DNA of 64,000 nt from the NCBI RefSeq assembly GCF_030913635.1, contig NZ_CP133188.1, positions 2,914,001-2,978,000 on the forward strand. Direction: 5' to 3'. The stretch comes from Sedimentibacter sp. MB35-C1. GTDB taxonomy: Bacteria; Bacillota; Clostridia; Tissierellales; Sedimentibacteraceae. Under the pieces are notes generated by a model, which was not told the DNA's origin, did no database searches, and saw only the letters and a program-made list of their open reading frames with translations. A program made the translations under genes and the position numbers. Shown here in pieces: positions 1 through 64,000 of the stretch (the stretch's first letter is position 1; the number at the start of each line of letters is the position of its first letter).

Positions 1-1332
1 GATGAAGAGGCAGAAAATATAATTGTTCCTTATATTAATTATATCAAAAATGTTGCATCCTCTGAGCTTTATCCAACATGGCCTGAGGAGGCATTGAGAG
101 CTAATATTTACGCCATAATATCTTTTACTCTTAACAAAGTGGGTCTTGAATGGTATCGTTCAAGAGGGTATGATTTTGACATTACAAATTCAACCCAGCA
201 TGACCAGGCATATGTTGAAAACAGAGGCATCTATGACAACATAAGCAACATTACCGATGAGATATTCAATCATTATGTAGTAAAGGGCGAACAAGTTATA
301 CCATTTTCAACTAAATATTGTGATGGCAGAATCTCACAGTGCGACGGACTATCTCAGTGGGCTACGGTTGACCTGGCAAACAACGGTTATTCCGCATTAG
401 ATATTTTAAAATATTTTTATGGCGAAGATATTTCAATCAAAACAGACACTCCTATAGGAGGCATAGGATTGACTTTCCCAGGAAAACCTCTTATGTTAGG
501 TGATTCAAGTATTATCGTACTAAGAGATCAATTAGCATTAAACAGAATATCTGATAATTTCCCTGCTATTCCAAAAATCCCCGTCACCAGCGGATACTTT
601 GATGAGTATACCGAAACATCAGTCAAAGAATTCCAGAGAATATTTAATTTGCCGGTTACAGGTATCATTGACCAGGCAACATTTTATAAAATACGGGAGA
701 TTTATGTAGCTGTTACTGAATTAGCCGAATTAACTGCGGCAGGATCAATTTATGAAGAAATTTACGGCATAACAATCGGAACTTTGCTTCAGGGCGATAT
801 ACGCCCAAGGGCAACATATTTGCAATATTTTTTGTATGTTTTATCTTTGTATTATAATAGCATTCCGTCAATTAATCTTACCGGCATATTTGATGAACCG
901 ACAAGACTGGGAGTAATAGAATTTCAAAAAATAGTAGGCCTTCCTGCCACAGGTATTGTAGATACAGAAACATGGAATAAACTGTACGAAGCAATCCGCG
1001 GCGTATTTAATACACTTCCTCCTGAAGAAGTTTACTTGCCATATTTCAGATACCCAAGCATTGAATTTGTTAAAGGAATGGGACTGGAACAGCCAGGTGT
1101 TTCATTTATACAGCAAATGCTGTCTTATATATCATTGACGATACCATCGATACCTCCTGTACCGGAAAACGGAATATTTGGCGAAGAAACAGAAAAAGCA
1201 GTTATAGCTTTTCAGAATCTTTTTGGTCTTGAACCAACCGGAACAGTCAATGAAGCCACTTGGAATGAATTGAGCCGAGTCTACAGAGAACAAAGATATT
1301 CGGGAATAATTGCCCCGCAAGATACGGTTTAA
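1..1332 (+). CDS. SpoIID-like peptidoglycan-binding protein, 5' end outside the window
   Basis: The reading frame is open from base 1, so the true start lies upstream; the internal TTG at 94 is not the start. The first ~110 residues (IKNVASSELYPTWPEEALRA, then a YCDGR segment) resemble the SpoIID/LytB-like domain of clostridial secreted wall proteins. Three PG_binding_1 repeats follow, each ending in a motif like GIFDEPTRLGVIEFQ and a conserved TGI.D..TW segment (bases ~490-710, ~800-1000, ~1080-1310). This suggests a wall- or spore-cortex-associated protein that anchors to peptidoglycan. No catalytic hydrolase domain is visible in the part present. It ends at a hairpin shared with the convergent vanY gene. 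Confidence 0.75.
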   Translation, partial: DEEAENIIVPYINYIKNVASSELYPTWPEEALRANIYAIISFTLNKVGLEWYRSRGYDFDITNSTQHDQAYVENRGIYDNISNITDEIFNHYVVKGEQVIPFSTKYCDGRISQCDGLSQWATVDLANNGYSALDILKYFYGEDISIKTDTPIGGIGLTFPGKPLMLGDSSIIVLRDQLALNRISDNFPAIPKIPVTSGYFDEYTETSVKEFQRIFNLPVTGIIDQATFYKIREIYVAVTELAELTAAGSIYEEIYGITIGTLLQGDIRPRATYLQYFLYVLSLYYNSIPSINLTGIFDEPTRLGVIEFQKIVGLPATGIVDTETWNKLYEAIRGVFNTLPPEEVYLPYFRYPSIEFVKGMGLEQPGVSFIQQMLSYISLTIPSIPPVPENGIFGEETEKAVIAFQNLFGLEPTGTVNEATWNELSRVYREQRYSGIIAPQDTV

Positions 1333-1488
1333 TTGTAATGCAAACGATAAGTTCTTCGAAAAACACTTATTAGCACCAATCAATAAGCTTCCGTAATTTG
1401 TTCAGTGCATAATTCAAGGCTGTTAATAATATACATGCATACATAAAAAGCTATTAAATTTTTCTACGGTAAAAAATCAAGCAAACTG

Positions 1489-1527
1489 AAAAGCAATTTT
1501 AAGCGTAAATTGCTCAAAATTGCTTTT
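1489..1527. terminator. Bidirectional terminator between convergent genes
   Basis: A perfect 12-bp inverted repeat (AAAAGCAATTTT and its complement) has a 15-base loop and is followed on the plus strand by a T-rich stretch. It lies between the convergent peptidoglycan-binding gene and vanY. The rest of 1333-1547 shows nothing else recognisable. Confidence 0.7.
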
Positions 1528-1547
1528 CTTTAATAAACTGTATATTT

Positions 1548-2420
1548 TTATTGTTCAAAAAATTCTTCAAGAGTTAGCCCTGATTCATATACATCCGTAG
1601 CCATCTCCACTCCCAAATATCTTATATGCCACGGCTCATACATATATCCGGTAATATCTTCCTTTCCTTTCGGATAACGAACTATAAATCCATAATTATG
1701 TGCATTTTCTGATACCCATTTGCCTTCGGCCGTTTCTCCGAAAGTATCATCTAAAGCAAAATTCATTGCCTCGCAAGTTATATCCATAGACAGCCCCGTC
1801 TGATGTTCGCTTTGCCCTGGTTTTGCACTAAATGTGTCCGCAGCCGCCTGACCGTGATTAGCAACATAAGAAGAATACAGCGATGATTGTGTATTGTAGG
1901 ACCTATAGCCCGAGCGTGCATATAGATCGTATCCTTCTTCCTTTGCAGCAGCAAAAAGATTCTTCAAAGCCTCATATGCAGCCTCTCTAAGCTGATTCAC
2001 CTCAGGATTTAAAAGCACCGTAGGAAGCTCTGTTATTTCCGTCAAATCTTCCGGCACATAATCGCTGGGTAGATTATTGACCCTATTTACCAGCACATCT
2101 ATTGCTCCGGGATTTCCTACTGTTACTACTTCTTCAATCTCTAATGACTCTTCGGCATCTGGATTCTCCTCAGACTCTGAAGGGATTTCTTCCGGTTCTT
2201 CCACAGGATCAGGCTGTTCAACAGGAATCCCTTCCTGTTCTTCGATACCATTATCTGACGGTTCCTCATTCACAGGTTCGTTGGGAATATTATTACTACC
2301 TGGTGTATTATTATCTGCTGATATCTTTTTTATAATCATTATAGATCCAAATAAAATCAGTAACAATGCTATAACTAAAATTAAAACTCTATCCACTCTA
2401 ATTCTCTTTTTATGTTTCAT
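1548..2420 (-). CDS. D-alanyl-D-alanine carboxypeptidase, VanY/M15B family, membrane-anchored
   Basis: The C-terminal ~170 residues are a VanY-type M15B zinc peptidase. They carry SEHQTGLSMD (S-x-H-x-x-G-x-x-x-D) and EPWHIRY, which hold the zinc and catalytic residues. It should trim terminal D-Ala from peptidoglycan stem peptides outside the cell. The N-terminus is a lysine-rich start, one membrane segment (VLILVIALLLILFGSIMII), and a ~75-residue Pro/Glu-rich linker. I start at the ATG at 2420, which has an AAGGAAAG ribosome site. A GTG at 2456 would overlap rimI and has no such site. It is last in the tsaE-tsaB-rimI operon, where many clostridia carry tsaD. Confidence 0.85.
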   Translation of the reverse strand: MKHKKRIRVDRVLILVIALLLILFGSIMIIKKISADNNTPGSNNIPNEPVNEEPSDNGIEEQEGIPVEQPDPVEEPEEIPSESEENPDAEESLEIEEVVTVGNPGAIDVLVNRVNNLPSDYVPEDLTEITELPTVLLNPEVNQLREAAYEALKNLFAAAKEEGYDLYARSGYRSYNTQSSLYSSYVANHGQAAADTFSAKPGQSEHQTGLSMDITCEAMNFALDDTFGETAEGKWVSENAHNYGFIVRYPKGKEDITGYMYEPWHIRYLGVEMATDVYESGLTLEEFFEQ

Positions 2421-2440
2421 TTTCTTTCCTTCTATAATTT

Positions 2441-2878
2441 CTAAAGTTTTTTCCACATTATAATTGCATCTTCAATCGGCTTTGAATAGTAACGAGGTCT
2501 CTTTCCTACTGATACAAATCCAAATTTTTCATAGAGGTTTATTGCCGGTATATTTGTCTCGCGAACCTCCAGAGTCATAGAACTGATCTCCGAGCATCTG
2601 CATATTTCCACCATTTTGCTTATCAGCATTCCGGCTATGCCTCTATTTCTATACTCCGGTAATATTGCAACATTGGTTATATGGCATTCATCCAAAATTC
2701 TCCACATTCCCATGTAACCCACAATTTTATCATCTTCCTCTGCGCACTGATAATATGCCAGTTCATTTACTAATTCCTTTTCAAGAGAAGCTCTTGACCA
2801 GGGTAGGGAAAAGCACATCTTTTCGATTTGAGTTATTTGATTCAAATCATCGCTGCGCATACCTCTGATTACTACCAT
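2441..2878 (-). CDS. rimI: Ribosomal protein S18-alanine N-acetyltransferase (GNAT)
   Basis: A 145-residue single GNAT domain. It has VAILPEYRNRGIAGMLIS (acetyl-CoA binding Q/R-x-x-G-x-G/A) near residues 70-88 and the RimI-like ending NLYEKFGFVSVGKRPRYYS. It is expected to acetylate the N-terminal alanine of ribosomal protein S18 or related substrates. It lies 9 bp downstream of tsaB, the usual RimI context, and has a GGGGGA ribosome site. Substrate is inferred from family and neighbours. Confidence 0.88.
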   Translation of the reverse strand: MVVIRGMRSDDLNQITQIEKMCFSLPWSRASLEKELVNELAYYQCAEEDDKIVGYMGMWRILDECHITNVAILPEYRNRGIAGMLISKMVEICRCSEISSMTLEVRETNIPAINLYEKFGFVSVGKRPRYYSKPIEDAIIMWKKL

Positions 2879-2887
2879 AAATCCCCC

Positions 2888-3577
2888 TTATTTCTTATTT
2901 CGTTCCGCCTGAGACATCCTTAAATACTGAGGTCTAAAATCAGACGCCTGAACAAATTCCCCCATCAATGCCATGTCGTAGCCTATGGACGCCAAGGTGG
3001 AAGCATTCAAAAAATTATACCTTCCAGGTGCAAAATACGCCCTTTGCCTTAATTTTTTTTCAATTATATCTCTGTAATTAACTGCTCCATCTCCGTTAAA
3101 TATAATGGGTTCTTCATATTCATTCATCATTTCCAGCATATCGTCAATATTACAAGGATACTGCTCCTTGACGGTTGAGATCTTTCCTTCGTTCCATCTG
3201 TAAACTCCTGTATAAATTCTGCCTGCTTTCGCATCCATTACAGGAACAATAAGCTTACTTACGTCAAAAACATTTGCTGCAAGCGACTTTGTCGTCGGGA
3301 TATTGGCTATGGGAATATCAACAGCAAATGCAAGGCTTTTTGCAATAGCAGCTCCTATTCTCAATCCCGTATATGATCCGGGGCCCTCTGATATTGCAAT
3401 TACATCAATATCCTGTATTTTAATATTCAGTTCGTTCAATAACTCTTCTATTAAAGGCATAAGCTTTTCTGAATGTGTTTTTTTGTGATTTAAAGTATAT
3501 TCACCCAACAAACTACCGTCTTCAGATACTGCACATGATGCAGCTATAGATGCCGATTCAATTGCCAGTACTTTCAT
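2888..3577 (-). CDS. tsaB: tRNA t6A biosynthesis protein TsaB
   Basis: A 229-residue protein of the TsaB (YeaZ) family: N-terminal ASKHA fold start MKVLAIESASIAAS and the signature ISEGPGSYTGLRIGAAIAKSLA near residues 62-83. TsaB partners TsaD and TsaE to add threonylcarbamoyl to A37 of tRNAs reading ANN codons. Its start overlaps the end of tsaE by 20 bp, so translation is probably coupled. tsaD is not in this window. Confidence 0.93.
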   Translation of the reverse strand: MKVLAIESASIAASCAVSEDGSLLGEYTLNHKKTHSEKLMPLIEELLNELNIKIQDIDVIAISEGPGSYTGLRIGAAIAKSLAFAVDIPIANIPTTKSLAANVFDVSKLIVPVMDAKAGRIYTGVYRWNEGKISTVKEQYPCNIDDMLEMMNEYEEPIIFNGDGAVNYRDIIEKKLRQRAYFAPGRYNFLNASTLASIGYDMALMGEFVQASDFRPQYLRMSQAERNKK

Positions 3578-4028
3578 ATTTATTCAGTTCCTCTGCTATT
3601 TTTTCATAGTTTTTCCCATTACCGCTTATATTCATTATGCGACAAGTATCGGAAAGCCGTTCTATTTTAATATCAATTCTCTCCTTTGGAAGTATACCTT
3701 TTATTTTATGTGACCACTCAATGATTGTTGCCCCCTCTGAATAAATATATTCATCATATCCTAAATCATACATAGCCTCCTCCGAGTCTATCCTGTATAC
3801 ATCCATATGGTTCAGCTTCAGTCTTCCTTCGTATTCTTTAATAATTGTAAATGTTGGACTAGTTATGTATTCTTTAACACCAAGTTCCGATGCTATAAAC
3901 TGCGTAAGTGCCGTCTTTCCAACGCCCAGGTCACCGTCAAGGCATAGCACGCTTCCCTTTTCCAAACTGCGTCCTATAATTCTGCCTACAACCTCAGTAT
4001 CTTTTAAATTGTTTACCGTTAATTTCAT
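3558..4028 (-). CDS. tsaE: tRNA t6A biosynthesis ATPase TsaE
   Basis: A 156-residue P-loop ATPase with Walker A GDLGVGKTAL near residues 33-42, the TSPTFTIIKEY motif and HMDVYRI. All are typical of TsaE (YjeE), which drives turnover of the TsaBD t6A complex. It is the first gene of the tsaE-tsaB-rimI-vanY operon and has a strong SigA promoter about 85 bases upstream. Confidence 0.93.
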   Translation of the reverse strand: MKLTVNNLKDTEVVGRIIGRSLEKGSVLCLDGDLGVGKTALTQFIASELGVKEYITSPTFTIIKEYEGRLKLNHMDVYRIDSEEAMYDLGYDEYIYSEGATIIEWSHKIKGILPKERIDIKIERLSDTCRIMNISGNGKNYEKIAEELNKYESTGN

Positions 4029-4112
4029 AATGCTTCCTTAGATTAGTTTTATCCCTGCGCTTTCACCTATGGCTGCTATTAAATAAAATCGCAGATATTT
4101 ATTTACCGTTTC

Positions 4113-4141
4113 ATTATACATTTGCAGGTTTAAAAAATCAA
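4113..4141 (-). promoter_or_regulatory. SigA-type promoter of the tsaE operon
   Basis: Minus-strand TTGATT (4136-4141), a 17-bp spacer and TATAAT (4113-4118). The predicted transcript begins near 4106, leaving a ~78-base leader. This promoter and the murC promoter account for the control signals in the 410-bp divergent gap 4029-4438; the rest of that gap shows nothing recognisable. Confidence 0.75.
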
Positions 4142-4288
4142 GGAATGTTTAGTTTGTGTCTTCGGGAAAAATAATTTTCATTCCATGATATTAAAAACCT
4201 AAATAAAAAGCATACTTTCTTCGCCTAAAACTACTTAGTATATCGCAAGGCTGTTTTACGTGTAATCTAAAAGCAAAAGTAAAAAACG

Positions 4289-4317
4289 TTGAACAATGTT
4301 TGGAGACATGTTATAAT
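4289..4317 (+). promoter_or_regulatory. SigA-type promoter of murC
   Basis: TTGAAC (4289-4294), a 17-bp spacer and TATAAT (4312-4317). The leader to murC is ~115 bases and A/T-rich, with no recognised riboswitch. Confidence 0.75.
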
Positions 4318-4438
4318 GTTATGATTATTTAAAGGCTTGGACTATGAATTATTTTCTTTATTGCTTTTAAATAAGTGTTAATTGCTTTTTTTATGAATAA
4401 TATTATTACATAACAAAGAAACATTTAGGGAGAATGGT

Positions 4439-5782
4439 ATGCAAAAATTTAATCATATATATTTTATAGGCATAGGCGGAATCAGCATGAGTGCACTGGC
4501 TGAATTAATGATTGACGAAGGAGTTAAGGTTTCAGGCTCTGACAGAAGCTGCTCACATATAACAAAAAAACTGGAATCATTGGGAGCAAAAATATACAAA
4601 GGCCATGAAAGCAAAAATGTAACCGAAAATATTGATTTAGTAGTGTACACATCTGCTATTTCTGATGACAATCCTGAGCTTTTGAAAGCGCAGGAATTGA
4701 GCCTTAATATAATGGACAGAGCCGAATTTTTAGGCTTGATAATGAAAAACTACAAAAATTCTGTCTGTATATCAGGCACTCACGGAAAAACAACTACTAC
4801 AGGAATGCTTTCTTCCGTATTGATAGGAACAGATATAAAACCAACTATATTCTTAGGCGGTGAAATGGATTCACTAGGAGGAAATCTGCTTCGCGGCTCA
4901 TATGATATAATGCTTACGGAAGCATGCGAGTATAAAAGGAATTTCTTGAAATTCAATCCAACTATGGAAATTATTTTAAACATTGAAGAAGATCATCTTG
5001 ATTATTACAAGGACTTAGAAGATATCGAAAATGCATTTGTAGAATACGCACAAAAAATTCCTGAAACAGGATATCTGATAGTCAACGAGAAACACAAAAA
5101 ACTATTTAAAAATATAGACTGTAATATAGTAACATTCGGAGCTGGCAGCAACGCCGATTACTATCCTGAAAATATAAATTTAAAGCCATTCCCTTCATAC
5201 ACGTTGATGCATAATGGGCAAAAAGTTGAAGATATAAGGCTTAAAGTATTAGGAGAACATAATATTTTAAATTCCGCTGCAACGGCTGCCGCAGCCCTTT
5301 GCCTAGGCATTGACAGCAAAACCGTTCAAAACGGTCTTTTAAATTTTAAAGGCACTCATAGGAGATATGAGTATAAAGGTGAGTATAATGGAGCTTCAAT
5401 AATTGACGACTACGCACATCATCCGTCGGAGATGAAAGCGACATTAAAGACTGCAAAAGCTTACACCTACGGAAAGGTAATAGTAGTATTTCAGCCTCAC
5501 ACATTTACCCGTACTAAAAAACTTCTGAACGAATTTGCAGAGGCTTTAACACATACAGATGAAGCAATACTTTTAGATATATATCCGGCAAGAGAAAAAG
5601 ATACAGGTGAAATCCACTCAAAAGATATCCTTGTTAAAATGAACTCGCTCAATAAATCCGGGCATTATGCAGATTCATTTCAATCAGCTGCAGAAATAAT
5701 TAAATCTTTAGCCTGTAAAGGAGACACAATAATAGCAATGGGTGCAGGTAATGTGAATGATGTTATTGAATATATAAAATAA
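4439..5782 (+). CDS. murC: UDP-N-acetylmuramate--L-alanine ligase
   Basis: A 447-residue Mur ligase with the N-terminal nucleotide fold FIGIGGISMSALA, Walker A GTHGKTTTTGML near residues 113-124, and DDYAHHPSEMKATL, a MurC hallmark. It adds L-Ala to UDP-MurNAc in the cytoplasm, the first step of the stem peptide. It stands alone on the plus strand, about 8 kb from the dcw cluster that holds murE, murD, mraY, murG and murA. It has its own promoter and terminator, and a GGGAG ribosome site. Confidence 0.95.
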   Translation: MQKFNHIYFIGIGGISMSALAELMIDEGVKVSGSDRSCSHITKKLESLGAKIYKGHESKNVTENIDLVVYTSAISDDNPELLKAQELSLNIMDRAEFLGLIMKNYKNSVCISGTHGKTTTTGMLSSVLIGTDIKPTIFLGGEMDSLGGNLLRGSYDIMLTEACEYKRNFLKFNPTMEIILNIEEDHLDYYKDLEDIENAFVEYAQKIPETGYLIVNEKHKKLFKNIDCNIVTFGAGSNADYYPENINLKPFPSYTLMHNGQKVEDIRLKVLGEHNILNSAATAAAALCLGIDSKTVQNGLLNFKGTHRRYEYKGEYNGASIIDDYAHHPSEMKATLKTAKAYTYGKVIVVFQPHTFTRTKKLLNEFAEALTHTDEAILLDIYPAREKDTGEIHSKDILVKMNSLNKSGHYADSFQSAAEIIKSLACKGDTIIAMGAGNVNDVIEYIK

Positions 5783-5788
5783 ATAAAA

Positions 5789-5834
5789 ATGAGATTTTTC
5801 ATATTCAGTATAACTGCCGAATGAAAAATCTCAT
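5789..5834. terminator. Bidirectional terminator between murC and ispA
   Basis: A perfect 14-bp inverted repeat (ATGAGATTTTTCAT and its complement) around an 18-base loop, between convergent murC and ispA. The stem is followed by CTTCTT on the plus strand and a TTTTTATTT stretch on the minus strand. Confidence 0.75.
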
Positions 5835-5927
5835 CTTCTTATATATTAGGAAAGTTCTTACCCCATACAAAACACAATTTGCAAATTACAAGATATCTTT
5901 GCTGTAAAAGTTGGTGCTAAGTTTATT

Positions 5928-6815
5928 TTAGTGATCTCTGTCGGTAAGAAACTTAGCCAGTTCGATTAAGTATACCGCTTTATCCCCAAAAATACCAAGG
6001 CTTTTTACAGCTTCATTGGTAAGATTATGAACCTGTTTTTTTGCTTCTTCCAAAGTAACAAATACCAAATATGTGACTTTATCATTTGCTTCGTCACTTC
6101 CCGTCATTTTTCCAAGCTTTTCAACAGTGCCCGTTACATCCAATATATCATCCTCTATCTGAAATGCCAGCCCTATTTTTTCTGCATAACTCTCCAAAGC
6201 TTTTAATTCAGCTTCATCAGCTCCTCCGAGAATAGCTCCTGCCACCAAGCTGCTTTTTATTATTGCGCCGGTTTTCAGCGAATACATGTACTTAAGATCG
6301 TCAAGCGTTGAAATTTTATCATGACCAAATATATCTACAACCTGACCACCTATCATGCCCTCTGGACCTGAAGACTTGGATATATAGAGCAAGGCTCTTA
6401 TTGCTTTATTCTTATCTTCAAATTTCATTGCCGCTTCAAGACCCGTTTCAAAAGCTCTGTTCAGAAGACCGTCTCCCGCTAAAATTGCCGCAGCCTCTCC
6501 GTACTTTTTGTGATTTGAAAGCTTCCCTCTTCTATAATCATCATTGTCCATAGCGGGAAGATCATCATGTATCAGAGAGTATGTATGAATCATTTCCATT
6601 GCACAAGCAAAAGGCAATGCCTTTTCTTCCTCATCCTTGAACAACTCATAGGCTGCAAGCAAAAGCACAGGGCGCAGCCTTTTTCCTCCGGATAATAAGC
6701 TGTAATTCATAGCTTCATAAATCAACTTCTGAGGATTTTCTTTTTCCTCAACAATATCTTTAAGATATTTTTCAACACTTTCTATTTTTTCATTCATCCA
6801 TGTTATATGATCCAT
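5928..6815 (-). CDS. ispA: Farnesyl diphosphate synthase (polyprenyl synthetase)
   Basis: A 295-residue short-chain trans-prenyltransferase. The first Asp-rich motif is HDDLPAMDNDD near residues 83-93 and the second is FQIEDDILD near 218-226, with the GGKRLRP allyl-substrate motif near 42-48. It condenses isopentenyl and dimethylallyl diphosphates to C15 farnesyl diphosphate, feeding undecaprenyl carrier and quinone synthesis. The exact chain length is inferred from size and family. It lies 65 bp downstream of metH and may be cotranscribed with metF-metH. Confidence 0.9.
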   Translation of the reverse strand: MDHITWMNEKIESVEKYLKDIVEEKENPQKLIYEAMNYSLLSGGKRLRPVLLLAAYELFKDEEEKALPFACAMEMIHTYSLIHDDLPAMDNDDYRRGKLSNHKKYGEAAAILAGDGLLNRAFETGLEAAMKFEDKNKAIRALLYISKSSGPEGMIGGQVVDIFGHDKISTLDDLKYMYSLKTGAIIKSSLVAGAILGGADEAELKALESYAEKIGLAFQIEDDILDVTGTVEKLGKMTGSDEANDKVTYLVFVTLEEAKKQVHNLTNEAVKSLGIFGDKAVYLIELAKFLTDRDH

Positions 6816-6880
6816 TTACTCCCCCATAGCGCAATCCTTTTTTTGTCACTACTCCATAACAGCATATGGCTTGCGCGTTT

Positions 6881-9274
6881 CTATTTTTCTTTAAAAACTT
6901 CTTTTGCAATTTTCACCGCCTCCTTGGCGTCTTTTGCATAATAATCGGCACCCATATTCTCCGCATATTCAGGAGTCAGAACTGCACCACCCACTACTAT
7001 TGTGCAATCTACATTGTTGTCTCTTAACTCTTTTATCGTATCTTCCATACTTTTCATGGTTGTTGTCATCAATGCACTCAATCCTACCATTAGTGGCTCA
7101 CTGCACAGCTTTCTTGCTTCATCTACGATCTTTTCAGCAGTAACATCTTTACCTAGGTCTATTATTTCATAATTATAATTTTCAAGTATGACCTTGACAA
7201 TATTTTTACCTATGTCATGAACATCGCCTTTTACTGTAGCTAGAATTATTTTTCCATTGCTTATTTTAGAGTTGTCTTTTAATTTTAAACTCTTTTTAAG
7301 GACATCAAACGAAACCTTCACCGTTTCGGCCGACTGAATAAGCTGCGGAAGAAATATTATACCTTTTTCAAAGTCATCTCCCACTTTATCAAGAGCTGGA
7401 ATCAGGTATTCGTTGACTATTTCAAGTTCATCCTTTGTTTTCAAAAGTAAATCCGTTGCAACTGCAGCATTATCTTTAAGTCCTTTGATAACAAGTTCAG
7501 TAAGACTAGCCTCGTTCTTCACATGCTCAATTTTTCCGTCAGATGGTTTTAATTTCTTTTCTTCTCCGTATCTTTTAATATATTTTTTTGAAGCTTTGTC
7601 ATGATTAAACAATACATTGAATGCAAAAATTTTGTCCATCATAGCGCTGTCGTTTGGATTAATAATAGGTAAATCCAGCCCTGCGGCCATAGCAATCGTC
7701 AGAAAAGTTTCATTAATAAGGCCTCTGTTTGGCATGCCAAATGAAATATTTGAAACTCCAAGAACTGTTTTTACTCCTAATCCTTTCTTTACCATTTCAA
7801 GTGTTTTAATTGTTTCAACAACTTCTTCCTGCTGCGCCGAGCAAGTCAATGTTAAGGCATCTATGTAAACATCCTCTTTATTTATACCATAACTCTCTGC
7901 TTTTTTCACTATCTTTTCCGCAATTTTATATCTATCAGCAGCATTATCCGGAATTCCTTTTTCATCCAAAGTAAGCCCCACAACAGCAGCGCCATATTTT
8001 TTTACTATTGGAAGAATTCTGTCAAGAACTTTTTCTTCACCGTTGACAGAATTAACTATAGCCTTTCCGTTATAGTATCTCAATCCCGCTTCAATAACTT
8101 CAGCCTGTGATGAGTCAATTTGAAGAGGAGCATTTATAACAGTCTGCAGGGCCTTTACCACTTCAATAATCATTTTCTTCTGGTCAATCTCCCTTAACCC
8201 TACATTTACATCCAATAATTCGGCACCTGCTTCAACCTGTGAAACACCTTGCTGAATTATATAGTCCACATCGCCGGACTTCAAAGCTTCCTTTAGAAGC
8301 TTCTTTCCTGTTGGATTTATCCTTTCCCCTATCACCCTGATTTCATCTATCAATACGGTATTTGTAGGAGTGCAAAGAGCTGAAAAATGTTCAAACTGCC
8401 TGCGTACCTTGTTCTCACCTTTTATCTTATCAGCAATTTGTTTTATATATTCAGGTGTAGTTCCGCAGCATCCTCCCACAAGAGAGACGCCCATTTTAAT
8501 AAATTCAATAACTTCATCTGCAAATTCTGATGGGCGAACATCATAAAACATATGCCCTTCCTTCATAACCGGCAGCCCAGCATTTGCCTGTACAAGCACT
8601 GGAGCATCCGTCCATTTGAGAATCTCCTTAACTATTGGATTAATTTCCTTAGGGCCCAAAGAACAATTAATGCCAATTGCATCTACGCCCAGCCCTCCCA
8701 AAGTCAAAGCCATGCTTCCAGGAAGGCACCCAGTAAACGTTCTATGGTCCTTTTCAAACGACATGCTCACCAGCACAGGAAGTTCCGAATTCTCCTTTGC
8801 TGCCAGCACTGCCGCTTTTGCTTCGTAAAGATCCGTCATAGTTTCAATTAATATAATGTCTGCGCCAGATTTAACACCTTGCAATACCTGCCTTTTAAAT
8901 ATTTCATAGGCTTTATCAAAAGACAAATGGCCCAGAGGCTCTATTAGTTCTCCAATAGGCCCTATATCCAGAGCAATATATACTTCTTTTGAACCCACAG
9001 CCTCCTTTGCTGCTGAAACTGCGGCTTCAATAATTTCCTCAACTTCATACCCGGTTCTTTGAAGCTTCAGTTCATTTGCTCCGAAGGTATTTGTAGTTAT
9101 TACGTTAGAACCTGCTTCTATATATTCTTTGTGTATCTCAACTATGTTTTCCTTGTTTGTTATATTAATTGCTTCGGGAACCTCACCAACCTCAAGCCCT
9201 TTCTTTTGAAGCTGAGTTCCCATTGCACCATCTAAAACAACTATCTTTTCTCTTATATAATCCTTAAAATTCAT
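6881..9274 (-). CDS. metH: Cobalamin-dependent methionine synthase without reactivation domain
   Basis: A 797-residue protein. Domains in order: homocysteine S-methyltransferase (1-285, zinc ligands C204, C269, C270); methyltetrahydrofolate-binding pterin domain (~310-560); cobalamin cap and B12-binding Rossmann domain (~590-797). Cob ligand H686 lies in the DVHDIG motif. It moves a methyl group from methyl-THF to homocysteine. The ~330-residue AdoMet-dependent reactivation domain of the E. coli enzyme is missing. Short MetH proteins like this are known in Thermotoga and clostridia, where a separate protein reactivates the cofactor; none is visible here. It sits 39 bp after metF. Confidence 0.94.
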   Translation of the reverse strand: MNFKDYIREKIVVLDGAMGTQLQKKGLEVGEVPEAINITNKENIVEIHKEYIEAGSNVITTNTFGANELKLQRTGYEVEEIIEAAVSAAKEAVGSKEVYIALDIGPIGELIEPLGHLSFDKAYEIFKRQVLQGVKSGADIILIETMTDLYEAKAAVLAAKENSELPVLVSMSFEKDHRTFTGCLPGSMALTLGGLGVDAIGINCSLGPKEINPIVKEILKWTDAPVLVQANAGLPVMKEGHMFYDVRPSEFADEVIEFIKMGVSLVGGCCGTTPEYIKQIADKIKGENKVRRQFEHFSALCTPTNTVLIDEIRVIGERINPTGKKLLKEALKSGDVDYIIQQGVSQVEAGAELLDVNVGLREIDQKKMIIEVVKALQTVINAPLQIDSSQAEVIEAGLRYYNGKAIVNSVNGEEKVLDRILPIVKKYGAAVVGLTLDEKGIPDNAADRYKIAEKIVKKAESYGINKEDVYIDALTLTCSAQQEEVVETIKTLEMVKKGLGVKTVLGVSNISFGMPNRGLINETFLTIAMAAGLDLPIINPNDSAMMDKIFAFNVLFNHDKASKKYIKRYGEEKKLKPSDGKIEHVKNEASLTELVIKGLKDNAAVATDLLLKTKDELEIVNEYLIPALDKVGDDFEKGIIFLPQLIQSAETVKVSFDVLKKSLKLKDNSKISNGKIILATVKGDVHDIGKNIVKVILENYNYEIIDLGKDVTAEKIVDEARKLCSEPLMVGLSALMTTTMKSMEDTIKELRDNNVDCTIVVGGAVLTPEYAENMGADYYAKDAKEAVKIAKEVFKEK

Positions 9275-9313
9275 AATAACCTCTGCATGATGTAATATGT
9301 ATTGACCCTTTTA

Positions 9314-10192
9314 CTATTTCCTATTAATAGAGTGTACTAAAGAAATTATATTGTCATGAGTCTTTCTTGCTATATATGGATTGTTCATAGTATAAAGATG
9401 GACTCCGGCAACACCGTTTGACATTAAGTCTATAATTTGATCGGTGGCATATGCAATCCCTGCATCTGCCATTGCATCTTTGTCATACTCAAATTTATCC
9501 ATAATTTTTATATATCTTTCCGGCATTTTGGTGCCGCTTAATTCTACAATACGCTCAATTTGCTTTTTGTTCGTGACGGGCATTATTCCTGCCTGAATAG
9601 GTACATTAATGTGATGTTTTACCGTTAAATTCATGAATTCATAAAAGGCATTGTTGTCATAAAAAAGCTGAGAAGTAAGATGTGTAACGCCAGCCTCAAT
9701 TTTCTTCTTAAGATTAATCACATCTTCCTCGATATTCTTGCTGTCGTAATGTCCTTCTGGGTAACATGTACCTCCGAGATCAAAACACTCATTCTCTGTT
9801 ATAAATTTTGCCAAATCTGATGAATGCTTGAAATCTCCCTTTATATCCTGTTCTAACGGTATGTCTCCTCTAAGTGCAAGTATGTTATCAATATTCTCCT
9901 TTTTTAGCTCCTTCAAAACCTCTTTTATATCATCTTCAGTTGAGCTGATGCATGTAAGATGAGCTAAAGCCTCAATTCCATACCTGTTTTTTATCATAGA
10001 TGAAATTTCACTTGTTTTATTCTGGTTGCTTCCTCCACCAGCTCCATATGTTACGCTTATATAATCCGGTCTCAGGTCACTCAGTGCCTCCATGGTTTTA
10101 TATACGGTATCTATAGGTGATGTCGCCTTAGGCGGAAATATTTCAAATGAAAATACAAATTTTTTTTTATTAAATATGTCCTTTATAAACAT
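9314..10192 (-). CDS. metF: Methylenetetrahydrofolate reductase
   Basis: A 292-residue TIM-barrel flavoprotein of the MetF family: FSFEIFPPKA near the N-terminus, SVTYGAGGG near residues 47-55, LALRGD near 104-109 and TSQLFYDN near 193-200. It reduces 5,10-methylene-THF to 5-methyl-THF, the methyl donor for MetH directly downstream. The start ATG has an AAGGAG ribosome site. The leader is only ~20 bases, so it has no SAM or cobalamin riboswitch. Confidence 0.93.
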   Translation of the reverse strand: MFIKDIFNKKKFVFSFEIFPPKATSPIDTVYKTMEALSDLRPDYISVTYGAGGGSNQNKTSEISSMIKNRYGIEALAHLTCISSTEDDIKEVLKELKKENIDNILALRGDIPLEQDIKGDFKHSSDLAKFITENECFDLGGTCYPEGHYDSKNIEEDVINLKKKIEAGVTHLTSQLFYDNNAFYEFMNLTVKHHINVPIQAGIMPVTNKKQIERIVELSGTKMPERYIKIMDKFEYDKDAMADAGIAYATDQIIDLMSNGVAGVHLYTMNNPYIARKTHDNIISLVHSINRK

Positions 10193-10218
10193 TATTTCTC
10201 CTTGTAATTTTTCTGAAC

Positions 10219-10248
10219 ATTATAACACAGTATGTTGGGAATTGTAAA
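10219..10248 (-). promoter_or_regulatory. SigA-type promoter of metF-metH
   Basis: Minus-strand TTTACA (10243-10248), an 18-bp spacer ending in TGT (extended -10), and TATAAT (10219-10224). The predicted start is ~20 bases before the metF ATG. Confidence 0.7.
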
Positions 10249-10301
10249 CAAGGATCTATAAATAAACTTAAACTATTATAATTATATAATTCAATATAAT
10301 T

Positions 10302-10336
10302 AAAAAAAGAAACCAGGAAGTAATTCCCGGTTTCTT
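10302..10336 (-). terminator. Intrinsic terminator of the cold-shock gene
   Basis: On the minus strand a 13-bp stem AAGAAACCGGGAA/TTCCTGGTTTCTT (one G-T wobble), with a 4-base loop, is followed by a run of seven T. Confidence 0.85.
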
Positions 10337-10352
10337 GTTTAGCCGCTAATAA

Positions 10353-10553
10353 TTATAATCTAACTACGTTAGCTGCCTGGTCTCCTCTAGCACCTTGAGT
10401 AACGTCAAAAGAAACTTTTTGACCTTCCTCTAAAGTTTTGAATCCATCTCCTTGAATAGCTGAAAAATGTACGAATACATCATTTCCATCTTCCTTTGTA
10501 ATAAATCCAAATCCTTTTTCTGAGTTAAACCATTTAACTGTACCCTTAACCAT
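10353..10553 (-). CDS. Cold-shock protein, single CSD
   Basis: A 66-residue cold-shock domain with the RNA-binding motifs [12 protein letters not shown] (RNP1) and DVFVHFSAI (RNP2). It is the full length of the CspA/CspB family. It binds single-stranded RNA and DNA and acts as an RNA chaperone. It is monocistronic: own promoter, ~130-base leader and own terminator. The long A/T-rich leader fits cold-responsive control, but that is inference. Confidence 0.95.
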
Positions 10554-10718
10554 GAGTACCTCCTAAAATATTAAAATTTATATTGACATTGTATATAAAA
10601 AAATTCACATATTTTTACATATTATATACAGCAACACATATAATATCTAAAAACATGTGAAATCTATAAATACTCTGTAATACTATTTAAGAATAGCACA
10701 CACTTATGTATTTGTCAA
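10554..10718 (-). promoter_or_regulatory. Promoter and ~130-base 5' leader of the cold-shock gene
   Basis: Minus-strand TTGACA (10713-10718), a 17-bp spacer and TATTCT (10690-10695). Transcription should begin near 10683, giving a ~130-base leader. Long leaders are characteristic of cold-shock mRNAs. The ribosome site GGAGG precedes the ATG. The remaining gap to 10888 holds only the terminator of the next gene. Confidence 0.75.
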
Positions 10719-10827
10719 CACTTTTTATGGAAAATAATAATAAGATTAAAATAAAAATCACAAACAGCATGACACATTTTGTCGAATTCTGCAGTTCAAA
10801 TTTTTTAGTTAAAATTGCTATATAAAA

Positions 10828-10863
10828 CGAGGAATCACAATCTATCACCAATTATGTTCCTCG
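10828..10863 (-). terminator. Terminator after the ABC-F/87-aa operon
   Basis: On the minus strand a 7-bp stem CGAGGAA/TTCCTCG with a long loop is followed by TTTTAT, 25 bases after the stop of the 87-residue gene. Confidence 0.6.
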
Positions 10864-10888
10864 CCTTAACTCAAAATAACTTTCCGTG

Positions 10889-11152
10889 CTATTGATCTTC
10901 CCTAGGCTCATACTTAGAAAATTCATTTGCCAATACTTCATCGGTATAATCCAAAATAATGTTCCTGACAATGCTGTCCATGGTACCCATGTCTTCATTT
11001 TCAGTCAATTGAGATTCCTTAATTATATCTTTAAAGATGCTGTATGCCCTGTTGTAAGAAATATTCATCTTAGTCAGTTCATTGAGCATCTCATGGTTGA
11101 TAGCACCACAAAAATCCTCAAAGCTCATTTCCTGAGCACACTTCTTATTCAT
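10889..11152 (-). CDS. Unknown 87-residue protein coupled to the ABC-F gene
   Basis: I do not recognise this family. It is acidic, predicted mostly helical, and has no signal peptide or membrane segment; two Cys (5 and 15) lie near the N-terminus. Its ATG overlaps the stop of the ABC-F gene (TAATG), so the two are probably translationally coupled, and one terminator follows both. Coupling suggests a role linked to the ribosome factor upstream, but nothing in the sequence shows what it does. Confidence 0.65.
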   Translation of the reverse strand: MNKKCAQEMSFEDFCGAINHEMLNELTKMNISYNRAYSIFKDIIKESQLTENEDMGTMDSIVRNIILDYTDEVLANEFSKYEPREDQ

Positions 11153-12756
11153 TAACTCACCCTCGACTTCTTTTCTTTTCTTTCTAAATACTCATCATAT
11201 GTCATCGCTCTGTCTATCATCCCATCTTCTGTAAGCTCAATTATTCTGCTTGCAATTGTCTGTATAAATTGATGGTCATGGGAAGAAAACAGTACAATTT
11301 CCTTAAAGTCTATTAGTCCGTTATTAAGTGCGGTTATGGATTCAAGATCCAAATGGTTTGTAGGCTGATCAAGAACCAGCACATTTGATCCTGAAAGCAT
11401 CATTCTCGAGAGCATACATCTCACTCTTTCTCCTCCGGACAATACATTAGCAGGCTTCAATGCATCATCTCCAGAAAAAAGCATTCTTCCAAGGAATCCC
11501 CTTAAAAAGCTTTCTGACTGGTCTTCTGAAAATTGTCTCATCCAGTCAACCAAGTTCAAATTAACCCCATCAAAAAACTCCGAATTGTCTTTTGGGAAAT
11601 AAGATTTAGTGATTGTTTGCCCCCACTTGATAGTACCTTTATCCGGCTCTTCTTCACCTACAAGTATCTTAAAAAGTGTTGTTTGAGCCAGTTCATTTTC
11701 CCCTACAAATGCAATTTTATCTCCCCTGTTTACCCTAAAGGAAATGTCTTTAAGCACATCTATGCCGTCTATATTTTTTGACAAACCTTCCACTGTGAGA
11801 ATCTCATTTCCAACTTCTCTGTCAGGCGTAAACTTTACAAACGGATACCTTCTCGACGAAGCCGGCATTTCTTCGACTTCCAGTTTTTCAAGAAGCTTTC
11901 TTCTTGACGTCGCTTGTTTTGATTTAGATTTGTTAGCAGAGAACCTCTGAATAAAGTTTTGCAAATCTTTTATTTTATCTTCTCTTTTCCTGTTCTGATC
12001 TCTCATCAATTGCTGCATGAGTTGACTTGATTCATACCAAAAATCATAATTACCAACATACATCTTAATTTTCTTATAGTCAATATCAACTATATGAGTA
12101 CATACAGTGTTTAAAAAATGTCTATCATGAGATACTACGATTACAAGGCCTTCAAAATCCAGCAAAAAATCTTCCAGCCAATTTATCGAATCGATGTCCA
12201 GATTGTTTGTAGGCTCATCAAGTAGAATTATTCCGGGACGTCCAAATAATGCTTGTGCAAGCATAACTTTAACCTTATCGCCTCCGTTTAAATCTCTCAT
12301 GTATGAATAATGCAGCTCCGATCCGACGCCAAGCCCCTGAAGTATCTGTGCAACTTCTGTTTCAGCATCCCATCCATTCATCTCTGCAAATTCGCCTTCA
12401 AGCACCGAAGCTCTGACACCATCTTCGTCAGTAAAATCTTCTTTTGCATAGAGGGCATCTTTTTCTTTCATTATCTCGTAGAGTCTTTTATTGCCCATTA
12501 TTACGGTTTCCATTACTGAAAAATCATCGTACATAAAATGGTCCTGTTTCAAAACAGACATCCTCACATTGTTCGGTATTGCTATTTCTCCTGTTGTGCA
12601 GTCGATTTCTCCCGACAAAATCTTTAGAAAAGTAGATTTACCTGCCCCGTTGGCTCCGATAACACCATAACAGTTACCCGGAACAAATTTTAAATTAACA
12701 TCATTAAAAAGCTTGCTCCCGCCAAATTGGAGACTTAAATTTGTTACTGTAATCAT
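11152..12756 (-). CDS. ABC-F family ATPase (YkpA/YbiT type)
   Basis: A 534-residue protein with two ABC domains joined by a charged linker (~245-300) and no membrane segments, so a ribosome-associated ABC-F factor rather than a transporter. The first domain has Walker A GANGAGKS (34-41), a variant signature LNGGD (156-160) and Walker B IILLDEPTNNLD. The second has signature LSGGERVR and Walker B VLVLDQPTNHLD, with Gln in place of the catalytic Glu. Its P-loop is GENELAQT (352-359) instead of G-x4-GK-S/T. The family tunes translation at the ribosomal E site. A specific role or antibiotic resistance cannot be assigned. Confidence 0.88.
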   Translation of the reverse strand: MITVTNLSLQFGGSKLFNDVNLKFVPGNCYGVIGANGAGKSTFLKILSGEIDCTTGEIAIPNNVRMSVLKQDHFMYDDFSVMETVIMGNKRLYEIMKEKDALYAKEDFTDEDGVRASVLEGEFAEMNGWDAETEVAQILQGLGVGSELHYSYMRDLNGGDKVKVMLAQALFGRPGIILLDEPTNNLDIDSINWLEDFLLDFEGLVIVVSHDRHFLNTVCTHIVDIDYKKIKMYVGNYDFWYESSQLMQQLMRDQNRKREDKIKDLQNFIQRFSANKSKSKQATSRRKLLEKLEVEEMPASSRRYPFVKFTPDREVGNEILTVEGLSKNIDGIDVLKDISFRVNRGDKIAFVGENELAQTTLFKILVGEEEPDKGTIKWGQTITKSYFPKDNSEFFDGVNLNLVDWMRQFSEDQSESFLRGFLGRMLFSGDDALKPANVLSGGERVRCMLSRMMLSGSNVLVLDQPTNHLDLESITALNNGLIDFKEIVLFSSHDHQFIQTIASRIIELTEDGMIDRAMTYDEYLERKEKKSRVS

Positions 12757-12809
12757 TTAATCATCCTTACTGTATATTATTATGCTTATATTCAAATTAA
12801 ACCTTTAAA

Positions 12810-12838
12810 AGAATATCATATATATATAAATAATGCAA
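12810..12838 (-). promoter_or_regulatory. Probable SigA promoter of the ABC-F operon
   Basis: Minus-strand TTGCAT (12833-12838), a 17-bp A/T-rich spacer and TATTCT (12810-12815). The predicted leader is ~45 bases. Confidence 0.55.
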
Positions 12839-12839
12839 G

Positions 12840-12866
12840 AAAAAAGAAAGACCGTTCGGGTCTTTC
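12840..12866 (-). terminator. Intrinsic terminator after ftsZ
   Basis: On the minus strand an 8-bp stem GAAAGACC/GGTCTTTC with a 5-base loop, followed by TTTTTT. It closes the dcw region transcript just beyond ftsZ. Confidence 0.88.
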
Positions 12867-12883
12867 AAGACTTTCCTGGTAAA

Positions 12884-13969
12884 TTAATTATTTCTCTTGT
12901 TTAGGAATGAAGGAATCTGGAAATCAAACGGATTTTCTTTCTGCGCAGCATCCCCGCCGTTATTACTATTTTTGTTATCACTCCTAGAAATTTTGACTGT
13001 TTCGCTTTCTTTTTCTGTTCCACCAAAACCGGTTGCAATGACAGTTATCTTAACAGCATCTCCTACAGTTTCATCTATATTCGCTCCGAATATGATGTTT
13101 GCTTCAGGATCTGCAGCTTCCTCAATAAGCTTCGCTGCTTCGTTAACCTCATGTATACCCATATTAACTCCGCCTGTAATGTTTAGCAGCACTCCTCTTG
13201 CACCATTTATAGAAGTTTCAAGCAACGGACTTTGTATTGCCTGTTTAACTGCGTTAAGTGCTCTGTTTTCACCTGTTGCCATTCCTATTCCCATATGTGC
13301 AAGGCCCTGGCCCGACATTATGGTTTCAACATCAGCAAAATCCAGGTTCATAATTGCAGGTATGGCAATCAAATCTGAAATACCTTGAATACCTTGTCTC
13401 AAAACATCATCAGCCAGCGAAAATGCTTCAAGCATAGTTGTTTTTTTATCCGATATTTCTAGAAGTTTATCATTGGGAATAACAACCAATGTATCTATGC
13501 TGTCTTTTAATTTCTTAAGTCCCATTTCGGCGTTTTTCATTCTGTTTCTACCTTCAAATATGAAAGGCTTTGTAACAACAGCAACTGTCAGTATTCCCAT
13601 TTGCTTTGCAATTCCGGCTATGTAAGGTGCAGCTCCGGTTCCTGTTCCGCCTCCCATTCCTGCAGTTATAAAAACCATGTCCGCGCCTTCCACAAGCTCG
13701 GCAATGTCCTGTTTATTTTCCTCTGCAGCTTTTTCACCAATTTCCGGCTTGGAACCTGCCCCCAAACCACTGGTTAATTTTTCGCCTATCTGAAATTTTA
13801 TTTCTGCCTTTGATGTATATAATGCCTGCTTGTCCGTATTTACACTTATAAAAGTAACACCCCTCACACCGGCATCTATCATTCTATTTACAGCATTGTT
13901 TCCGCCGCCGCCTACACCTATAACTTTAATATTCGCGAGTCTTTCTGTTGGTTCTTCAAACTGAAACAT
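12884..13969 (-). CDS. ftsZ: Cell division GTPase FtsZ
   Basis: A 361-residue tubulin homologue. The G-box is [12 protein letters not shown] near residues 103-114, and the N-terminal nucleotide motif is [13 protein letters not shown] near 17-29. The C-terminus [10 protein letters not shown] is the conserved peptide that binds FtsA, SepF or ZapA partners. It polymerises into the Z-ring. It has an AGGAGGT ribosome site, an extended -10 promoter and its own terminator. ftsA, its usual upstream neighbour, is absent here. Confidence 0.97.
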
Positions 13970-14018
13970 ATATTGACCTCCTAAACAAGAGAAAATTTTT
14001 CATATTCGTAATGCTTCT

Positions 14019-14027
14019 ATTATAGCA
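14019..14027 (-). promoter_or_regulatory. Extended -10 promoter of ftsZ
   Basis: Minus-strand TGCTATAAT is a perfect extended -10 element with only a weak -35 match upstream (ATGAAA at 17 bp). The start would be ~45 bases before ftsZ, separating its expression from the upstream cluster. Confidence 0.6.
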
Positions 14028-14063
14028 TATACATGTTGAATTTCATATATATTTTTAAATAGT

Positions 14064-14408
14064 TTACTCATTTTTATTATACTTTTCTAGTATAAAATTA
14101 ACTAATGCTCTCATATTTTGGTAAATATTGTTGCCAAATGCAAATACTGCGGCTAAATAAATAGGAAGCCCTAACTGTTCTCCCACATATGCAAGCAGCA
14201 AACCAAACACTAGATCCGCCAATAAATGCGTTAAACTTTTAACGATTGTTAACTCGCCCTTTGTGTTTAGATTTAGCAAATTAAAAATTGTATTCAAAAT
14301 TGCCAAGACAGTTATTGAAATATAAACTGCATACTCAGGACTGTATACTAAATTTAAATTCAATCCAACCAGCAGGCCAAGAATAACTCCTGTAACTACA
14401 TAAATCAT
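14064..14408 (-). CDS. sbp: Small basic protein Sbp (DUF1290), membrane
   Basis: A 114-residue membrane protein with about three hydrophobic segments. VVTGVILGLLVGLNLNLVYS at the start and the LLADLVFGLLLAYVGEQLGLPIYLAAVFAFGNNIYQN stretch (positions ~66-101) match the YlxX/Sbp family. In Bacillus it lies between the YlxW gene and ftsA. Its function is unknown. Here it is the last gene of the murE-to-sbp transcript, followed directly by ftsZ. Confidence 0.85.
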   Translation of the reverse strand: MIYVVTGVILGLLVGLNLNLVYSPEYAVYISITVLAILNTIFNLLNLNTKGELTIVKSLTHLLADLVFGLLLAYVGEQLGLPIYLAAVFAFGNNIYQNMRALVNFILEKYNKNE

Positions 14409-14423
14409 TTAATCAACCCCTTA

Positions 14424-15137
14424 TCATTCAGCACTAACCGCATATTTAACTTCATAATTTGTTTCATTGTTTCTTTTATATTTTGGAATCGGAACGTTGT
14501 AGCTCATTATAACATCCACCGCCATTCCATATGTGTTTTTCAGATCATAAGCATATGTTCCCTCTTCTGTTACGGCCGTATACAAGTCTTCCATATCTCC
14601 AACGGCACTTATAAAGAATGGGGCTGATACTCCTTCTCCGTTAACTTTTATAAGTGGTCCAGCACACACTACTTCCGATATGTTAATAATCCTTTTGCTA
14701 TTTACAGCTATAGCCTCAGCACCGGCAGCTTTTAAGTCGTTCAGCAAAACTGTAATATCTACATCATGAACAATCTTTTGCATTATATCCAAACTATCGT
14801 CTTCAATTGTACTGTCTGAGATCTTAAAATATATTCCCGGTCCTCTAACGTCAGTAAATCCATTATAAAATTTCAATTCTTCAATTTGTGAGCTTATACT
14901 TATTATATCGTCTAAATAGCTTTTATTTTCATATCCGTAGATGAATTTTTTTTCATTAATTATTTCTTCTTTGAGGCCTTCAACTACGTTTCTTACATCA
15001 TTAATATTATTTTCGTATTCATTTAAATCCCTAACTAAATATATTGTGTTTTCATTTACATTTGCATCTACCCCTGAAGCGATAAAAAAAGCTGCAACAA
15101 AAGATAATAATGCAATAATATAGGTATTGACTTTAAT
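14424..15137 (-). CDS. DUF881 (YlxW/YlxX-type) division-cluster protein, apparent ATT start
   Basis: The frame stays open upstream of the in-frame TTG at 14876 and encodes a complete DUF881 protein: membrane segment TYIIALLSFVAAFFIASGV, a coiled-coil stretch, then the DUF881 core. Between the in-frame stop at 15153-15155 and 14876 there is no ATG, GTG, TTG or CTG. The best start is ATT at 15135-15137, 8 bases after GGAGG and one base after the stop of the upstream DUF881 gene. That gives 237 residues, close to the 242 of its neighbour. Starting at the TTG would delete the membrane anchor. The function is not known. The family sits in dcw clusters beside divIB. Confidence 0.8.
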   Translation of the reverse strand: MKVNTYIIALLSFVAAFFIASGVDANVNENTIYLVRDLNEYENNINDVRNVVEGLKEEIINEKKFIYGYENKSYLDDIISISSQIEELKFYNGFTDVRGPGIYFKISDSTIEDDSLDIMQKIVHDVDITVLLNDLKAAGAEAIAVNSKRIINISEVVCAGPLIKVNGEGVSAPFFISAVGDMEDLYTAVTEEGTYAYDLKNTYGMAVDVIMSYNVPIPKYKRNNETNYEVKYAVSAE

Positions 15138-15138
15138 A

Positions 15139-15867
15139 TCAATCTCCTCCGTTCATAGTATCTTCTTCGCCTGTCACAGGTTCTGCATACTTAAATTCTT
15201 TTTCTCCATCAAATCCATTAATAAATATTTCAGGAGAGCTCTCTATTTCAACAGTATATCCTATATTGTTCAACTGACTCACTATTCCTCCGACAAAATT
15301 CAATGAAGCCTCTATTGTGTTCGAAAAACCTATCGCTTTTATTTCAAGAGGCAAAACCATGGCAACACCGTTGACATTTATATGGTCAAGAACCGGAACT
15401 ATTTCTGTGTAGTTTGTATATCTTTGCCCGTTTATTGATATTGCTTCCACTCCTGCATTGTTTAAGTAGCTTATGAGTGCAAGTATGTACTGATGGCTCA
15501 TTGCAATGCTGTATGGTGAGTCTGGATTTGAATCTATGGTTATAATAGTTCCTTCTCCTTTTACATCATAATAGCCTGACAGTATTTTCTGAGTTTCAAG
15601 TTCCTCATTTAGTCTTTGTATTTCAGCTTCTCTTGATTCAAAAAGCTCCTTATTTTCTTCAGACGTTCTTTTAAGTTCATCCAATTCCTCTCTAAGTTGA
15701 TTCTTCTCAACAGAGAGTCTTGCAAGCTCGTTATTAAGGTTTGACGCTTTCTCTTGAAGAGTGTCACCACCCAATACACTGTTTGTTGTTTGGATCTGCG
15801 TCATTAAAATAATTCCCAACACTATACTGATTACAAATAACATTATTTTTTGCCACAATTTACTCAT
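15139..15867 (-). CDS. DUF881 division-cluster protein
   Basis: A 242-residue protein: N-terminal membrane segment (IMLFVISIVLGIILMTQI, residues ~8-25), a coiled coil (~40-95), and the extracytoplasmic DUF881 core (~97-225) with NAGVEAISINGQRYTN. This is the YlxW/YlxX group of Bacillus division clusters. Its function is unknown. Its start overlaps the end of ftsQ by 8 bp, and its end carries the GGAGG that serves the second DUF881 gene. Confidence 0.85.
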   Translation of the reverse strand: MSKLWQKIMLFVISIVLGIILMTQIQTTNSVLGGDTLQEKASNLNNELARLSVEKNQLREELDELKRTSEENKELFESREAEIQRLNEELETQKILSGYYDVKGEGTIITIDSNPDSPYSIAMSHQYILALISYLNNAGVEAISINGQRYTNYTEIVPVLDHINVNGVAMVLPLEIKAIGFSNTIEASLNFVGGIVSQLNNIGYTVEIESSPEIFINGFDGEKEFKYAEPVTGEEDTMNGGD

Positions 15868-16663
15868 TATTTTCCTCCGCTTTAAAGTCCTCTATATAAA
15901 CCGGACTATCCCCCTTTGTAAAATCAATCAACCCGTTTGATACAACAAGGTTGTTGTTTAATCTCTCATTTATTATTTTCATTGCAAATACAACTTGATA
16001 TTTAATGTCTTCATTCAGCTTTATTTTTACACATGTTCCGTATTCCGTTTTTAGCAAAAAACTGTCATCTGAATCAACAGATAATCCTTTTACTGCGTCG
16101 GTTCCGAATTCTTCATTTATATAATCAGCCGCACGGAGTATTTCACTTGCGTCATAAACTCCTGCGAATTGAATAGTTTCCCCTATATTGTATAATACAT
16201 CTGTCAAACTTTCAATAGTTATTAATTCGTTTTTTTCCGGTCCGTTTCTAAGTACTATTCCCTCATCGTCAATTACTATGTACTCGTTATTAAAATGCAC
16301 CTGATACTTCTCCTGCCTCTCAGAAACCTTAATAAGTATTTTGTCTGGTAGCTCATAAATAACTCTTACACTTTTCACATAGGTTTCTCTGCTGATAATC
16401 TCACGTATCTCGCTTCTTTCAACGCTGAAAATCTTCTGCCCTTTTTTTATCTGTGACTTGTCCACTATATAATCACTGTCATAACTCGAATTACCAGATA
16501 CGCTTATTTCTGCAACATTAAAGTAATCAGTTTCAAAGTACACGTAATAAACACAAAAAATAACAACTACAGCAGCCGTTATAAAAGCTGCTGTACTGAC
16601 AAATAGCTTTCTAAATTTTCTTCTTTTTTTCTTTCGTTTTTTAGTTATTTTTTCATTTGCCAT
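15860..16663 (-). CDS. ftsQ: Cell division protein FtsQ/DivIB
   Basis: 267 residues: a Lys/Arg-rich cytoplasmic tail (TKKRKKKRRKFRK), one membrane segment (~22-44), a POTRA domain (FNVAEISVSGNSSYDSDYIV onward), and the FtsQ/DivIB beta domain. It is a single-pass bitopic divisome protein that links FtsL and DivIC/FtsB to septal synthesis. I start at the ATG at 16663. A TTG 10 codons upstream adds nothing recognisable. Confidence 0.9.
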   Translation of the reverse strand: MANEKITKKRKKKRRKFRKLFVSTAAFITAAVVVIFCVYYVYFETDYFNVAEISVSGNSSYDSDYIVDKSQIKKGQKIFSVERSEIREIISRETYVKSVRVIYELPDKILIKVSERQEKYQVHFNNEYIVIDDEGIVLRNGPEKNELITIESLTDVLYNIGETIQFAGVYDASEILRAADYINEEFGTDAVKGLSVDSDDSFLLKTEYGTCVKIKLNEDIKYQVVFAMKIINERLNNNLVVSNGLIDFTKGDSPVYIEDFKAEENNE

Positions 16664-16724
16664 TACAGTACCTATATTATATTTATACAACAACGCTCAC
16701 ACGCCGTTATTTTTCATCTTTTAT

Positions 16725-17987
16725 TTATGGTTCAATTTGTGTAATTATTACACCTAAATTTTGCAATTTATCTGTAAGCTTTTCATATCCTCTGCTTATG
16801 TGATGTATGTTATTAATCTTTGTAGTTCCTTCAGCTCCTAATCCTGCTACAACCAGTGCTGCTCCTCCTCTTAAATCCTTCGCTTCAACTTCTGCTCCGT
16901 ACAGCTTCTCAACTCCTTCAACCACAGCTGCTCTTCCTATAATTGTAATGTTTGCTCCCATCTTTTGAAGCTCAGGCACATGCTTGAATCTGCTATCGAA
17001 AACAGTTTCTTCTATTATTGAAATTCCGTCAGCAACCGACATGGATGACATAAACTGAGCCTGCATGTCTGTCGGAAATCCCGGATACGGCTGTGTAGTC
17101 ACCTTTTCTATGGCCTTTATTCTACCGTTATTTGAAATAACAATAGTGCCGTGAGTTTCTCTTATCTCACATCCGGCATCTTCATAAATTGAGGTAATTG
17201 ATTTAAAATGCGACTTTTCAATATTTCTTATGTATATTTTGCTCTTCATCGATGCGGCTGCGCTTAAATAAGTTCCAGCCTCAATTCGGTCGGATATTAT
17301 CTTATATTCAACAGTGTCAGTATTTTTAATATCTTTTCCTTCTATAATTATTGTACCGGTTCCGGCTCCATACACCGAATAACCGCAGGTATTCAAAAAA
17401 TTTTGCAAATCCACAATCTCGGGCTCTTTGGCTGGATTATAAATAACCGTATTTCCTGGAGAGCCAACAGCAAAAAGCATTATGTTTTCCGTAGCTCCAA
17501 CACTTGGATAGTCTAATGAAATTTCACAGCCTTCAGCTTTTTTCACTGTTCCTACCAGCAGCCCGCTTTTCTCAAATATTTCAACTCCCAGCTTCCTTAA
17601 TCCCTTCAAATGAAGATCAATGGGTCTAAGCCCAATTTCACAACCTCCCGGATATGCAATTTCTACATTACCCGTTCTTTGAAGCACCGCTCCCATTAAA
17701 ATTATAGATGATCTAATTTTTCTTACAATTTTATCAGGAACTTTGTGTGTGTTAAGCTCTCTGGTATCTATTAATGCGACGCCCTTGTCATATTGAACTT
17801 TACACCCCATTGTTCTTAGGATATCAAACATGTCTCTGACATCCTCAATGTCAGGTATATTTTCAAGAAGATACTCTCTCCCGTTTATTACCGTGCTGGC
17901 TAAAATAGGAAGAGCAGCATTTTTTGATCCGCCGATATCAACGATTCCTTCCAGGCTGCTACTTCCTTGAATAATAAAACTCCCCAT
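16725..17987 (-). CDS. murA: UDP-N-acetylglucosamine 1-carboxyvinyltransferase
   Basis: A 420-residue EPSP-synthase-fold enzyme. The loop PGGCEIGLRPIDLH holds the catalytic cysteine (C116), the target of fosfomycin, and KN at residues 22-23 is the conserved substrate-binding pair. It transfers enolpyruvate from PEP to UDP-GlcNAc, the first committed wall step. I start at the ATG at 17987 with a GGAGGG site 6 bases upstream. A longer frame to 18026 has no support. In many clostridia murA takes this slot in the dcw cluster, where Bacillus has murB. Confidence 0.95.
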   Translation of the reverse strand: MGSFIIQGSSSLEGIVDIGGSKNAALPILASTVINGREYLLENIPDIEDVRDMFDILRTMGCKVQYDKGVALIDTRELNTHKVPDKIVRKIRSSIILMGAVLQRTGNVEIAYPGGCEIGLRPIDLHLKGLRKLGVEIFEKSGLLVGTVKKAEGCEISLDYPSVGATENIMLFAVGSPGNTVIYNPAKEPEIVDLQNFLNTCGYSVYGAGTGTIIIEGKDIKNTDTVEYKIISDRIEAGTYLSAAASMKSKIYIRNIEKSHFKSITSIYEDAGCEIRETHGTIVISNNGRIKAIEKVTTQPYPGFPTDMQAQFMSSMSVADGISIIEETVFDSRFKHVPELQKMGANITIIGRAAVVEGVEKLYGAEVEAKDLRGGAALVVAGLGAEGTTKINNIHHISRGYEKLTDKLQNLGVIITQIEP

Positions 17988-18056
17988 CTTTATCCCTCCG
18001 CAACAAGTATTACATGTGGTAATCATAATATATGTTATGCAGCGTTCACTTACTTG

Positions 18057-19181
18057 TTACTTTTTGGATTTTAAGTTGATTAGTTTAAGCATGGATTCAT
18101 ATATTTTATTTTCAACATCTGTATTTCCCATTTTTTTTGAATTAAGTGACATTGTTCTCAATACACTTTTATTTTCAATAATTTCTTCAATAGCTTTTAT
18201 TAGCTCACTGCCATTTAAATTCTTCTCTAGAATTACCTTTGCTGCACCAACTTTTTCTAGTGCTCTGGCGTTATACTCCTGGTGATTTTCAGCAGTATAC
18301 ATCTTAGGTATAAGAACAGCCGGAACTCCTGTAACAGTAATTTCCGCAATAGTAATAGCCCCTGCACTCCCTATCACAATATCAGATGCCGATAATGCCG
18401 TCGCAGCATCGTACATGTAATCTAATATCTCTATATTATCACCAATATCTATGTTGTCTTCATTAATTTGATCCATAAAGTCACTGTAATGATTTTTGCC
18501 GGTAACATGGATAATCCTTATGCCCCTTTTTTTATTATATTTCTTTATTACATCTATTATAGCTTTATTCAAACTCGGCTGTCCACCGCTTCCTCCGAAA
18601 GAATAGATCAATATTGTATCCGTTGAAAGATTTAACTTTATTCTTGACTTTTTTCTGTCTGCTGTTAAAATATCCTTGCGCACAGGATTACCAACAAGCA
18701 CAAGCTTCTTAACTGCATCCTCAGGAAAATATTTTTCAGCTTCATCAAAGCTAATTGCAACAACATCTACTATTTTTGATAAAATTTTATTTGTAATTCC
18801 AGGAAATACATTCTGCTCATGAATCATAGTTGGAATTTTCTTCAAGCTTGCCGCAAGAACAACCGGTCCACAGACATATCCTCCAGTACCTACTACAATA
18901 TCAGGCTTAAACTGATTTATTATTTTTAATGAATCTACTACCCCTTTAGCAGAAGCAAACAATGTTTTAATATTTTCTAAGCTAATCTTTCTTCTTAAAT
19001 ATTTTGCGGATACATATCCAAACTCAAATCCTGCTTTTGGAACCAATTCGCTTTCAAGGCTATTTTTTGTTCCAACATACAATATTTCATTGGATGGATT
19101 CTCGTTTTTTATCTTTTGAGCTATTGCAAGTGCAGGATTTATATGACCTCCTGTTCCGCCGCCCGTAATAAGAACTCTCAT
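18057..19181 (-). CDS. murG: UDP-GlcNAc:lipid I N-acetylglucosaminyltransferase
   Basis: A 374-residue GT28 enzyme: GGGTGGHINPALAIA near residues 7-21, GTGGYVCGP near 99, IHEQN and GSAGAITIAEI motifs. It adds GlcNAc to lipid I at the inner membrane face to make lipid II. I start at the ATG at 19181, where the N-terminus MRVLITGGGTGG matches the family. It lies downstream of ftsW/spoVE after a 127-bp gap with no clear promoter or terminator. Confidence 0.95.
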   Translation of the reverse strand: MRVLITGGGTGGHINPALAIAQKIKNENPSNEILYVGTKNSLESELVPKAGFEFGYVSAKYLRRKISLENIKTLFASAKGVVDSLKIINQFKPDIVVGTGGYVCGPVVLAASLKKIPTMIHEQNVFPGITNKILSKIVDVVAISFDEAEKYFPEDAVKKLVLVGNPVRKDILTADRKKSRIKLNLSTDTILIYSFGGSGGQPSLNKAIIDVIKKYNKKRGIRIIHVTGKNHYSDFMDQINEDNIDIGDNIEILDYMYDAATALSASDIVIGSAGAITIAEITVTGVPAVLIPKMYTAENHQEYNARALEKVGAAKVILEKNLNGSELIKAIEEIIENKSVLRTMSLNSKKMGNTDVENKIYESMLKLINLKSKK

Positions 19182-19308
19182 AAAATTAACCAATCCTTAT
19201 AATTTGTATATATTTTTTTACACCATAGGTGCAATTATGTTCACATGTTTGCAATTGGCTTTCGCCCATACAATTCTGGAACTCATTGAAAATGACTTAT
19301 TATCATTT

Positions 19309-20430
19309 TCAATTTCTATATGTATTTGAAAATTTCGATATATTTAGTAAAATACCCATTGAACACAGCAAGAACATCAATGATGACCCGCCGGCACTTA
19401 TAAACGGAAGAGCTCTTCCTGTAGGAGGCATTGACGAAGTAGCAACTGCCACGTGAATTAAAAACTGAACCAGCACAAGTGTTGTTAACCCTAAAGCTAC
19501 TTGACTGCCGTAAAAATCCTCAGTATTCATGGATATTCTCAGCCCTCTCCATGCAAAAACAACAAACGCCAATATTAAAAACACACAACCTATAAACCCA
19601 AGTTCTTCTCCTATTATTGAAAATATAAAATCATTATATGCCTCAGGAAGATAAAAAAACTTCTGCCTGCTCTTTCCTATACCCATTCCAAACAAGCCGC
19701 CAGTTCCCAAAGCGTATAGTGACTGAATAATCTGCCACCCCTCATTCTGACTATACTCAAATGGATCAAAAAAAACAATTACTCTTGTGATTCTGTACGG
19801 CTGCATTGCTATTAATACAGCAACCCCTGCCACAGCGAGCAGAAATAATACAATAAGATGACTTAACCTTGCACCTGCACAAAAAAACATAACCATAAGT
19901 GTACCACCCAATATTATAGCAGTACTCAAATCATCTTGCATGGCTATCAAAAGGCAAAACAAACCAATTAATATTAGCGAAGGAAAAAATCCCTTGTTAA
20001 GTGATCCCATGTTTTTTCTGTTTTTATTAAAATAGTCAGCCATGTACAAAACACCGCCTATTTTAATTATTTCTGAAGGCTGAAATGTTATACCTCCTAC
20101 GCTTATCCACCTCTGTGCACCGTTTGAAGCAATTCCCAGCACAACTGTCAGAAGAGCAAACCCTACACATGCAATTAAAATCATTTTATTAAATCTTGCA
20201 TATATTTTATACGGAATACTTGCAAAAAAAATCATTCCCACAAGACCGATAACCGCGGCTATAACCTGCTTCTTTAAAAAATAAAATGGATCACCATCAA
20301 ATTTGTAATATCCATCAGGATAACTGGAACTGTAAACCATAAGGAAACCAAAGAGTATCAATACTATAACTATAAAAACTAATACCCAGTCAATAGTCTT
20401 CTTACCGGCATTCTTAACTGCTTCCTCCAT
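19309..20430 (-). CDS. ftsW: SEDS peptidoglycan glycosyltransferase FtsW/SpoVE
   Basis: A 373-residue protein with ten predicted membrane segments and SEDS motifs: GGITFQPSEIIKIG, QDDLSTAIILGG, KFFYLPEAYNDFIFSIIGEELG and the end PFISAGGSSLM. It polymerises lipid II together with a class B PBP. The next PBP in the cluster is SpoVD-like, so this may do the job of SpoVE, FtsW, or both; sequence alone does not separate them. Its start overlaps the end of murD by 17 bp. Confidence 0.92.
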   Translation of the reverse strand: MEEAVKNAGKKTIDWVLVFIVIVLILFGFLMVYSSSYPDGYYKFDGDPFYFLKKQVIAAVIGLVGMIFFASIPYKIYARFNKMILIACVGFALLTVVLGIASNGAQRWISVGGITFQPSEIIKIGGVLYMADYFNKNRKNMGSLNKGFFPSLILIGLFCLLIAMQDDLSTAIILGGTLMVMFFCAGARLSHLIVLFLLAVAGVAVLIAMQPYRITRVIVFFDPFEYSQNEGWQIIQSLYALGTGGLFGMGIGKSRQKFFYLPEAYNDFIFSIIGEELGFIGCVFLILAFVVFAWRGLRISMNTEDFYGSQVALGLTTLVLVQFLIHVAVATSSMPPTGRALPFISAGGSSLMFLLCSMGILLNISKFSNTYRN

Positions 20431-21775
20431 AATAATTTACCCTCTCCTTAAAATCTCTTCCCCTAACTTCGTAGTTAGGATACATTCCCCAGCTTGCGCA
20501 TGCAGGAGATAAAACTACATTATCGCCTGTTCTGCTTAAATCAAAGCACTTACGAACTGCCTCATCCATATTTTTTACGTGGTATATATTTTCAAATCCG
20601 TATTTTCTTGCGCATGAGTCTATATCTGCAGCCGTCTGCCCCAATAAAACCAAAGCTTTTATTTTATTATCAAACGACTTTATAAATTCATCGTAGGGTG
20701 ATTTTTTATCATACCCTCCTGCTATCAATATAATAGGCTTTTCTATTCCTTGAATTGCTTTTATAGATGCATCAGGATTAGTTCCTTTTGAGTCATTATA
20801 AAACTTAACACCATTAAAGTCTCCGCAAAATTCAAGCCTGTGCTCAACTCCCTTAAATTCCTTAAGCACATAAGCAATTTCTGATTTACCTATGCCTAAG
20901 CATAATGCTGCTCCTGCAGCTGCCATAGCATTCTCCAAGTTGTGTTTGCCAGGTATAAAGATATCTTTTATATCAATTATAAAATCAGTTATTCCGTTAT
21001 GTTTGAAAAACATTTTTTCATTATCAGAATAAATACCTTCATCCAATACTCTCTCTGAGCTAAAAAATATTTTTCGTGCTTTTATCTTATCTGAAAATTC
21101 TCTTATATATTTATCTTCATAGTTTAAAACAGCACAATCATTCTCATCCTGGTTTATAACATTTTTAAATTTTGCCTCCATATAGTTTTCCATTGTTTTG
21201 TGATAATCTAAATGATCTGGAGTAATATTTGTAATAACACTAACAGAAGGCTTATATTCATATGTTCCTGCAAGTTGAAAACTGCTGACTTCGGCAACTA
21301 AAATACTATCTCTATCTGAATTTACAGAATCAAAAAGCATTCCCGATCCTATGTTGCCAGTAACTTTGCACTCCTTACCAGCCGCTTTAACTATTTCCCC
21401 AATCAGTGTAGTTGTAGTTGTTTTTCCGTTTGTTCCCGTTATTGAAACTATTTTAGATTCTGCAACCTTGTATGCTGCTTCAATATCACTGATTATTTTA
21501 ATTTTTTTGTGCAGCAGCCTTTGTATGATAGGTACTTCGTATTTAATTCCGGGACTTTTTATCGCCAGATCCAACATATCCATTTTTATATTTTCTATAT
21601 TATCTTCTCCGAAAAAATATTCTGCTTTTATGCCTTTCAGTTCATTCATTTTTTCGGATGCCTTTTCAAATGATTCGTCATAAGCATATATGTTAGCTCC
21701 AAGCCTGCTTAAACTCTTTACGCATGCAATTCCTGAAACCCCAAGCCCTACAACAAGTATGTTTTTATTTTTCAT
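20414..21775 (-). CDS. murD: UDP-N-acetylmuramoylalanine--D-glutamate ligase
   Basis: A 453-residue Mur ligase: N-terminal VVGLGVSGIACVKSL, ATP site GTNGKTTTTTLIGEI near residues 116-130, NITPDHLDYH, and FYNDSKGTNPDASIKAI. It adds D-Glu to UDP-MurNAc-L-Ala. It sits 36 bp after mraY. Confidence 0.96.
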   Translation of the reverse strand: MKNKNILVVGLGVSGIACVKSLSRLGANIYAYDESFEKASEKMNELKGIKAEYFFGEDNIENIKMDMLDLAIKSPGIKYEVPIIQRLLHKKIKIISDIEAAYKVAESKIVSITGTNGKTTTTTLIGEIVKAAGKECKVTGNIGSGMLFDSVNSDRDSILVAEVSSFQLAGTYEYKPSVSVITNITPDHLDYHKTMENYMEAKFKNVINQDENDCAVLNYEDKYIREFSDKIKARKIFFSSERVLDEGIYSDNEKMFFKHNGITDFIIDIKDIFIPGKHNLENAMAAAGAALCLGIGKSEIAYVLKEFKGVEHRLEFCGDFNGVKFYNDSKGTNPDASIKAIQGIEKPIILIAGGYDKKSPYDEFIKSFDNKIKALVLLGQTAADIDSCARKYGFENIYHVKNMDEAVRKCFDLSRTGDNVVLSPACASWGMYPNYEVRGRDFKERVNYYGGSS

Positions 21776-21811
21776 GTTAGCCTCTCCCAGCCCATTATTA
21801 TTTTATGTCGC

Positions 21812-22786
21812 CTATATTGAATAAATTCCTATAAATGCCAGTATCACTGTTGCAATCCAGAATACGCCCACAACTTTCGTTTCTTTCCATCCGCTCATTT
21901 CATAATGATGGTGAAGGGGCGCCATTTTAAATATTCTTTTTTTTGTTCTTTTGTAGTGAAGCACCTGAATAATTACCGACAGTGCTTCAGCAAAGTAAAT
22001 TCCACCTATTATGGGAATAAGCAATATAGTATTGGACAACACGGCAACTGCGGAAACCGCCCCTCCTAAAGCCAATGAACCTGTATCTCCCATAAAAACT
22101 TTCGCTGGATTTGCATTGTGCTTTAAAAAACCAAGGCAAGCTCCCGCGACAGCAGCACTTATTATTGAAACTCCTTCAAACACCAAACTTATATCCTTCA
22201 TGCTGTTTGTTATGAGGCTGAATGTGGCCATTACTATAAGAGTAACACCTGTATTAAGCCCATCTAATCCATCTGTCAAATTTACCGAATTCACTATGCC
22301 TACGACTACAAATAATACAAACGGTATATATAAAACACCTAAATCAATATATGCATTTGCAAATGGTATTATGAGTTTTGTTCCGTATGCGCTGTATCTC
22401 GAACCGTACATTGCAAGCATTAATGCAAAAATAAACTGACATATGATCTTTTGATAGGCTTTGAGACCTAAATTTCTCTTAAGAACAACCTTTATGTAAT
22501 CATCTATAAATCCTATAAGTCCAAAACTAACCATAAAAAACAGTCCTGCCCACACTTCTTTTGTATAATATCCACTGGTAAATGTCGCAATTATTACTGC
22601 TAAAATAATTATAATGCCTCCCATTGTTGGCGTGCCTGCTTTTGTGTAATGGGATTTAGGCCCCTCCTCCCGGATGCTTTGTCCCACTTTAAGACGCCTT
22701 AATATCGGTATTACAACCGGTCCCAAGAACAGTGCAATGAGAAAAGATACAATTATTACTCTGATTATTTGTCCTGCTTCGTGCAT
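21812..22786 (-). CDS. mraY: Phospho-N-acetylmuramoyl-pentapeptide-transferase
   Basis: A 324-residue polytopic membrane enzyme with ~10 segments. It has GIIIILA, IGFIDDYIKV (first DD pair), NLTDGLDGLNTG, VFMGDTGSLALGG and the cytoplasmic APLHHHYE histidine loop. It transfers phospho-MurNAc-pentapeptide onto undecaprenyl phosphate to make lipid I. It lies 18 bp after murE. Confidence 0.97.
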   Translation of the reverse strand: MHEAGQIIRVIIVSFLIALFLGPVVIPILRRLKVGQSIREEGPKSHYTKAGTPTMGGIIIILAVIIATFTSGYYTKEVWAGLFFMVSFGLIGFIDDYIKVVLKRNLGLKAYQKIICQFIFALMLAMYGSRYSAYGTKLIIPFANAYIDLGVLYIPFVLFVVVGIVNSVNLTDGLDGLNTGVTLIVMATFSLITNSMKDISLVFEGVSIISAAVAGACLGFLKHNANPAKVFMGDTGSLALGGAVSAVAVLSNTILLIPIIGGIYFAEALSVIIQVLHYKRTKKRIFKMAPLHHHYEMSGWKETKVVGVFWIATVILAFIGIYSI

Positions 22787-22804
22787 TTTTAACTCCTTGT
22801 TTTG

Positions 22805-24286
22805 TTATCTCAGTCCTCTTTTTCGTTCAACCTGAATAATTGCATTTTTTGCAATTGTGCCCTCGTCGTACGGAACTTTTTCTACTCCCATATCCTGATA
22901 AGGCTCAGTTGATTTGCCCGCTAACAATATTACATCCTTGCTCTTTGAATTGTCAATAGCGTAATAAATTGCTTTATCTCTTTCTATTATTATTTCATAC
23001 TTACCGTTATATTTTTTCACCCCAGTTGCAATTTCCGAACATATTTCATAAGGATCTTCAAAGCGCGGATTATCTGACGTCAGGATGCTTAGGTCACAAT
23101 ACTTTCCCGCTATTTCTCCCATTGGTGCACGCCTCGCGGAATCTCTTTCTCCTCCCGCTCCGAACATCACAATTTTCCTTCCTTCTGCAAATTCATTTAT
23201 TGTTTCCATAACTTTTTGCAGTCCATCAGGTGTATGGGCGAAATCTAGTACAATTATACAGTCAAGATTATTTTCAATCATTTCAAATCTTCCCGTTACT
23301 CCCTTTATATTAGCTAGGCCTTCAATTATTTTATCAATATCTGCTCCCAATGCATAAGCTGCTCCTAATGCTCCTATGGAATTCAGCACACTGAATTTTC
23401 CGGGTGTATTGACATGAACTTTCTTAACAGTTCCGCAGATATTCAAATCAAACGAAGTGCCTTTCATGGTTGTTTTTAAATTTGACGCTTTTATATCTGC
23501 ATCATTTTCTATACCTACAGAAACTGCATTGATTCCATCTTCTTTAAGCTCCTTGTAAAGTCTCAGTCCGTAGGGATCATCCACATTTATAATATTATTA
23601 ATTTTAGTTATGTAAAAGAGCTTCTTCTTAGCTTGGTAATAATTCTCCATTGTCTTATGAAAATCAAGGTGATCTCGGGTAAGGTTAGTGAAAATTCCAA
23701 CATCAATATTAATATCATCAATTCTGTTCAACTCAAGAGCATGAGAAGACACCTCGATAAAACAATGATCAACATTTTTTTGTACCATTTTTGCAAAGTA
23801 TTTTTGTAAGTCTGAAGCTTCCGGAGTCGTATTGTCAACCTTTACCTTTTCATTCTCTACCAATACTCCAATGGTTCCTATTATTCCGGATTTATCTCCC
23901 AGGTAGTCATAGATTCCCTTTAATAGGTATGTGGTACTTGTTTTCCCATTAGTTCCGGTAACTGCAGAAATGTTAAGTTTTTCCGAAGGATTCCCGTATA
24001 TAATGTTAGCCGCTGACGCCAGAGTTCTTCTGGGATCATTAACACATATAAAATTACCTAATGTGAGGCTGTTGTCAGGAACTTCGGCGCATATTACTGT
24101 TGATGCTCCGTTTTTTAGCGCATCAGGTATATACTTGTGACCGTCTGAAGTATAGCCTTTAATTGCAACGAAGACATCACCGCCGGAAACTTTTCTTGAA
24201 TCATTTGTAATTCCTCTTATTGTAGTATTTTCATCTCCCGAAAAGCTTTCATAATCTATTTGCTGAAGAAGGCTTTTAATATCCAT
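22805..24286 (-). CDS. murE: UDP-MurNAc-tripeptide synthetase, meso-DAP type
   Basis: 493 residues. ATP site GTNGKTSTTYLLKGI near 112-126, NLTRDHLDFH, and TSDNPRFEDP near the C-terminus. DNPR is the meso-diaminopimelate signature; Lys-adding enzymes have a different motif there. It therefore adds meso-DAP to the stem peptide. I start at the ATG at 24286, which has a GGGAG ribosome site; the frame extends 23 codons further without support. A terminator and a probable promoter lie between it and spoVD, so it likely heads its own transcript through to sbp. Confidence 0.94.
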   Translation of the reverse strand: MDIKSLLQQIDYESFSGDENTTIRGITNDSRKVSGGDVFVAIKGYTSDGHKYIPDALKNGASTVICAEVPDNSLTLGNFICVNDPRRTLASAANIIYGNPSEKLNISAVTGTNGKTSTTYLLKGIYDYLGDKSGIIGTIGVLVENEKVKVDNTTPEASDLQKYFAKMVQKNVDHCFIEVSSHALELNRIDDINIDVGIFTNLTRDHLDFHKTMENYYQAKKKLFYITKINNIINVDDPYGLRLYKELKEDGINAVSVGIENDADIKASNLKTTMKGTSFDLNICGTVKKVHVNTPGKFSVLNSIGALGAAYALGADIDKIIEGLANIKGVTGRFEMIENNLDCIIVLDFAHTPDGLQKVMETINEFAEGRKIVMFGAGGERDSARRAPMGEIAGKYCDLSILTSDNPRFEDPYEICSEIATGVKKYNGKYEIIIERDKAIYYAIDNSKSKDVILLAGKSTEPYQDMGVEKVPYDEGTIAKNAIIQVERKRGLR

Positions 24287-24326
24287 TTGTTTGCTCCCTT
24301 TATTTAATTGTATGTTATTATATGCA

Positions 24327-24355
24327 ATTTTATCATAATTAAAATTCAAATACAA
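24327..24355 (-). promoter_or_regulatory. Possible SigA promoter of murE
   Basis: Minus-strand TTGTAT (24350-24355), a 17-bp spacer and TAAAAT (24327-24332), ~35 bases before the murE ribosome site. It is not a perfect match, but a promoter is expected because a terminator lies just upstream. Confidence 0.45.
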
Positions 24356-24451
24356 TAAACAGAATTGTTATAATAATTGGTACTTTTCCATATATTTCAA
24401 CTAATAGAATGTGAAGTATTTAACATATAGACTGCATTGCCATAAAATTTG

Positions 24452-24480
24452 AAAAAAGGAACGCAATAATAATGCGTTCC
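24452..24480 (-). terminator. Terminator between spoVD and murE
   Basis: On the minus strand an 8-bp perfect stem GGAACGCA/TGCGTTCC with a 7-base loop and a run of six T. It splits the dcw cluster into mraZ-rsmH-ftsL-spoVD and murE-onward transcripts. Confidence 0.88.
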
Positions 24481-24529
24481 GCCGCTATTAAGATGTATTT
24501 TATTTTGCCAGGCGAAGCCAAATAATTTT

Positions 24530-26662
24530 TTAATTTAAAATTAATGTTATCATAGAATGCTTAGCTACCTTTTCGCCAGCCTTAGGGAATTGAGATTTTA
24601 CAATTCTGTCAGCCTCTACTTCGATTGTTATATTACTTTCAAGCCCAGCATGTATAAGCTTATCTGTTGCCTCGGCAATTGTAAGTCCAAGAAGACTTGG
24701 CACTTCAACAGTCTGAGCTTCAACCTTTCCTAATTCCTCTTCAGTATAAATAGGTTCAACATCATAATATTTCATGATATTTTCAATCAAGTCCGCTGCA
24801 ACAGGACCTGCTACAATACTTCCGTAATATCCTATACTTCTGTCCGGCTCATCAACCATTACCAATACTACCGCTTTTGGATTGTCAACAGGTGCCACCC
24901 CTATAAATGAGGATATAAATTTGCCGTCTACATACTTGCCATCGATAACTTTTTGCGCTGTACCTGATTTCCCACCTATTCGGTAACCTGCTCTATATGC
25001 CTGCTTTGTACCAGCCTCTGCTGAATCTTTCATAATCGAAAGCATAGTCTTTGAAGTTTCCTCTGAAATAACTTTTCTTCTTAATACAGGATCAAAGTTC
25101 TCAACTACATTGCCGTCTTCATCAATGATTTGTTTAACTATCCTGGGTTCCATAAGGTTTCCGCCGTTTGCAATTGCCGCAACTGCCGTAACTAGCTGTA
25201 TGGGAGAAACCGCGACCCCCTGCCCGAATGATTGCGTTACTACATCTACATCTTTCATATATGAGGGTTTTTTGAGTAAACCAAGAGCTTCTCCGTTTAA
25301 TTTAATTCCTGATTTTTCTTCAAGACCAAAAGCTTTAAGATACTTAAAAAATGCATCCTTTCCAATATCCAGACCTATCTCTGCCAAGGCATCATTACAA
25401 GAGTTTTGTATTGCCTCGGATAGTGTCTGCTGCCCGTGAGGGCGGTAATATCTCCAGCATTTAATGTTTTCTCCCGGAATCTGTCTGACAAATCCGTCGC
25501 AGAAGTATGTTGACTGAAGAGTTGCAGCATTTTCTTCAAGCGCTATTGCTGTAGTCAAAAGCTTGAATGTGGACCCGGGCTCATATATATCATTAACAGC
25601 AGGATTTCTCCACATGTCATACCAAGCTTTCATCAAATCTTCACTAGAAAGCTGATCCCACTCTTGTTTGATCATTTCATCAAGAGGCTCTTTAGGATTA
25701 TTTGGGTCATAATCCGGTTTTGAACTCATTGCAAGGATATCTCCGTTATTTGGGTCCATCGCTATTATAGTAGCCCTCTTGGCATTATAATCCTTCAGTA
25801 CTTTTTGCGCCGCTGATTCCGCATAGTGTTGAATTACTTCATCTATTGTAACCACGACTCCAAGTCCGTCCTTGGGTTCATAGTATTCATTATACCCGAA
25901 TGGCAGTTCTCTGCCGGATGCGTCTGTGTTTACAACTGTCCTTCCGGGGATGCCCGTCAAATATTCATTGAATGTAGCTTCCACACCGTATTGACCATCC
26001 TGATCGGTATTTGTAAATCCAAGCACATACGGAGCAAAATTTCCGTATGGATATACTCGTTTATTATCTTCAATTACAGTTATTCCGCTCAATTCAGCTT
26101 CTCTTATTTTTTGCGCCTGTTCGTCTGTTATCCACCTTTTTAAAATAACGGATGAATAATCAGCTGTTATTTTTTTTAGAACATCTTCATAATCCATTTC
26201 TAAAATTTCCGATAAAATCTTAGCTGTTTCTTCAGGTGATTTAGTATTTATCGGAATTGACTCCGCTGCAGTGGATTTACCCGACCCAAACATTGATTTG
26301 TTCATTTTTTTGAGAATCGATGTTATGAACCCTCCTGCTTCATCTTCTTCTGATTCCTTTTCTTTTTCACTCGACTGCATGCCTTTCTTCACATCCGCTG
26401 GTATACAAGTCACAGTGCTTGAATTTACACTTACTGCAAGTTTTTTCCCTCTCGCATCATATATTGTTCCTCTTTTTGCACTTATTGTAATATCCCTGGA
26501 CCAATTTTCCATGGCCTGCTTTTTATACTCTTCACCATGAATGATCTGAATAAACCCTAATCTTACTACCAGTGCAATCGTAGCTAAAAAAAAGCAAAGC
26601 AAAAATACCAACATTCTTCTTTTATTTTGAAGGTTAGTAATGCTTTTCACCCGTCTTTTCAT
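24530..26662 (-). CDS. spoVD: Class B penicillin-binding protein, SpoVD/FtsI type with PASTA domain
   Basis: A 710-residue protein: one N-terminal membrane segment (~17-38), PBP dimerisation domain, transpeptidase domain, and one C-terminal PASTA domain (VEVPSLLGLTIAEATDKLI onward). Catalytic motifs are GSTFKLL (S-x-x-K), SCN in QNSCNDAL, and KSGTAQ. It crosslinks septal or spore peptidoglycan. A single PASTA domain after the transpeptidase is the SpoVD arrangement. Whether a separate vegetative FtsI exists cannot be seen. An insert (~90-140) rich in Lys, Glu and Ser lies in the head region. Confidence 0.93.
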   Translation of the reverse strand: MKRRVKSITNLQNKRRMLVFLLCFFLATIALVVRLGFIQIIHGEEYKKQAMENWSRDITISAKRGTIYDARGKKLAVSVNSSTVTCIPADVKKGMQSSEKEKESEEDEAGGFITSILKKMNKSMFGSGKSTAAESIPINTKSPEETAKILSEILEMDYEDVLKKITADYSSVILKRWITDEQAQKIREAELSGITVIEDNKRVYPYGNFAPYVLGFTNTDQDGQYGVEATFNEYLTGIPGRTVVNTDASGRELPFGYNEYYEPKDGLGVVVTIDEVIQHYAESAAQKVLKDYNAKRATIIAMDPNNGDILAMSSKPDYDPNNPKEPLDEMIKQEWDQLSSEDLMKAWYDMWRNPAVNDIYEPGSTFKLLTTAIALEENAATLQSTYFCDGFVRQIPGENIKCWRYYRPHGQQTLSEAIQNSCNDALAEIGLDIGKDAFFKYLKAFGLEEKSGIKLNGEALGLLKKPSYMKDVDVVTQSFGQGVAVSPIQLVTAVAAIANGGNLMEPRIVKQIIDEDGNVVENFDPVLRRKVISEETSKTMLSIMKDSAEAGTKQAYRAGYRIGGKSGTAQKVIDGKYVDGKFISSFIGVAPVDNPKAVVLVMVDEPDRSIGYYGSIVAGPVAADLIENIMKYYDVEPIYTEEELGKVEAQTVEVPSLLGLTIAEATDKLIHAGLESNITIEVEADRIVKSQFPKAGEKVAKHSMITLILN

Positions 26663-26673
26663 ACGAAACCCCC

Positions 26674-27150
26674 TTACTGAATGAAACTGACAACCTTGTC
26701 AATTAAACCTACCAGTATGTTATTGCTTTTTTCTTCTGCTGATTTAGTTTCATCCTCCGAAGTTTCTGTACTTCCGTATGTAAAGTCGACAAATACGGTT
26801 TGTTTTCTTGTAGGATAATTCATCCCTAGATACGTTTTTGCCATTTCTTCTATTGAATTAGTGTTTTTTATACTCTCCAATGTTATGTTGTAAGCGTCTG
26901 CGTCATTTTTAAGCGTGGCAATTTCCTGGTTTAAATTGTGAATCTCCATTTGTTTATCCGTTATGACAGCATAATTATAGACTATTAATATTCCAAGTAT
27001 AAATGTTACTGCAAGCATAGCAGTATTCTTAAAGCTTTCTATAACATTAATATTTTTCTTAGCTTTTTTTATTCGCTTTTTCTTTGGAGAATATTTTACC
27101 GATCCTTGTCCATAATCTAAATCAATGGCTTCTTTTCTTAAAGCTGACAT
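26674..27150 (-). CDS. ftsL: Cell division protein FtsL
   Basis: 158 residues: a basic cytoplasmic tail (KYSPKKKRIKKAKK), one membrane segment (AMLAVTFILGILIVYNYAVI, residues ~44-63) and a heptad-type coiled coil (~66-110). It is a bitopic FtsL with the standard place between rsmH and the PBP gene. It recruits and stabilises the FtsQ/FtsB complex. Confidence 0.88.
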   Translation of the reverse strand: MSALRKEAIDLDYGQGSVKYSPKKKRIKKAKKNINVIESFKNTAMLAVTFILGILIVYNYAVITDKQMEIHNLNQEIATLKNDADAYNITLESIKNTNSIEEMAKTYLGMNYPTRKQTVFVDFTYGSTETSEDETKSAEEKSNNILVGLIDKVVSFIQ

Positions 27151-27153
27151 TTC

Positions 27154-28083
27154 TTACACCCTTTCTCCTATTCTTAGCTTAGCACTGTGTGCTCTGTTAT
27201 TTGTTTCCACTTCATCTTGCGTAGGAACAATAGGTTTCCTGGTTATAATTTTTAATTTTCGTCTGTGATCACATACACATGTTGGAAACTCTGGAGGACA
27301 TATGCAATCCTTGTTTAAGTTTTGAAATGTATTCTTAACAATTCTATCCTCAAGGGAATGAAATGTTATAACACAAATTCTTCCTCCGGGATTCAACCTG
27401 TCAACAGCATGTTTAAATGTGTTCTCAAGAATTTCAAGTTCCCTGTTCACTTCAATTCTAATAGCCTGAAATGTTCTTTTAGCCGGATGAGCTCCATCCT
27501 GACGAACTTGCTTCGGAATCGCCTTTTTAATAATACTTACAAGCTGTCCGGTTGTTTCTATAAATTCATGCTCTCTTTCCTGAACAATGAACTTAGCAAT
27601 TCTCGCAGCCCATTTTTCTTCGCCGTATTCCCACAATATTCTTGACAACTCATGCTCTTCATATCCGTTAACAATATGTCTTGCAGTAGTCGTCTGACTA
27701 TTATCCATTCTCATATCAAGGGGCATATCATTGTTATAACTGAATCCTCTTTCAGGTATATCTAATTGAAAAGACGAAACTCCCAAATCAAATAAAATTC
27801 CGTCAATTTTATCTATATTTAAATCATCTAAAATTTCTTCAATATTGCTAAAATTATTTCTCACCGCTGTAAAATTTTTATATTCTTTTAGTTTTTCATT
27901 TGCTCTTTTAATTGCATAGTCATCCTGGTCAATACCTATTACCCTTCCTTTTGTGGTTCTTTTAAGTATCTCCTCTGTGTGACCTCCCCCTCCCAGTGTT
28001 GCATCAACATAAATTCCGTCAGTCTTAATGTTTAATCCTTCTATCGATTCATCCAATAAAACCGATGTATGCTTGTAATCCAT
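27154..28083 (-). CDS. rsmH: 16S rRNA (cytosine-1402-N4)-methyltransferase
   Basis: A 309-residue SAM-dependent methyltransferase: [13 protein letters not shown] at the start, AdoMet motif [16 protein letters not shown] near residues 25-40, and [10 protein letters not shown] near 238-247. It modifies C1402 at the ribosomal P site. It lies 11 bp after mraZ and 3 bp before ftsL. Confidence 0.96.
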
Positions 28084-28094
28084 GTGACTCCTCC

Positions 28095-28532
28095 TTATAG
28101 TCCTATCCCCAAATCTGACATTTTTTCCGCAATGCTGTCAAAATCAAATTCGTCATTGTTGGAGTAATCATTCCAACTGTCTTTGCTCCAAATTTCTATT
28201 CTGTCTATAACCCCTATAATAGTAGCTTCGTTACTCAATTCACAGAATTCTCTTAAATTAGGCGGTATCAATATTCTTCCCTGTTTATCAAAAGAACATT
28301 CACTAAAACCCGAAACAAATCTTCTGAGAAAGAATCTTTCTTGTTTATTGAATGTTGAGAGGTTTTTTAGTTTACCAACAAATTCTGTCCATGTTTCAAT
28401 AGGATAAACAAATAAACATTTATCCAGTCCTTTTCCGATATAGAATGTTTCCCCTAGTTCATTTCTAAATTTTGAAGGTATTATAACTCTTCCTTTTTCA
28501 TCAAATGAATGTATGTATTCACCAGTAAACAT
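28095..28532 (-). CDS. mraZ: Transcriptional regulator MraZ
   Basis: 145 residues, two AbrB-like swapped-hairpin domains with [13 protein letters not shown] and [13 protein letters not shown] repeats. MraZ binds direct repeats upstream of its own gene and tunes the dcw promoter. It is the first gene of the cluster, with a ~15-base leader and an AGGTGG ribosome site. Confidence 0.96.
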
Positions 28533-28553
28533 TTTCTACCACCTACTGGGCAT

Positions 28554-28559
28554 ATTATA
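28554..28559 (-). promoter_or_regulatory. -10 element of the mraZ (dcw) promoter
   Basis: Perfect TATAAT on the minus strand, 22 bases before the mraZ ATG. The -35 match is weak (TGGAAC at 18 bp). Two TGGGC pentamers flank it on the plus strand. MraZ boxes are short G-rich repeats, but these two are 21 bp apart, so I do not call an operator. Confidence 0.55.
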
Positions 28560-28710
28560 CCACATTGTGGGCTAAATGTTCCACTATTATTTTTTAAATT
28601 TAAAAAAATATATTTTTGTCCATAATTTTGTGTGTAATTTCAATGCCCAACAACCAATATGCAATAAATAATCCACATTACCTACTTCCTGAACCAACAA
28701 AAAATGAGAT

Positions 28711-28737
28711 AATTCGTATAAAATACGAATTATTTTT
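28711..28737 (+). other. Terminator-like hairpin with no gene upstream
   Basis: A perfect 9-bp stem AATTCGTAT/ATACGAATT with a 3-base loop, followed by ATTTTT on the plus strand. The region upstream on this strand is the mraZ promoter, so no known plus-strand transcript ends here. It lies in the 356-bp divergent gap 28533-28888. Confidence 0.5.
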
Positions 28738-28807
28738 GTAGAAAAAGCTTATTATTTGAAGTTAGTTTCTCGATAATCATCACGTTTATCGTTCCACCAT
28801 CTTTTAT

Positions 28808-28836
28808 TTGACTTGGCGGTAATATAACTATATAAT
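28808..28836 (+). promoter_or_regulatory. SigA promoter of lgt
   Basis: TTGACT (28808-28813), a 17-bp spacer and TATAAT (28831-28836). The leader is ~45 bases, with a GTAGGAGG ribosome site. Confidence 0.8.
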
Positions 28837-28888
28837 TGTAAAAGCAGCATAGGAAGTTAACTGCAAAGTAAAACAGGTAGGAGGATTT

Positions 28889-29626
28889 ATGGATCCGGTA
28901 GCATTTAGAGTTTTTGGTGTTGATATAATGTGGTACGGTGTATTAATATCCCTTGGAGTATTGTTGGGAATATTTTTTGCTTTGAAAGAATGCCGAAGGA
29001 TTGGTTTCAAGGAAGATAATCTTCTTGATTTTCTTTTAATCGCAATTCCTTCAGCGATTGTAGGAGCAAGATTGTACTATGTAGCATTTTCATGGGATTA
29101 CTACAGCCTAAACCCATCGGAAATAATAAACATACGAAACGGCGGGCTGGCAATACACGGTGCATTGATTGCCGGTATAATAGCAGGCATATTATTCTGC
29201 AAGAAAAGAAAAATTAATGTATTTGAACTTCTTGACATTGTTATACCAAGCGTGGCTCTAGGTCAGGCAATAGGGAGATGGGGCAATTTCATTAATCAGG
29301 AAGCTCATGGAGGCCCTACAGATCTTCCGTGGGGAATAGTGGTAAATGGTCAAAAAGTGCATCCCACATTTCTATATGAGTCAATAATCGATTTTTGCAT
29401 ATTTGTTTTTCTGTTTTGGTACAGAAAAAACAAGAAAACAACAGACGGACAGGTTTTAGCTATTTACTTAGTTTTATATTCCGCAGGAAGGTTCTTTGTG
29501 GAAGGGCTAAGAACAGACAGCCTTATGTTCATGGGAATGAGAATAGCACAGTTGGTAAGCCTTGCTTCCATCATAGCCGGCTTTTTACTTCTCACGTATT
29601 TAAAAAAGAAAAAAGAAATAAAATAA
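28889..29626 (+). CDS. lgt: Phosphatidylglycerol--prolipoprotein diacylglyceryl transferase
   Basis: A 245-residue protein with seven predicted membrane segments. It carries the Lgt signature GRWGNFINQEAHGG near residues 130-143, plus GGLAIHGAL with the essential histidine and GARLYYV. It attaches diacylglycerol to the lipobox cysteine of prolipoproteins in the membrane. It is a single-gene transcript with its own promoter and terminator. Confidence 0.96.
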   Translation: MDPVAFRVFGVDIMWYGVLISLGVLLGIFFALKECRRIGFKEDNLLDFLLIAIPSAIVGARLYYVAFSWDYYSLNPSEIINIRNGGLAIHGALIAGIIAGILFCKKRKINVFELLDIVIPSVALGQAIGRWGNFINQEAHGGPTDLPWGIVVNGQKVHPTFLYESIIDFCIFVFLFWYRKNKKTTDGQVLAIYLVLYSAGRFFVEGLRTDSLMFMGMRIAQLVSLASIIAGFLLLTYLKKKKEIK

Positions 29627-29627
29627 T

Positions 29628-29653
29628 AGATTCTTCGGTTACCCGAAGAATCT
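29628..29653. terminator. Bidirectional terminator between lgt and pheT
   Basis: A perfect 11-bp stem AGATTCTTCGG/CCGAAGAATCT with a 4-base loop and TATTTTTC after it on the plus strand. The stem starts two bases after the lgt stop codon. Confidence 0.88.
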
Positions 29654-29664
29654 CTATTTTTCAC

Positions 29665-32058
29665 TTATCTTAATTTTGCCTCATATTTGCTTGCAAGCTC
29701 TTCTAGTATCTTTTTGTGAATATTTTCAACTTCTTTTTCTTTTAATGTGCGTTCCTTGTTTCTATAGGTAACTGAGAATGCGCAGCTCTTGTATCCTTCT
29801 TCTATATGATCGCCCTTATATACGTCAAATAACTTAACACTTTCTATCAAGTGAGGATTTATTTTTTCAATATCTGTTATCATATCGCCTACCAAGACAT
29901 TATCATCCACTACTACCGCAATATCTCTTACCATAGCAGGATATTTCGGAAGAGGCGCATATTTCCAGCCTGTATTTTTATGTTTAAGAAGCATTTCGAC
30001 ATCTACTTCAGCAATATATATCTTTCCTTCCAATCCGTAATTTTCAAGAACTTTAGGAGATGCCTCGCCGTAAATTCCAATATATTCATCGTCTACATAC
30101 ATTGCCGCAGTCCTGCCCGGATGAAATATGGGATTATCAGATACAGATTTCAAACCTACGGCTATTCCCATTCTTGAAAGGACTCCTTCTATTATGCCTT
30201 TCATATCATAGAAATCATAATTTCCGTACATTCCTATGCAGACTTTCAATTTTTCATAAGGTTCCTGTACAACAGGCTGCTCTCTTGGTATAAATATGCT
30301 CCCTACTTCATATAGCTTAGCACTTTCAACGCCTCTGTTTGAATTTCTTTGTACAACTTCCAGCATATTTGGAATCAATGTAGTCCTCATAGAGCTAAAA
30401 TCCTCTCCTAAAGGATTTAATATTCTCACATAATTTCTCAATTCGCTGTCAGGTGAAGCATTTATATTGTCATATGATTTAGGACTTATGAACGAATATG
30501 TAGTAATCTCATACAGTCCCATTCCACACAATATTTCTTTTATCTGGTCTTCCAGCATGCGTATATCAGATTTTCTGCCTACCCTTGTACTTCCTCTCAG
30601 TGGTTCCGAAGCAATGTTTTCAAATCCGTAAAGTCTTCCTATTTCTTCAATCAAATCAGCTTCCTGCTCAATATCAGTTCTGAAGTAAGGGATTTTACTT
30701 ACAATTTTTTCACCGTCAAATTCCGATTCAATTTCAAGCTTATTTAAATAGCTAAGCATATTTTCCACAGGTATATCTATTCCCAGCAGCCATTTGACAC
30801 GATGCGGTCTCAGTGTAACTACCGGAGGCACATATTTATTTTTCCCCGCTTCAAGGTATCCTCCAACAACAGTTCCAGCACCTATCATTTCAATAAGCTG
30901 ACATGCTCTTTTTGCTGCCAGTTCCACCATAACATATCCCATAGGCTTTTCATTTCGTGCGGATGCTTCAGAACGCATGCCTAATTTTTTGGAAGTTTCT
31001 CTTATTGATTTAGGATTAAAATTTGCACTTTCCAAAACCATTATTTTTGTATCATCGCCTATTTCAGAATGATAACCTCCCATAACACCGGCTATGCATG
31101 CAGGTTTTACTCCGTCGGCAATTACAAGCATATTTTCATCTAATTTTCTTTCGTTCTGATCTATCGTAACTATTTTTTCATCCTTTTTAGCTCTCCTAGC
31201 CACAAGCTTTCTTCCCTCAAGCGCTTCAAGGTTATATGCGTGTAAAGGCTGCCCAAGCTCCAACATCACAAAATTAGTTACGTCAACAATATTGTTTATA
31301 GGCCTCATGCCTGCATCCATAAGAGTTCTTTGCATCCAAAGAGGGGAAGGCCCTATTTTTATATCCTTAATTACTTTTGCGTAAAAACGCGAGCATAAAT
31401 TTTCATCATCTATTTCAACAGCGTTTAAATAATCCTCAATGTTTCCTGATTCATTTTTGATTTCTATTTTCGGGAATTTAAATTTTGTTCCCAAAGTTGC
31501 CGCTGCTTCTCTAGCCATACCAACTATGTTCAGGCAGTCTGGCCTGTTAAAGGTTATTTCAACCTCTAAAGCACTTCCGTCCAGCTCAAGTACTTCTTTA
31601 ATATCTTTTCCTAATTCAGTTTCAGCTGGAAGAATAGCTATGCCATCTCTTGCTTCCTTTGGAATTACTTTATCGTCAAACCCAAGTTCTTCATAAGAGC
31701 ACATCATGCCGTATGAAGGAAGGCCTCTAAAATTTGTTTTTTTAATTTTAAGTCCGTTGGGAAGAACTGCTCCTTCCAGACAAACTGGAACTATATCTCC
31801 AACCTTGACATTTTTTGCTCCCGTAATTATCTGTACCGGCTCTTCCTTGTTAATATCAATTTGAGTAACCACCAGCTTATCGGCATTAGGATGCTTTACA
31901 AGCTCAACTATTTTGCCTGTTACTACATTTACAACTTCCTTTGTATAATCAATTACAGCATCAACGTGTGAACCCGTAAGTGTTAACTTATCTGATAATG
32001 TCTTGTCATCAGTGTTAATATCGACATATTTTTTCATCCATTTTATAGGTACTAACAT
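29665..32058 (-). CDS. pheT: Phenylalanyl-tRNA synthetase beta subunit
   Basis: A 797-residue protein with the full bacterial layout: N-terminal tRNA-binding OB fold (~40-150, VTGKIVELVKHPNADKL), B3/B4 editing domain, B5 domain (~400-470), catalytic-like core, and C-terminal anticodon-binding FDX-ACB domain (YPAMVRDIAVVVDD onward). It pairs with PheS to charge tRNA-Phe. It lies 9 bp after pheS and is under the T-box. Confidence 0.96.
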   Translation of the reverse strand: MLVPIKWMKKYVDINTDDKTLSDKLTLTGSHVDAVIDYTKEVVNVVTGKIVELVKHPNADKLVVTQIDINKEEPVQIITGAKNVKVGDIVPVCLEGAVLPNGLKIKKTNFRGLPSYGMMCSYEELGFDDKVIPKEARDGIAILPAETELGKDIKEVLELDGSALEVEITFNRPDCLNIVGMAREAAATLGTKFKFPKIEIKNESGNIEDYLNAVEIDDENLCSRFYAKVIKDIKIGPSPLWMQRTLMDAGMRPINNIVDVTNFVMLELGQPLHAYNLEALEGRKLVARRAKKDEKIVTIDQNERKLDENMLVIADGVKPACIAGVMGGYHSEIGDDTKIMVLESANFNPKSIRETSKKLGMRSEASARNEKPMGYVMVELAAKRACQLIEMIGAGTVVGGYLEAGKNKYVPPVVTLRPHRVKWLLGIDIPVENMLSYLNKLEIESEFDGEKIVSKIPYFRTDIEQEADLIEEIGRLYGFENIASEPLRGSTRVGRKSDIRMLEDQIKEILCGMGLYEITTYSFISPKSYDNINASPDSELRNYVRILNPLGEDFSSMRTTLIPNMLEVVQRNSNRGVESAKLYEVGSIFIPREQPVVQEPYEKLKVCIGMYGNYDFYDMKGIIEGVLSRMGIAVGLKSVSDNPIFHPGRTAAMYVDDEYIGIYGEASPKVLENYGLEGKIYIAEVDVEMLLKHKNTGWKYAPLPKYPAMVRDIAVVVDDNVLVGDMITDIEKINPHLIESVKLFDVYKGDHIEEGYKSCAFSVTYRNKERTLKEKEVENIHKKILEELASKYEAKLR

Positions 32059-32067
32059 TTTAACCTC

Positions 32068-33090
32068 CTAAAATTGTTTTAAGAATCTAACATCATTTTC
32101 GAACAATAACCTTATGTTCGGGATTCCATACTTAACCATTGTAACACGGTCTATTCCCATGCCGAATGCATAACCTGAATATACCTCCGGATCAATTCCG
32201 CAGTTTCTGAGAACATTAGGGTGAACCATACCGCATCCTAAAAGTTCCATACTCCATCCTGTTCCATGGCAAGCAGGGCATCCCTTGCCCATGCACAAGT
32301 GACACGATACGTCAACTTCTGCGCTTGGTTCAGTAAACGGAAAATTATGCGGACGAAAACGAGTTTCCACTTTGCTACCGAATAACTCCTTAACAAACTG
32401 ATCAATTGAATCTTTTAAATTTGCAAGGGTTACGCCTTTATCAACCACAAGGCATTCCATCTGATGGAACATTGGAGAATGTGTATCATCAACATCATCA
32501 AATCTAAATGTTCTTCCGGTGCACACCATTCTTATAGGCAGTTTCCCCTCTTTCATCACTCTGATTTGAACAGGAGATGTTTGTGTTCTCAGGACAAGAT
32601 CATCCGAGATATAAAATGTATCTGATTTGTCTCTTGATGGATGGTCATATGGAGCATTCAAATCGTCAAAATTATGCCCTACTGTTTCAATTTCAGGGCC
32701 GCTTATAACGTCGTATCCCATGCGCATAAATACACTCTCCAATTCTTCCTTAACTTGAATTAAAGGATGTCTTCGGCCAATCTCAGGAACCTTGCCCGGA
32801 AATGTAATATCCAGCATTTCTGATTTAATCTTTTTTTGCTGATCCTTTTCACTTACATATTCCTTAATCGTTTTTATTTCCTCTTCTATAATTGAACGGA
32901 CCTCATTTGCCAGTTTTCCCATTTCAGGTCTTTCCTCTTTTGACAAGTTTCCCATTGATCTCAATATTAATGTCAGGTCTCCCTTTTTACCGAGATACTT
33001 AACTCGTATTTTTTCAATATCTGCATTGTCTTTGCATTCTTTAAGTCTGTTCACCGCTTCTGTTTTTAACTTTAAAAGCTGCTCTTTCAT
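32068..33090 (-). CDS. pheS: Phenylalanyl-tRNA synthetase alpha subunit
   Basis: A 340-residue class II synthetase: N-terminal coiled-coil arm, motif 2 region RTQTSPVQIR and VCTGRTFRFDDVDDTHSPMF, and the end GFAFGMGIDR-type motif (GYAFGMGIDRVTM). A CHLCMGKGCPACHGTGW segment has paired Cys residues, common in Firmicute PheS. I start at the ATG at 33090, 5 bases after AAAGGAG; a GTG at 33105 overlaps that site. It is controlled by the T-box upstream. Confidence 0.96.
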   Translation of the reverse strand: MKEQLLKLKTEAVNRLKECKDNADIEKIRVKYLGKKGDLTLILRSMGNLSKEERPEMGKLANEVRSIIEEEIKTIKEYVSEKDQQKKIKSEMLDITFPGKVPEIGRRHPLIQVKEELESVFMRMGYDVISGPEIETVGHNFDDLNAPYDHPSRDKSDTFYISDDLVLRTQTSPVQIRVMKEGKLPIRMVCTGRTFRFDDVDDTHSPMFHQMECLVVDKGVTLANLKDSIDQFVKELFGSKVETRFRPHNFPFTEPSAEVDVSCHLCMGKGCPACHGTGWSMELLGCGMVHPNVLRNCGIDPEVYSGYAFGMGIDRVTMVKYGIPNIRLLFENDVRFLKQF

Positions 33091-33134
33091 ACATGCTCCT
33101 TTCACTAATAAATATTTTTATAATATCAAATAAA

Positions 33135-33365
33135 TATAAAAACTCCGCCTCATTAAGAGGCGAAGTTTCGCGATACCACTCTTTTTCACCCTAAACAAGT
33201 TCAGGGCCTCATTTATTTTAACGGTAAATACCGTGCAGAACTACTAGCTTCATTCTGCAAGCTCCAAAGTGAAGGTTCAGCACAAATGCCTAAAATCATT
33301 TTCAGCCATGATGATTTTTCTCTTTAACAGCACCTATTTATGCCTACTGGACTTCTTCATTGCTA
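33135..33365 (-). promoter_or_regulatory. T-box leader of pheST with its terminator
   Basis: The minus-strand leader carries the T-box sequence GAGTGGTATCGCG (complement of 33169-33181), with TGGT to pair the ACCA end of tRNA-Phe. It is followed by a terminator stem AACTTCGCCTC/GAGGCGGAGTT and TTTTTATATTT (33138-33167). Upstream are the Stem I hairpin (AAAATCAT/ATGATTTT), a likely specifier TTC (33271-33273, Phe codon) in CTGAACCTTCAC, and the Stem III hairpin ACGGTA/TACCGT. Uncharged tRNA-Phe should favour the antiterminator. The specifier assignment is read by eye. Confidence 0.92.
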
Positions 33366-33431
33366 TAGTATTAAATTATTAAGTACACCATACATTGCAT
33401 TACATTTGATTATATCAAAAGCTCTTTTTTA

Positions 33432-34220
33432 TTACAACAATTTTTTTCTAATTTCATAAATACTGATTCCTGCTGCAATAGATGCATTCAACGATTCCGC
33501 ATTGCCGGACATTTTTATTGTTATATTCATGTGTGAACAACTTTGTATTTCCCGGGAAACTCCATTCCCTTCATTGCCTATTACGACACATATCTTATCT
33601 GATTGCTCTATATCGTCAAATGATTGTTTAGAATCAACAACAGCAGAAATAATTTTAAAGCCTGAAATTTTCAACAAATCTAATATTTTCAAATCGGAAT
33701 CCGCGTACTTAAAAGGAACTCTAAATATAGCTCCTGCTGAAGCTCTGACCACTTTTGGATTATACACATCCACACAGCCTTTATTGAGTATTACAACTGC
33801 AGGGCCGAATGCATCAGCAGTCCTTATTATCGTTCCAAGATTACCCGGGTCCTGTATTTTATCGCACATCACAGCAAATTTATAGCTATCAATTTTATTT
33901 AGATTTTCATCCTTTTGTATCACTGCCAAAATACCCTGAGAATTAATCGTATCTGATACCGAGTTAAATACATTCTCTTCACATATTAATATATCGGTGC
34001 CTATGCTACTTGACAAATTGTATAGCTTTTGAACTTCTGGCTTATTCAATGCGCTTTCTTTAAATAATAAATATATTATATGAGCACTTTCTATAAATGC
34101 TTCATTTACAAATTTAATTCCTTCAACGATGAACGCATTTTCTTCGTCACGGCTCTTTTTAGATCCAAGTGAGCGGATATATTTAATTTTACTGTTTTCT
34201 CTGCTTTTTATTATATCCAT
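33432..34220 (-). CDS. SpoU/TrmH-family RNA 2'-O-methyltransferase
   Basis: 262 residues: an N-terminal substrate-binding domain (SRENSKIKYIRSLGSKKSR) and a C-terminal SPOUT knot domain with DKIQDPGNLGTIIRTADAFG, CVVIGNEGNGVS and SLNASIAAGISIYEI motifs. It probably methylates a ribose in 23S rRNA (RlmB/YsgA-like). The exact target cannot be told from sequence. I start at the ATG at 34220 with a GGAAGG site; the frame extends upstream another 31 codons into the ktrA gap without support. Confidence 0.9.
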   Translation of the reverse strand: MDIIKSRENSKIKYIRSLGSKKSRDEENAFIVEGIKFVNEAFIESAHIIYLLFKESALNKPEVQKLYNLSSSIGTDILICEENVFNSVSDTINSQGILAVIQKDENLNKIDSYKFAVMCDKIQDPGNLGTIIRTADAFGPAVVILNKGCVDVYNPKVVRASAGAIFRVPFKYADSDLKILDLLKISGFKIISAVVDSKQSFDDIEQSDKICVVIGNEGNGVSREIQSCSHMNITIKMSGNAESLNASIAAGISIYEIRKKLL

Positions 34221-34296
34221 ATATACCTTCCATTTACGAAAAGCCAATTTATAAACATTAAGTTTTTTATCTGAAGTTAGATAAATTATAACACAA

Positions 34297-34947
34297 TTAC
34301 TTAATATCTCCAATAACTTTCAGATTATCGTTGCTTCCAAGTATAACAACAATGTCATTATGATTTATTACTGTTTCAGAAGAAGGAACAATATTTATTT
34401 CATCATATGTTTTTAATGCAATTACAGTCATCCCGTACTTTCTTGAAAGGTTTAATTCTTTAAGAGACTTACCTTCCCATTCTGCAAGAGCTACCGTTTC
34501 AACTATGCTGTAGTCAGGCGAAAATTCTATTACATCCAATATGTTGGGAGTAACCAGTCCATATGCAACCCGCATACCCATATCTCTCTCCGGATAAATA
34601 ATTTTATCTGCCCCGATTTTTTTCAGCACTCTTCCATGAGTTTCATTTGCTGCTTTTGCTATTACAATCGGTACTCCCGCTTCCTTTGCTATCAGAGTTC
34701 CCATAACTGAAGCCTGAGTGTCGGAGCCTATTGCTACTATTGCAACATCGAAATTTCTAAGCCCTATGGTTCGAAACGATGCTTCATCAATGGCATCCAT
34801 TTGAACAGCATGCGCAACAAACTCCGATATTTCTTTTATAATGTCTGCATTCTGGTCAACCACCATAACATCATGTCCAAGTTTTGTAAGTGTCTTTGCA
34901 GCAGAAGCACCAAATCTGCCGCATCCGATTACTATTATCTGTTTCAT
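34297..34947 (-). CDS. ktrA: Potassium uptake regulator KtrA (RCK protein)
   Basis: A 216-residue cytoplasmic protein with an N-terminal RCK Rossmann domain (VIGCGRFGASAAKTL, binds NAD(H)/ATP) and a TrkA-C domain (~135-216). It gates the KtrB channel. In Firmicutes the C domain of KtrA often binds c-di-AMP; that is known for the family, not shown here. It lies 12 bp after ktrB. Confidence 0.92.
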   Translation of the reverse strand: MKQIIVIGCGRFGASAAKTLTKLGHDVMVVDQNADIIKEISEFVAHAVQMDAIDEASFRTIGLRNFDVAIVAIGSDTQASVMGTLIAKEAGVPIVIAKAANETHGRVLKKIGADKIIYPERDMGMRVAYGLVTPNILDVIEFSPDYSIVETVALAEWEGKSLKELNLSRKYGMTVIALKTYDEINIVPSSETVINHNDIVVILGSNDNLKVIGDIK

Positions 34948-34959
34948 ATGTTGTCCTCC

Positions 34960-36315
34960 TTATCCTATTATTACCTTTCCTTCAGGATAGGTATAATTTC
35001 CTATATTTCTGTTTTGCTTTAAAAATGCATACGCCACTGTCATTGGCCCCACTCGTCCTATAAGCATAACTATTGTCAGCATGATTTTCCCCACATCACT
35101 TAAATACGGTGTTAATCCTCTTGACAATCCGACAGTTGCAAATGCGGATACTGTTTCAAACAGTATATCCGTATAATTAAAGCCTGCCGACTCTTCAGTT
35201 ATTGAAAGCACAATTGAACATATTATCACCAACATAAGCGAAACCATCAATACCGCAGCAGCTCTTATAGTTGTTTCCGGCATTATTCTTCTTTCGAACA
35301 CCTCAAAATCCCTCTTACCCCTGAATAAATTGTAAAAAGATACTATCAGAACAGCCATCGTTGTTGTTTTAATGCCGCCTGCAGTAGAAGCAGGAGAACC
35401 TCCTATAAACATAAATACAATTATTATCGCCACTGTAGCCATTCTTAGATTTTCCAAAGGCACTGAATTATAACCGGACGTCCTTGGATTTATTGCCTGA
35501 AACAGAGAAGCATTTATTTTGCCTGATATATCAAGGCTTCCCATAGTTCCAGGATTGTTTCGTTCTAAAATAAAGATTATAACTACTCCAAAAACAACCA
35601 ACACAGAGGTTGTAACCAAAACCAGCTTTGAATGCAAAGTCAGCTTATGAAAGTTCTTGCTTGCATGTATGTCCCAAAGTACAAAGTACCCTATTCCTCC
35701 TACTACTACAAGAGTACAAACAGACCATGTTATTATAAAGTTATCCACATACCTTACCATACTGTTTCCTGTAATATCAAACCCCGCATTACAAAAAGAA
35801 GATATAGCATGAAATATAGAAAAACCTATCCCTTTTGAAACACCGTAATCTTTGATAAATACAGTAGATAACAGCATTGCTCCTATCAATTCAGAAGCAA
35901 AAGTAAAGAGAAGTATGTTCTTTGTAAGCCTGACAACCCCCTGAAGTTCATTGACATTTCTCTCTTCCATTATTAGTATCCTTGTCTTCAGTGATATTCT
36001 TTTACCAATAAAGAATGATATCATGGCTGTCATTGTCATAACACCAAGTCCTCCTATCTGAATCAATGTTATAATGACAATTTTACCAAACACTGTCCAA
36101 TGAGAAGCTGTATTGACAACTGTAAGACCTGTTACACACGTAGCTGATGCGGAAGTGAAAAGTGCATTTACAAATCCTACACTTTTACCATTCTGTGACG
36201 CAAGAGGGAGAACCAAAAGAAGCGCTCCAAAAAATATAATAGATGCAAAGGAAATAAAAAATACCATGTAAGGATTTTTCTTGATTTGATTTATCTTTGT
36301 TACAATATATTTCAT
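34960..36315 (-). CDS. ktrB: Potassium transporter KtrB/TrkH family
   Basis: A 451-residue membrane protein with four pore repeats, including ALFTSASATCVTGLTVVN, ISSFCNAGFDITG, GGSPASTAGGIKTTT and ETVSAFATVGLSRG. Each keeps a filter glycine. It conducts K+ with Na+ coupling and forms a complex with KtrA. I start at the ATG at 36315 with a GAGG site; the upstream frame to 36345 has none. It has its own promoter and a 5' stem-loop. Confidence 0.93.
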   Translation of the reverse strand: MKYIVTKINQIKKNPYMVFFISFASIIFFGALLLVLPLASQNGKSVGFVNALFTSASATCVTGLTVVNTASHWTVFGKIVIITLIQIGGLGVMTMTAMISFFIGKRISLKTRILIMEERNVNELQGVVRLTKNILLFTFASELIGAMLLSTVFIKDYGVSKGIGFSIFHAISSFCNAGFDITGNSMVRYVDNFIITWSVCTLVVVGGIGYFVLWDIHASKNFHKLTLHSKLVLVTTSVLVVFGVVIIFILERNNPGTMGSLDISGKINASLFQAINPRTSGYNSVPLENLRMATVAIIIVFMFIGGSPASTAGGIKTTTMAVLIVSFYNLFRGKRDFEVFERRIMPETTIRAAAVLMVSLMLVIICSIVLSITEESAGFNYTDILFETVSAFATVGLSRGLTPYLSDVGKIMLTIVMLIGRVGPMTVAYAFLKQNRNIGNYTYPEGKVIIG

Positions 36316-36336
36316 AATTAACCTCTTAACATAAAT

Positions 36337-36365
36337 AATGCACAAATTATATCAATTTATGCATT
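36337..36365 (-). repeat. 12-bp stem-loop in the ktrB leader
   Basis: The inverted repeat AATGCACAAATT/AATTTATGCATT has a 5-base loop. In the minus-strand RNA the single mismatch becomes a U-G pair, giving a full 12-bp stem. It starts about 10 bases after the predicted transcript start. It is far too small for the c-di-AMP (ydaO) riboswitch. It could be an mRNA 5' stabiliser or an operator. Confidence 0.5.
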
Positions 36366-36380
36366 GTCCGCTGTTAGTTG

Positions 36381-36408
36381 ATTATAACACTTTGTGGTAC
36401 AAAATCAA
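36381..36408 (-). promoter_or_regulatory. SigA promoter of ktrB-ktrA
   Basis: Minus-strand TTGATT (36403-36408), a 16-bp spacer ending TGT (extended -10), and TATAAT (36381-36386). Confidence 0.7.
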
Positions 36409-36444
36409 TACAGCAGATTATATACTAGAAAGAGAACTTAATAT

Positions 36445-36471
36445 AAAAAAGACTGTAAAAGTTACAGTCTT
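36445..36471 (-). terminator. Terminator of the infC-rpmI-rplT operon
   Basis: On the minus strand a perfect 10-bp stem AAGACTGTAA/TTACAGTCTT with a CTTT loop, then TTTTTTA. It lies just after the rplT stop. Confidence 0.9.
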
Positions 36472-36479
36472 ATTAAATA

Positions 36480-36830
36480 TTAGTTTACTTTTACTTGTTC
36501 TACAAGGCTTGTGAATCCTGCCGGATCGTAAATCGCCATTTCTGACAGCATTTTTCTGTTTATTTCTATGTTGTTTTGCTTTAAAAGATTTATGAATTTG
36601 CTGTATGACAAACCGTTTTGTCTTGCAGCTGCATTTATTCTAGCAATCCAAAGCTGTCTGAACTCTCTCTTTCTTAACTTTCTTCCTACGTAAGCATATG
36701 AAAGTGACTTCATTACAGCTTGGTTAGCTGTTTTATATAATTTACTCTTTGCTCCGTAATATCCTTTAGCAAGTTTCAATACTTTTCTATGGTTTTTCTT
36801 AGCATTTACAGCTCTTTTAACTCTTGCCAT
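36480..36830 (-). CDS. rplT: 50S ribosomal protein L20
   Basis: A 116-residue basic protein starting [20 protein letters not shown], with RKRDFRQLWI-type [20 protein letters not shown]. It is an early assembly protein of the large subunit. In Firmicutes L20 also represses its own operon by binding the leader upstream of infC. Confidence 0.98.
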
Positions 36831-36858
36831 TTTCTTGTCCTCCTGTATATATTATTAA

Positions 36859-37053
36859 TTAATATGGTAATAATTTGTTTATTCTATCTGCGTCAGCACT
36901 AGATACCAATGTGCTCTTTCTTAAATTTCTAATTGATTTGGAAGCTTTTTTGCCTGTAAAATGATTTTTTCCTGATTTTGATCTTTTTATCTGGCCGCTT
37001 CCAGTTTTAGTAAATCTTTTCGCTGCTGATCTGTTAGTTTTTAATTTTGGCAT
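36859..37053 (-). CDS. rpmI: 50S ribosomal protein L35
   Basis: A 64-residue basic protein MPKLKTNRSAAKRFTKTGSG with the L35 HFTGKKASKSIRNLRK core. It lies between infC and rplT in the universal infC-rpmI-rplT order. Confidence 0.98.
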   Translation of the reverse strand: MPKLKTNRSAAKRFTKTGSGQIKRSKSGKNHFTGKKASKSIRNLRKSTLVSSADADRINKLLPY

Positions 37054-37071
37054 AACAGTTCCTCCTTAACG

Positions 37072-37581
37072 TTATTTTTTGGGTGACAAAAACATAATCA
37101 TGTTTCTGCCCTCAACTAATGGTTGCTTATCTATAATAGAATGTTCTTTTGTAATCTCTGCAAACTGCATAAGCACTTCCCTGCCCGCATCCATATGACC
37201 GAGCTCTCTTCCTCGGAAACGAATAACAACCTTTACCCTGTCTCCATCTTCAAGGAATTTGCATGCATTTTTTGCTTTAACGCCCAAATCATGCTCCTCA
37301 ATATTCGGAGTCATTCTTATCTCTTTGACGTTTATAATCTTTTGTTTCTTTTTAGATTCTTTTTCTTTTTTAGCCTGAGCGTACTTATACTTTCCGTAAT
37401 TCATAATTCTGCATACCGGCGGTTTCGCGGTAGGCGATACATTAACCAAATCCAATTTTTTGCTTTCAGCAATTTTCAAAGCCTCTTTAGTGCTGATAAT
37501 GCCCAGCTGACTTCCATCAGAGTCAATGACTCTTACTTCCTTTTCACGAATTTGCTCGTTGATTTGAAGTTCTTTTATAAT
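37072..37581 (-). CDS. infC: Translation initiation factor IF-3, ATT start
   Basis: The N-terminal IF-3 domain requires the frame upstream of the TTG at 37479: INEQIREKEVRVIDSDG and GIISTKEALKIAESKKLDL are encoded in 37480-37560. The start is ATT at 37579-37581, 5 bases after GGAGG, giving 169 residues, normal for IF-3. IF-3 discriminates against non-standard start codons, and an ATT start on infC is the classic basis of its autoregulation in E. coli. The C-terminal domain binds the 30S subunit. The L20-type leader and promoter lie upstream. Confidence 0.95.
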   Translation of the reverse strand: MIKELQINEQIREKEVRVIDSDGSQLGIISTKEALKIAESKKLDLVNVSPTAKPPVCRIMNYGKYKYAQAKKEKESKKKQKIINVKEIRMTPNIEEHDLGVKAKNACKFLEDGDRVKVVIRFRGRELGHMDAGREVLMQFAEITKEHSIIDKQPLVEGRNMIMFLSPKK

Positions 37582-37759
37582 TTACACCTCCAATGATTTC
37601 TCTTGTCTTCCTTATAATGTATATGCAAAATAAAAAAGACAGCCAAATTACCGCTATCTTTAAACAATACAAAATTATTGCATTAATTTATTAACCCTAC
37701 TAACAGTCTAACAGCAATTAAACGCCGTAAGGTGAGAAGCGGTCACTTCTTCTTGAACT
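37582..37759 (-). promoter_or_regulatory. L20-type leader with attenuator upstream of infC
   Basis: A ~178-base minus-strand leader between the promoter and infC. It contains a GTGACCGCTTCTCAC segment and an attenuator: stem AAGATAGC/GCTGTCTT (37632-37660) followed by TTTTTATTTT. This layout matches Firmicute L20 leaders, in which L20 binding favours termination before infC. The Rfam family match should be checked with a covariance model. Confidence 0.75.
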
Positions 37760-37765
37760 TATTAC

Positions 37766-37794
37766 AGTATATACAACCTAACAATAAATGTCAA
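37766..37794 (-). promoter_or_regulatory. SigA promoter of infC-rpmI-rplT
   Basis: Minus-strand TTGACA (37789-37794), a 17-bp spacer and TATACT (37766-37771): a near-consensus promoter. Confidence 0.85.
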
Positions 37795-37881
37795 CAATTA
37801 TTTTTTTTATACTGTCATAACTTTTTTTGTTATGGTAAAGATAATTGTATCAAAAAAAAATTTACTAGCTCAGGAGGTAAC

Positions 37882-39444
37882 ATGAAAAATAAATATTTGT
37901 TGTTGGCAATTTCCTTTATTGCGTATAATATTATTATTTTAATAATATCAGATAAATATTCTTTGTCAATATTGTTTTTTTTACCGCTTCTTTTTTATGC
38001 GATACTCATGGTAAAAATGTTCGCTTCATCAAATAAAAAAAACGAAAGCGGAGGAACCAGCACATTTACCGAAGAATCTAAAGAAGCCGTAGGTTCGACG
38101 GCATATTTTGAAAAAAGAAAATCAGAAGAACCAAAAATTCAAATAGGCTTTGATGATGTCGCAGGCTTGGAAGAGATTAAGGAAGACTTGGTTGATATAA
38201 TTGATTTTTTAAATAACGAAGAAAAATACCATTCCATGGATGCAAAGGTTCCAAAAGGAATATTGCTCTATGGTCCACCTGGAACAGGTAAAACTCTTAT
38301 AGCAAAAGCAATTGCCGGTGAGGCTAGAGCAACCTTCATTTATTCCAGTGGTTCGGAATTTGTTGAAAAATATGTTGGCGTCGGAGCAAAACGAGTAAGA
38401 ATGATTTTTGAAAGAGCACGTAAAGAATCGCCCAGCATTATTTTTATTGATGAAATTGATGCACTTGGAGCAAAAAGAAACAGCGAAAGTAATAACGAAA
38501 AAGATCAGACTCTTAACCAGCTGTTAATTGAACTGGACGGATTTAACAATACGAGCAATGTAATAGTAATAGCTGCCACTAATAGAATTGACCTTCTTGA
38601 TGAAGCTCTCTTAAGGCCCGGAAGATTTGACAGAAAAATTTATGTAGGGAACCCAAACTATCATTCAAGATTAAAGATATTAGAAGTTCATACAAAAAAT
38701 AAGCCATTGGATAAAAAGGTCCAGCTGAAGGATATAGCAACAAAGACGCATGGCTTTTCTGGTGCTCAGCTTGCTAACATTGCCAATGAAGCAGCTTTGA
38801 GGGCAATAAAGGAAAAATCCAAAAAAATAAATTTAGATAATTTTGAATTTGCCATAGAAAAAATAGCAGCCGGTCTGGAAATAAAACATTCAACAGTTTC
38901 TGACAAGGAAAAAAGAATTGTAGCATATCATGAAGCAGGTCATGCAGCAGTTGCTAAAATACTTAATATTGATAAAGTTCAGAAAATATCCATTATACCT
39001 AGAGACAAAGCATTAGGATATGTACTGAAATTTCCTACAGAAGATAAATATCTTTATACAAAAAAGGAGCTTTGCAACAAAGTTACTGTACTTCTGGCAG
39101 GTAGGGCTTCTGAAGAAGTATTTATTGGAGAAGTGTCCACAGGAGCCTCAAATGATTTGAAAGAATCCACAAACATTATATATGAAATAATATGCAGCTA
39201 CGGTATGGGAAAAAATACACAAAACACATGTATTGATGAAAAACTGTTCAAATATTATCTTGACAATATAAAAAACGAAGCATCCGATATGGCTAAGGAA
39301 GCATATGAACGAGCTATATCCATTATAAGAGAAAACGAAGAAACCGTAAAAAGAATAGCCGAATACTTAATCAAAAACGAAACCATGAATTCAGATCAGC
39401 TTGATGAGATAATGCGTGAATGTAAGAAAAAGGTGCTGATATGA
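37882..39444 (+). CDS. Second FtsH-type AAA metalloprotease, no outer domain
   Basis: 520 residues. Two adjacent membrane segments (~5-23 and ~28-47) are separated by only ~5 residues, so the extracytoplasmic domain of canonical FtsH is missing. Walker A GPPGTGKT 131-138, Walker B IIFIDE 186-191, second region of homology with RPGRFD, and zinc motif HEAGH 350-354 are all intact; ASNDL carries the third-ligand region. It should be an active membrane-bound ATP-dependent protease. I start at the ATG at 37882 with AGGAGGT; the frame runs upstream to 37732 into the infC promoter without support. It is divergent from infC and has its own terminator. The substrate is unknown. Confidence 0.9.
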   Translation: MKNKYLLLAISFIAYNIIILIISDKYSLSILFFLPLLFYAILMVKMFASSNKKNESGGTSTFTEESKEAVGSTAYFEKRKSEEPKIQIGFDDVAGLEEIKEDLVDIIDFLNNEEKYHSMDAKVPKGILLYGPPGTGKTLIAKAIAGEARATFIYSSGSEFVEKYVGVGAKRVRMIFERARKESPSIIFIDEIDALGAKRNSESNNEKDQTLNQLLIELDGFNNTSNVIVIAATNRIDLLDEALLRPGRFDRKIYVGNPNYHSRLKILEVHTKNKPLDKKVQLKDIATKTHGFSGAQLANIANEAALRAIKEKSKKINLDNFEFAIEKIAAGLEIKHSTVSDKEKRIVAYHEAGHAAVAKILNIDKVQKISIIPRDKALGYVLKFPTEDKYLYTKKELCNKVTVLLAGRASEEVFIGEVSTGASNDLKESTNIIYEIICSYGMGKNTQNTCIDEKLFKYYLDNIKNEASDMAKEAYERAISIIRENEETVKRIAEYLIKNETMNSDQLDEIMRECKKKVLI

Positions 39445-39460
39445 AATTCCAAAAATCTAA

Positions 39461-39503
39461 AAGGACAGTTTTTTGAGGCCATACACCTCAAAAAACTGTC
39501 CTT
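39461..39503. terminator. Bidirectional terminator, 18-bp perfect stem
   Basis: A perfect 18-bp inverted repeat starting AAGGACAGTTTTTTGAGG with a 7-base loop lies between the convergent FtsH paralogue and the envC-like gene. It has T-rich sequence on both exits. Confidence 0.9.
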
Positions 39504-39507
39504 AATT

Positions 39508-40632
39508 TTATTCGTAGTAGGACATCGGATTTTTTCTGACGCCATTCACTCTGACTTCATAGTGTAAGTGATTGCCTGTAGATTCTCCAGTAGAACCTAT
39601 AAGCGCAATACTTTCTCCTCTGGATACCGCTTGTCCCTTACTCGCCAACAATTTTGAGCAGTGCCCGTACAACGTAGCAATTCCTCCGCCGTGGTCAACT
39701 ATGATGTAGTTTCCGTATGAATAATGATACCCGGCATAAATTACAACACCATCGTTGGCTGAAACAATTGGAGTCCCGTAAGGCGCAGCAATATCGGTGC
39801 CTCCGTGGGTTGACCAAACTCCTGTGATGGGATGAGGCCTTCCTCCGAACTCGGAAGTAATTCTTGTGTGCCCGGGAACAGGCCAAGCCAGTTCTCCGCC
39901 TGCGTATTCAACCGCACGCTGCGCAGCCAGTATATCTCTTTCAATTTGTTTTGACTGCTCTTCCATTGCTGCTTCCTGTCTTTGAATTTCTTCTATATTG
40001 CCTTGTAAACTGGTCATATAATTTTCCTTGGACCTGGAAGCAATCACAACTTCATTCTGCTTTACATTTAAATTATTGATTACAGCAGTCAATTCCATCC
40101 TTTTTATTTCTTGATCCTCTTTTATTTGTTCCACCTGAACCTTTTGCTCGCCTATGCTTTTTAGCAGATCAACGTCGCTTTCAACTATCAGCTGAATCAT
40201 ATCTATTCTGGTTAAGGCGTCGATTAGATTCTCAGAATTCAAAATGACTTCCATATATCCGGCTGTACCGTTTTTATACATAACTCTCAAACGATCTTCC
40301 AGAGTTTTATTATTTTTGTCAATTTCATCTGTAAGTTCAAGGATTTTTTGCTCAGATTCAGCTATTTTCATGCTGATTTCCTGCTTTTGCATTTCATATT
40401 GTTCAGTTTCTAAAGTTAAAGCCCTCAGCTCATTGTCAAGTATTTTGATTTCCGATTCTATACTGCGTTTCTCATTTTTAAGTTCATCAGCCTGATTGCG
40501 CAATTCCTTAATTTGATTTTCCACCTGCTTTTGTTTGTATTGCAAATCAGCTATACTCCCCCCGGCAGTCACAGGGAAAATACTTAAGACAGTTATTGCA
40601 ATCAGAGTATAAATAACACTTTTTTTAAACAT
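39508..40632 (-). CDS. Murein hydrolase, EnvC-like coiled coil plus LytM/M23 peptidase
   Basis: 374 residues: signal peptide (SVIYTLIAITVLSIFPVTAGG), long coiled coil (~25-245), then an M23 domain. The zinc ligands of the M23 domain are present (HGGTDIA and NHLHYEVR), unlike degenerate EnvC, so it is probably a real endopeptidase. It lies directly after ftsX in an ftsE-ftsX-hydrolase operon. That context fits control of the hydrolase by FtsEX through the coiled coil, as with CwlO or PcsB. Confidence 0.9.
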   Translation of the reverse strand: MFKKSVIYTLIAITVLSIFPVTAGGSIADLQYKQKQVENQIKELRNQADELKNEKRSIESEIKILDNELRALTLETEQYEMQKQEISMKIAESEQKILELTDEIDKNNKTLEDRLRVMYKNGTAGYMEVILNSENLIDALTRIDMIQLIVESDVDLLKSIGEQKVQVEQIKEDQEIKRMELTAVINNLNVKQNEVVIASRSKENYMTSLQGNIEEIQRQEAAMEEQSKQIERDILAAQRAVEYAGGELAWPVPGHTRITSEFGGRPHPITGVWSTHGGTDIAAPYGTPIVSANDGVVIYAGYHYSYGNYIIVDHGGGIATLYGHCSKLLASKGQAVSRGESIALIGSTGESTGNHLHYEVRVNGVRKNPMSYYE

Positions 40633-40641
40633 ACACCACTC

Positions 40642-41547
40642 CTACACACTTAAGAATTTTTTCAAGGAAATCAAGCTGCCAAGAATTCCTATGCCTATCC
40701 CTATAGTTAAAAATATTATAATCAAGTCGTTTAGTATCATTTCGACTCCTACCAAGTATCCGGACATTCCGGACAACAAGGCAACGTAACGACCTGCCAA
40801 ATAATTTACAATGTAGTTATATCCCACAAAAATCAATATTATTGAAACAAATGCCCCTATCAGCCCAAGCATAATTCCTTCAATCATAAAGGGACCTCGT
40901 ACATATCCGTTCGTCGCTCCTATATACTGCATCAACTCTATTTCCTTCTGTCTGTTCAATACAGTTATTTTAATTGTATTAGAAATAATAAACACGCTTA
41001 TAAACAACAATATTATTATGATGCCGGCGCCGGTTCTCTTAATAAAATCAGCAATTTTTATAAGACTGTTTACCGCATCCTTATAATACATAACATCTTC
41101 GACACCTTCAAAGGTTTGTATCTTCTTAATAACACTTTCTGACTTACTTACATCATCAAGCTGAACTACATATGTGTTTGGAAGAGGATTTTTTCTAAGC
41201 CCTTCCAACAAAAAAGCATTTTCACCCCAGTCTTCTTTCAACTGTTCAAGAGCATATTCCTTCGTCTGGAAAGCGACGCCAATAACACCGTTTATTTCCC
41301 GGAACGATTTACCCATCTCATCTATTTGCTCTTCTTCCACATCGTCCAGCAAATAAACTGCTATTTCATCAAAACTTTCTTTTGTAACCATTGCAACATT
41401 ATTTACATTGAGCACTATTATTAATACAAATCCTAATATCATTAACACAGCGGTTACAGAACCAATTGATGCAAGCCCCATCATTCGATTTCTCCACATA
41501 CTTTTGAAGGCTTGTCTAAAAATATAGTTAAGCTTTTTTAGGTTCAT
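40642..41547 (-). CDS. ftsX: Cell division ABC transporter permease FtsX
   Basis: 301 residues, four membrane segments: one N-terminal (~23-45), a ~115-residue extracytoplasmic loop, then three C-terminal segments. LNRQKEIELMQYIGATNGYVRGPF is the FtsX coupling motif. It transmits ATP hydrolysis by FtsE to the outer hydrolase. I start at the ATG at 41547, 8 bases after GGGGG; an ATG at 41553 is too close. It overlaps the end of ftsE. Confidence 0.92.
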   Translation of the reverse strand: MNLKKLNYIFRQAFKSMWRNRMMGLASIGSVTAVLMILGFVLIIVLNVNNVAMVTKESFDEIAVYLLDDVEEEQIDEMGKSFREINGVIGVAFQTKEYALEQLKEDWGENAFLLEGLRKNPLPNTYVVQLDDVSKSESVIKKIQTFEGVEDVMYYKDAVNSLIKIADFIKRTGAGIIIILLFISVFIISNTIKITVLNRQKEIELMQYIGATNGYVRGPFMIEGIMLGLIGAFVSIILIFVGYNYIVNYLAGRYVALLSGMSGYLVGVEMILNDLIIIFLTIGIGIGILGSLISLKKFLSV

Positions 41548-42223
41548 TGTCATTTCCCCCTGCTTTCATATCTCTGATAACAACACCGCGCTTCAGCTCA
41601 ACAATTCTTTTCTGATAATTTTGAACTATGTTCATATCATGCGTAGCCATTATTACTGTAGTTCCTCTTTTGTTTATCTCCTTTAGGATTTTCATAATCT
41701 CTTTTGACGTTTCAGGGTCCAGGTTTCCAGTAGGCTCGTCCGCTATTATGGTTTCCGGCTTATTTATTACCGCGCGCGCAATCGCAACTCTCTGCTGCTC
41801 ACCGCCTGACAACTCATCAGGATAATATTTTGCCTTGTCGCTAAGTCCCACCATGCTGAGAACAAGAGGCACTTCCCTTCTGATTGTTTTAGAAGAGCAA
41901 CAAATCATTTCCATTGCAAATGCCACGTTTTCGTAGACCGTCATCTTAGGCAGAAGCCTGTAATCTTGGAAAACAAAGCCGATATTTCTTCTGTATTGGG
42001 CTACATTTCTTTTCCTAATCTTTGTAATGTCCTGATCATTATATGTAATTATTCCTTCGCTGGGAGTAATCTCTCTCAATAAAAGCTTAATCAAAGTGCT
42101 TTTGCCAGCTCCGCTTTTACCGACTATAAATAAAAATTCGCCGTCATTTATCTTTAAGTTAATATTCTTAACTGCTGTAAATTCTTTTTTATAAATTTTA
42201 GATACGTTATTAAATATTATCAC
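41528..42223 (-). CDS. ftsE: Cell division ATPase FtsE
   Basis: A 231-residue ABC ATPase: Walker A GKSGAGKST near residues 35-43, signature LSGGEQQR, Walker B TIIADEPTGNLDPETS, and FQDYRLLPKMTVYENVAFAM, a typical FtsE Q-loop region. It works with FtsX and the downstream M23 hydrolase in division or elongation. Confidence 0.94.
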   Translation of the reverse strand: MIIFNNVSKIYKKEFTAVKNINLKINDGEFLFIVGKSGAGKSTLIKLLLREITPSEGIITYNDQDITKIRKRNVAQYRRNIGFVFQDYRLLPKMTVYENVAFAMEMICCSSKTIRREVPLVLSMVGLSDKAKYYPDELSGGEQQRVAIARAVINKPETIIADEPTGNLDPETSKEIMKILKEINKRGTTVIMATHDMNIVQNYQKRIVELKRGVVIRDMKAGGNDNEPKKA

Positions 42224-42246
42224 TGCCTCACCTCTTACCGATTACT

Positions 42247-42276
42247 ATTATATAACACATTTTGACAAAATTACAA
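42247..42276 (-). promoter_or_regulatory. SigA-type promoter of ftsE-ftsX
   Basis: Minus-strand TTGTAA (42271-42276), an 18-bp spacer and TATAAT (42247-42252), ~25 bases before the ftsE start. Confidence 0.65.
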
Positions 42277-42386
42277 CCATTATTATCTTATTTTACTTTA
42301 TTTTATAATAAAAATAAATGTTTATTTTTGCCTATATCTTAAAATATTGTAAAGCATTCAAAACAGCAAAAGCAACATATTAAACA

Positions 42387-42426
42387 AAAAAAGAAAAATG
42401 AATTTTTATTTTCATTTTTCTTTTTT
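42387..42426 (-). terminator. Terminator after the PrcB-like gene
   Basis: A perfect 16-bp A/T-rich stem (AAAAAAGAAAAATGAA and its complement) with an 8-base loop, downstream of the minus-strand gene at 42487. It separates that gene from ftsE. The rest of 42224-42486 shows only the ftsE promoter. Confidence 0.75.
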
Positions 42427-42486
42427 ATGCTTAAAAGGTATTAGTACTAATGCTATACTACTCACCGTAATTTAATTAATCATTTC

Positions 42487-42924
42487 TTAATTTTTATATT
42501 CCTTCTCTAAAACAACTTTCTGAGGCAGTTCTGTCATGTCAGTCTTTACTACGGCAAAAGGATATGTTAGGATCTGAGCTGTTACATCTCCGGGCTTAGG
42601 ATCAGTATATTTAGCAAAAACAGTCAATACTTTTTCACCGTCTTCATCATCCAGCGTCAGCTTGTCAATTTCCACCTCATATCCTGCTGTATTCTTTTCC
42701 CCTCTTGTTACTACAACGTAAATCTCATCATTAATTTTTGCAACTAAAGCTTTTTCTTTCATCCTGTAGTTCGGCAATACCTCTGCAATCTGTCTAGGCA
42801 TATTTTCAGGATCTACTGTATCAAACGAAACATTTTCAGCTCCTTTTCCCTTAAAATATCTGAAGAAAAACAGAAGTGCGGCTATAAATACAACAATCGC
42901 AACTATGGTTACAATTCTTTTCAT
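42487..42924 (-). CDS. PrcB_C-domain protein, membrane-anchored
   Basis: 145 residues: N-terminal membrane segment (VTIVAIVVFIAALLFFFRYF) and a small extracytoplasmic domain. YVVVTRGEKNTAGYEVEIDKL near residues 68-88 and the end AQILTYPFAVVK resemble the PrcB_C domain of the Treponema dentilisin complex. The family role outside Treponema is unknown. It is a single-gene transcript with its own terminator. Confidence 0.65.
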   Translation of the reverse strand: MKRIVTIVAIVVFIAALLFFFRYFKGKGAENVSFDTVDPENMPRQIAEVLPNYRMKEKALVAKINDEIYVVVTRGEKNTAGYEVEIDKLTLDDEDGEKVLTVFAKYTDPKPGDVTAQILTYPFAVVKTDMTELPQKVVLEKEYKN

Positions 42925-43025
42925 AAAAATCCCCCTATATATGTACTTCTTTATATTTTATTCTTTCGTTCCAAAATTATGCTAAATAGTAAAGAGTTTG
43001 TTTACAAAATGTATTAATAAAGTGT

Positions 43026-43055
43026 TTGACATTTGAGCTTGTCTTTAAGTATAAT
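43026..43055 (+). promoter_or_regulatory. SigA promoter of the MazG-like gene
   Basis: TTGACA (43026-43031), an 18-bp spacer and TATAAT (43050-43055). The leader is ~90 bases, with an AAAGGAG ribosome site. Confidence 0.8.
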
Positions 43056-43151
43056 TTTATTATAACAAGAAACTGCTGGCGGTAAAAATTATATAAAAAA
43101 TCTTACCAAAAGTATTTTAATAACCTTGTTTCAGAAAGGAGTTGGAAACAC

Positions 43152-43544
43152 ATGTCATGTAATTGCAGTGAATTTCAAAATATAACCAGCGATTTGCAGC
43201 TTTTGAATAAAAGCGTTTTAGATATTGTAACAAAGCTTGATGTACAAACATCCGTACTCAACAGAGCAGTTTTCAAATCTGCAACTCATTGCGGATGCAT
43301 CGAAATACATGCGACTAAGCAATTATTTTCTCACAACAAAACACTTGAAGAAAATCAGACTGATGTAGATAATCATGTAGAAGGCAAGCTTTGTCCGAAA
43401 TGCAAAGAAAAAATTGAAGAAGAAATGGGCGAGCTGCTGTTTTATCTTGCATCAATGTGCTCCGCACTCAATCTGGATTTAGATGAGATAATGTCATCAA
43501 AGCTTGATCATTTAAAAACATTGGGAATTTATAACCTTTTGTAA
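43152..43544 (+). CDS. MazG-like protein with Cys-rich N-terminal half
   Basis: 130 residues. The C-terminal half has EEEMGELLFYLASM and LDLDEIMSSKLDHL, which resemble the all-alpha MazG nucleotide pyrophosphohydrolase core (E-x-x-E then E-x-x-D). I can see one metal-binding half clearly; the other is weak. The N-terminal half carries CNC, HCGC and CPKC cysteine pairs, which could bind metal. Enzyme activity is uncertain. It is a monocistronic gene with a strong promoter and a terminator. Confidence 0.55.
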   Translation: MSCNCSEFQNITSDLQLLNKSVLDIVTKLDVQTSVLNRAVFKSATHCGCIEIHATKQLFSHNKTLEENQTDVDNHVEGKLCPKCKEKIEEEMGELLFYLASMCSALNLDLDEIMSSKLDHLKTLGIYNLL

Positions 43545-43598
43545 TATCCGGATGTCCGGTCTTTAAGAAATATATGCTAATAATTACGCAAAAATAAC

Positions 43599-43632
43599 AA
43601 CGGCCGCCTGTACTTAATGTAAGGCGGCCGTT
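43599..43632. terminator. Bidirectional terminator between the MazG-like gene and mce
   Basis: A perfect 11-bp G+C-rich stem AACGGCCGCCT/AGGCGGCCGTT, with TAC/GTA pairing inside the loop, lies between convergent genes. Confidence 0.85.
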
Positions 43633-43638
43633 TCTAAA

Positions 43639-44040
43639 TTAACCTCTTTGGCAAAGCTCTACGAGAACTCCTCCCGTGCTTTTCGGGTGGCAGAAAGCAA
43701 TCTTGGCTCCGCCTGCACCATATCTAGGCGTTTCATCTATCATTCTAACTCCCTTTGCCTTCATCTCAGATATTGCAGCTTCTACGTTATCGACTCTGTA
43801 AGCCATATGTTGAATTCCTTCGCCGTTTTTCTCTATGAATTTTGCAACAGGGCTGTCTTCTGATGTAGCTTCCAGCAACTCAACTTCAGAATCCCCTGTG
43901 GGCAAAAAAGCTACCCTAACCTTTTGCTCAGCAACCACTTCAGTTCCTGTTGATTTCAATCCAAGAACACCTTCATAGAATTTCAATGCTTCTTCTATAC
44001 TTTTTACTGCTATTCCTATATGATCTATTTTATTAACCAT
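43639..44040 (-). CDS. mce: Methylmalonyl-CoA epimerase
   Basis: 133 residues, vicinal-oxygen-chelate fold: [30 protein letters not shown] and VLVELCQRG supply the metal ligands His, His and Glu. It interconverts the (S) and (R) epimers of methylmalonyl-CoA. I start at the ATG at 44040 with a GGGAGG site; a start at 44058 has no such site. It is the last gene of the mcmA1-mcmA2-meaB-mce operon. Confidence 0.94.
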
Positions 44041-44111
44041 GTGTCGCCTCCCACTCAAAATAGTTATATTTTTAATTCACCGTTACCGCATTTATCATAG
44101 GTGAAATTACG

Positions 44112-45050
44112 TTATTCTTCTCTTATTGCTTTTAGAAACTCATCTCTTACTTCATAAATATTTTTTTCTTTAGTTATGATTTTACCGACTTCAGATTCAA
44201 GCTTATTTTCACTTGCTGCGCTGGAAATTACAATCTTTCTCAGTTCTGCTTCAATAAGCTCAACTATCTCCGTCCTCATATTATTCTTTCTTCTCTCATT
44301 TAGTTTACCACTCTCATTTAAGTACACTAAATGGTTTATTATTTCAGATTTCAAAATATCAATGCCTTCATTTTTCGATGCGGTAACTTTTACAACCGGA
44401 GGCCTTCTATCCATATTTGAACTTAAATCAAGCATCATGTTTACTTCTGTTGCAGTCCTGTCCGCACCAAACAAGTCACTTTTGTTTATGACAAATATAT
44501 CACCTATCTCCATAATACCAGCTTTAATGGACTGTATGTCATCTCCAAGCCCCGGCACCATAACCATCAGTATAGAATCTGCAGTCTTGACAATGTCCAC
44601 TTCAGACTGCCCCACTCCTACTGTCTCAATTATTATGTAATCATAACCAGCAGCATCCAAAATTTTTAATGCATTTTTAGTATGCTTTGAAAGTCCTCCG
44701 AGATATCCTCTTGTACCCATACTCCTTATAAATACATTGGGATGCAGAGCCAAATCCTGCATTCGTATCCTGTCTCCAAGGATTGACCCGCCGGAATACG
44801 GACTGGTTGGATCAACTGCTATAATCCCAACCTTTTTACCTTCATCTACGAATTTTTTTACTATTTTATCGGTGAGCGTACTTTTTCCAGCACCAGGCGG
44901 ACCTGTAATACCTAAAATATTTGCCCTGCCAGTGTAAGGATGAATTTCTCTCAATATTTTTTCAGCCTCTTCAGGGTTACTTTCCACTGTTGTTATCAAC
45001 CTTGCACACGCTCTTTTGTCCCCTGCAAGCATCCGCTGAATTAATTCCAC
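44112..45050 (-). CDS. meaB: Methylmalonyl-CoA mutase-associated GTPase MeaB
   Basis: A 312-residue G3E-family GTPase: Walker A GPPGAGKSTL near residues 53-62, DPTSPYSGGSILGDRIRM (switch region), ETVGVGQSE, and NKSD for guanine recognition. It loads adenosylcobalamin onto the mutase and protects it from inactivation. It lies between mcmA2 and mce. Confidence 0.95.
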   Translation of the reverse strand: MELIQRMLAGDKRACARLITTVESNPEEAEKILREIHPYTGRANILGITGPPGAGKSTLTDKIVKKFVDEGKKVGIIAVDPTSPYSGGSILGDRIRMQDLALHPNVFIRSMGTRGYLGGLSKHTKNALKILDAAGYDYIIIETVGVGQSEVDIVKTADSILMVMVPGLGDDIQSIKAGIMEIGDIFVINKSDLFGADRTATEVNMMLDLSSNMDRRPPVVKVTASKNEGIDILKSEIINHLVYLNESGKLNERRKNNMRTEIVELIEAELRKIVISSAASENKLESEVGKIITKEKNIYEVRDEFLKAIREE

Positions 45051-45096
45051 TAAATCACCTCTTTTACTTTACTGCAACTATGATGCAAAATATTTT

Positions 45097-45495
45097 CTAT
45101 AACTCTCTTTTTAAATTTGATTTAATAAATTCTATCATATTTGATGTAGTGGTTCCAGGTGTAAATATTTCAGAAACACCAGCCTTCTTAAGTCCGGGAA
45201 TGTCTTCGTCCGGAATAACACCTCCGCCTACTATCAATACATCGTCAACACCTTGCTCTTTAAGTAGCTCAACAACCCTTGGGAACAGATAATTGTGTGC
45301 TCCGGACAATATGCTCATTCCCACAACATCTACATCCTCTTGAATTGCCGCGGCAACTATTTGCTCAGGAGTTTGCCTTAATCCGGTATATATAACTTCC
45401 ATGCCTGCGTCTCTCAATGCTCTTGCTATAACCTTAGCACCTCTGTCATGCCCGTCAAGCCCAGGCTTTGCAACTAAAACTCTAATTGGTCTCAT
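45097..45495 (-). CDS. mcmA2: Methylmalonyl-CoA mutase, small B12-binding subunit
   Basis: A 132-residue B12-binding Rossmann domain with the lower-ligand motif [18 protein letters not shown] (D-x-H-x-x-G) and [14 protein letters not shown]. It is the C-terminal half of the mutase carried on its own polypeptide, as in many archaea and clostridia. It lies 15 bp after the catalytic subunit. Confidence 0.94.
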
Positions 45496-45510
45496 AATAT
45501 TCCTCCTAAT

Positions 45511-47190
45511 TTAAAGCAATACTGCTTGTTCATATTCGCCAAAAACTTCTCTCATAACTCCGCATATTTCTCCCAGTGTAGCATATTCTCTAACTGCATC
45601 TAAAATAAACGGCATCACATTTTCTGTTCCCTGGCAGGCCTTTTTTAACAAATCAAGCTTCTCTTTAACTACTTCATTATTCCTTGCAGTTTTTACATCT
45701 TCAATTTTCTTCTTCTGCATTTCACCAACTATAGGATCAACCCGCAACAATCCTTTTGGAGGTTCTTCATTAACTTGGTACTTGTTAACTCCTACAACTA
45801 TTCTGTCAAGCGATTCGATTTCCATCTGATACTTGTACGCAGAATCAGAAATTTCTTTTTGAATATATCCTATATCAATAGCTCTAGGAGCTCCACCCAA
45901 TTCATCTATCTTGCTGATGTATTCCATGGCTTTTTCTTCAATTTCTTTTGTTTTAGCTTCAATGTAGTACGAACCTGCCAATGGATCTACTGTATTTGTA
46001 ACCCCAGTTTCGTTAGCCAAAATTTGCTGAGTCCTTAATGCTATTGTAACAGAATCCGTAGTAGGCAGAGCCAAAGCTTCGTCTCTTGAATTTGTATGCA
46101 AAGATTGAGTTCCTCCCAGCACTGCAGCTAATGCCTGCATTGCAACTCTTATAATGTTATTATCCGGCTGCTGTGCAGTCAATGTGCATCCTGCAGTCTG
46201 AGTATGGAATTTAAGCATCATTGATTTTTCATTTTTTGCTTTAAATCTTTCCTTCATTATTTTAGCCCAGAGTCTCCTTGCAGCTCTAAACTTTGAAACT
46301 TCTTCAAGCAAATCATTATGTGCATTAAAGAAGAATGAAAGTCTCGGTGCAAATGTGTCAACATCCAGCCCGGCTTTAATTGCCGCATCAACATACGCAA
46401 TACCATCAGCCAGAGTAAATCCAACTTCCTGAGCTGCCGTAGATCCAGCTTCTCTGATGTGGTATCCTGAAATACTGATTGTATTCCATTTTGGAACCTC
46501 TTTTGAGCAATACTCAAATATATTTGTTATAAGACGCATTGACGGTTCTGTAGGAAAAATGTATGTTCCTCTTGCTATGTATTCCTTCAATATGTCATTT
46601 TGTATTGTTCCTCTTAATTTATCTGATGATACACCCTGTTTTTCTGCAACAGCTATATACATTGCAAGCAATACAGAAGCCGGAGCATTTATTGTCATTG
46701 ATGTGCTAACCTTATCCAAAGGGATGCCGTCAAAAAGAATTTCCATATCCTTTAGAGAATCTATGGCTACGCCGACCTTACCGACTTCACCCTGTGCTAG
46801 AGAATGGTCTGAATCATACCCTATCTGCGTAGGAAGGTCAAAAGCAACAGATAACCCTGTAGACCCCTGCCCTACAAGATATTTATACCTTTCATTAGAT
46901 TCTTCCGCCGTTGCAAAGCCAGCATACATTCTCATTGTCCATGTCTTGCCCCTGTACATTGTCGGCTGATACCCTCTTGTAAAAGGATACTGTCCCGGAT
47001 ATCCTATTTCTGTCTCATAATCAATATCTGCAACATCCTCCGGAGTATACAGCCTTTCCACATTCACACCGGAACCTGATTTAAATTCTGTTTTATTTTC
47101 AGGCGCTTTACTTAAAGACTTGCTTAACACTTTATCTTCCCAATTCTGGCGAGCCGATCTTAATTGGTCGAGTTTTTCTTTTTCAAACAT
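45511..47190 (-). CDS. mcmA1: Methylmalonyl-CoA mutase, large catalytic subunit
   Basis: A 559-residue TIM-barrel mutase. [16 protein letters not shown] has the tyrosine typical of methylmalonyl-CoA mutase where isobutyryl-CoA mutase has phenylalanine. [38 protein letters not shown] and [18 protein letters not shown] are family signatures. With the small subunit it interconverts succinyl-CoA and methylmalonyl-CoA using adenosylcobalamin. The substrate call rests on that Tyr and the epimerase in the operon. I start at the ATG at 47190 with a GGAGG site. Confidence 0.92.
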
Positions 47191-47230
47191 AAAATCCTCC
47201 ATTTTGATTAACAAGTATTTACAATCATTA

Positions 47231-47259
47231 AATATAATCCAAAAACCTTAATTTTGCAA
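47231..47259 (-). promoter_or_regulatory. SigA-type promoter of the methylmalonyl-CoA mutase operon
   Basis: Minus-strand TTGCAA (47254-47259), a 17-bp spacer and TATATT (47231-47236). The leader is ~35 bases. The remaining A/T-rich gap 47260-47463 shows nothing else recognisable. Confidence 0.6.
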
Positions 47260-47463
47260 GACGTTTACCCAAAAAGACTGTATATTTTTCAAACTTGCAG
47301 CAAAAGTTGCAAAATTTATATGGTGACAATATTAAAAAGAAATAAAGCATTGATTTTTCAATCATTTGCATTTCATATTGTTATTTTCAAAAAAAATCAA
47401 AATAAAGATATTAATTATTTTCTGTCATGCATTTCATTGGAAATATTACGAGATTCATTAGAA

Positions 47464-47523
47464 TAAAAAAAGAGATCCTCCACCAACGAAAGTAATCATT
47501 TCATTTGTTATGTGAAGAATCTC
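47464..47523 (-). terminator. Terminator after ftsH
   Basis: On the minus strand a 12-bp stem GAGATTCTTCAC/GTGGAGGATCTC (two wobble pairs), a long loop, and a run of seven T. Confidence 0.75.
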
Positions 47524-47535
47524 ATCACTATTAGT

Positions 47536-49359
47536 TTAAACTTCCTCAAACAGCATTTCAAATTCCTTGCCTGAAATTGTTTCTTTTTCTAAAAGGGCCT
47601 GAGCTACACGGTCCAATTTTTCCATGTTTTCACTTAAAAGTGTTTCTGTTTTATGATATGCGCTATCAATAATCCTTCGCATTTCATTGTCTATTCTGGC
47701 AGCAACCTCTTCTGAGTAGTTTCTTATCTTGTTAAAATCTCTTCCTAAAAATACCTCTTCTTCGTTTGTTCCATAAGTCATCGGGCCCAGCTCATCGCTC
47801 ATTCCGTATGTTGTAACCATAGCTCTCGCAATTTTTGTTGCTCTTTCAATATCATTAGATGCTCCAGTTGAAATATCATCAAGAGCAAGTTTTTCAGCAA
47901 CTCTGCCTCCCAAAAGTCTTACAATACTTTCTTCCATTTCTGTCTTTGATCTGTATGACCTGTCTTCTTCAGGCAGATACATCGTAAATCCTCCGGCACC
48001 GCCTCTTGGTATTATTGTAATCATGTGCACAGGATCCTTATTTGAAGATAACCTTGCAACAACTGCATGCCCGGCTTCATGATATGCAGTAAGCTTTTTT
48101 TCATTTTCGCTGATAACCTTACTGCGCTTTTCAGGCCCTGCAATAACCTTAGTTATCGCTTCCTCAATTATGTCCATAGTTATTAATGTCTTGTTCTGTC
48201 TTGCAGTCAAAAGAGCAGCTTCATTCATTGCGTTTTCCAAATCTGCAGGAGTAAATCCTGGAGTCCTTTTTGCTACAATTTCCAGATCTACATCATCTGC
48301 AAGAGGTTTTTTTCTTATATGAATTTTTAATATTGCCTCTCTCGCCTTTACGTCCGGAAGTCCTACATGAACCTGTCTGTCAAAGCGTCCCGGTCTCATC
48401 AACGCTGGATCTAATATGTCAGGTCTATTTGTAGCTGAAATTATTATAATACCTTCGTTTCCTGAAAACCCGTCCATCTCAACCAGAAGTTGGTTCAATG
48501 TCTGCTCTCTTTCATCGTTTCCTCCGCCGAGGCCGGCTCCTCTCCGTCTTCCGACAGCATCAATTTCATCTATAAAAATAATACATGGTGCGTTTTTCTT
48601 TGCCTGGTCAAATAAATCTCTTACACGTGAAGCACCAACCCCCACAAACATTTCAACAAAGTCGGAACCACTTATGCTGAAAAACGGAACCCCTGCCTCT
48701 CCAGACACGGATTTTGACAGATACGTTTTTCCTGTTCCCGGAGGGCCAACCAGCAAGACTCCCTTTGGTATTCTGGCTCCCAGCCTTGCAAACTTTGCTG
48801 GATTTTTAAGGAAATCAACAATTTCGCTTAACTCCTCTTTTTCTTCATCAAGTCCAGCTACATCCGCAAAAGTAATTTTTTTGCTCGGGTCATCATCTTT
48901 AACCATTTTTGCCCTGCTCTTGCCAAAGGACATTGCTTTTCCTGTTCCTCCCCCCTGAGACTGTTTCATGAATACATACCACAAAACTGCCAAAAGGACA
49001 AGCATTCCGATTGTAGGCAGTGCGCTTACCCATATAGGAGTGGCAGGTACAGGTTCGCCCACTATTTCTATTTCCCCTGATTCAATTTTGTCGGCAACAT
49101 ATTTGTCATAAAAACTTGAATTAAATAAAAAGACAGTTGGTACATATGAAGTAAATTTCGTATCGTCTTTGTAAACACCCTTTACCTCACTTTCAGTAAA
49201 GGATAGTGATTTTATGTTATTATTTTGTAATTGAACTATAAGCTCGCTGTAACTTATACTTTGTTCATCCTTCGCAGGTTCAACCATGCTTTGAACCAGC
49301 ATGATAATTACGACAAATATAAGAACATACATTGCGATGCTTCTCATAAATCCTTTCAA
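47536..49359 (-). CDS. ftsH: ATP-dependent zinc metalloprotease FtsH
   Basis: 607 residues in the canonical layout: membrane segment ~8-23, extracytoplasmic domain ~30-105, membrane segment ~110-131, AAA domain with Walker A GPPGTGKT 205-212 and [18 protein letters not shown], and the M41 peptidase with HEAGH. It degrades unassembled membrane proteins and regulators. The TTG start has a GGAGG site 6 bases upstream. It is last in the tilS-hpt-ftsH operon. Confidence 0.96.
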
Positions 49360-49435
49360 TTAAAGCCTCCTCTTTGTCTAAAAAGACCACTGTAATGATA
49401 AAATTGTAGCATATATTGAAATACTTTACAATTAT

Positions 49436-49972
49436 TTATTGGTAAATTTCTTCTTTCAAAATTGCTATATACGGCAGATTCCTATATTTTTCATCATAGT
49501 CCAGACCGTACCCAACTACGAATTCATCAGGAACCCGAAATCCTGTATATTTGATTTCAAGATTGGCTTCCCTTCTGTCGGGTTTATCGAGTATTGTGCA
49601 TATTTCTACCGACGCAGGCCTTCTTGATTTTAAATTGTCAACCAGATAAGACAGCGTCAATCCCGAATCTATTATGTCTTCGACTATAAGTACATGTCTA
49701 CCCTCGATTGATGTATTCAAATCCTTAAGGATACGTACGACTCCAGATGACTGAGTATTTGATCCGTAACTTGAAATGGCCATAAAATCAATACCTAATG
49801 GTAAATTTATATTTCTCATTAAATCGCTTACAAATATTACCGCACCTTTAAGAACACAAACTAAAAGCAAGTCTTTATCCTTGTAATCATCAGTAATTTT
49901 TGCTCCAAGCTCCTTTACCTTGGACTGCAATACATCCTCCGTAATCAATATTTCTTTGATATCTCCGTTCAT
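49436..49972 (-). CDS. hpt: Hypoxanthine phosphoribosyltransferase
   Basis: A 178-residue purine salvage enzyme with PRPP motif [13 protein letters not shown] near residues 96-108 and the flexible loop [14 protein letters not shown]. It makes IMP and GMP from free bases. Its start overlaps the tilS stop by one base, the standard Firmicute tilS-hpt-ftsH order. Confidence 0.95.
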
Positions 49973-51363
49973 CAGTGCTGTTCCTCCATTGTAATGTTTA
50001 GTATTTTTTTTGTTGAATCCGACACCTTGTAGCTGTTATTGATTCTGAAGCCTTCCAACCACAATATATCACCGCCTGCTTCAATAATGAGTTTTTTATC
50101 TCGTTCAGCGGCAGGTATTTTCAAATCAATAAAAACATCCTTTATTTTCTTTTTTCCTGACATGCCGCAAGGAATCATCGAATCACCGGGACGTCTGTTC
50201 CTGACAATCGGGTTCCCTTTTAGTAAACCATAGTCCAAGCTTATGCTGTTCCTATTTTTTCTGTCAAATTCCGTAATATTCAAAATCTTTACAGTAAGTG
50301 TCTTTCCAACCTCAGGAATATACAAAGAATCGTTTAGTATAATATTATATTCAAAATTCGGAATGTTTTCAACATTTTTATTGATTATAAAATTATCATA
50401 ACTGATTTCTGTTGTAAAGCCCTCCGTCAAATTAATTTTTTTTCCGGTATCAGCAGCTTGCATAAATCCAAGCATATAATTAATATGCTTCATTTCAATA
50501 TTTATTGTATTTCCCTTAAGCTCCTCTATTGCCCTCTTTACTATCCTTCCAGATTCACCTGGTTCCAGAGACTTTAGCTTAGGAAGATTTAACACAACTC
50601 TTTTAGCATCTTTCTCCACCAGAAGTTCCTGAAATTTAAGTTCTGTATATTTTTCAATTATTTTTTTGTCCCTTTGCATTGCTTCAGACATTCTGTACAA
50701 CGCATTCTGGATATTCGGATTGAAACTTTCTTCTAAATAAGGAATCAGATTTAATCTTATTTTATTTCTTCCGTATATATCATGAAGGTTTGTTTTATCT
50801 ATGCAATATTCATAACTGTTATCATGCAGGTATTTTAAAATCTCTGACTTCGGAACATTTAGAATTGGCCTTATTATATTATTATTTTCAAAGCTCATCG
50901 CACTTAATCCGTCAACTCCTGTACCCCTTATGAGCCTTTGAAGCACAGTTTCCGCCTGATCGTTTAAATTGTGCGCAACTGCGATTTTCCCGCCGCCAAG
51001 TTCATCAAGATTTTCATTAAAAAAACCATATCTTAGTATTCGTCCTGCTTCTTCTTCAGTGACTTTAAGCTCTCGAGCATATTCGCCGGCATGCTTTCTC
51101 TTGACAAAAAGTCTTATACCATATTTTCTGCACAGATTTCTTGCGAATTCTTCGTCATGCATCGCATCTTCGCCTCTGTACATATGATTTATATGAGAAG
51201 CATACAAATTAAAGCCTAAAATTTCCTTTAGTTTTCTCAAATTGTGAAACAGGAATACGGAATCCGGTCCTCCGGATAGCGCTACAAGGATGGTTTCTCC
51301 TTTAAATATCAATTTTTTTTGCAATACATTCTGCTTTACTAAATTATACATATCTTCCCTCAT
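49972..51363 (-). CDS. tilS: tRNA(Ile)-lysidine synthase
   Basis: 463 residues: N-terminal N-type ATP-pyrophosphatase with [16 protein letters not shown] near residues 27-42, the linker domain, and a C-terminal TilS domain with [20 protein letters not shown]. It makes lysidine at C34 of the AUA-reading tRNA-Ile. It is first in its operon. Confidence 0.95.
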
Positions 51364-51380
51364 TTTATTACATGTTATAG

Positions 51381-51389
51381 ATTATACCA
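51381..51389 (-). promoter_or_regulatory. Extended -10 promoter of tilS-hpt-ftsH
   Basis: Minus-strand TGGTATAAT is a perfect extended -10, ~18 bases before the tilS ATG. The -35 region is A/T-rich and weak. The rest of the 51364-51680 gap contains only the spoIIE terminator. Confidence 0.55.
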
Positions 51390-51514
51390 CGGTTTTATCA
51401 ATTTAAAAATATTTTTTAATTTTTTCGTAAAATATACAAAAAAATCTTCCATTGCGTATACCGGCATATGCCTCTAATATATATAATTAACATATAAATT
51501 GAATAATTAAAATA

Positions 51515-51555
51515 ATGAGCTGAACTCAATAATAAAATTATCAATTTCAGCTCAT
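51515..51555 (-). terminator. Terminator after spoIIE
   Basis: On the minus strand a 10-bp perfect stem ATGAGCTGAA/TTCAGCTCAT with a 21-base loop, then TATTTTAATT. Confidence 0.65.
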
Positions 51556-51680
51556 CTCAATCCTATTAAATTTCAAAATTTATACATGCTGAATAAAATG
51601 AGAAATGCTATTTACAAGTTAGCTTCTTCTTGCAATGAAAACACATTAGCAATAGACAAACAGACAGAAGAGTTTTGTTT

Positions 51681-53309
51681 TTAACCTATTTTTGTAACCA
51701 GCACCGTCATGTCATCGATAATTTTGTCCTGCCCTCTTAAAGCATAGCTTAATATAGAATTAGCGATTGTTTGAGGATCCTTATTAACTAAGTATTCAAT
51801 ATATTTATCCAGAGATTTTTTTGTATCCATACCTATTGAATCTATTATACCATCCGATACCATAATAATAAGGTCTCCAATTTCCACCTTTTTTTTAAAT
51901 GAACTGTATTCAAAGTTATCCAGTATACCCAGCGGAAGACTTTTACCGGATATTTTATCCACGGTTTTTCCACTTATAAGGTAAGAAGGCGCGGCTCCTG
52001 CTTTATATATTCGTATTTCTCTGGAACTATAATCAATTATATTAAAATCAAACGTTACAAATCTTTCTTCTCCGAGCTTTATCATTAAGATAGAATTAAG
52101 TGTTCTCAATATCTGTGCTTCTGAAAAATCAGTGTATAGAAATTTCGAAAGCAAGTCAACCGCTCCATTGCTTTCGTTATATGCCTCTTCTCCTGAACCG
52201 ATCCCGTCACACAACACAGTATAATATCTATCAGCCCTTCCTGCATAGGCAAAATTATCTCCAGACACTTCACTTCCCTCTTTAACTGCAGAAGCGCTGT
52301 ATGTCCTTATTTTTATTCTTTTTATATTTTTAAACTTCAAGACATAGTAATCTTTAGATGCGACTACTCTTTCAGTACATTTAAGCTTTACACCGCAAAC
52401 ATTTCTTACTATAAGCTCGATTGCGCTTTCAGCCTCCTCACATGATTTTTCTGTCTTTACAGTAACGCTTAAAGAAATTGTGTTTTTATTAGAGGAAACG
52501 ACTTCAAAAAATTTAACATTTATATTCTGCCATAACAGCTGTTCTTTTATTTTCGTTTTTGCCTTATCCGTAAATATACTCACATTTCTGGGTTTTCTAA
52601 ATTCAGCAATGTTTTTTATAGTTCCGGCTTCTCTTTGATACTCAGTGTTATTTTCCGCAGAAGCTGTTGAAGCCGCTTCTTCTTTTGCATCCACATTCCT
52701 TTCACTTTCTTTATTTGCAAATTTAATAACCTTGTCATATGATTTTTCTTCAGATTTCTTTATTTTTTTTGCTTTTTTATTTTTTATCCTATGAACATTT
52801 TCTTTTTTAAAGCCGTATTTTATATTTTTTATTACTTTTATGATTTCATTGGTAATAATTATTGCACTAAAAACAAAAATCGTTTCAAAAGTATTTAACA
52901 TCAGTCCATTTACACTGAATCCATCTGCTAATAATATTGTTGTCTTTGAAACAAGCAGCACAATTGAAGAATATCCTGCTGCAATAAGAATGGAATGCCT
53001 TTCATCCTTAAAATTTAAAAAGTATGCATAGACGGCAATCAAAATAATAACATACACAAAGCTTGACTGTGCAAAAAGTACGGCAAATATTGCAGTAAGC
53101 AGCATAGATACAGAGCTTCCCTGCGCATAGCAATACGAACTCAATACCACTACTGCAAATGGAAATATTTCATCAATGATATTTTGCCTTGCAATAAAAA
53201 AACACATCATAAAAACAATCCAGTTTTCTTTGATGTGCTTAATTTCATTTTTTAGAAACTCTCCAATAATACCTGTAATGTATCTTTTATCGTTTGTTTG
53301 ACCAATCAT
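51681..53309 (-). CDS. spoIIE: Stage II sporulation protein E, short form
   Basis: 542 residues. The N-terminal ~155 residues hold about five or six membrane segments; a charged linker (~165-245) follows; the C-terminal half is a PP2C phosphatase with VLCDGIGSGEEAYNES and IMVSDGIIDSIG supplying the metal-binding Asp residues. It dephosphorylates SpoIIAA to release SigF in the forespore. Bacillus SpoIIE is ~827 residues with ten membrane segments, so this is much shorter. I start at the ATG at 53309, 8 bases after AGGGG. Confidence 0.9.
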   Translation of the reverse strand: MIGQTNDKRYITGIIGEFLKNEIKHIKENWIVFMMCFFIARQNIIDEIFPFAVVVLSSYCYAQGSSVSMLLTAIFAVLFAQSSFVYVIILIAVYAYFLNFKDERHSILIAAGYSSIVLLVSKTTILLADGFSVNGLMLNTFETIFVFSAIIITNEIIKVIKNIKYGFKKENVHRIKNKKAKKIKKSEEKSYDKVIKFANKESERNVDAKEEAASTASAENNTEYQREAGTIKNIAEFRKPRNVSIFTDKAKTKIKEQLLWQNINVKFFEVVSSNKNTISLSVTVKTEKSCEEAESAIELIVRNVCGVKLKCTERVVASKDYYVLKFKNIKRIKIRTYSASAVKEGSEVSGDNFAYAGRADRYYTVLCDGIGSGEEAYNESNGAVDLLSKFLYTDFSEAQILRTLNSILMIKLGEERFVTFDFNIIDYSSREIRIYKAGAAPSYLISGKTVDKISGKSLPLGILDNFEYSSFKKKVEIGDLIIMVSDGIIDSIGMDTKKSLDKYIEYLVNKDPQTIANSILSYALRGQDKIIDDMTVLVTKIG

Positions 53310-53332
53310 GATTTCCACCCCTTCACTTTATA

Positions 53333-53366
53333 ATGGTAGCAGAAACAGAATGTAAAATGCTGTCAA
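53333..53366 (-). promoter_or_regulatory. Possible Spo0A-dependent promoter of spoIIE with 22-bp spacing
   Basis: Minus-strand TTGACA (53361-53366) and TACCAT (53333-53338) are separated by 22 bp. In Bacillus, spoIIG and spoIIE promoters have unusually long 21-22 bp spacers and need Spo0A~P bound at 0A boxes over the -35. The complement of TTTGACA is TGTCAAA, one mismatch from the 0A box TGTCGAA. This is inference from sequence. Confidence 0.45.
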
Positions 53367-53382
53367 ACTATGCGATATCTAT

Positions 53383-53844
53383 TCAGTTTTCCAATTCTTC
53401 TTCAAGCCCTATTCCTTGAATTAATTTATTGTCATTTTTATTCTTATCTATATATATAGTCTCATTCGGTTTAACCATTTTGTACTGTTCTCTGGCTATT
53501 TTTTCAACAAGCTCCAGCAATGCTTCCTCATCATTAATTTTTTCAACATCTTTTTTAAGATCCTGAACTTCCTTTTCGACTTTAGCTTTGCTATGATTTT
53601 TTTCATCTATTTCCTTGTTTAGTTCGTTTATCATCTGGTACTGATTAAATGCAGTATATCCAAAATAAAATATGAATACCATAAAAGCAAAATTTAATAT
53701 ATTAAATTTTCTTTTTTTCTTTTTGGGGGCAGATTTTATTAGCTTTTGCATCCTATGCTGATTTTTTATTTCTTTTTCTTGCATACGGAAGTCTTCATTA
53801 TTGATTTTTTTCTTTAGTTCTATAATTTTTTGATCTTCGTTCAA
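53383..53844 (-). CDS. divIC: Septum formation initiator, DivIC/FtsB family
   Basis: 153 residues: basic cytoplasmic N-terminus (~45 residues, KSAPKKKKRKF), a membrane segment (ILNFAFMVFIFYFGYTAF), a coiled coil (~68-110) and REQYKMVKPNETIYI, the FtsB/DivIC end. It joins FtsL and FtsQ in the divisome. It overlaps yabQ by 47 bp. The order yabP-yabQ-divIC-spoIIE matches Bacillus and clostridia. Confidence 0.88.
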   Translation of the reverse strand: MNEDQKIIELKKKINNEDFRMQEKEIKNQHRMQKLIKSAPKKKKRKFNILNFAFMVFIFYFGYTAFNQYQMINELNKEIDEKNHSKAKVEKEVQDLKKDVEKINDEEALLELVEKIAREQYKMVKPNETIYIDKNKNDNKLIQGIGLEEELEN

Positions 53845-54409
53845 TTGTTCTTTTCCCCCTTTTTCTCTTTTTCATCTTGCGTAGATGCCTTTTTTTATTA
53901 TATATCATTTTTTTGTTTTTTGAAAGTTTTTTTACCCTGAACTTAAAGAATTTATATCGTTTTTTTGCTGTATTTCTTGTTTTTTCGTATTTAAGTTTTA
54001 TAGGGTACAACAATATTTTAAATTTGTTAATCAACATATTTGCAACATATTTAATGGGGTCAATCAACAAGCTTATTATCTTCTTTATAAATTTTAAAAT
54101 TGCATCCACAATAAAAATAGCTGCTTTTAAAATATATCGACTGATTCCGTAAAAATATAATAGAGCGCCTGAAATAAATCCAATAAGAATAAAAAACCTG
54201 ACATTGCCGAAGCTTATATCAAAAATAAGCTGTATTCCAATATATATACTTATCAGCCAATATAAAATATCTCCTATAGCAGTAGCAAACGCACTTAGTT
54301 TAGTATAATGCCTTACGAGTCTGTATATGTCCCAAATGAATCCGAGAAGCATTCCCCCCATTACAGAAACTGCAAGCATATATTCTTGAGAGTAAGGTAA
54401 GTAATCCAT
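53798..54409 (-). CDS. yabQ: Spore cortex protein YabQ
   Basis: 203 residues. An N-terminal region with about five membrane segments (SQEYMLAVSVMGGMLLGFIWDIYRL is typical, positions 7-31) is followed by a Lys/Arg-rich cytoplasmic tail longer than in some homologues. YabQ is a mother-cell membrane protein needed for cortex formation in Bacillus. The last 47 bp overlap divIC, so the tail may have been extended into it. Confidence 0.85.
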   Translation of the reverse strand: MDYLPYSQEYMLAVSVMGGMLLGFIWDIYRLVRHYTKLSAFATAIGDILYWLISIYIGIQLIFDISFGNVRFFILIGFISGALLYFYGISRYILKAAIFIVDAILKFIKKIISLLIDPIKYVANMLINKFKILLYPIKLKYEKTRNTAKKRYKFFKFRVKKLSKNKKMIYNKKRHLRKMKKRKRGKRTIERRSKNYRTKEKNQ

Positions 54410-54415
54410 ATAATC

Positions 54416-54694
54416 CTACTTAAATAATTTTTTAACCAAGCTTACTTTTTCTCTTTGACCTTCATATTCGGAATATACTAGGGAATTTATAACTCCTTTT
54501 ACAATAAGCTTGCCTTCATCAACGTTCAATTTATTTATATTGAGCTTTTCACCCTTTATGGTCAACTTTCCTTTGTTAGTAATAAGTACAACCACTTCAT
54601 CGTTAAAGTTGTCTACATTTTCTACTCCAGTTACGCTTAATATTTCCTTGTTTTCAAGCGTTAAGCTTTGTACGGCTTTCTCATCCATTTGCAT
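54416..54694 (-). CDS. yabP: Sporulation protein YabP
   Basis: A 92-residue YabP/YqfC-family protein, beta-rich with repeated segments NKEILSVTGVENVDNF and GKLTIKGEKLNINKLN. It is a mother-cell coat/cortex-assembly protein. It has a GGGGGG ribosome site and lies 6 bp before yabQ. Confidence 0.88.
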   Translation of the reverse strand: MQMDEKAVQSLTLENKEILSVTGVENVDNFNDEVVVLITNKGKLTIKGEKLNINKLNVDEGKLIVKGVINSLVYSEYEGQREKVSLVKKLFK

Positions 54695-54730
54695 TCCCCC
54701 CGAAATTGAGACATTCGATTTTTATTATTA

Positions 54731-54758
54731 ATTATATGTATTTCATTTGTAATTATGA
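54731..54758 (-). promoter_or_regulatory. Possible SigE-type promoter of yabP
   Basis: Minus-strand TCATAAT (54752-54758), a 13-bp spacer and CATATAAT (54731-54738), one mismatch from the SigE -10 CATACAAT. A SigA reading (TTCATA, 17 bp, TATAAT) is also possible from the same bases. Mother-cell expression would fit YabP and YabQ. Confidence 0.4.
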
Positions 54759-54785
54759 ATAAATGCCTGCCTAAAATAAATACAA

Positions 54786-54803
54786 GGAGGGACTTCGCCC
54801 TCC
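54786..54803 (-). terminator. Terminator after the ComK-like gene
   Basis: On the minus strand a 6-bp G+C stem GGAGGG/CCCTCC with a 6-base loop, then TTGTATTTATTTT. Confidence 0.7.
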
Positions 54804-54807
54804 TCTG

Positions 54808-55281
54808 CTAATTATTTTTCTTATGCTTTTCCTTATATATGTCTCTCGCCAATCTGCCGTTCAACATGCTCCTTTTTAGCGACTTTATGCTTTGCCTCGT
54901 TTTTATAGTTTTGCCTGAATTCATTAGTATTACAGCAAGTCCGTTTTCCTGCTCAACCTGATCAACAGCATTTAAGTCTACATATCCGTACGCCGCATCA
55001 TGCTTAAACATAGGTTCTCTCACATTAACATATATATATACTGAATTTTCATTTACAACAACCGGCACCTTATTAGAAATGCCAAGCTCTCTACCGTAAT
55101 TTATCCTGTTATGATACAGGCTTATATTATAATAATCCGCTAATTGCTTTATGCATGTTTCAACTGTTGTACTTTTTATATAAGAAGCCTCTGTCGTTAT
55201 GACTTCAGTACAATTCCCTTTATCTTTTACATAAACTGGCAGCATAGCGTCGATTTGGTTAAATTCCAACTTATTTTTCAT
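54808..55281 (-). CDS. ComK-like competence transcription factor
   Basis: 157 residues. The family pattern of ComK is recognisable: TTVETCIKQLADYYNISLYHNR, YGRELGISNKVPVVVNENSVYIYV, YGYVDLNAVDQVE and TRQSIKSLKRSMLNGRLARDIY. ComK binds AT-boxes to activate DNA-uptake genes in Bacillus. Distant homologues occur in clostridia, where their role is not settled. I start at the ATG at 55281, 10 bases after AAAGGA. It is divergent from the sigma factor gene. Confidence 0.6.
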   Translation of the reverse strand: MKNKLEFNQIDAMLPVYVKDKGNCTEVITTEASYIKSTTVETCIKQLADYYNISLYHNRINYGRELGISNKVPVVVNENSVYIYVNVREPMFKHDAAYGYVDLNAVDQVEQENGLAVILMNSGKTIKTRQSIKSLKRSMLNGRLARDIYKEKHKKNN

Positions 55282-55382
55282 ATTACACAAATCCTTTAAT
55301 TAAAGTTTGCATTGAAATTCTAATGTTATGCTTTTTCATGTTTTATGCCAAACAGCCCAGTCATTTCAACCAAGTTCCGCTT

Positions 55383-55411
55383 TTTACAGCTAACAAATCT
55401 ATATATATAAT
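55383..55411 (+). promoter_or_regulatory. SigA-type promoter of the orphan sigma gene
   Basis: TTTACA (55383-55388), a 17-bp spacer and TATAAT (55406-55411), ~30 bases before the ATG. The ribosome site is GAGGGG. Confidence 0.6.
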
Positions 55412-55441
55412 CATATTAGCCTTAAAGAAAGAGGGGTAGTC

Positions 55442-55990
55442 ATGGGCTCTGACATTAATTATATTATTCAAATGAGTTTAAATGGGGACAAGAATTATCA
55501 CGAAATTTTATTAGACAGGTTAAAACCGCTTATTTTTAAAAACATTTATATGTATTGGGATCCTATGGACCCCATAGCAGAAGATCTTGAACAGGAAGGT
55601 TATGTATTAATCTTAGAATCTCTAAAAGCCTATAACCAAAAAAGAAATGTTCACTTTCTTCAGTATGTAAAAATAAAAATATATTATTTTTATAAAAACT
55701 ATTTTCGAAAAACAAGAAAAGATAATAATAAAAGTTATTCAGATGATTTGATTTGCGGTGAATTTCCATCCTGTTTAGACAATTTATTGGAAAAAGAGAA
55801 TTCGAACGAACTGTATGAGAATATAAAAACCCTTTCAGCAATAGATAGAGAAATTCTTCGTTTGTATTACTATGAGCAGCTTACTATACGGGAAGTATCT
55901 GAAAGACTCGAAATGCCGCTCAGCACTTGTTCAGGCAGAAAAAAATCGGCAATAAAAAAACTATATAACCTTGCAAGATATCAGAAATAA
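55442..55990 (+). CDS. RNA polymerase sigma factor, ECF/SigH-like
   Basis: 182 residues. Region 2 includes DPIAEDLEQEGYVLILESLKAYN near residues 42-64 with the aromatic-rich FLQYVKIKIYYFYKNYFRK. Region 4 is a helix-turn-helix: LSAIDREILRLYYYEQLTIREVSERL and STCSGRKKSAIKKL (~128-177). Region 1.1 and region 3 are missing or short. No anti-sigma gene is adjacent. It is divergent from the ComK-like gene, 160 bp away. The target regulon is unknown. Confidence 0.82.
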   Translation: MGSDINYIIQMSLNGDKNYHEILLDRLKPLIFKNIYMYWDPMDPIAEDLEQEGYVLILESLKAYNQKRNVHFLQYVKIKIYYFYKNYFRKTRKDNNKSYSDDLICGEFPSCLDNLLEKENSNELYENIKTLSAIDREILRLYYYEQLTIREVSERLEMPLSTCSGRKKSAIKKLYNLARYQK

Positions 55991-56011
55991 AATAGAATCC
56001 CCAATAATTCG

Positions 56012-56060
56012 CTGTCATACCTGCATGATGCAAAAAACATAGCTGGTATGGCAGGTTTTA
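56012..56060 (+). terminator. Terminator after the sigma factor gene
   Basis: A 10-bp stem CTGTCATACC/GGTATGGCAG with one wobble pair, then GTTTTATT. Confidence 0.65.
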
Positions 56061-56079
56061 TTATACCATTAAATTCTCT

Positions 56080-56107
56080 TTGAAAATTTCTGCATTTATG
56101 ATAATAT
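56080..56107 (+). promoter_or_regulatory. Possible promoter of the EamA transporter
   Basis: TTGAAA (56080-56085), a 16-bp spacer and TAATAT (56102-56107). The ribosome site GGGAG precedes the ATG at 56163. Confidence 0.45.
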
Positions 56108-56162
56108 ATAGCATGTGAAGACATAAGTATCTCACAGAAATATATTAGCAGGGAGAATTTTA

Positions 56163-57098
56163 ATGAAAACTCGAGAAGTAAGATCAGTGCTTATATTGCT
56201 GCTGACAGCCGCAATATGGGGATTTGCATTTGTTGCCCAAAGAGTTGGAATGCAGCATGTTGGAGCATTTACATTTAATGGAGCCAGGTTTGCCTTGGGA
56301 AGTTTATCGCTACTGCCAGTGATTTATTTTTTTGGAAAAAAATCAAAAGATAGCGATAAATCCGACAATAAATCAATACCTAAAGAATCGGATTTAAAAT
56401 TGACAATAATTGCCGGCATGATTGCAGGAAGTGTTTTGTTTATGGGTGCTTCACTTCAGCAAGTGGGACTAATTTACACAACTGTGGGAAAAGCAGGATT
56501 TATAACAAGTCTTTACATAGTAATTGTTCCTATCTATGGAATATTTCTAAAACAAAAAACTCATTATACAACTTGGATAGGCGCTTTTACAGCCGTCGTA
56601 GGACTTTATCTTCTAAGTATAAACGAGAGCTTTGAAATAGAGTTCGGAGATTTATTGGAAATTATTGGTGCGTTCTTCTGGGCAGCACATATACAGCTGA
56701 TAGATAGGTTTGCAAAAAAAGTTGATGTAATTAAGCTTTCAAGCTTTCAATTTGCAACATGTTCTGTATTAAGCTTTATAGTTGCTTTCTTATATGAAGA
56801 CGTAAGTCTTTTAGGTTTATCTGATGCATTGATACCTATTTTATACGGAGGTGTAATGTCCGCCGGAGTTGCATATACTCTTCAGGCCATAGGACAAAAG
56901 TCGGCAAAACCGTCACACGCAGCCATAGCACTAAGTATGGAAGCAGTGTTTGCTGCAATCGGAGGCGCTTTGCTGCTTAATGAAGTACTTCCCGCAAGAG
57001 GATACATGGGCTGCGCTCTAATGCTTTTGGGAATGCTTATAACTCAATACGAGAACATAAGGAAAACCCCGGATATTCACAAGGATACCGCTAAATAA
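56163..57098 (+). CDS. DMT-superfamily transporter with two EamA domains
   Basis: 311 residues, ten predicted membrane segments in two EamA repeats. The first starts LLLTAAIWGFAFVAQRVGMQHVG; the second has DLLEIIGAFFWAAHIQLIDRFA and ends PSHAAIALSMEAVFAAIGGALLLNE. It probably exports or imports a small metabolite such as an amino acid or nucleotide precursor; the substrate cannot be told. A ~25-residue Lys/Asp/Ser-rich loop follows the second segment. It is a single-gene transcript. Confidence 0.88.
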   Translation: MKTREVRSVLILLLTAAIWGFAFVAQRVGMQHVGAFTFNGARFALGSLSLLPVIYFFGKKSKDSDKSDNKSIPKESDLKLTIIAGMIAGSVLFMGASLQQVGLIYTTVGKAGFITSLYIVIVPIYGIFLKQKTHYTTWIGAFTAVVGLYLLSINESFEIEFGDLLEIIGAFFWAAHIQLIDRFAKKVDVIKLSSFQFATCSVLSFIVAFLYEDVSLLGLSDALIPILYGGVMSAGVAYTLQAIGQKSAKPSHAAIALSMEAVFAAIGGALLLNEVLPARGYMGCALMLLGMLITQYENIRKTPDIHKDTAK

Positions 57099-57109
57099 AT
57101 TCAAATAAG

Positions 57110-57144
57110 AAGGACAGCGCTAAAATCAACACTGTCCTTTTTTT
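57110..57144 (+). terminator. Terminator after the EamA transporter gene
   Basis: A perfect 8-bp stem AAGGACAG/CTGTCCTT and 14-base loop followed by TTTTTTTAC. It also lies just beyond the convergent VanZ gene. Confidence 0.85.
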
Positions 57145-57184
57145 ACGCCATCTATACAATAATGTTGTAACATTCAGTATCTTA

Positions 57185-57655
57185 TCATGTGCTCTTTATC
57201 ACACTTCGCAGCACCTTATTGAATAAGATACCTGTATAAGCTCCAGCACTGTCAATAAATACATCCTTAAGCTGACATCCTCTACCTGGTACAAAACTCT
57301 GGTGAAACTCATCTCCCGCAGCATACAGCGCACATATAATTAGTGAAACTAGCATTAATTTACCTTTATATTTATTTTTAGTAAGTGCACCTGAGACCAA
57401 CAACCCTAAAATAAGGTAAATACAAAAATGTGCAGACTTTCTCGCAATGTGATTGAACCGCACAGCAAAATCATTTATCGTACTTATTTCTACATTGAAA
57501 GGCAACACTTTTCCAAGCATTTCAAAAACAAACTTTGTAAAACCCGTACTCAAATCATTTGACTGAGATGCAGGCTGCGATGAAAACATGAATATTATTC
57601 CCATCCATATTAAACTGGGAATCCAACCTATTAATTTTTTTCTACTTACCAGCAT
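57185..57655 (-). CDS. VanZ-family membrane protein
   Basis: 156 residues with four membrane segments. WIPSLIWMGIIFMFSSQPA at the start, RKSAHFCIYLILGLLVS in the middle, and AAGDEFHQSFVPGRGCQLKDVFIDSAG near the end are the VanZ signature. VanZ of enterococci gives low-level teicoplanin resistance; most chromosomal family members have no known role. Being VanZ-like is not evidence of resistance here. Confidence 0.88.
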   Translation of the reverse strand: MLVSRKKLIGWIPSLIWMGIIFMFSSQPASQSNDLSTGFTKFVFEMLGKVLPFNVEISTINDFAVRFNHIARKSAHFCIYLILGLLVSGALTKNKYKGKLMLVSLIICALYAAGDEFHQSFVPGRGCQLKDVFIDSAGAYTGILFNKVLRSVIKST

Positions 57656-57844
57656 CGCTACTTCCTTATTAAAATTTATATTATTATAACATATGTAAAA
57701 TAATTATATAATAAAATATAGATTTAGTATAATATTATTCGTATTCTTGACGAAATTATCTATAATGACAAAAATTATCAATTATTGCACACACTGTATT
57801 ATCACAAGCATGCCGCAGTTTATAATATATCATCGGGGGAAATC

Positions 57845-59425
57845 ATGTTTCTAAAAATAAAAAAACTAAAAAATTTTCAAAAGTTTTTTCTTATTTTCTC
57901 TTACCTATTGTCTGCTATAATAGCAGCACTCGTTTATTATACCGGAGGCACAGCCAAGGTATACGCAAACTTAATGTATATTACCATATCCACAGCATCC
58001 TCGACTAATGGAAGAAAAAGAGGTATTGTTCATGCTTTGTTCAGCTCATTGCTGGTCGGGCCTCTTATGCCTCTGGATGTATCGTCAGGAGAAGCCCAAG
58101 AACCTCAAAATTGGATAATAAGAATGCTTATATATGTTACTATATCCTTTATACTTGGTCTCATTTATGATTATAATCAAAAATATGAAGTATATATAAC
58201 TGATATACTCACTCATGACCCCGTAACAAAACTTAAAAATATGCAGGCTCTAAAACAAAACGATATTAAATTCGGAGATAAAGTTATTGTTTCAATTTCT
58301 GTAAAAGGCTATAGCGAAATGGTCAGTGTATTTGGCTGCGATTTTACAGGTAAAATCGTATCTGAATTTTCCAAAATTCTTAAATCCGCTTTTCTAGATT
58401 ACGACGGCATAGAATTGTATAAACATGAAGGGATGGATTTTATTTTTATATTAACCGAGGACATGTATCCTGAAAACAGCAATGTAACCGAAAAAATATT
58501 TGAAGTGGTTGAAAAAATAAGCAGTGAGTCACTGATTGTCGAGCAAATTCCAATATATATTGAAATAGCTACAGGTATTGCTAATTTAAGAAAAGATGAG
58601 ATGATTTCGGAAGGGGTCAGGCACTCTCTGATGGCTTTGGAACATGCTAAGGCCAAAAATATTAAACACCTGATATATGATAAATCTCTTGAAAACCATT
58701 ACAAAAAAATACAGATGATTGCCAGCAGCTTCAGACATGCTCTAGTAAATAATGATATTAAAATAGCTTCTCAGAATATTTATTCATCTAAAACCGGTAA
58801 CGTTCACAGCGTTGAACTTCTTGCAAGATGGGTAACTAAAGATGGCTCCAGAATATATGCAAATGAATTTATTCCGGTAATCGAAAAAACCGAATTGATG
58901 AGTGAACTTACAAAGCACCTTATTGATTACGCTGTAGATGGAATATCCAAAGGTAAATTTCAAAATATCGTATCAATTAATTTTTCTGCCGTAGACTTTA
59001 ATGACAATGTTATGGAATACATTATCTCTGCAGTCCGAAAAAACAATATTCCTAAAGAGCGTTTACAGATTGAAATAACAGAAAGTCACTTTATCGATAA
59101 AAAAACTATATACAATTATCTTATTAAGCTGAACAGCATAGGAATAGTTATTGCTATTGATGACTTCGGGACAGGATATTCATCATACCAGTATATAAGC
59201 GAGCTTCCAATAGATGTTGTAAAAATTGACAAGTCTCTTATAGAAAAAATCGCAGTGAGCAACATTTCCAAATCTGTTGTTAAATCAATAATTAATTTCT
59301 GCAAAATTCACAATTTTACAACAGTTGGTGAAGGTGTAGAAACGAAAGAAATTGCAGATATCTGTAGGGATATCGAAATAGACTATTTGCAGGGATACTA
59401 TTTCCACAAGCCTACCATATTGTAG
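57845..59425 (+). CDS. Cyclic-di-GMP phosphodiesterase: membrane, degenerate GGDEF, EAL
   Basis: 526 residues. Three or four membrane segments (~13-110), a GGDEF-like domain (~115-280), and an EAL domain (~295-526). The GGDEF motif is replaced by EGMDF (195-199), so it is not a cyclase; it may sense GTP. The EAL site keeps E324 (ELL), N379, E413, D439-D440 in IDDFGTGYSS, K460 and E496, so c-di-GMP hydrolysis is expected. I start at the ATG at 57845 with a GGGGGAA site. Confidence 0.9.
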   Translation: MFLKIKKLKNFQKFFLIFSYLLSAIIAALVYYTGGTAKVYANLMYITISTASSTNGRKRGIVHALFSSLLVGPLMPLDVSSGEAQEPQNWIIRMLIYVTISFILGLIYDYNQKYEVYITDILTHDPVTKLKNMQALKQNDIKFGDKVIVSISVKGYSEMVSVFGCDFTGKIVSEFSKILKSAFLDYDGIELYKHEGMDFIFILTEDMYPENSNVTEKIFEVVEKISSESLIVEQIPIYIEIATGIANLRKDEMISEGVRHSLMALEHAKAKNIKHLIYDKSLENHYKKIQMIASSFRHALVNNDIKIASQNIYSSKTGNVHSVELLARWVTKDGSRIYANEFIPVIEKTELMSELTKHLIDYAVDGISKGKFQNIVSINFSAVDFNDNVMEYIISAVRKNNIPKERLQIEITESHFIDKKTIYNYLIKLNSIGIVIAIDDFGTGYSSYQYISELPIDVVKIDKSLIEKIAVSNISKSVVKSIINFCKIHNFTTVGEGVETKEIADICRDIEIDYLQGYYFHKPTIL

Positions 59426-59430
59426 AATCG

Positions 59431-59456
59431 GTGTATGACTCATGAAGGTCATACAC
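59431..59456. terminator. Bidirectional terminator-like hairpin
   Basis: A perfect 9-bp stem GTGTATGAC/GTCATACAC with an 8-base loop lies between the convergent EAL and phosphoesterase genes. The T-runs are short. Confidence 0.55.
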
Positions 59457-59481
59457 TGATAATTAATTCGCTCATATATTA

Positions 59482-60381
59482 TTATCTTGCTTTTTCAAAA
59501 TAGTCATTTATCTTGTTTGGGCCTGCTAATATCTCTCTTTCTACCTTCAACATTTTTTCGCTATTTGATTTTATAGCCCATTTTATCAGCGTAATCTCTC
59601 CCCCACTTATCTCTATTCCTGTTATGCATCTTGGATGTACACAGCTCCCATCATTAAAATATGGCGGTTTCCCCGGTTTTGGGAACATAGGCCTATGGGT
59701 GTGTCCAGCTACCATTATTTTATTTTCTTTAGACGCCCACCGACTAAGCTTCATCGCTACATCGTTTTTCTTTTTGTAGTTTTTTGCCGTCCTTGTTACG
59801 TCATGAAGGCAAAAATTTTCGAGAGGTTTCCAAAAATATCTTACCAGAAACCTTGCAACCCTCCAGATATCACTATTTAAAAAATCTACCTGATGACCAT
59901 GCAGCAACATAATTTCATTATGATTTTTCTTATTCTGCAAAATTAATCCTTCATGTATCTTAATATCTCTTAACAGGTCACAATATTCATTGTCTCTCTG
60001 ATTAAAATATTGAAACAAGTTTTTTTCAACATAAAATGGATATTTTTTGACAATATCATGGTTGCCATATATCATATGTAACCTTTTTTTTTCATGAAAT
60101 TTCTTTAAGACCCAAAAGGCATCGCTGTGTGCATTTATTATGTCATTTATATTTCGGTTTTCCCACAGTTCATCTCCATCCCCAAGCTCTATGTAAGTGT
60201 AATTTTCATTGAAGTAATATGTTAACGCAGCAAAAAAAGTGTTTTGATTCTTAGAGAAAGAATCTGCCCAACCTCCATCTCCCCTATGTACATCACTCAT
60301 AATAATAAATTTTGAATCTTCGTCATAATTTATTTTCGGAGAATTTTTATAGACCTTTGTTAACCGCTTTAAATATCTCAT
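59482..60381 (-). CDS. Calcineurin-like metallophosphoesterase
   Basis: 299 residues with all family motifs in order: IIMSDVHRGDGG (D-x-H), ELGDGDELWEN (GD), IYGNHD (GNHD), LLHGHQVD and VAGHTHRPMFPK (GHxH). It is a two-metal hydrolase. HQVDFLNSDIWRVARFLVR is UDP-2,3-diacylglucosamine-hydrolase-like in layout, but this organism type lacks lipid A, so the substrate is unknown. I start at the ATG at 60381, 10 bases after AAGGA; a GTG at 60390 is too close. Confidence 0.88.
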   Translation of the reverse strand: MRYLKRLTKVYKNSPKINYDEDSKFIIMSDVHRGDGGWADSFSKNQNTFFAALTYYFNENYTYIELGDGDELWENRNINDIINAHSDAFWVLKKFHEKKRLHMIYGNHDIVKKYPFYVEKNLFQYFNQRDNEYCDLLRDIKIHEGLILQNKKNHNEIMLLHGHQVDFLNSDIWRVARFLVRYFWKPLENFCLHDVTRTAKNYKKKNDVAMKLSRWASKENKIMVAGHTHRPMFPKPGKPPYFNDGSCVHPRCITGIEISGGEITLIKWAIKSNSEKMLKVEREILAGPNKINDYFEKAR

Positions 60382-60593
60382 CTGACACACATCCTTATGT
60401 ATCAGAATATTCAGTATAAACTTAATTGTTAAAATTTATACTCCTTTAATATAAAAGTAACCAGCTTCTTTTTGACGCATTTTGATTAAATTCGCCTCTT
60501 ATTTATAAAAACGGACATGTAGTCACACATTGAACATAAAGGAATAAGATATAATTAGGCTTGCCCCTAAATTAAATAGAAAAAGGTGTTTTT

Positions 60594-60815
60594 ATGGGTT
60601 TAAACAATAATAATGTAGCTGGAACAGGCAGAAGAAGAAACTGCGAATTTGTATATGAGTGTTTGCTGGAGTTATTAGAGGAAGCATCGGATAACAATGG
60701 AAGAAGAAGATGTGACTTCGTTTATGAATGTCTTGAAGAATTGCTTGAAGATGCCGGAGATAACGGAAATAATAACTGCCATTGCTGTTGTCCATGCTGC
60801 TGCAGAAGATGTTAA
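60594..60815 (+). CDS. Small Cys-rich repeat protein of unknown family
   Basis: 73 residues, 12 of them Cys, with an AAAGGTG ribosome site. Two tandem units (residues 13-36 and 37-59) share RRR-C-x-F-V-Y-E-C-L-x-E-L-L-E, with C17/C23 and C40/C46 spaced C-x5-C on predicted helices. The tail CHCCCPCCCRRC (62-73) has eight Cys and one His. The two units differ mostly at third codon positions (e.g. TTT/TTC, GTA/GTT, TTA/TTG), showing selection on the protein. No signal peptide is seen. It is followed by a strong terminator. I know no function; metal binding or a spore-coat crosslinking role is possible. Confidence 0.75.
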   Translation: MGLNNNNVAGTGRRRNCEFVYECLLELLEEASDNNGRRRCDFVYECLEELLEDAGDNGNNNCHCCCPCCCRRC

Positions 60816-60822
60816 AAGTAAT

Positions 60823-60849
60823 GCGACGGATTTACCCGTCGCTTTTTTT
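60823..60849 (+). terminator. Terminator after the Cys-rich gene
   Basis: A perfect 7-bp G+C stem GCGACGG/CCGTCGC with a 6-base loop, then a run of seven T. It begins 8 bases after the stop codon. Confidence 0.9.
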
Positions 60850-60864
60850 ATACTCATTTTATAC

Positions 60865-61038
60865 TCATTTAGGAGAGAATGTTGCACAGTCTGTTTCCTG
60901 AGAGTTTTTTGCATTGCGGTGATGAACCTCAATTCTGTCAGCATTACAATAATCTCCCTGTGCATAATAATGACATGTGTTAACAACACATTTCACGCCC
61001 GGGTTGTGGTGATCCATTTTTTGTGCTTTAAATTCCAT
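60865..61038 (-). CDS. DUF1540 small protein
   Basis: 57 residues, read directly from the minus strand: ATG at 61036-61038, GGAG site 6 bases upstream, stop TGA at 60865-60867. It carries the DUF1540 pattern VKCVVNTCHYYAQGDYC, then AxxIxV and ETDCATFSPK, with Cys17, Cys22, Cys31 and Cys51 as likely zinc ligands. The family is common in Firmicutes and uncharacterised. It lies next to the other Cys-rich small gene and between it and glcD, on the opposite strand. Confidence 0.8.
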   Translation of the reverse strand: MEFKAQKMDHHNPGVKCVVNTCHYYAQGDYCNADRIEVHHRNAKNSQETDCATFSPK

Positions 61039-61165
61039 AATGTTCTCCTTTTTTTATTTAAAAGTTTTATAAAACTTTCTTCAATTATTATGACCTTTTT
61101 GACACCATTTATAAATTTAAAATTTTTAAAACTTTGGAAATTAAAGCAATTTTTTAATTAAAACA

Positions 61166-62545
61166 TTATAGAGCCGTTCCCGGATTTAAAATTCCGTTCG
61201 GATCAAAAATCTTTTTAATATCATTCATTAATCTTAGCTCCACATCAGAGAACTGAAATTTTAGTTTGCTATTTCTAACTTTTCCTATGCCATGTTCTCC
61301 TGTTAGCGCTCCATTGCACTCAATAATAAGAGAAAAAATTTCATCTACCAATTCATCATAATTACTAGGCTTAACTGCTCCCTTATTAAGAATGCTGTTG
61401 TGCATATTACCGTCACCAATGTGTCCTATGGTTGAAATTTCTACATTGTACTTTTCCGCTATAAATGCAATTCCATTTACATACTTCACCAATTCGCTGA
61501 TTGGAACCGCAGCATCTATAGCATCCACCATCTCATCATGCATGCTGGGATAAACATGGCTTCTTATATCCAATATGGTTTTTTGATCTCTTGTGCTTTC
61601 AGCTACAAAACTATCAGCTGCATTATTTTCTTCGCATATACCTACTATCGTTTCATACATGTCATAAAGGTCGTCCTCTTTTCTCTCTGAAACAATAAAG
61701 TACAAGTCAACTTTACCTTCCTTTGAAGGCCATGTCATTCCAATATCCTTTGCTGCTCTCAAAATAGATGATTTCTCCATATATTCCACCGCCAAAGGTC
61801 TGATTCCTCTTTTAAAAATTTCAGTTACAGATTTAACCGCATCACTTTCATCATTAAATGACACTAAAAGGCTTCCGGTATATTTATCTTTAGGTTTAAG
61901 AGATAATGTTGCTTTTGTAACTATCCCCAATATTCCCTCACTTCCTATAATTAGGTTTTTCAAATCCAACCCAGCATTGTTTTTTATGAGCTTTCCACCG
62001 AAATGAATAATTTCACCAGTTGGAAGCACAACCTCAATTTCTTTTACCTGGTCTCTCATTACCCCGTACCTTACGGCCCTTACGCCACCAGCATTCATTG
62101 CAACAAGTCCTCCTACTTGAGCTCCCTCATCACCAGGATGTATAGGAAAATATAAACTTTCATGCTTGCTGAACAGCTCAACCAGCTGAAGCAGCGTCAC
62201 TCCTGCTTCACATTCAACAGTCAAGGCAGTTTCATCAACTTCTATTATCTTATTCATTCTTTCTGTTGAGATAATTATACTAGGCATAATTGCAACTGCA
62301 GCTCCTGAAAGTGAAGTTCCTCCTCCACGCGCTATAACTGGGATTTTATTTTCGTTGGCATATTTTAGTATTTCAGATACTTCTTCTGAAGACGAAGGCT
62401 TTGCAACCACACAGTCTGTACATACCTTTGGCATAACAGCCTTTTCAGTTTGATCTTCACAATAAACAGTAACTTTTTCCGTATCAGTTACAACCCAAGT
62501 TTCTCCCACAATTTCATGCATTTTTTCTATGATTTTTTGATCCAT
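61166..62545 (-). CDS. FAD-linked oxidase, GlcD/lactate-dehydrogenase type
   Basis: 459 residues: FAD_binding_4 domain (~38-175, ARGGGTSLSGAAVAI and IHPGDEGAQVGGLVAMNAGG) and an FAD-oxidase C domain with STIGHIGDGNMHNSIL and EHGIGKVR. The enzyme oxidises a 2-hydroxyacid such as lactate, glycolate or 2-hydroxyglutarate. With etfBA in the same operon it resembles the Etf-linked (LctBCD-type) dehydrogenases of acetogens; the substrate is not shown by sequence. Confidence 0.88.
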   Translation of the reverse strand: MDQKIIEKMHEIVGETWVVTDTEKVTVYCEDQTEKAVMPKVCTDCVVAKPSSSEEVSEILKYANENKIPVIARGGGTSLSGAAVAIMPSIIISTERMNKIIEVDETALTVECEAGVTLLQLVELFSKHESLYFPIHPGDEGAQVGGLVAMNAGGVRAVRYGVMRDQVKEIEVVLPTGEIIHFGGKLIKNNAGLDLKNLIIGSEGILGIVTKATLSLKPKDKYTGSLLVSFNDESDAVKSVTEIFKRGIRPLAVEYMEKSSILRAAKDIGMTWPSKEGKVDLYFIVSERKEDDLYDMYETIVGICEENNAADSFVAESTRDQKTILDIRSHVYPSMHDEMVDAIDAAVPISELVKYVNGIAFIAEKYNVEISTIGHIGDGNMHNSILNKGAVKPSNYDELVDEIFSLIIECNGALTGEHGIGKVRNSKLKFQFSDVELRLMNDIKKIFDPNGILNPGTAL

Positions 62546-62606
62546 TTTTTTCCTCCAGTAATATCCATCGTATTAATTAAAAGTTTACTTGCCACGTTTA
62601 TTTATA

Positions 62607-63620
62607 TTATTCCGAGCCTGAAAGGCTGGTATGAATTCCTTTATCTCTTAGCGCATTTATAATTTCCGGCACTATTTTATACATATCTCCTACAATCGAA
62701 TAATCAGCAATATTGAATATTGGCGCTGATGGGTCATTATTTATTGCAATTATAATTCCTGATTCCTTCATTCCTGCAATGTGCTGCGGCGCGCCTAATA
62801 TTCCACAAGCAATGTAAACCGCAGGTTTCACTCGGTTTCCGCTGTATCCTACCTGGTGCTCTTTTGATATTATTCCTGATTCAACTAATGCTCTTGATGC
62901 TCCTACCTCTCCTCCCAGCAGTTCTGCAAGCTCTTTAATCATGTTAAGATCCTCTGAGTTTTTTACAGATGCTCCTGCGGCAACCACAACATTTGCATCA
63001 GCTATATTTATACTGTCCTTCTCAATTTCTTCTAATATTTCAACTGCATTTTGAACCGATTTAACCGGTTCAGCAACAACTACATCGCCTTTCCTATTCT
63101 CATCACGTATTGCTTCATTGAATTCTCTGTATCTTACCGTCGACATCTGAGGATATGCATCAGATTTTATGTGAGCCAGAATATTTTCGCTGAATGCCGG
63201 CCTGATCTGTATTAATTTTTTATCATCATCTATTCTTAAATCTGTGCAATCTGCGGTCAAACCTGTACCTGTCAACGCTGCGATTCTAGGAGCCAGGCTT
63301 CTGCCAAATGCCGTTGCACCGAACAGACAAATTTCAGGTTTTATTTCATCTATTAGGTGGACTGCATTTTCTGCATACAACACCTCGTCAGGTATGCTGA
63401 AAATTTCTTCATCTGATATGTGGTATACCTTGTCGGCTCCTCTGTATATGAGCTCTTGAACATCTATTTCCCCCGGTCCCATTATCAATGCAATTAGATT
63501 GCATTTGAGCTCATCAGCCAATAATCTTCCTTTCCCAAGAAGCTCATATGAAATCTTATGAATTTTTTTGTTTTTCTGTTCGGCAAAAATTAATACTCCG
63601 CTATATTGCTTTTCTGTCAT
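62607..63620 (-). CDS. etfA: Electron transfer flavoprotein alpha subunit
   Basis: 337 residues. The N-terminal ETF domain (residues ~1-190) is followed by the FAD domain with GGEVGASRALVESG, HQVGYSGNRVKPAVYIACGILGAPQHIAGM and AINNDPSAPIFNIADYSIVGD. It carries electrons between the dehydrogenase and a partner. There is no N-terminal ferredoxin domain as in acetogen LctC. It lies one base after etfB and 61 bp before glcD. Confidence 0.94.
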   Translation of the reverse strand: MTEKQYSGVLIFAEQKNKKIHKISYELLGKGRLLADELKCNLIALIMGPGEIDVQELIYRGADKVYHISDEEIFSIPDEVLYAENAVHLIDEIKPEICLFGATAFGRSLAPRIAALTGTGLTADCTDLRIDDDKKLIQIRPAFSENILAHIKSDAYPQMSTVRYREFNEAIRDENRKGDVVVAEPVKSVQNAVEILEEIEKDSINIADANVVVAAGASVKNSEDLNMIKELAELLGGEVGASRALVESGIISKEHQVGYSGNRVKPAVYIACGILGAPQHIAGMKESGIIIAINNDPSAPIFNIADYSIVGDMYKIVPEIINALRDKGIHTSLSGSE

Positions 63621-63621
63621 G

Positions 63622-64000
63622 TTATGCCTCCTTAAGAATCTTTCTTTCTTTTAAAACGTTTAATATATCCGTTACTACCTTTTCATCACATTCGGAATAT
63701 AATCTGCCTTCTCTGGTTGATTCAGGAGGCATTTCTATTTTCTTCACCTTTGTGGGTGAACCTTTAGCTCCTATTTTGTCTTTATTAATAAACTCACTTA
63801 TATCTTCATAGCTCCATTTGACTATTTCAGCCTTGCGTGCTTTCATTTTGTTTTTAAATGACGGAAGTCTGGGACTGTTTACGTCTTTTGTTACAGTCAG
63901 CAATATGGGATAAGCTCCTCTTTTTAAATACCGACTTTCCCAAACTGCACTTACAGCTTCTATGCTTTTTTCGGAGCACCTTTCTATTAACTCAACATTG
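63622..64000 (-). CDS. etfB: Electron transfer flavoprotein beta subunit, 5' end outside window
   Basis: The minus-strand frame is open from the window end at 64000 to the stop at 63622. It reads through the internal TTG at 63903, so the start lies beyond the window. The visible ~125 residues have the EtfB C-terminal motif LTVTKDVNSPRLPS, a C-terminal FAD/AMP-domain interface, and an end rich in Lys and Glu. With etfA it forms the Etf dimer. Confidence 0.92.
   Translation of the reverse strand, partial: NVELIERCSEKSIEAVSAVWESRYLKRGAYPILLTVTKDVNSPRLPSFKNKMKARKAEIVKWSYEDISEFINKDKIGAKGSPTKVKKIEMPPESTREGRLYSECDEKVVTDILNVLKERKILKEA

Follow-up and report, generated by a model that had tools for sequence, protein, structure and literature searches.

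The window, that is, the whole 64,000-nucleotide stretch of DNA that was analysed, comprises bases 2914001-2978000 of the 3.62-Mb single-contig genome of Sedimentibacter sp. MB35-C1. It bears on its minus strand the gene order ftsQ-DUF881-DUF881-DUF1290-ftsZ, as for ylxX-like genes, and on the same strand ORFs which, from their translations, we take to be murG-like and murA-like. YlxW and YlxX are themselves DUF881 proteins. The features of the locus, in window coordinates, are as follows.

15860..16693, minus strand: ftsQ/divIB-like gene (POTRA_1), from the ORF list and a profile match
15139..15867, minus strand: first DUF881 gene (ylxW-like), ATG start, from the ORF list and a profile match
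15153..15155, minus strand: in-frame TGA bounding the open frame of the second DUF881 gene, from the sequence
15146..15150, minus strand: Shine-Dalgarno GGAGG, 8 nt 5' of the ATT, from the sequence
15139..15141, minus strand: TGA that ends the first DUF881 gene, 1 nt 5' of the ATT, from the sequence
14424..15137, minus strand: second DUF881 gene (ylxX-like), 237 aa, ATT start, from ORF reading and PF05949
15135..15137, minus strand: ATT start codon, from the codons at the homologous position in the genus
15063..15119, minus strand: codons for residues 7-25, the 19-residue stretch of highest hydrophobicity and presumed membrane anchor, from hydropathy
14874..14876, minus strand: TTG that a caller limited to NTG starts would choose, giving a 150-aa form
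14064..14408, minus strand: DUF1290 (small basic protein) gene, ATG start, from the ORF list and a profile match
12884..13969, minus strand: ftsZ, from the ORF list and a profile match

Elsewhere on the minus strand lies a T-box leader (Rfam RF00230; 33153-33369), just upstream of ORF 32068-33105, which reads as pheS.

The initial annotation had claimed that the frame of the second DUF881 gene is open as far as the TTG at 14876 without containing any ATG, GTG, TTG or CTG, and that the only plausible start is an ATT which follows GGAGG at 8 nt and the upstream stop at 1 nt. Reading the frame codon by codon bears out both the absence of these four codons between the bounding TGA and that TTG, which is codon 88, and the geometry of the site: GGAGG, 8 nt, then ATT AAA, the first DUF881 gene ending between the Shine-Dalgarno (SD) sequence and the ATT. 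The initial observation is confirmed. The SD duplex energy is -10.3 kcal/mol for the ATT, against -0.9 for the TTG at 14874-14876. The 16S 3'-tail motif that matches the GGAGG is present at six places in the genome.

The 237-aa protein read from the ATT matches Pfam PF05949 (DUF881) over residues 84-228 (E 1.9e-33; 115.8 bits against a cut-off of 25). Its predicted structure, a model of modest confidence (mean pLDDT 69.5), has one helix at residues 2-20 and a long one at 29-68, followed by a C-terminal domain which matches 3gmg (Rv1825) with E-values of 2.7e-8 by fold and 1.6e-7 by sequence. As far as such a modest model goes, the protein therefore has the layout of a DUF881/YlxX-like protein, with an N-terminal anchor, a long helix and a 3gmg-like C-terminal fold.

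The comparison covered 25 Sedimentibacter genomes, including that of the window; many are fragmented assemblies. A search of 100 relatives recovered the second DUF881 gene from 22 of the 24 congeners, making 23 orthologues with the window's own, and a family-wide search returned the identical set; the two congeners without a match are represented by assemblies that are 70% and 82% complete. Start codons were read at the codon homologous to the ATT, the anchor codon being set by hand for four loci (L005, L014, L025 and L026). This codon is ATA in 13 orthologues, ATT in seven, ATC in two and TTG in one, and in none is it ATG. The codon after it is AAA or AAG in 22 of the 23 and AGA in the remaining one. 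A strong SD sequence is kept in fixed register, with G at -12 and -9 in every orthologue and duplex energies at the homologous codon of -8.3 to -11.7 kcal/mol. The nearest congener, with 89% protein identity, also has ATT; S. saalensis DSM 13558 has ATA, preceded by no NTG although its frame stays open for 162 nt. The single TTG, likewise accompanied by GGAGG, is directly preceded by an in-frame TAA, so that the start in that congener is fixed at exactly the homologous codon; since it is TTG there, an AUH codon is not indispensable. The initial annotation had proposed aligning homologues to see whether the ATT and the anchor are conserved, and had named a clear ATG elsewhere in homologues, together with a sequence error or frameshift here, as grounds for giving up the reading. 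The alignment yields ATH (ATT, ATA or ATC) in 22 of 23 orthologues and a hydrophobic N-terminal segment in all of them, while no ATG is found at the homologous codon.

Neighbouring genes at the same loci served as controls. In 20 of 22 loci the aligned codon of the first DUF881 gene is ATG, and in the other two ATG stands directly before it, one further locus being cut off; for DUF1290 the start is ATG in 20 of 22 and TTG in two, one further locus falling short of the gene. If the third position of the homologous codon had drifted freely, with G at 13.2%, the chance of encountering no ATG would be 0.868^22 = 0.044, a figure that assumes independent genomes, which these are not. Avoidance of ATG at the homologous codon is thus moderately supported by these codon counts. 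The second DUF881 gene combines a strong SD sequence at fixed spacing with conservation across relatives, as would be expected of a gene with an AUH start, and comparison of the orthologous sequences establishes both the position and the conservation of the putative start site.

It might be supposed that the second DUF881 protein is made only by ribosomes finishing the first DUF881 gene, whether by termination-reinitiation or as a fusion formed through readthrough or frameshifting. The stop of the first gene does lie only 1 nt before the ATT in the window, and some genomes have that stop in the reading frame of the second gene. However, in the 22 loci where the upstream stop could be located, stop and start are separated by anything between 1 and 67 nt and stand in each of the three possible frame relations, which no one readthrough or frameshift event could explain; the retention of a strong SD sequence also speaks against this account. 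We consider this explanation unlikely. Translational coupling to the first DUF881 gene could nevertheless operate in addition to an AUH start. In E. coli, reinitiation likewise depends on initiator tRNA, and an excess of IF3 reduces it (PMC2268962).

A second alternative is that in part of the genus the gene starts at some other NTG (ATG, GTG or TTG), namely a GTG at -9, an ATG or a TTG between -15 and -42, or an ATG at +15, the ATH being an ordinary isoleucine codon or lying outside the gene. Candidates are indeed available: an upstream in-frame NTG is present in 17 of the 22 ATH genomes and ATG at +15, five codons downstream, in four of them (L004, L007, L008 and L009), and plain isoleucine codons would likewise drift among ATH without ever reaching ATG. 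Against this, five of the 22 (L001, L003, L009, L010 and L014), the window among them, have no upstream in-frame ATG, GTG or TTG at all, and in the congener with TTG the start is the homologous codon itself. The upstream NTGs have SD energies of only 0 to -6.1 kcal/mol, weaker than at the homologous codon, and the ATG at +15 has -0.7, so that no NTG offers a better start than the AUH codon. The GTG at -9, found in 11 ATH genomes (L011, L013 and L016-L024), overlaps and forms part of the SD stretch, and an upstream start in these genomes appears the less likely reading from the sequence. The invariance of G at -12 and -9 in all 23 orthologues also speaks against an alternative NTG start. Taken together, we rate the use of another NTG as quite improbable.

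The 150-aa form beginning at TTG 14874-14876 is what an NTG-limited caller produces, and the initial annotation had warned that it would lose the membrane anchor, as proves to be the case. The TTG lacks an SD sequence and the codon aligned with it is TTG in only six of the 23 orthologues; for both reasons this form was rejected. The hydrophobic segment that it would discard is retained throughout, the most hydrophobic 19-residue stretch starting at residue 4 to 8 (within residues 4-26) in 23 of 23 orthologues and exceeding the best stretch beyond residue 60 in every one, and use of an anchorless protein is accordingly very improbable. Although ATG and ATT are one base apart, a sequencing error or a decaying gene is a negligible prospect, and error was rejected because 22 of the 23 genomes, including the nearest congener, carry ATH at the homologous codon, in a protein whose mean column identity is 69%.

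The comparison was extended to 47 orthologues outside the genus but within the order, two of which belong to the same family; seven came directly from the search of relatives, and 40 more were drawn from among its matches. From the translations, an NTG is available upstream of the hydrophobic segment in all 47, the best by SD energy being ATG in 43, TTG in three and GTG in one. In three of these loci the SD of an ATH codon outscores that of the best NTG, and in seven it equals it, so the SD score alone cannot name the start. What sets the genus apart from the outgroup is, on these sequences, the presence or absence of a usable NTG and not the SD score. The two genera of the same family have ATG AAA and ATG GTA AAA where Sedimentibacter has ATH AAA. 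On a protein tree in which nine of 22 inner branches are firmly supported there are at least seven changes among ATH codons, with one congener at TTG and none at ATG. The simplest history would be that AUG gave way to AUH once, at the base of the genus, and that the codon then drifted within the AUH set.

AUH codons are weak start codons, best known from infC, the gene of IF3, which is the factor that polices start codons. The window contains this gene too:

37072..37578, minus strand: infC (IF3), with an ATA start at 37576-37578 and GGAGG at 37587-37591, from the sequence

The layout GGAGG-N8-ATH-AAA is identical at infC and at the second DUF881 gene, in the same register. An NTG-limited caller would reduce the window's infC product to a 135-aa form. 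Among the 25 genomes of the genus, infC was found in 23, with ATA in 13 and ATT in 10 (L048 being read as ATT); GGAGG-N8-ATH-AAR is present in 22 of these, and one has a spacing of N10. Upstream in-frame NTGs accompany infC in at least two loci, among the 20 of 23 listed; one of the two is that with the N10 spacing.

How widely such starts are used was surveyed in 406 ORFs of at least 100 codons in 464 kb, about 13% of the window's genome, with any second codon allowed. A site qualified if it lay within the first 40 codons with an SD energy of -8.5 or better, if no NTG preceded it, and if none of the NTGs in the first 90 codons reached an SD energy of -6; by design, the survey is blind to AUH starts in ORFs where an NTG reaches that value within 90 codons. 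Of the 406 ORFs, 66 had no NTG of this strength, and in only two of these did a strong SD occur without a preceding NTG, namely in the second DUF881 gene and infC. General use of AUH starts was thus not seen in the sampled 464 kb, and the earlier assertion that ATT starts are rare outside infC holds. An earlier version of the survey had raised five ATH flags, three of which were dropped for upstream NTGs; other codon sets were flagged as well, and every flag that lacked an NTG upstream marked a neighbouring codon in either the second DUF881 gene or infC. Nor was GGAGG-N6-9-ATH-AAA by itself enriched genome-wide, with 70 hits against 111 for the reversed control; the occurrences, 72 when counted in the retrieved DNA, were then filtered by reading frame. 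There were 27 motif occurrences with an ORF of at least 40 codons, and five of these had no upstream NTG: infC, the second DUF881 gene, a gene for an ECF sigma factor (the family being read from the protein) and two ORFs, L075 and L100, which at 44 codons were too short and were set aside. A 156-codon ORF (L116) was set aside as ambiguous, having NTGs upstream at -24 and -15.

The ECF sigma gene is the only other gene of useful length among the motif hits that resembles one with an ATH start. It is present in two copies in the window's genome (at 2211779 and 2215421) and in one copy in each of two congeners, all four having GGAGG or GGAGA and then an apparent start ATT AAA ATA. One of the congener copies (L137) has an ATG further upstream within the open frame, and in weaker homologues an NTG lies around the aligned start in 20 of the 21 listed.

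From these comparisons we regard it as very likely that the second DUF881 gene starts at AUU, after a change from AUG to AUH across Sedimentibacter and subsequent drift among AUA, AUU and AUC, with a weak, IF3-linked yield as the most likely effect. The strong SD sequence would place the ribosome on the AUU, which would be read by initiator tRNA, so that the protein should begin with methionine and not isoleucine. By analogy with infC, the AUH codon is probably read weakly and rejected by IF3; for that reason the amount of the second DUF881 protein would most likely be held well below that of the paralogue encoded just upstream, and would follow IF3 activity. We further infer co-transcription of the two genes, and that the weak start helps to fix the proportion in which the two division-site proteins are made. 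There are several precedents. In S. aureus, ribosome profiling revealed starts with extended SDs at infC (AUA), cvfC1 (AUU) and ccpN (AUA); the non-canonical starts of cvfC1, ccpN and citZ gave about 10% of the output of AUG in poor medium, and that of ccpN up to 30% in rich medium (PMC13009471). The GTC start of Streptomyces sigR is repressed by IF3, and in E. coli the AUH start of infC serves IF3 autoregulation (both PMC5472188). An AUU start is usable by Clostridium species (PMC11040787), and Borrelia pncA is another AUU-start gene, truncated in databases (PMC13398362). YlxW and YlxX of C. difficile localise to midcell (PMC12548448).

Callers limited to ATG, GTG and TTG cut this protein and drop its anchor, or shift its start, in many species of the genus. 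Should IF3 indeed read the site, there would be a direct link from the translation machinery to the cell-division cluster. It is tempting, though distinctly speculative, to suggest that IF3 reads a small gene set in Sedimentibacter, consisting of infC and the second DUF881 gene, joined in three genomes by the ECF sigma gene, and that yield from the AUH codon follows the supply of free IF3 and 30S subunits, tuning a division-site protein to translational capacity. More generally, the case offers a comparative route to AUH starts, namely to look for a homologous position where ATG stands outside a clade and ATT, ATA and ATC replace one another within it.

Conserved AUH starts are already known, but a genus-wide one in a division cluster appears to be new: a literature search, largely without subscription journals, found nothing joining either Sedimentibacter or ylxX/ylxW with the start codon. 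The closest parallel is infC (AUU, AUA or AUC; autoregulated), which has the AUH start and strong SD in an identical layout in the window; infC, however, encodes the sensor itself, whereas the second DUF881 gene, under putative IF3 control, specifies a membrane protein and lies between ftsQ and ftsZ. In S. aureus, ccpN (AUA, as also in B. subtilis) and cvfC1 (AUU) resemble it in having a conserved AUH start with an extended SD (PMC13009471), but they are other genes in another lineage, whose starts were mapped and measured, while those of Sedimentibacter are read from sequence. Streptomyces sigR likewise has a genus-wide non-canonical start and a strong ribosome-binding site, with no evidence of such a start in other actinobacterial genera (PMC5472188); it differs in using GTC or GTT rather than ATH, and in encoding a sigma factor. 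E. coli pcnB, an unrelated gene, is reported to have an AUU start outside infC that limits expression. Finally, the YlxX/YlxW genes encoded downstream of ftsQ elsewhere share both the gene order and the protein family, and differ from those of Sedimentibacter in that an NTG start is available in each of the outgroup orthologues examined.
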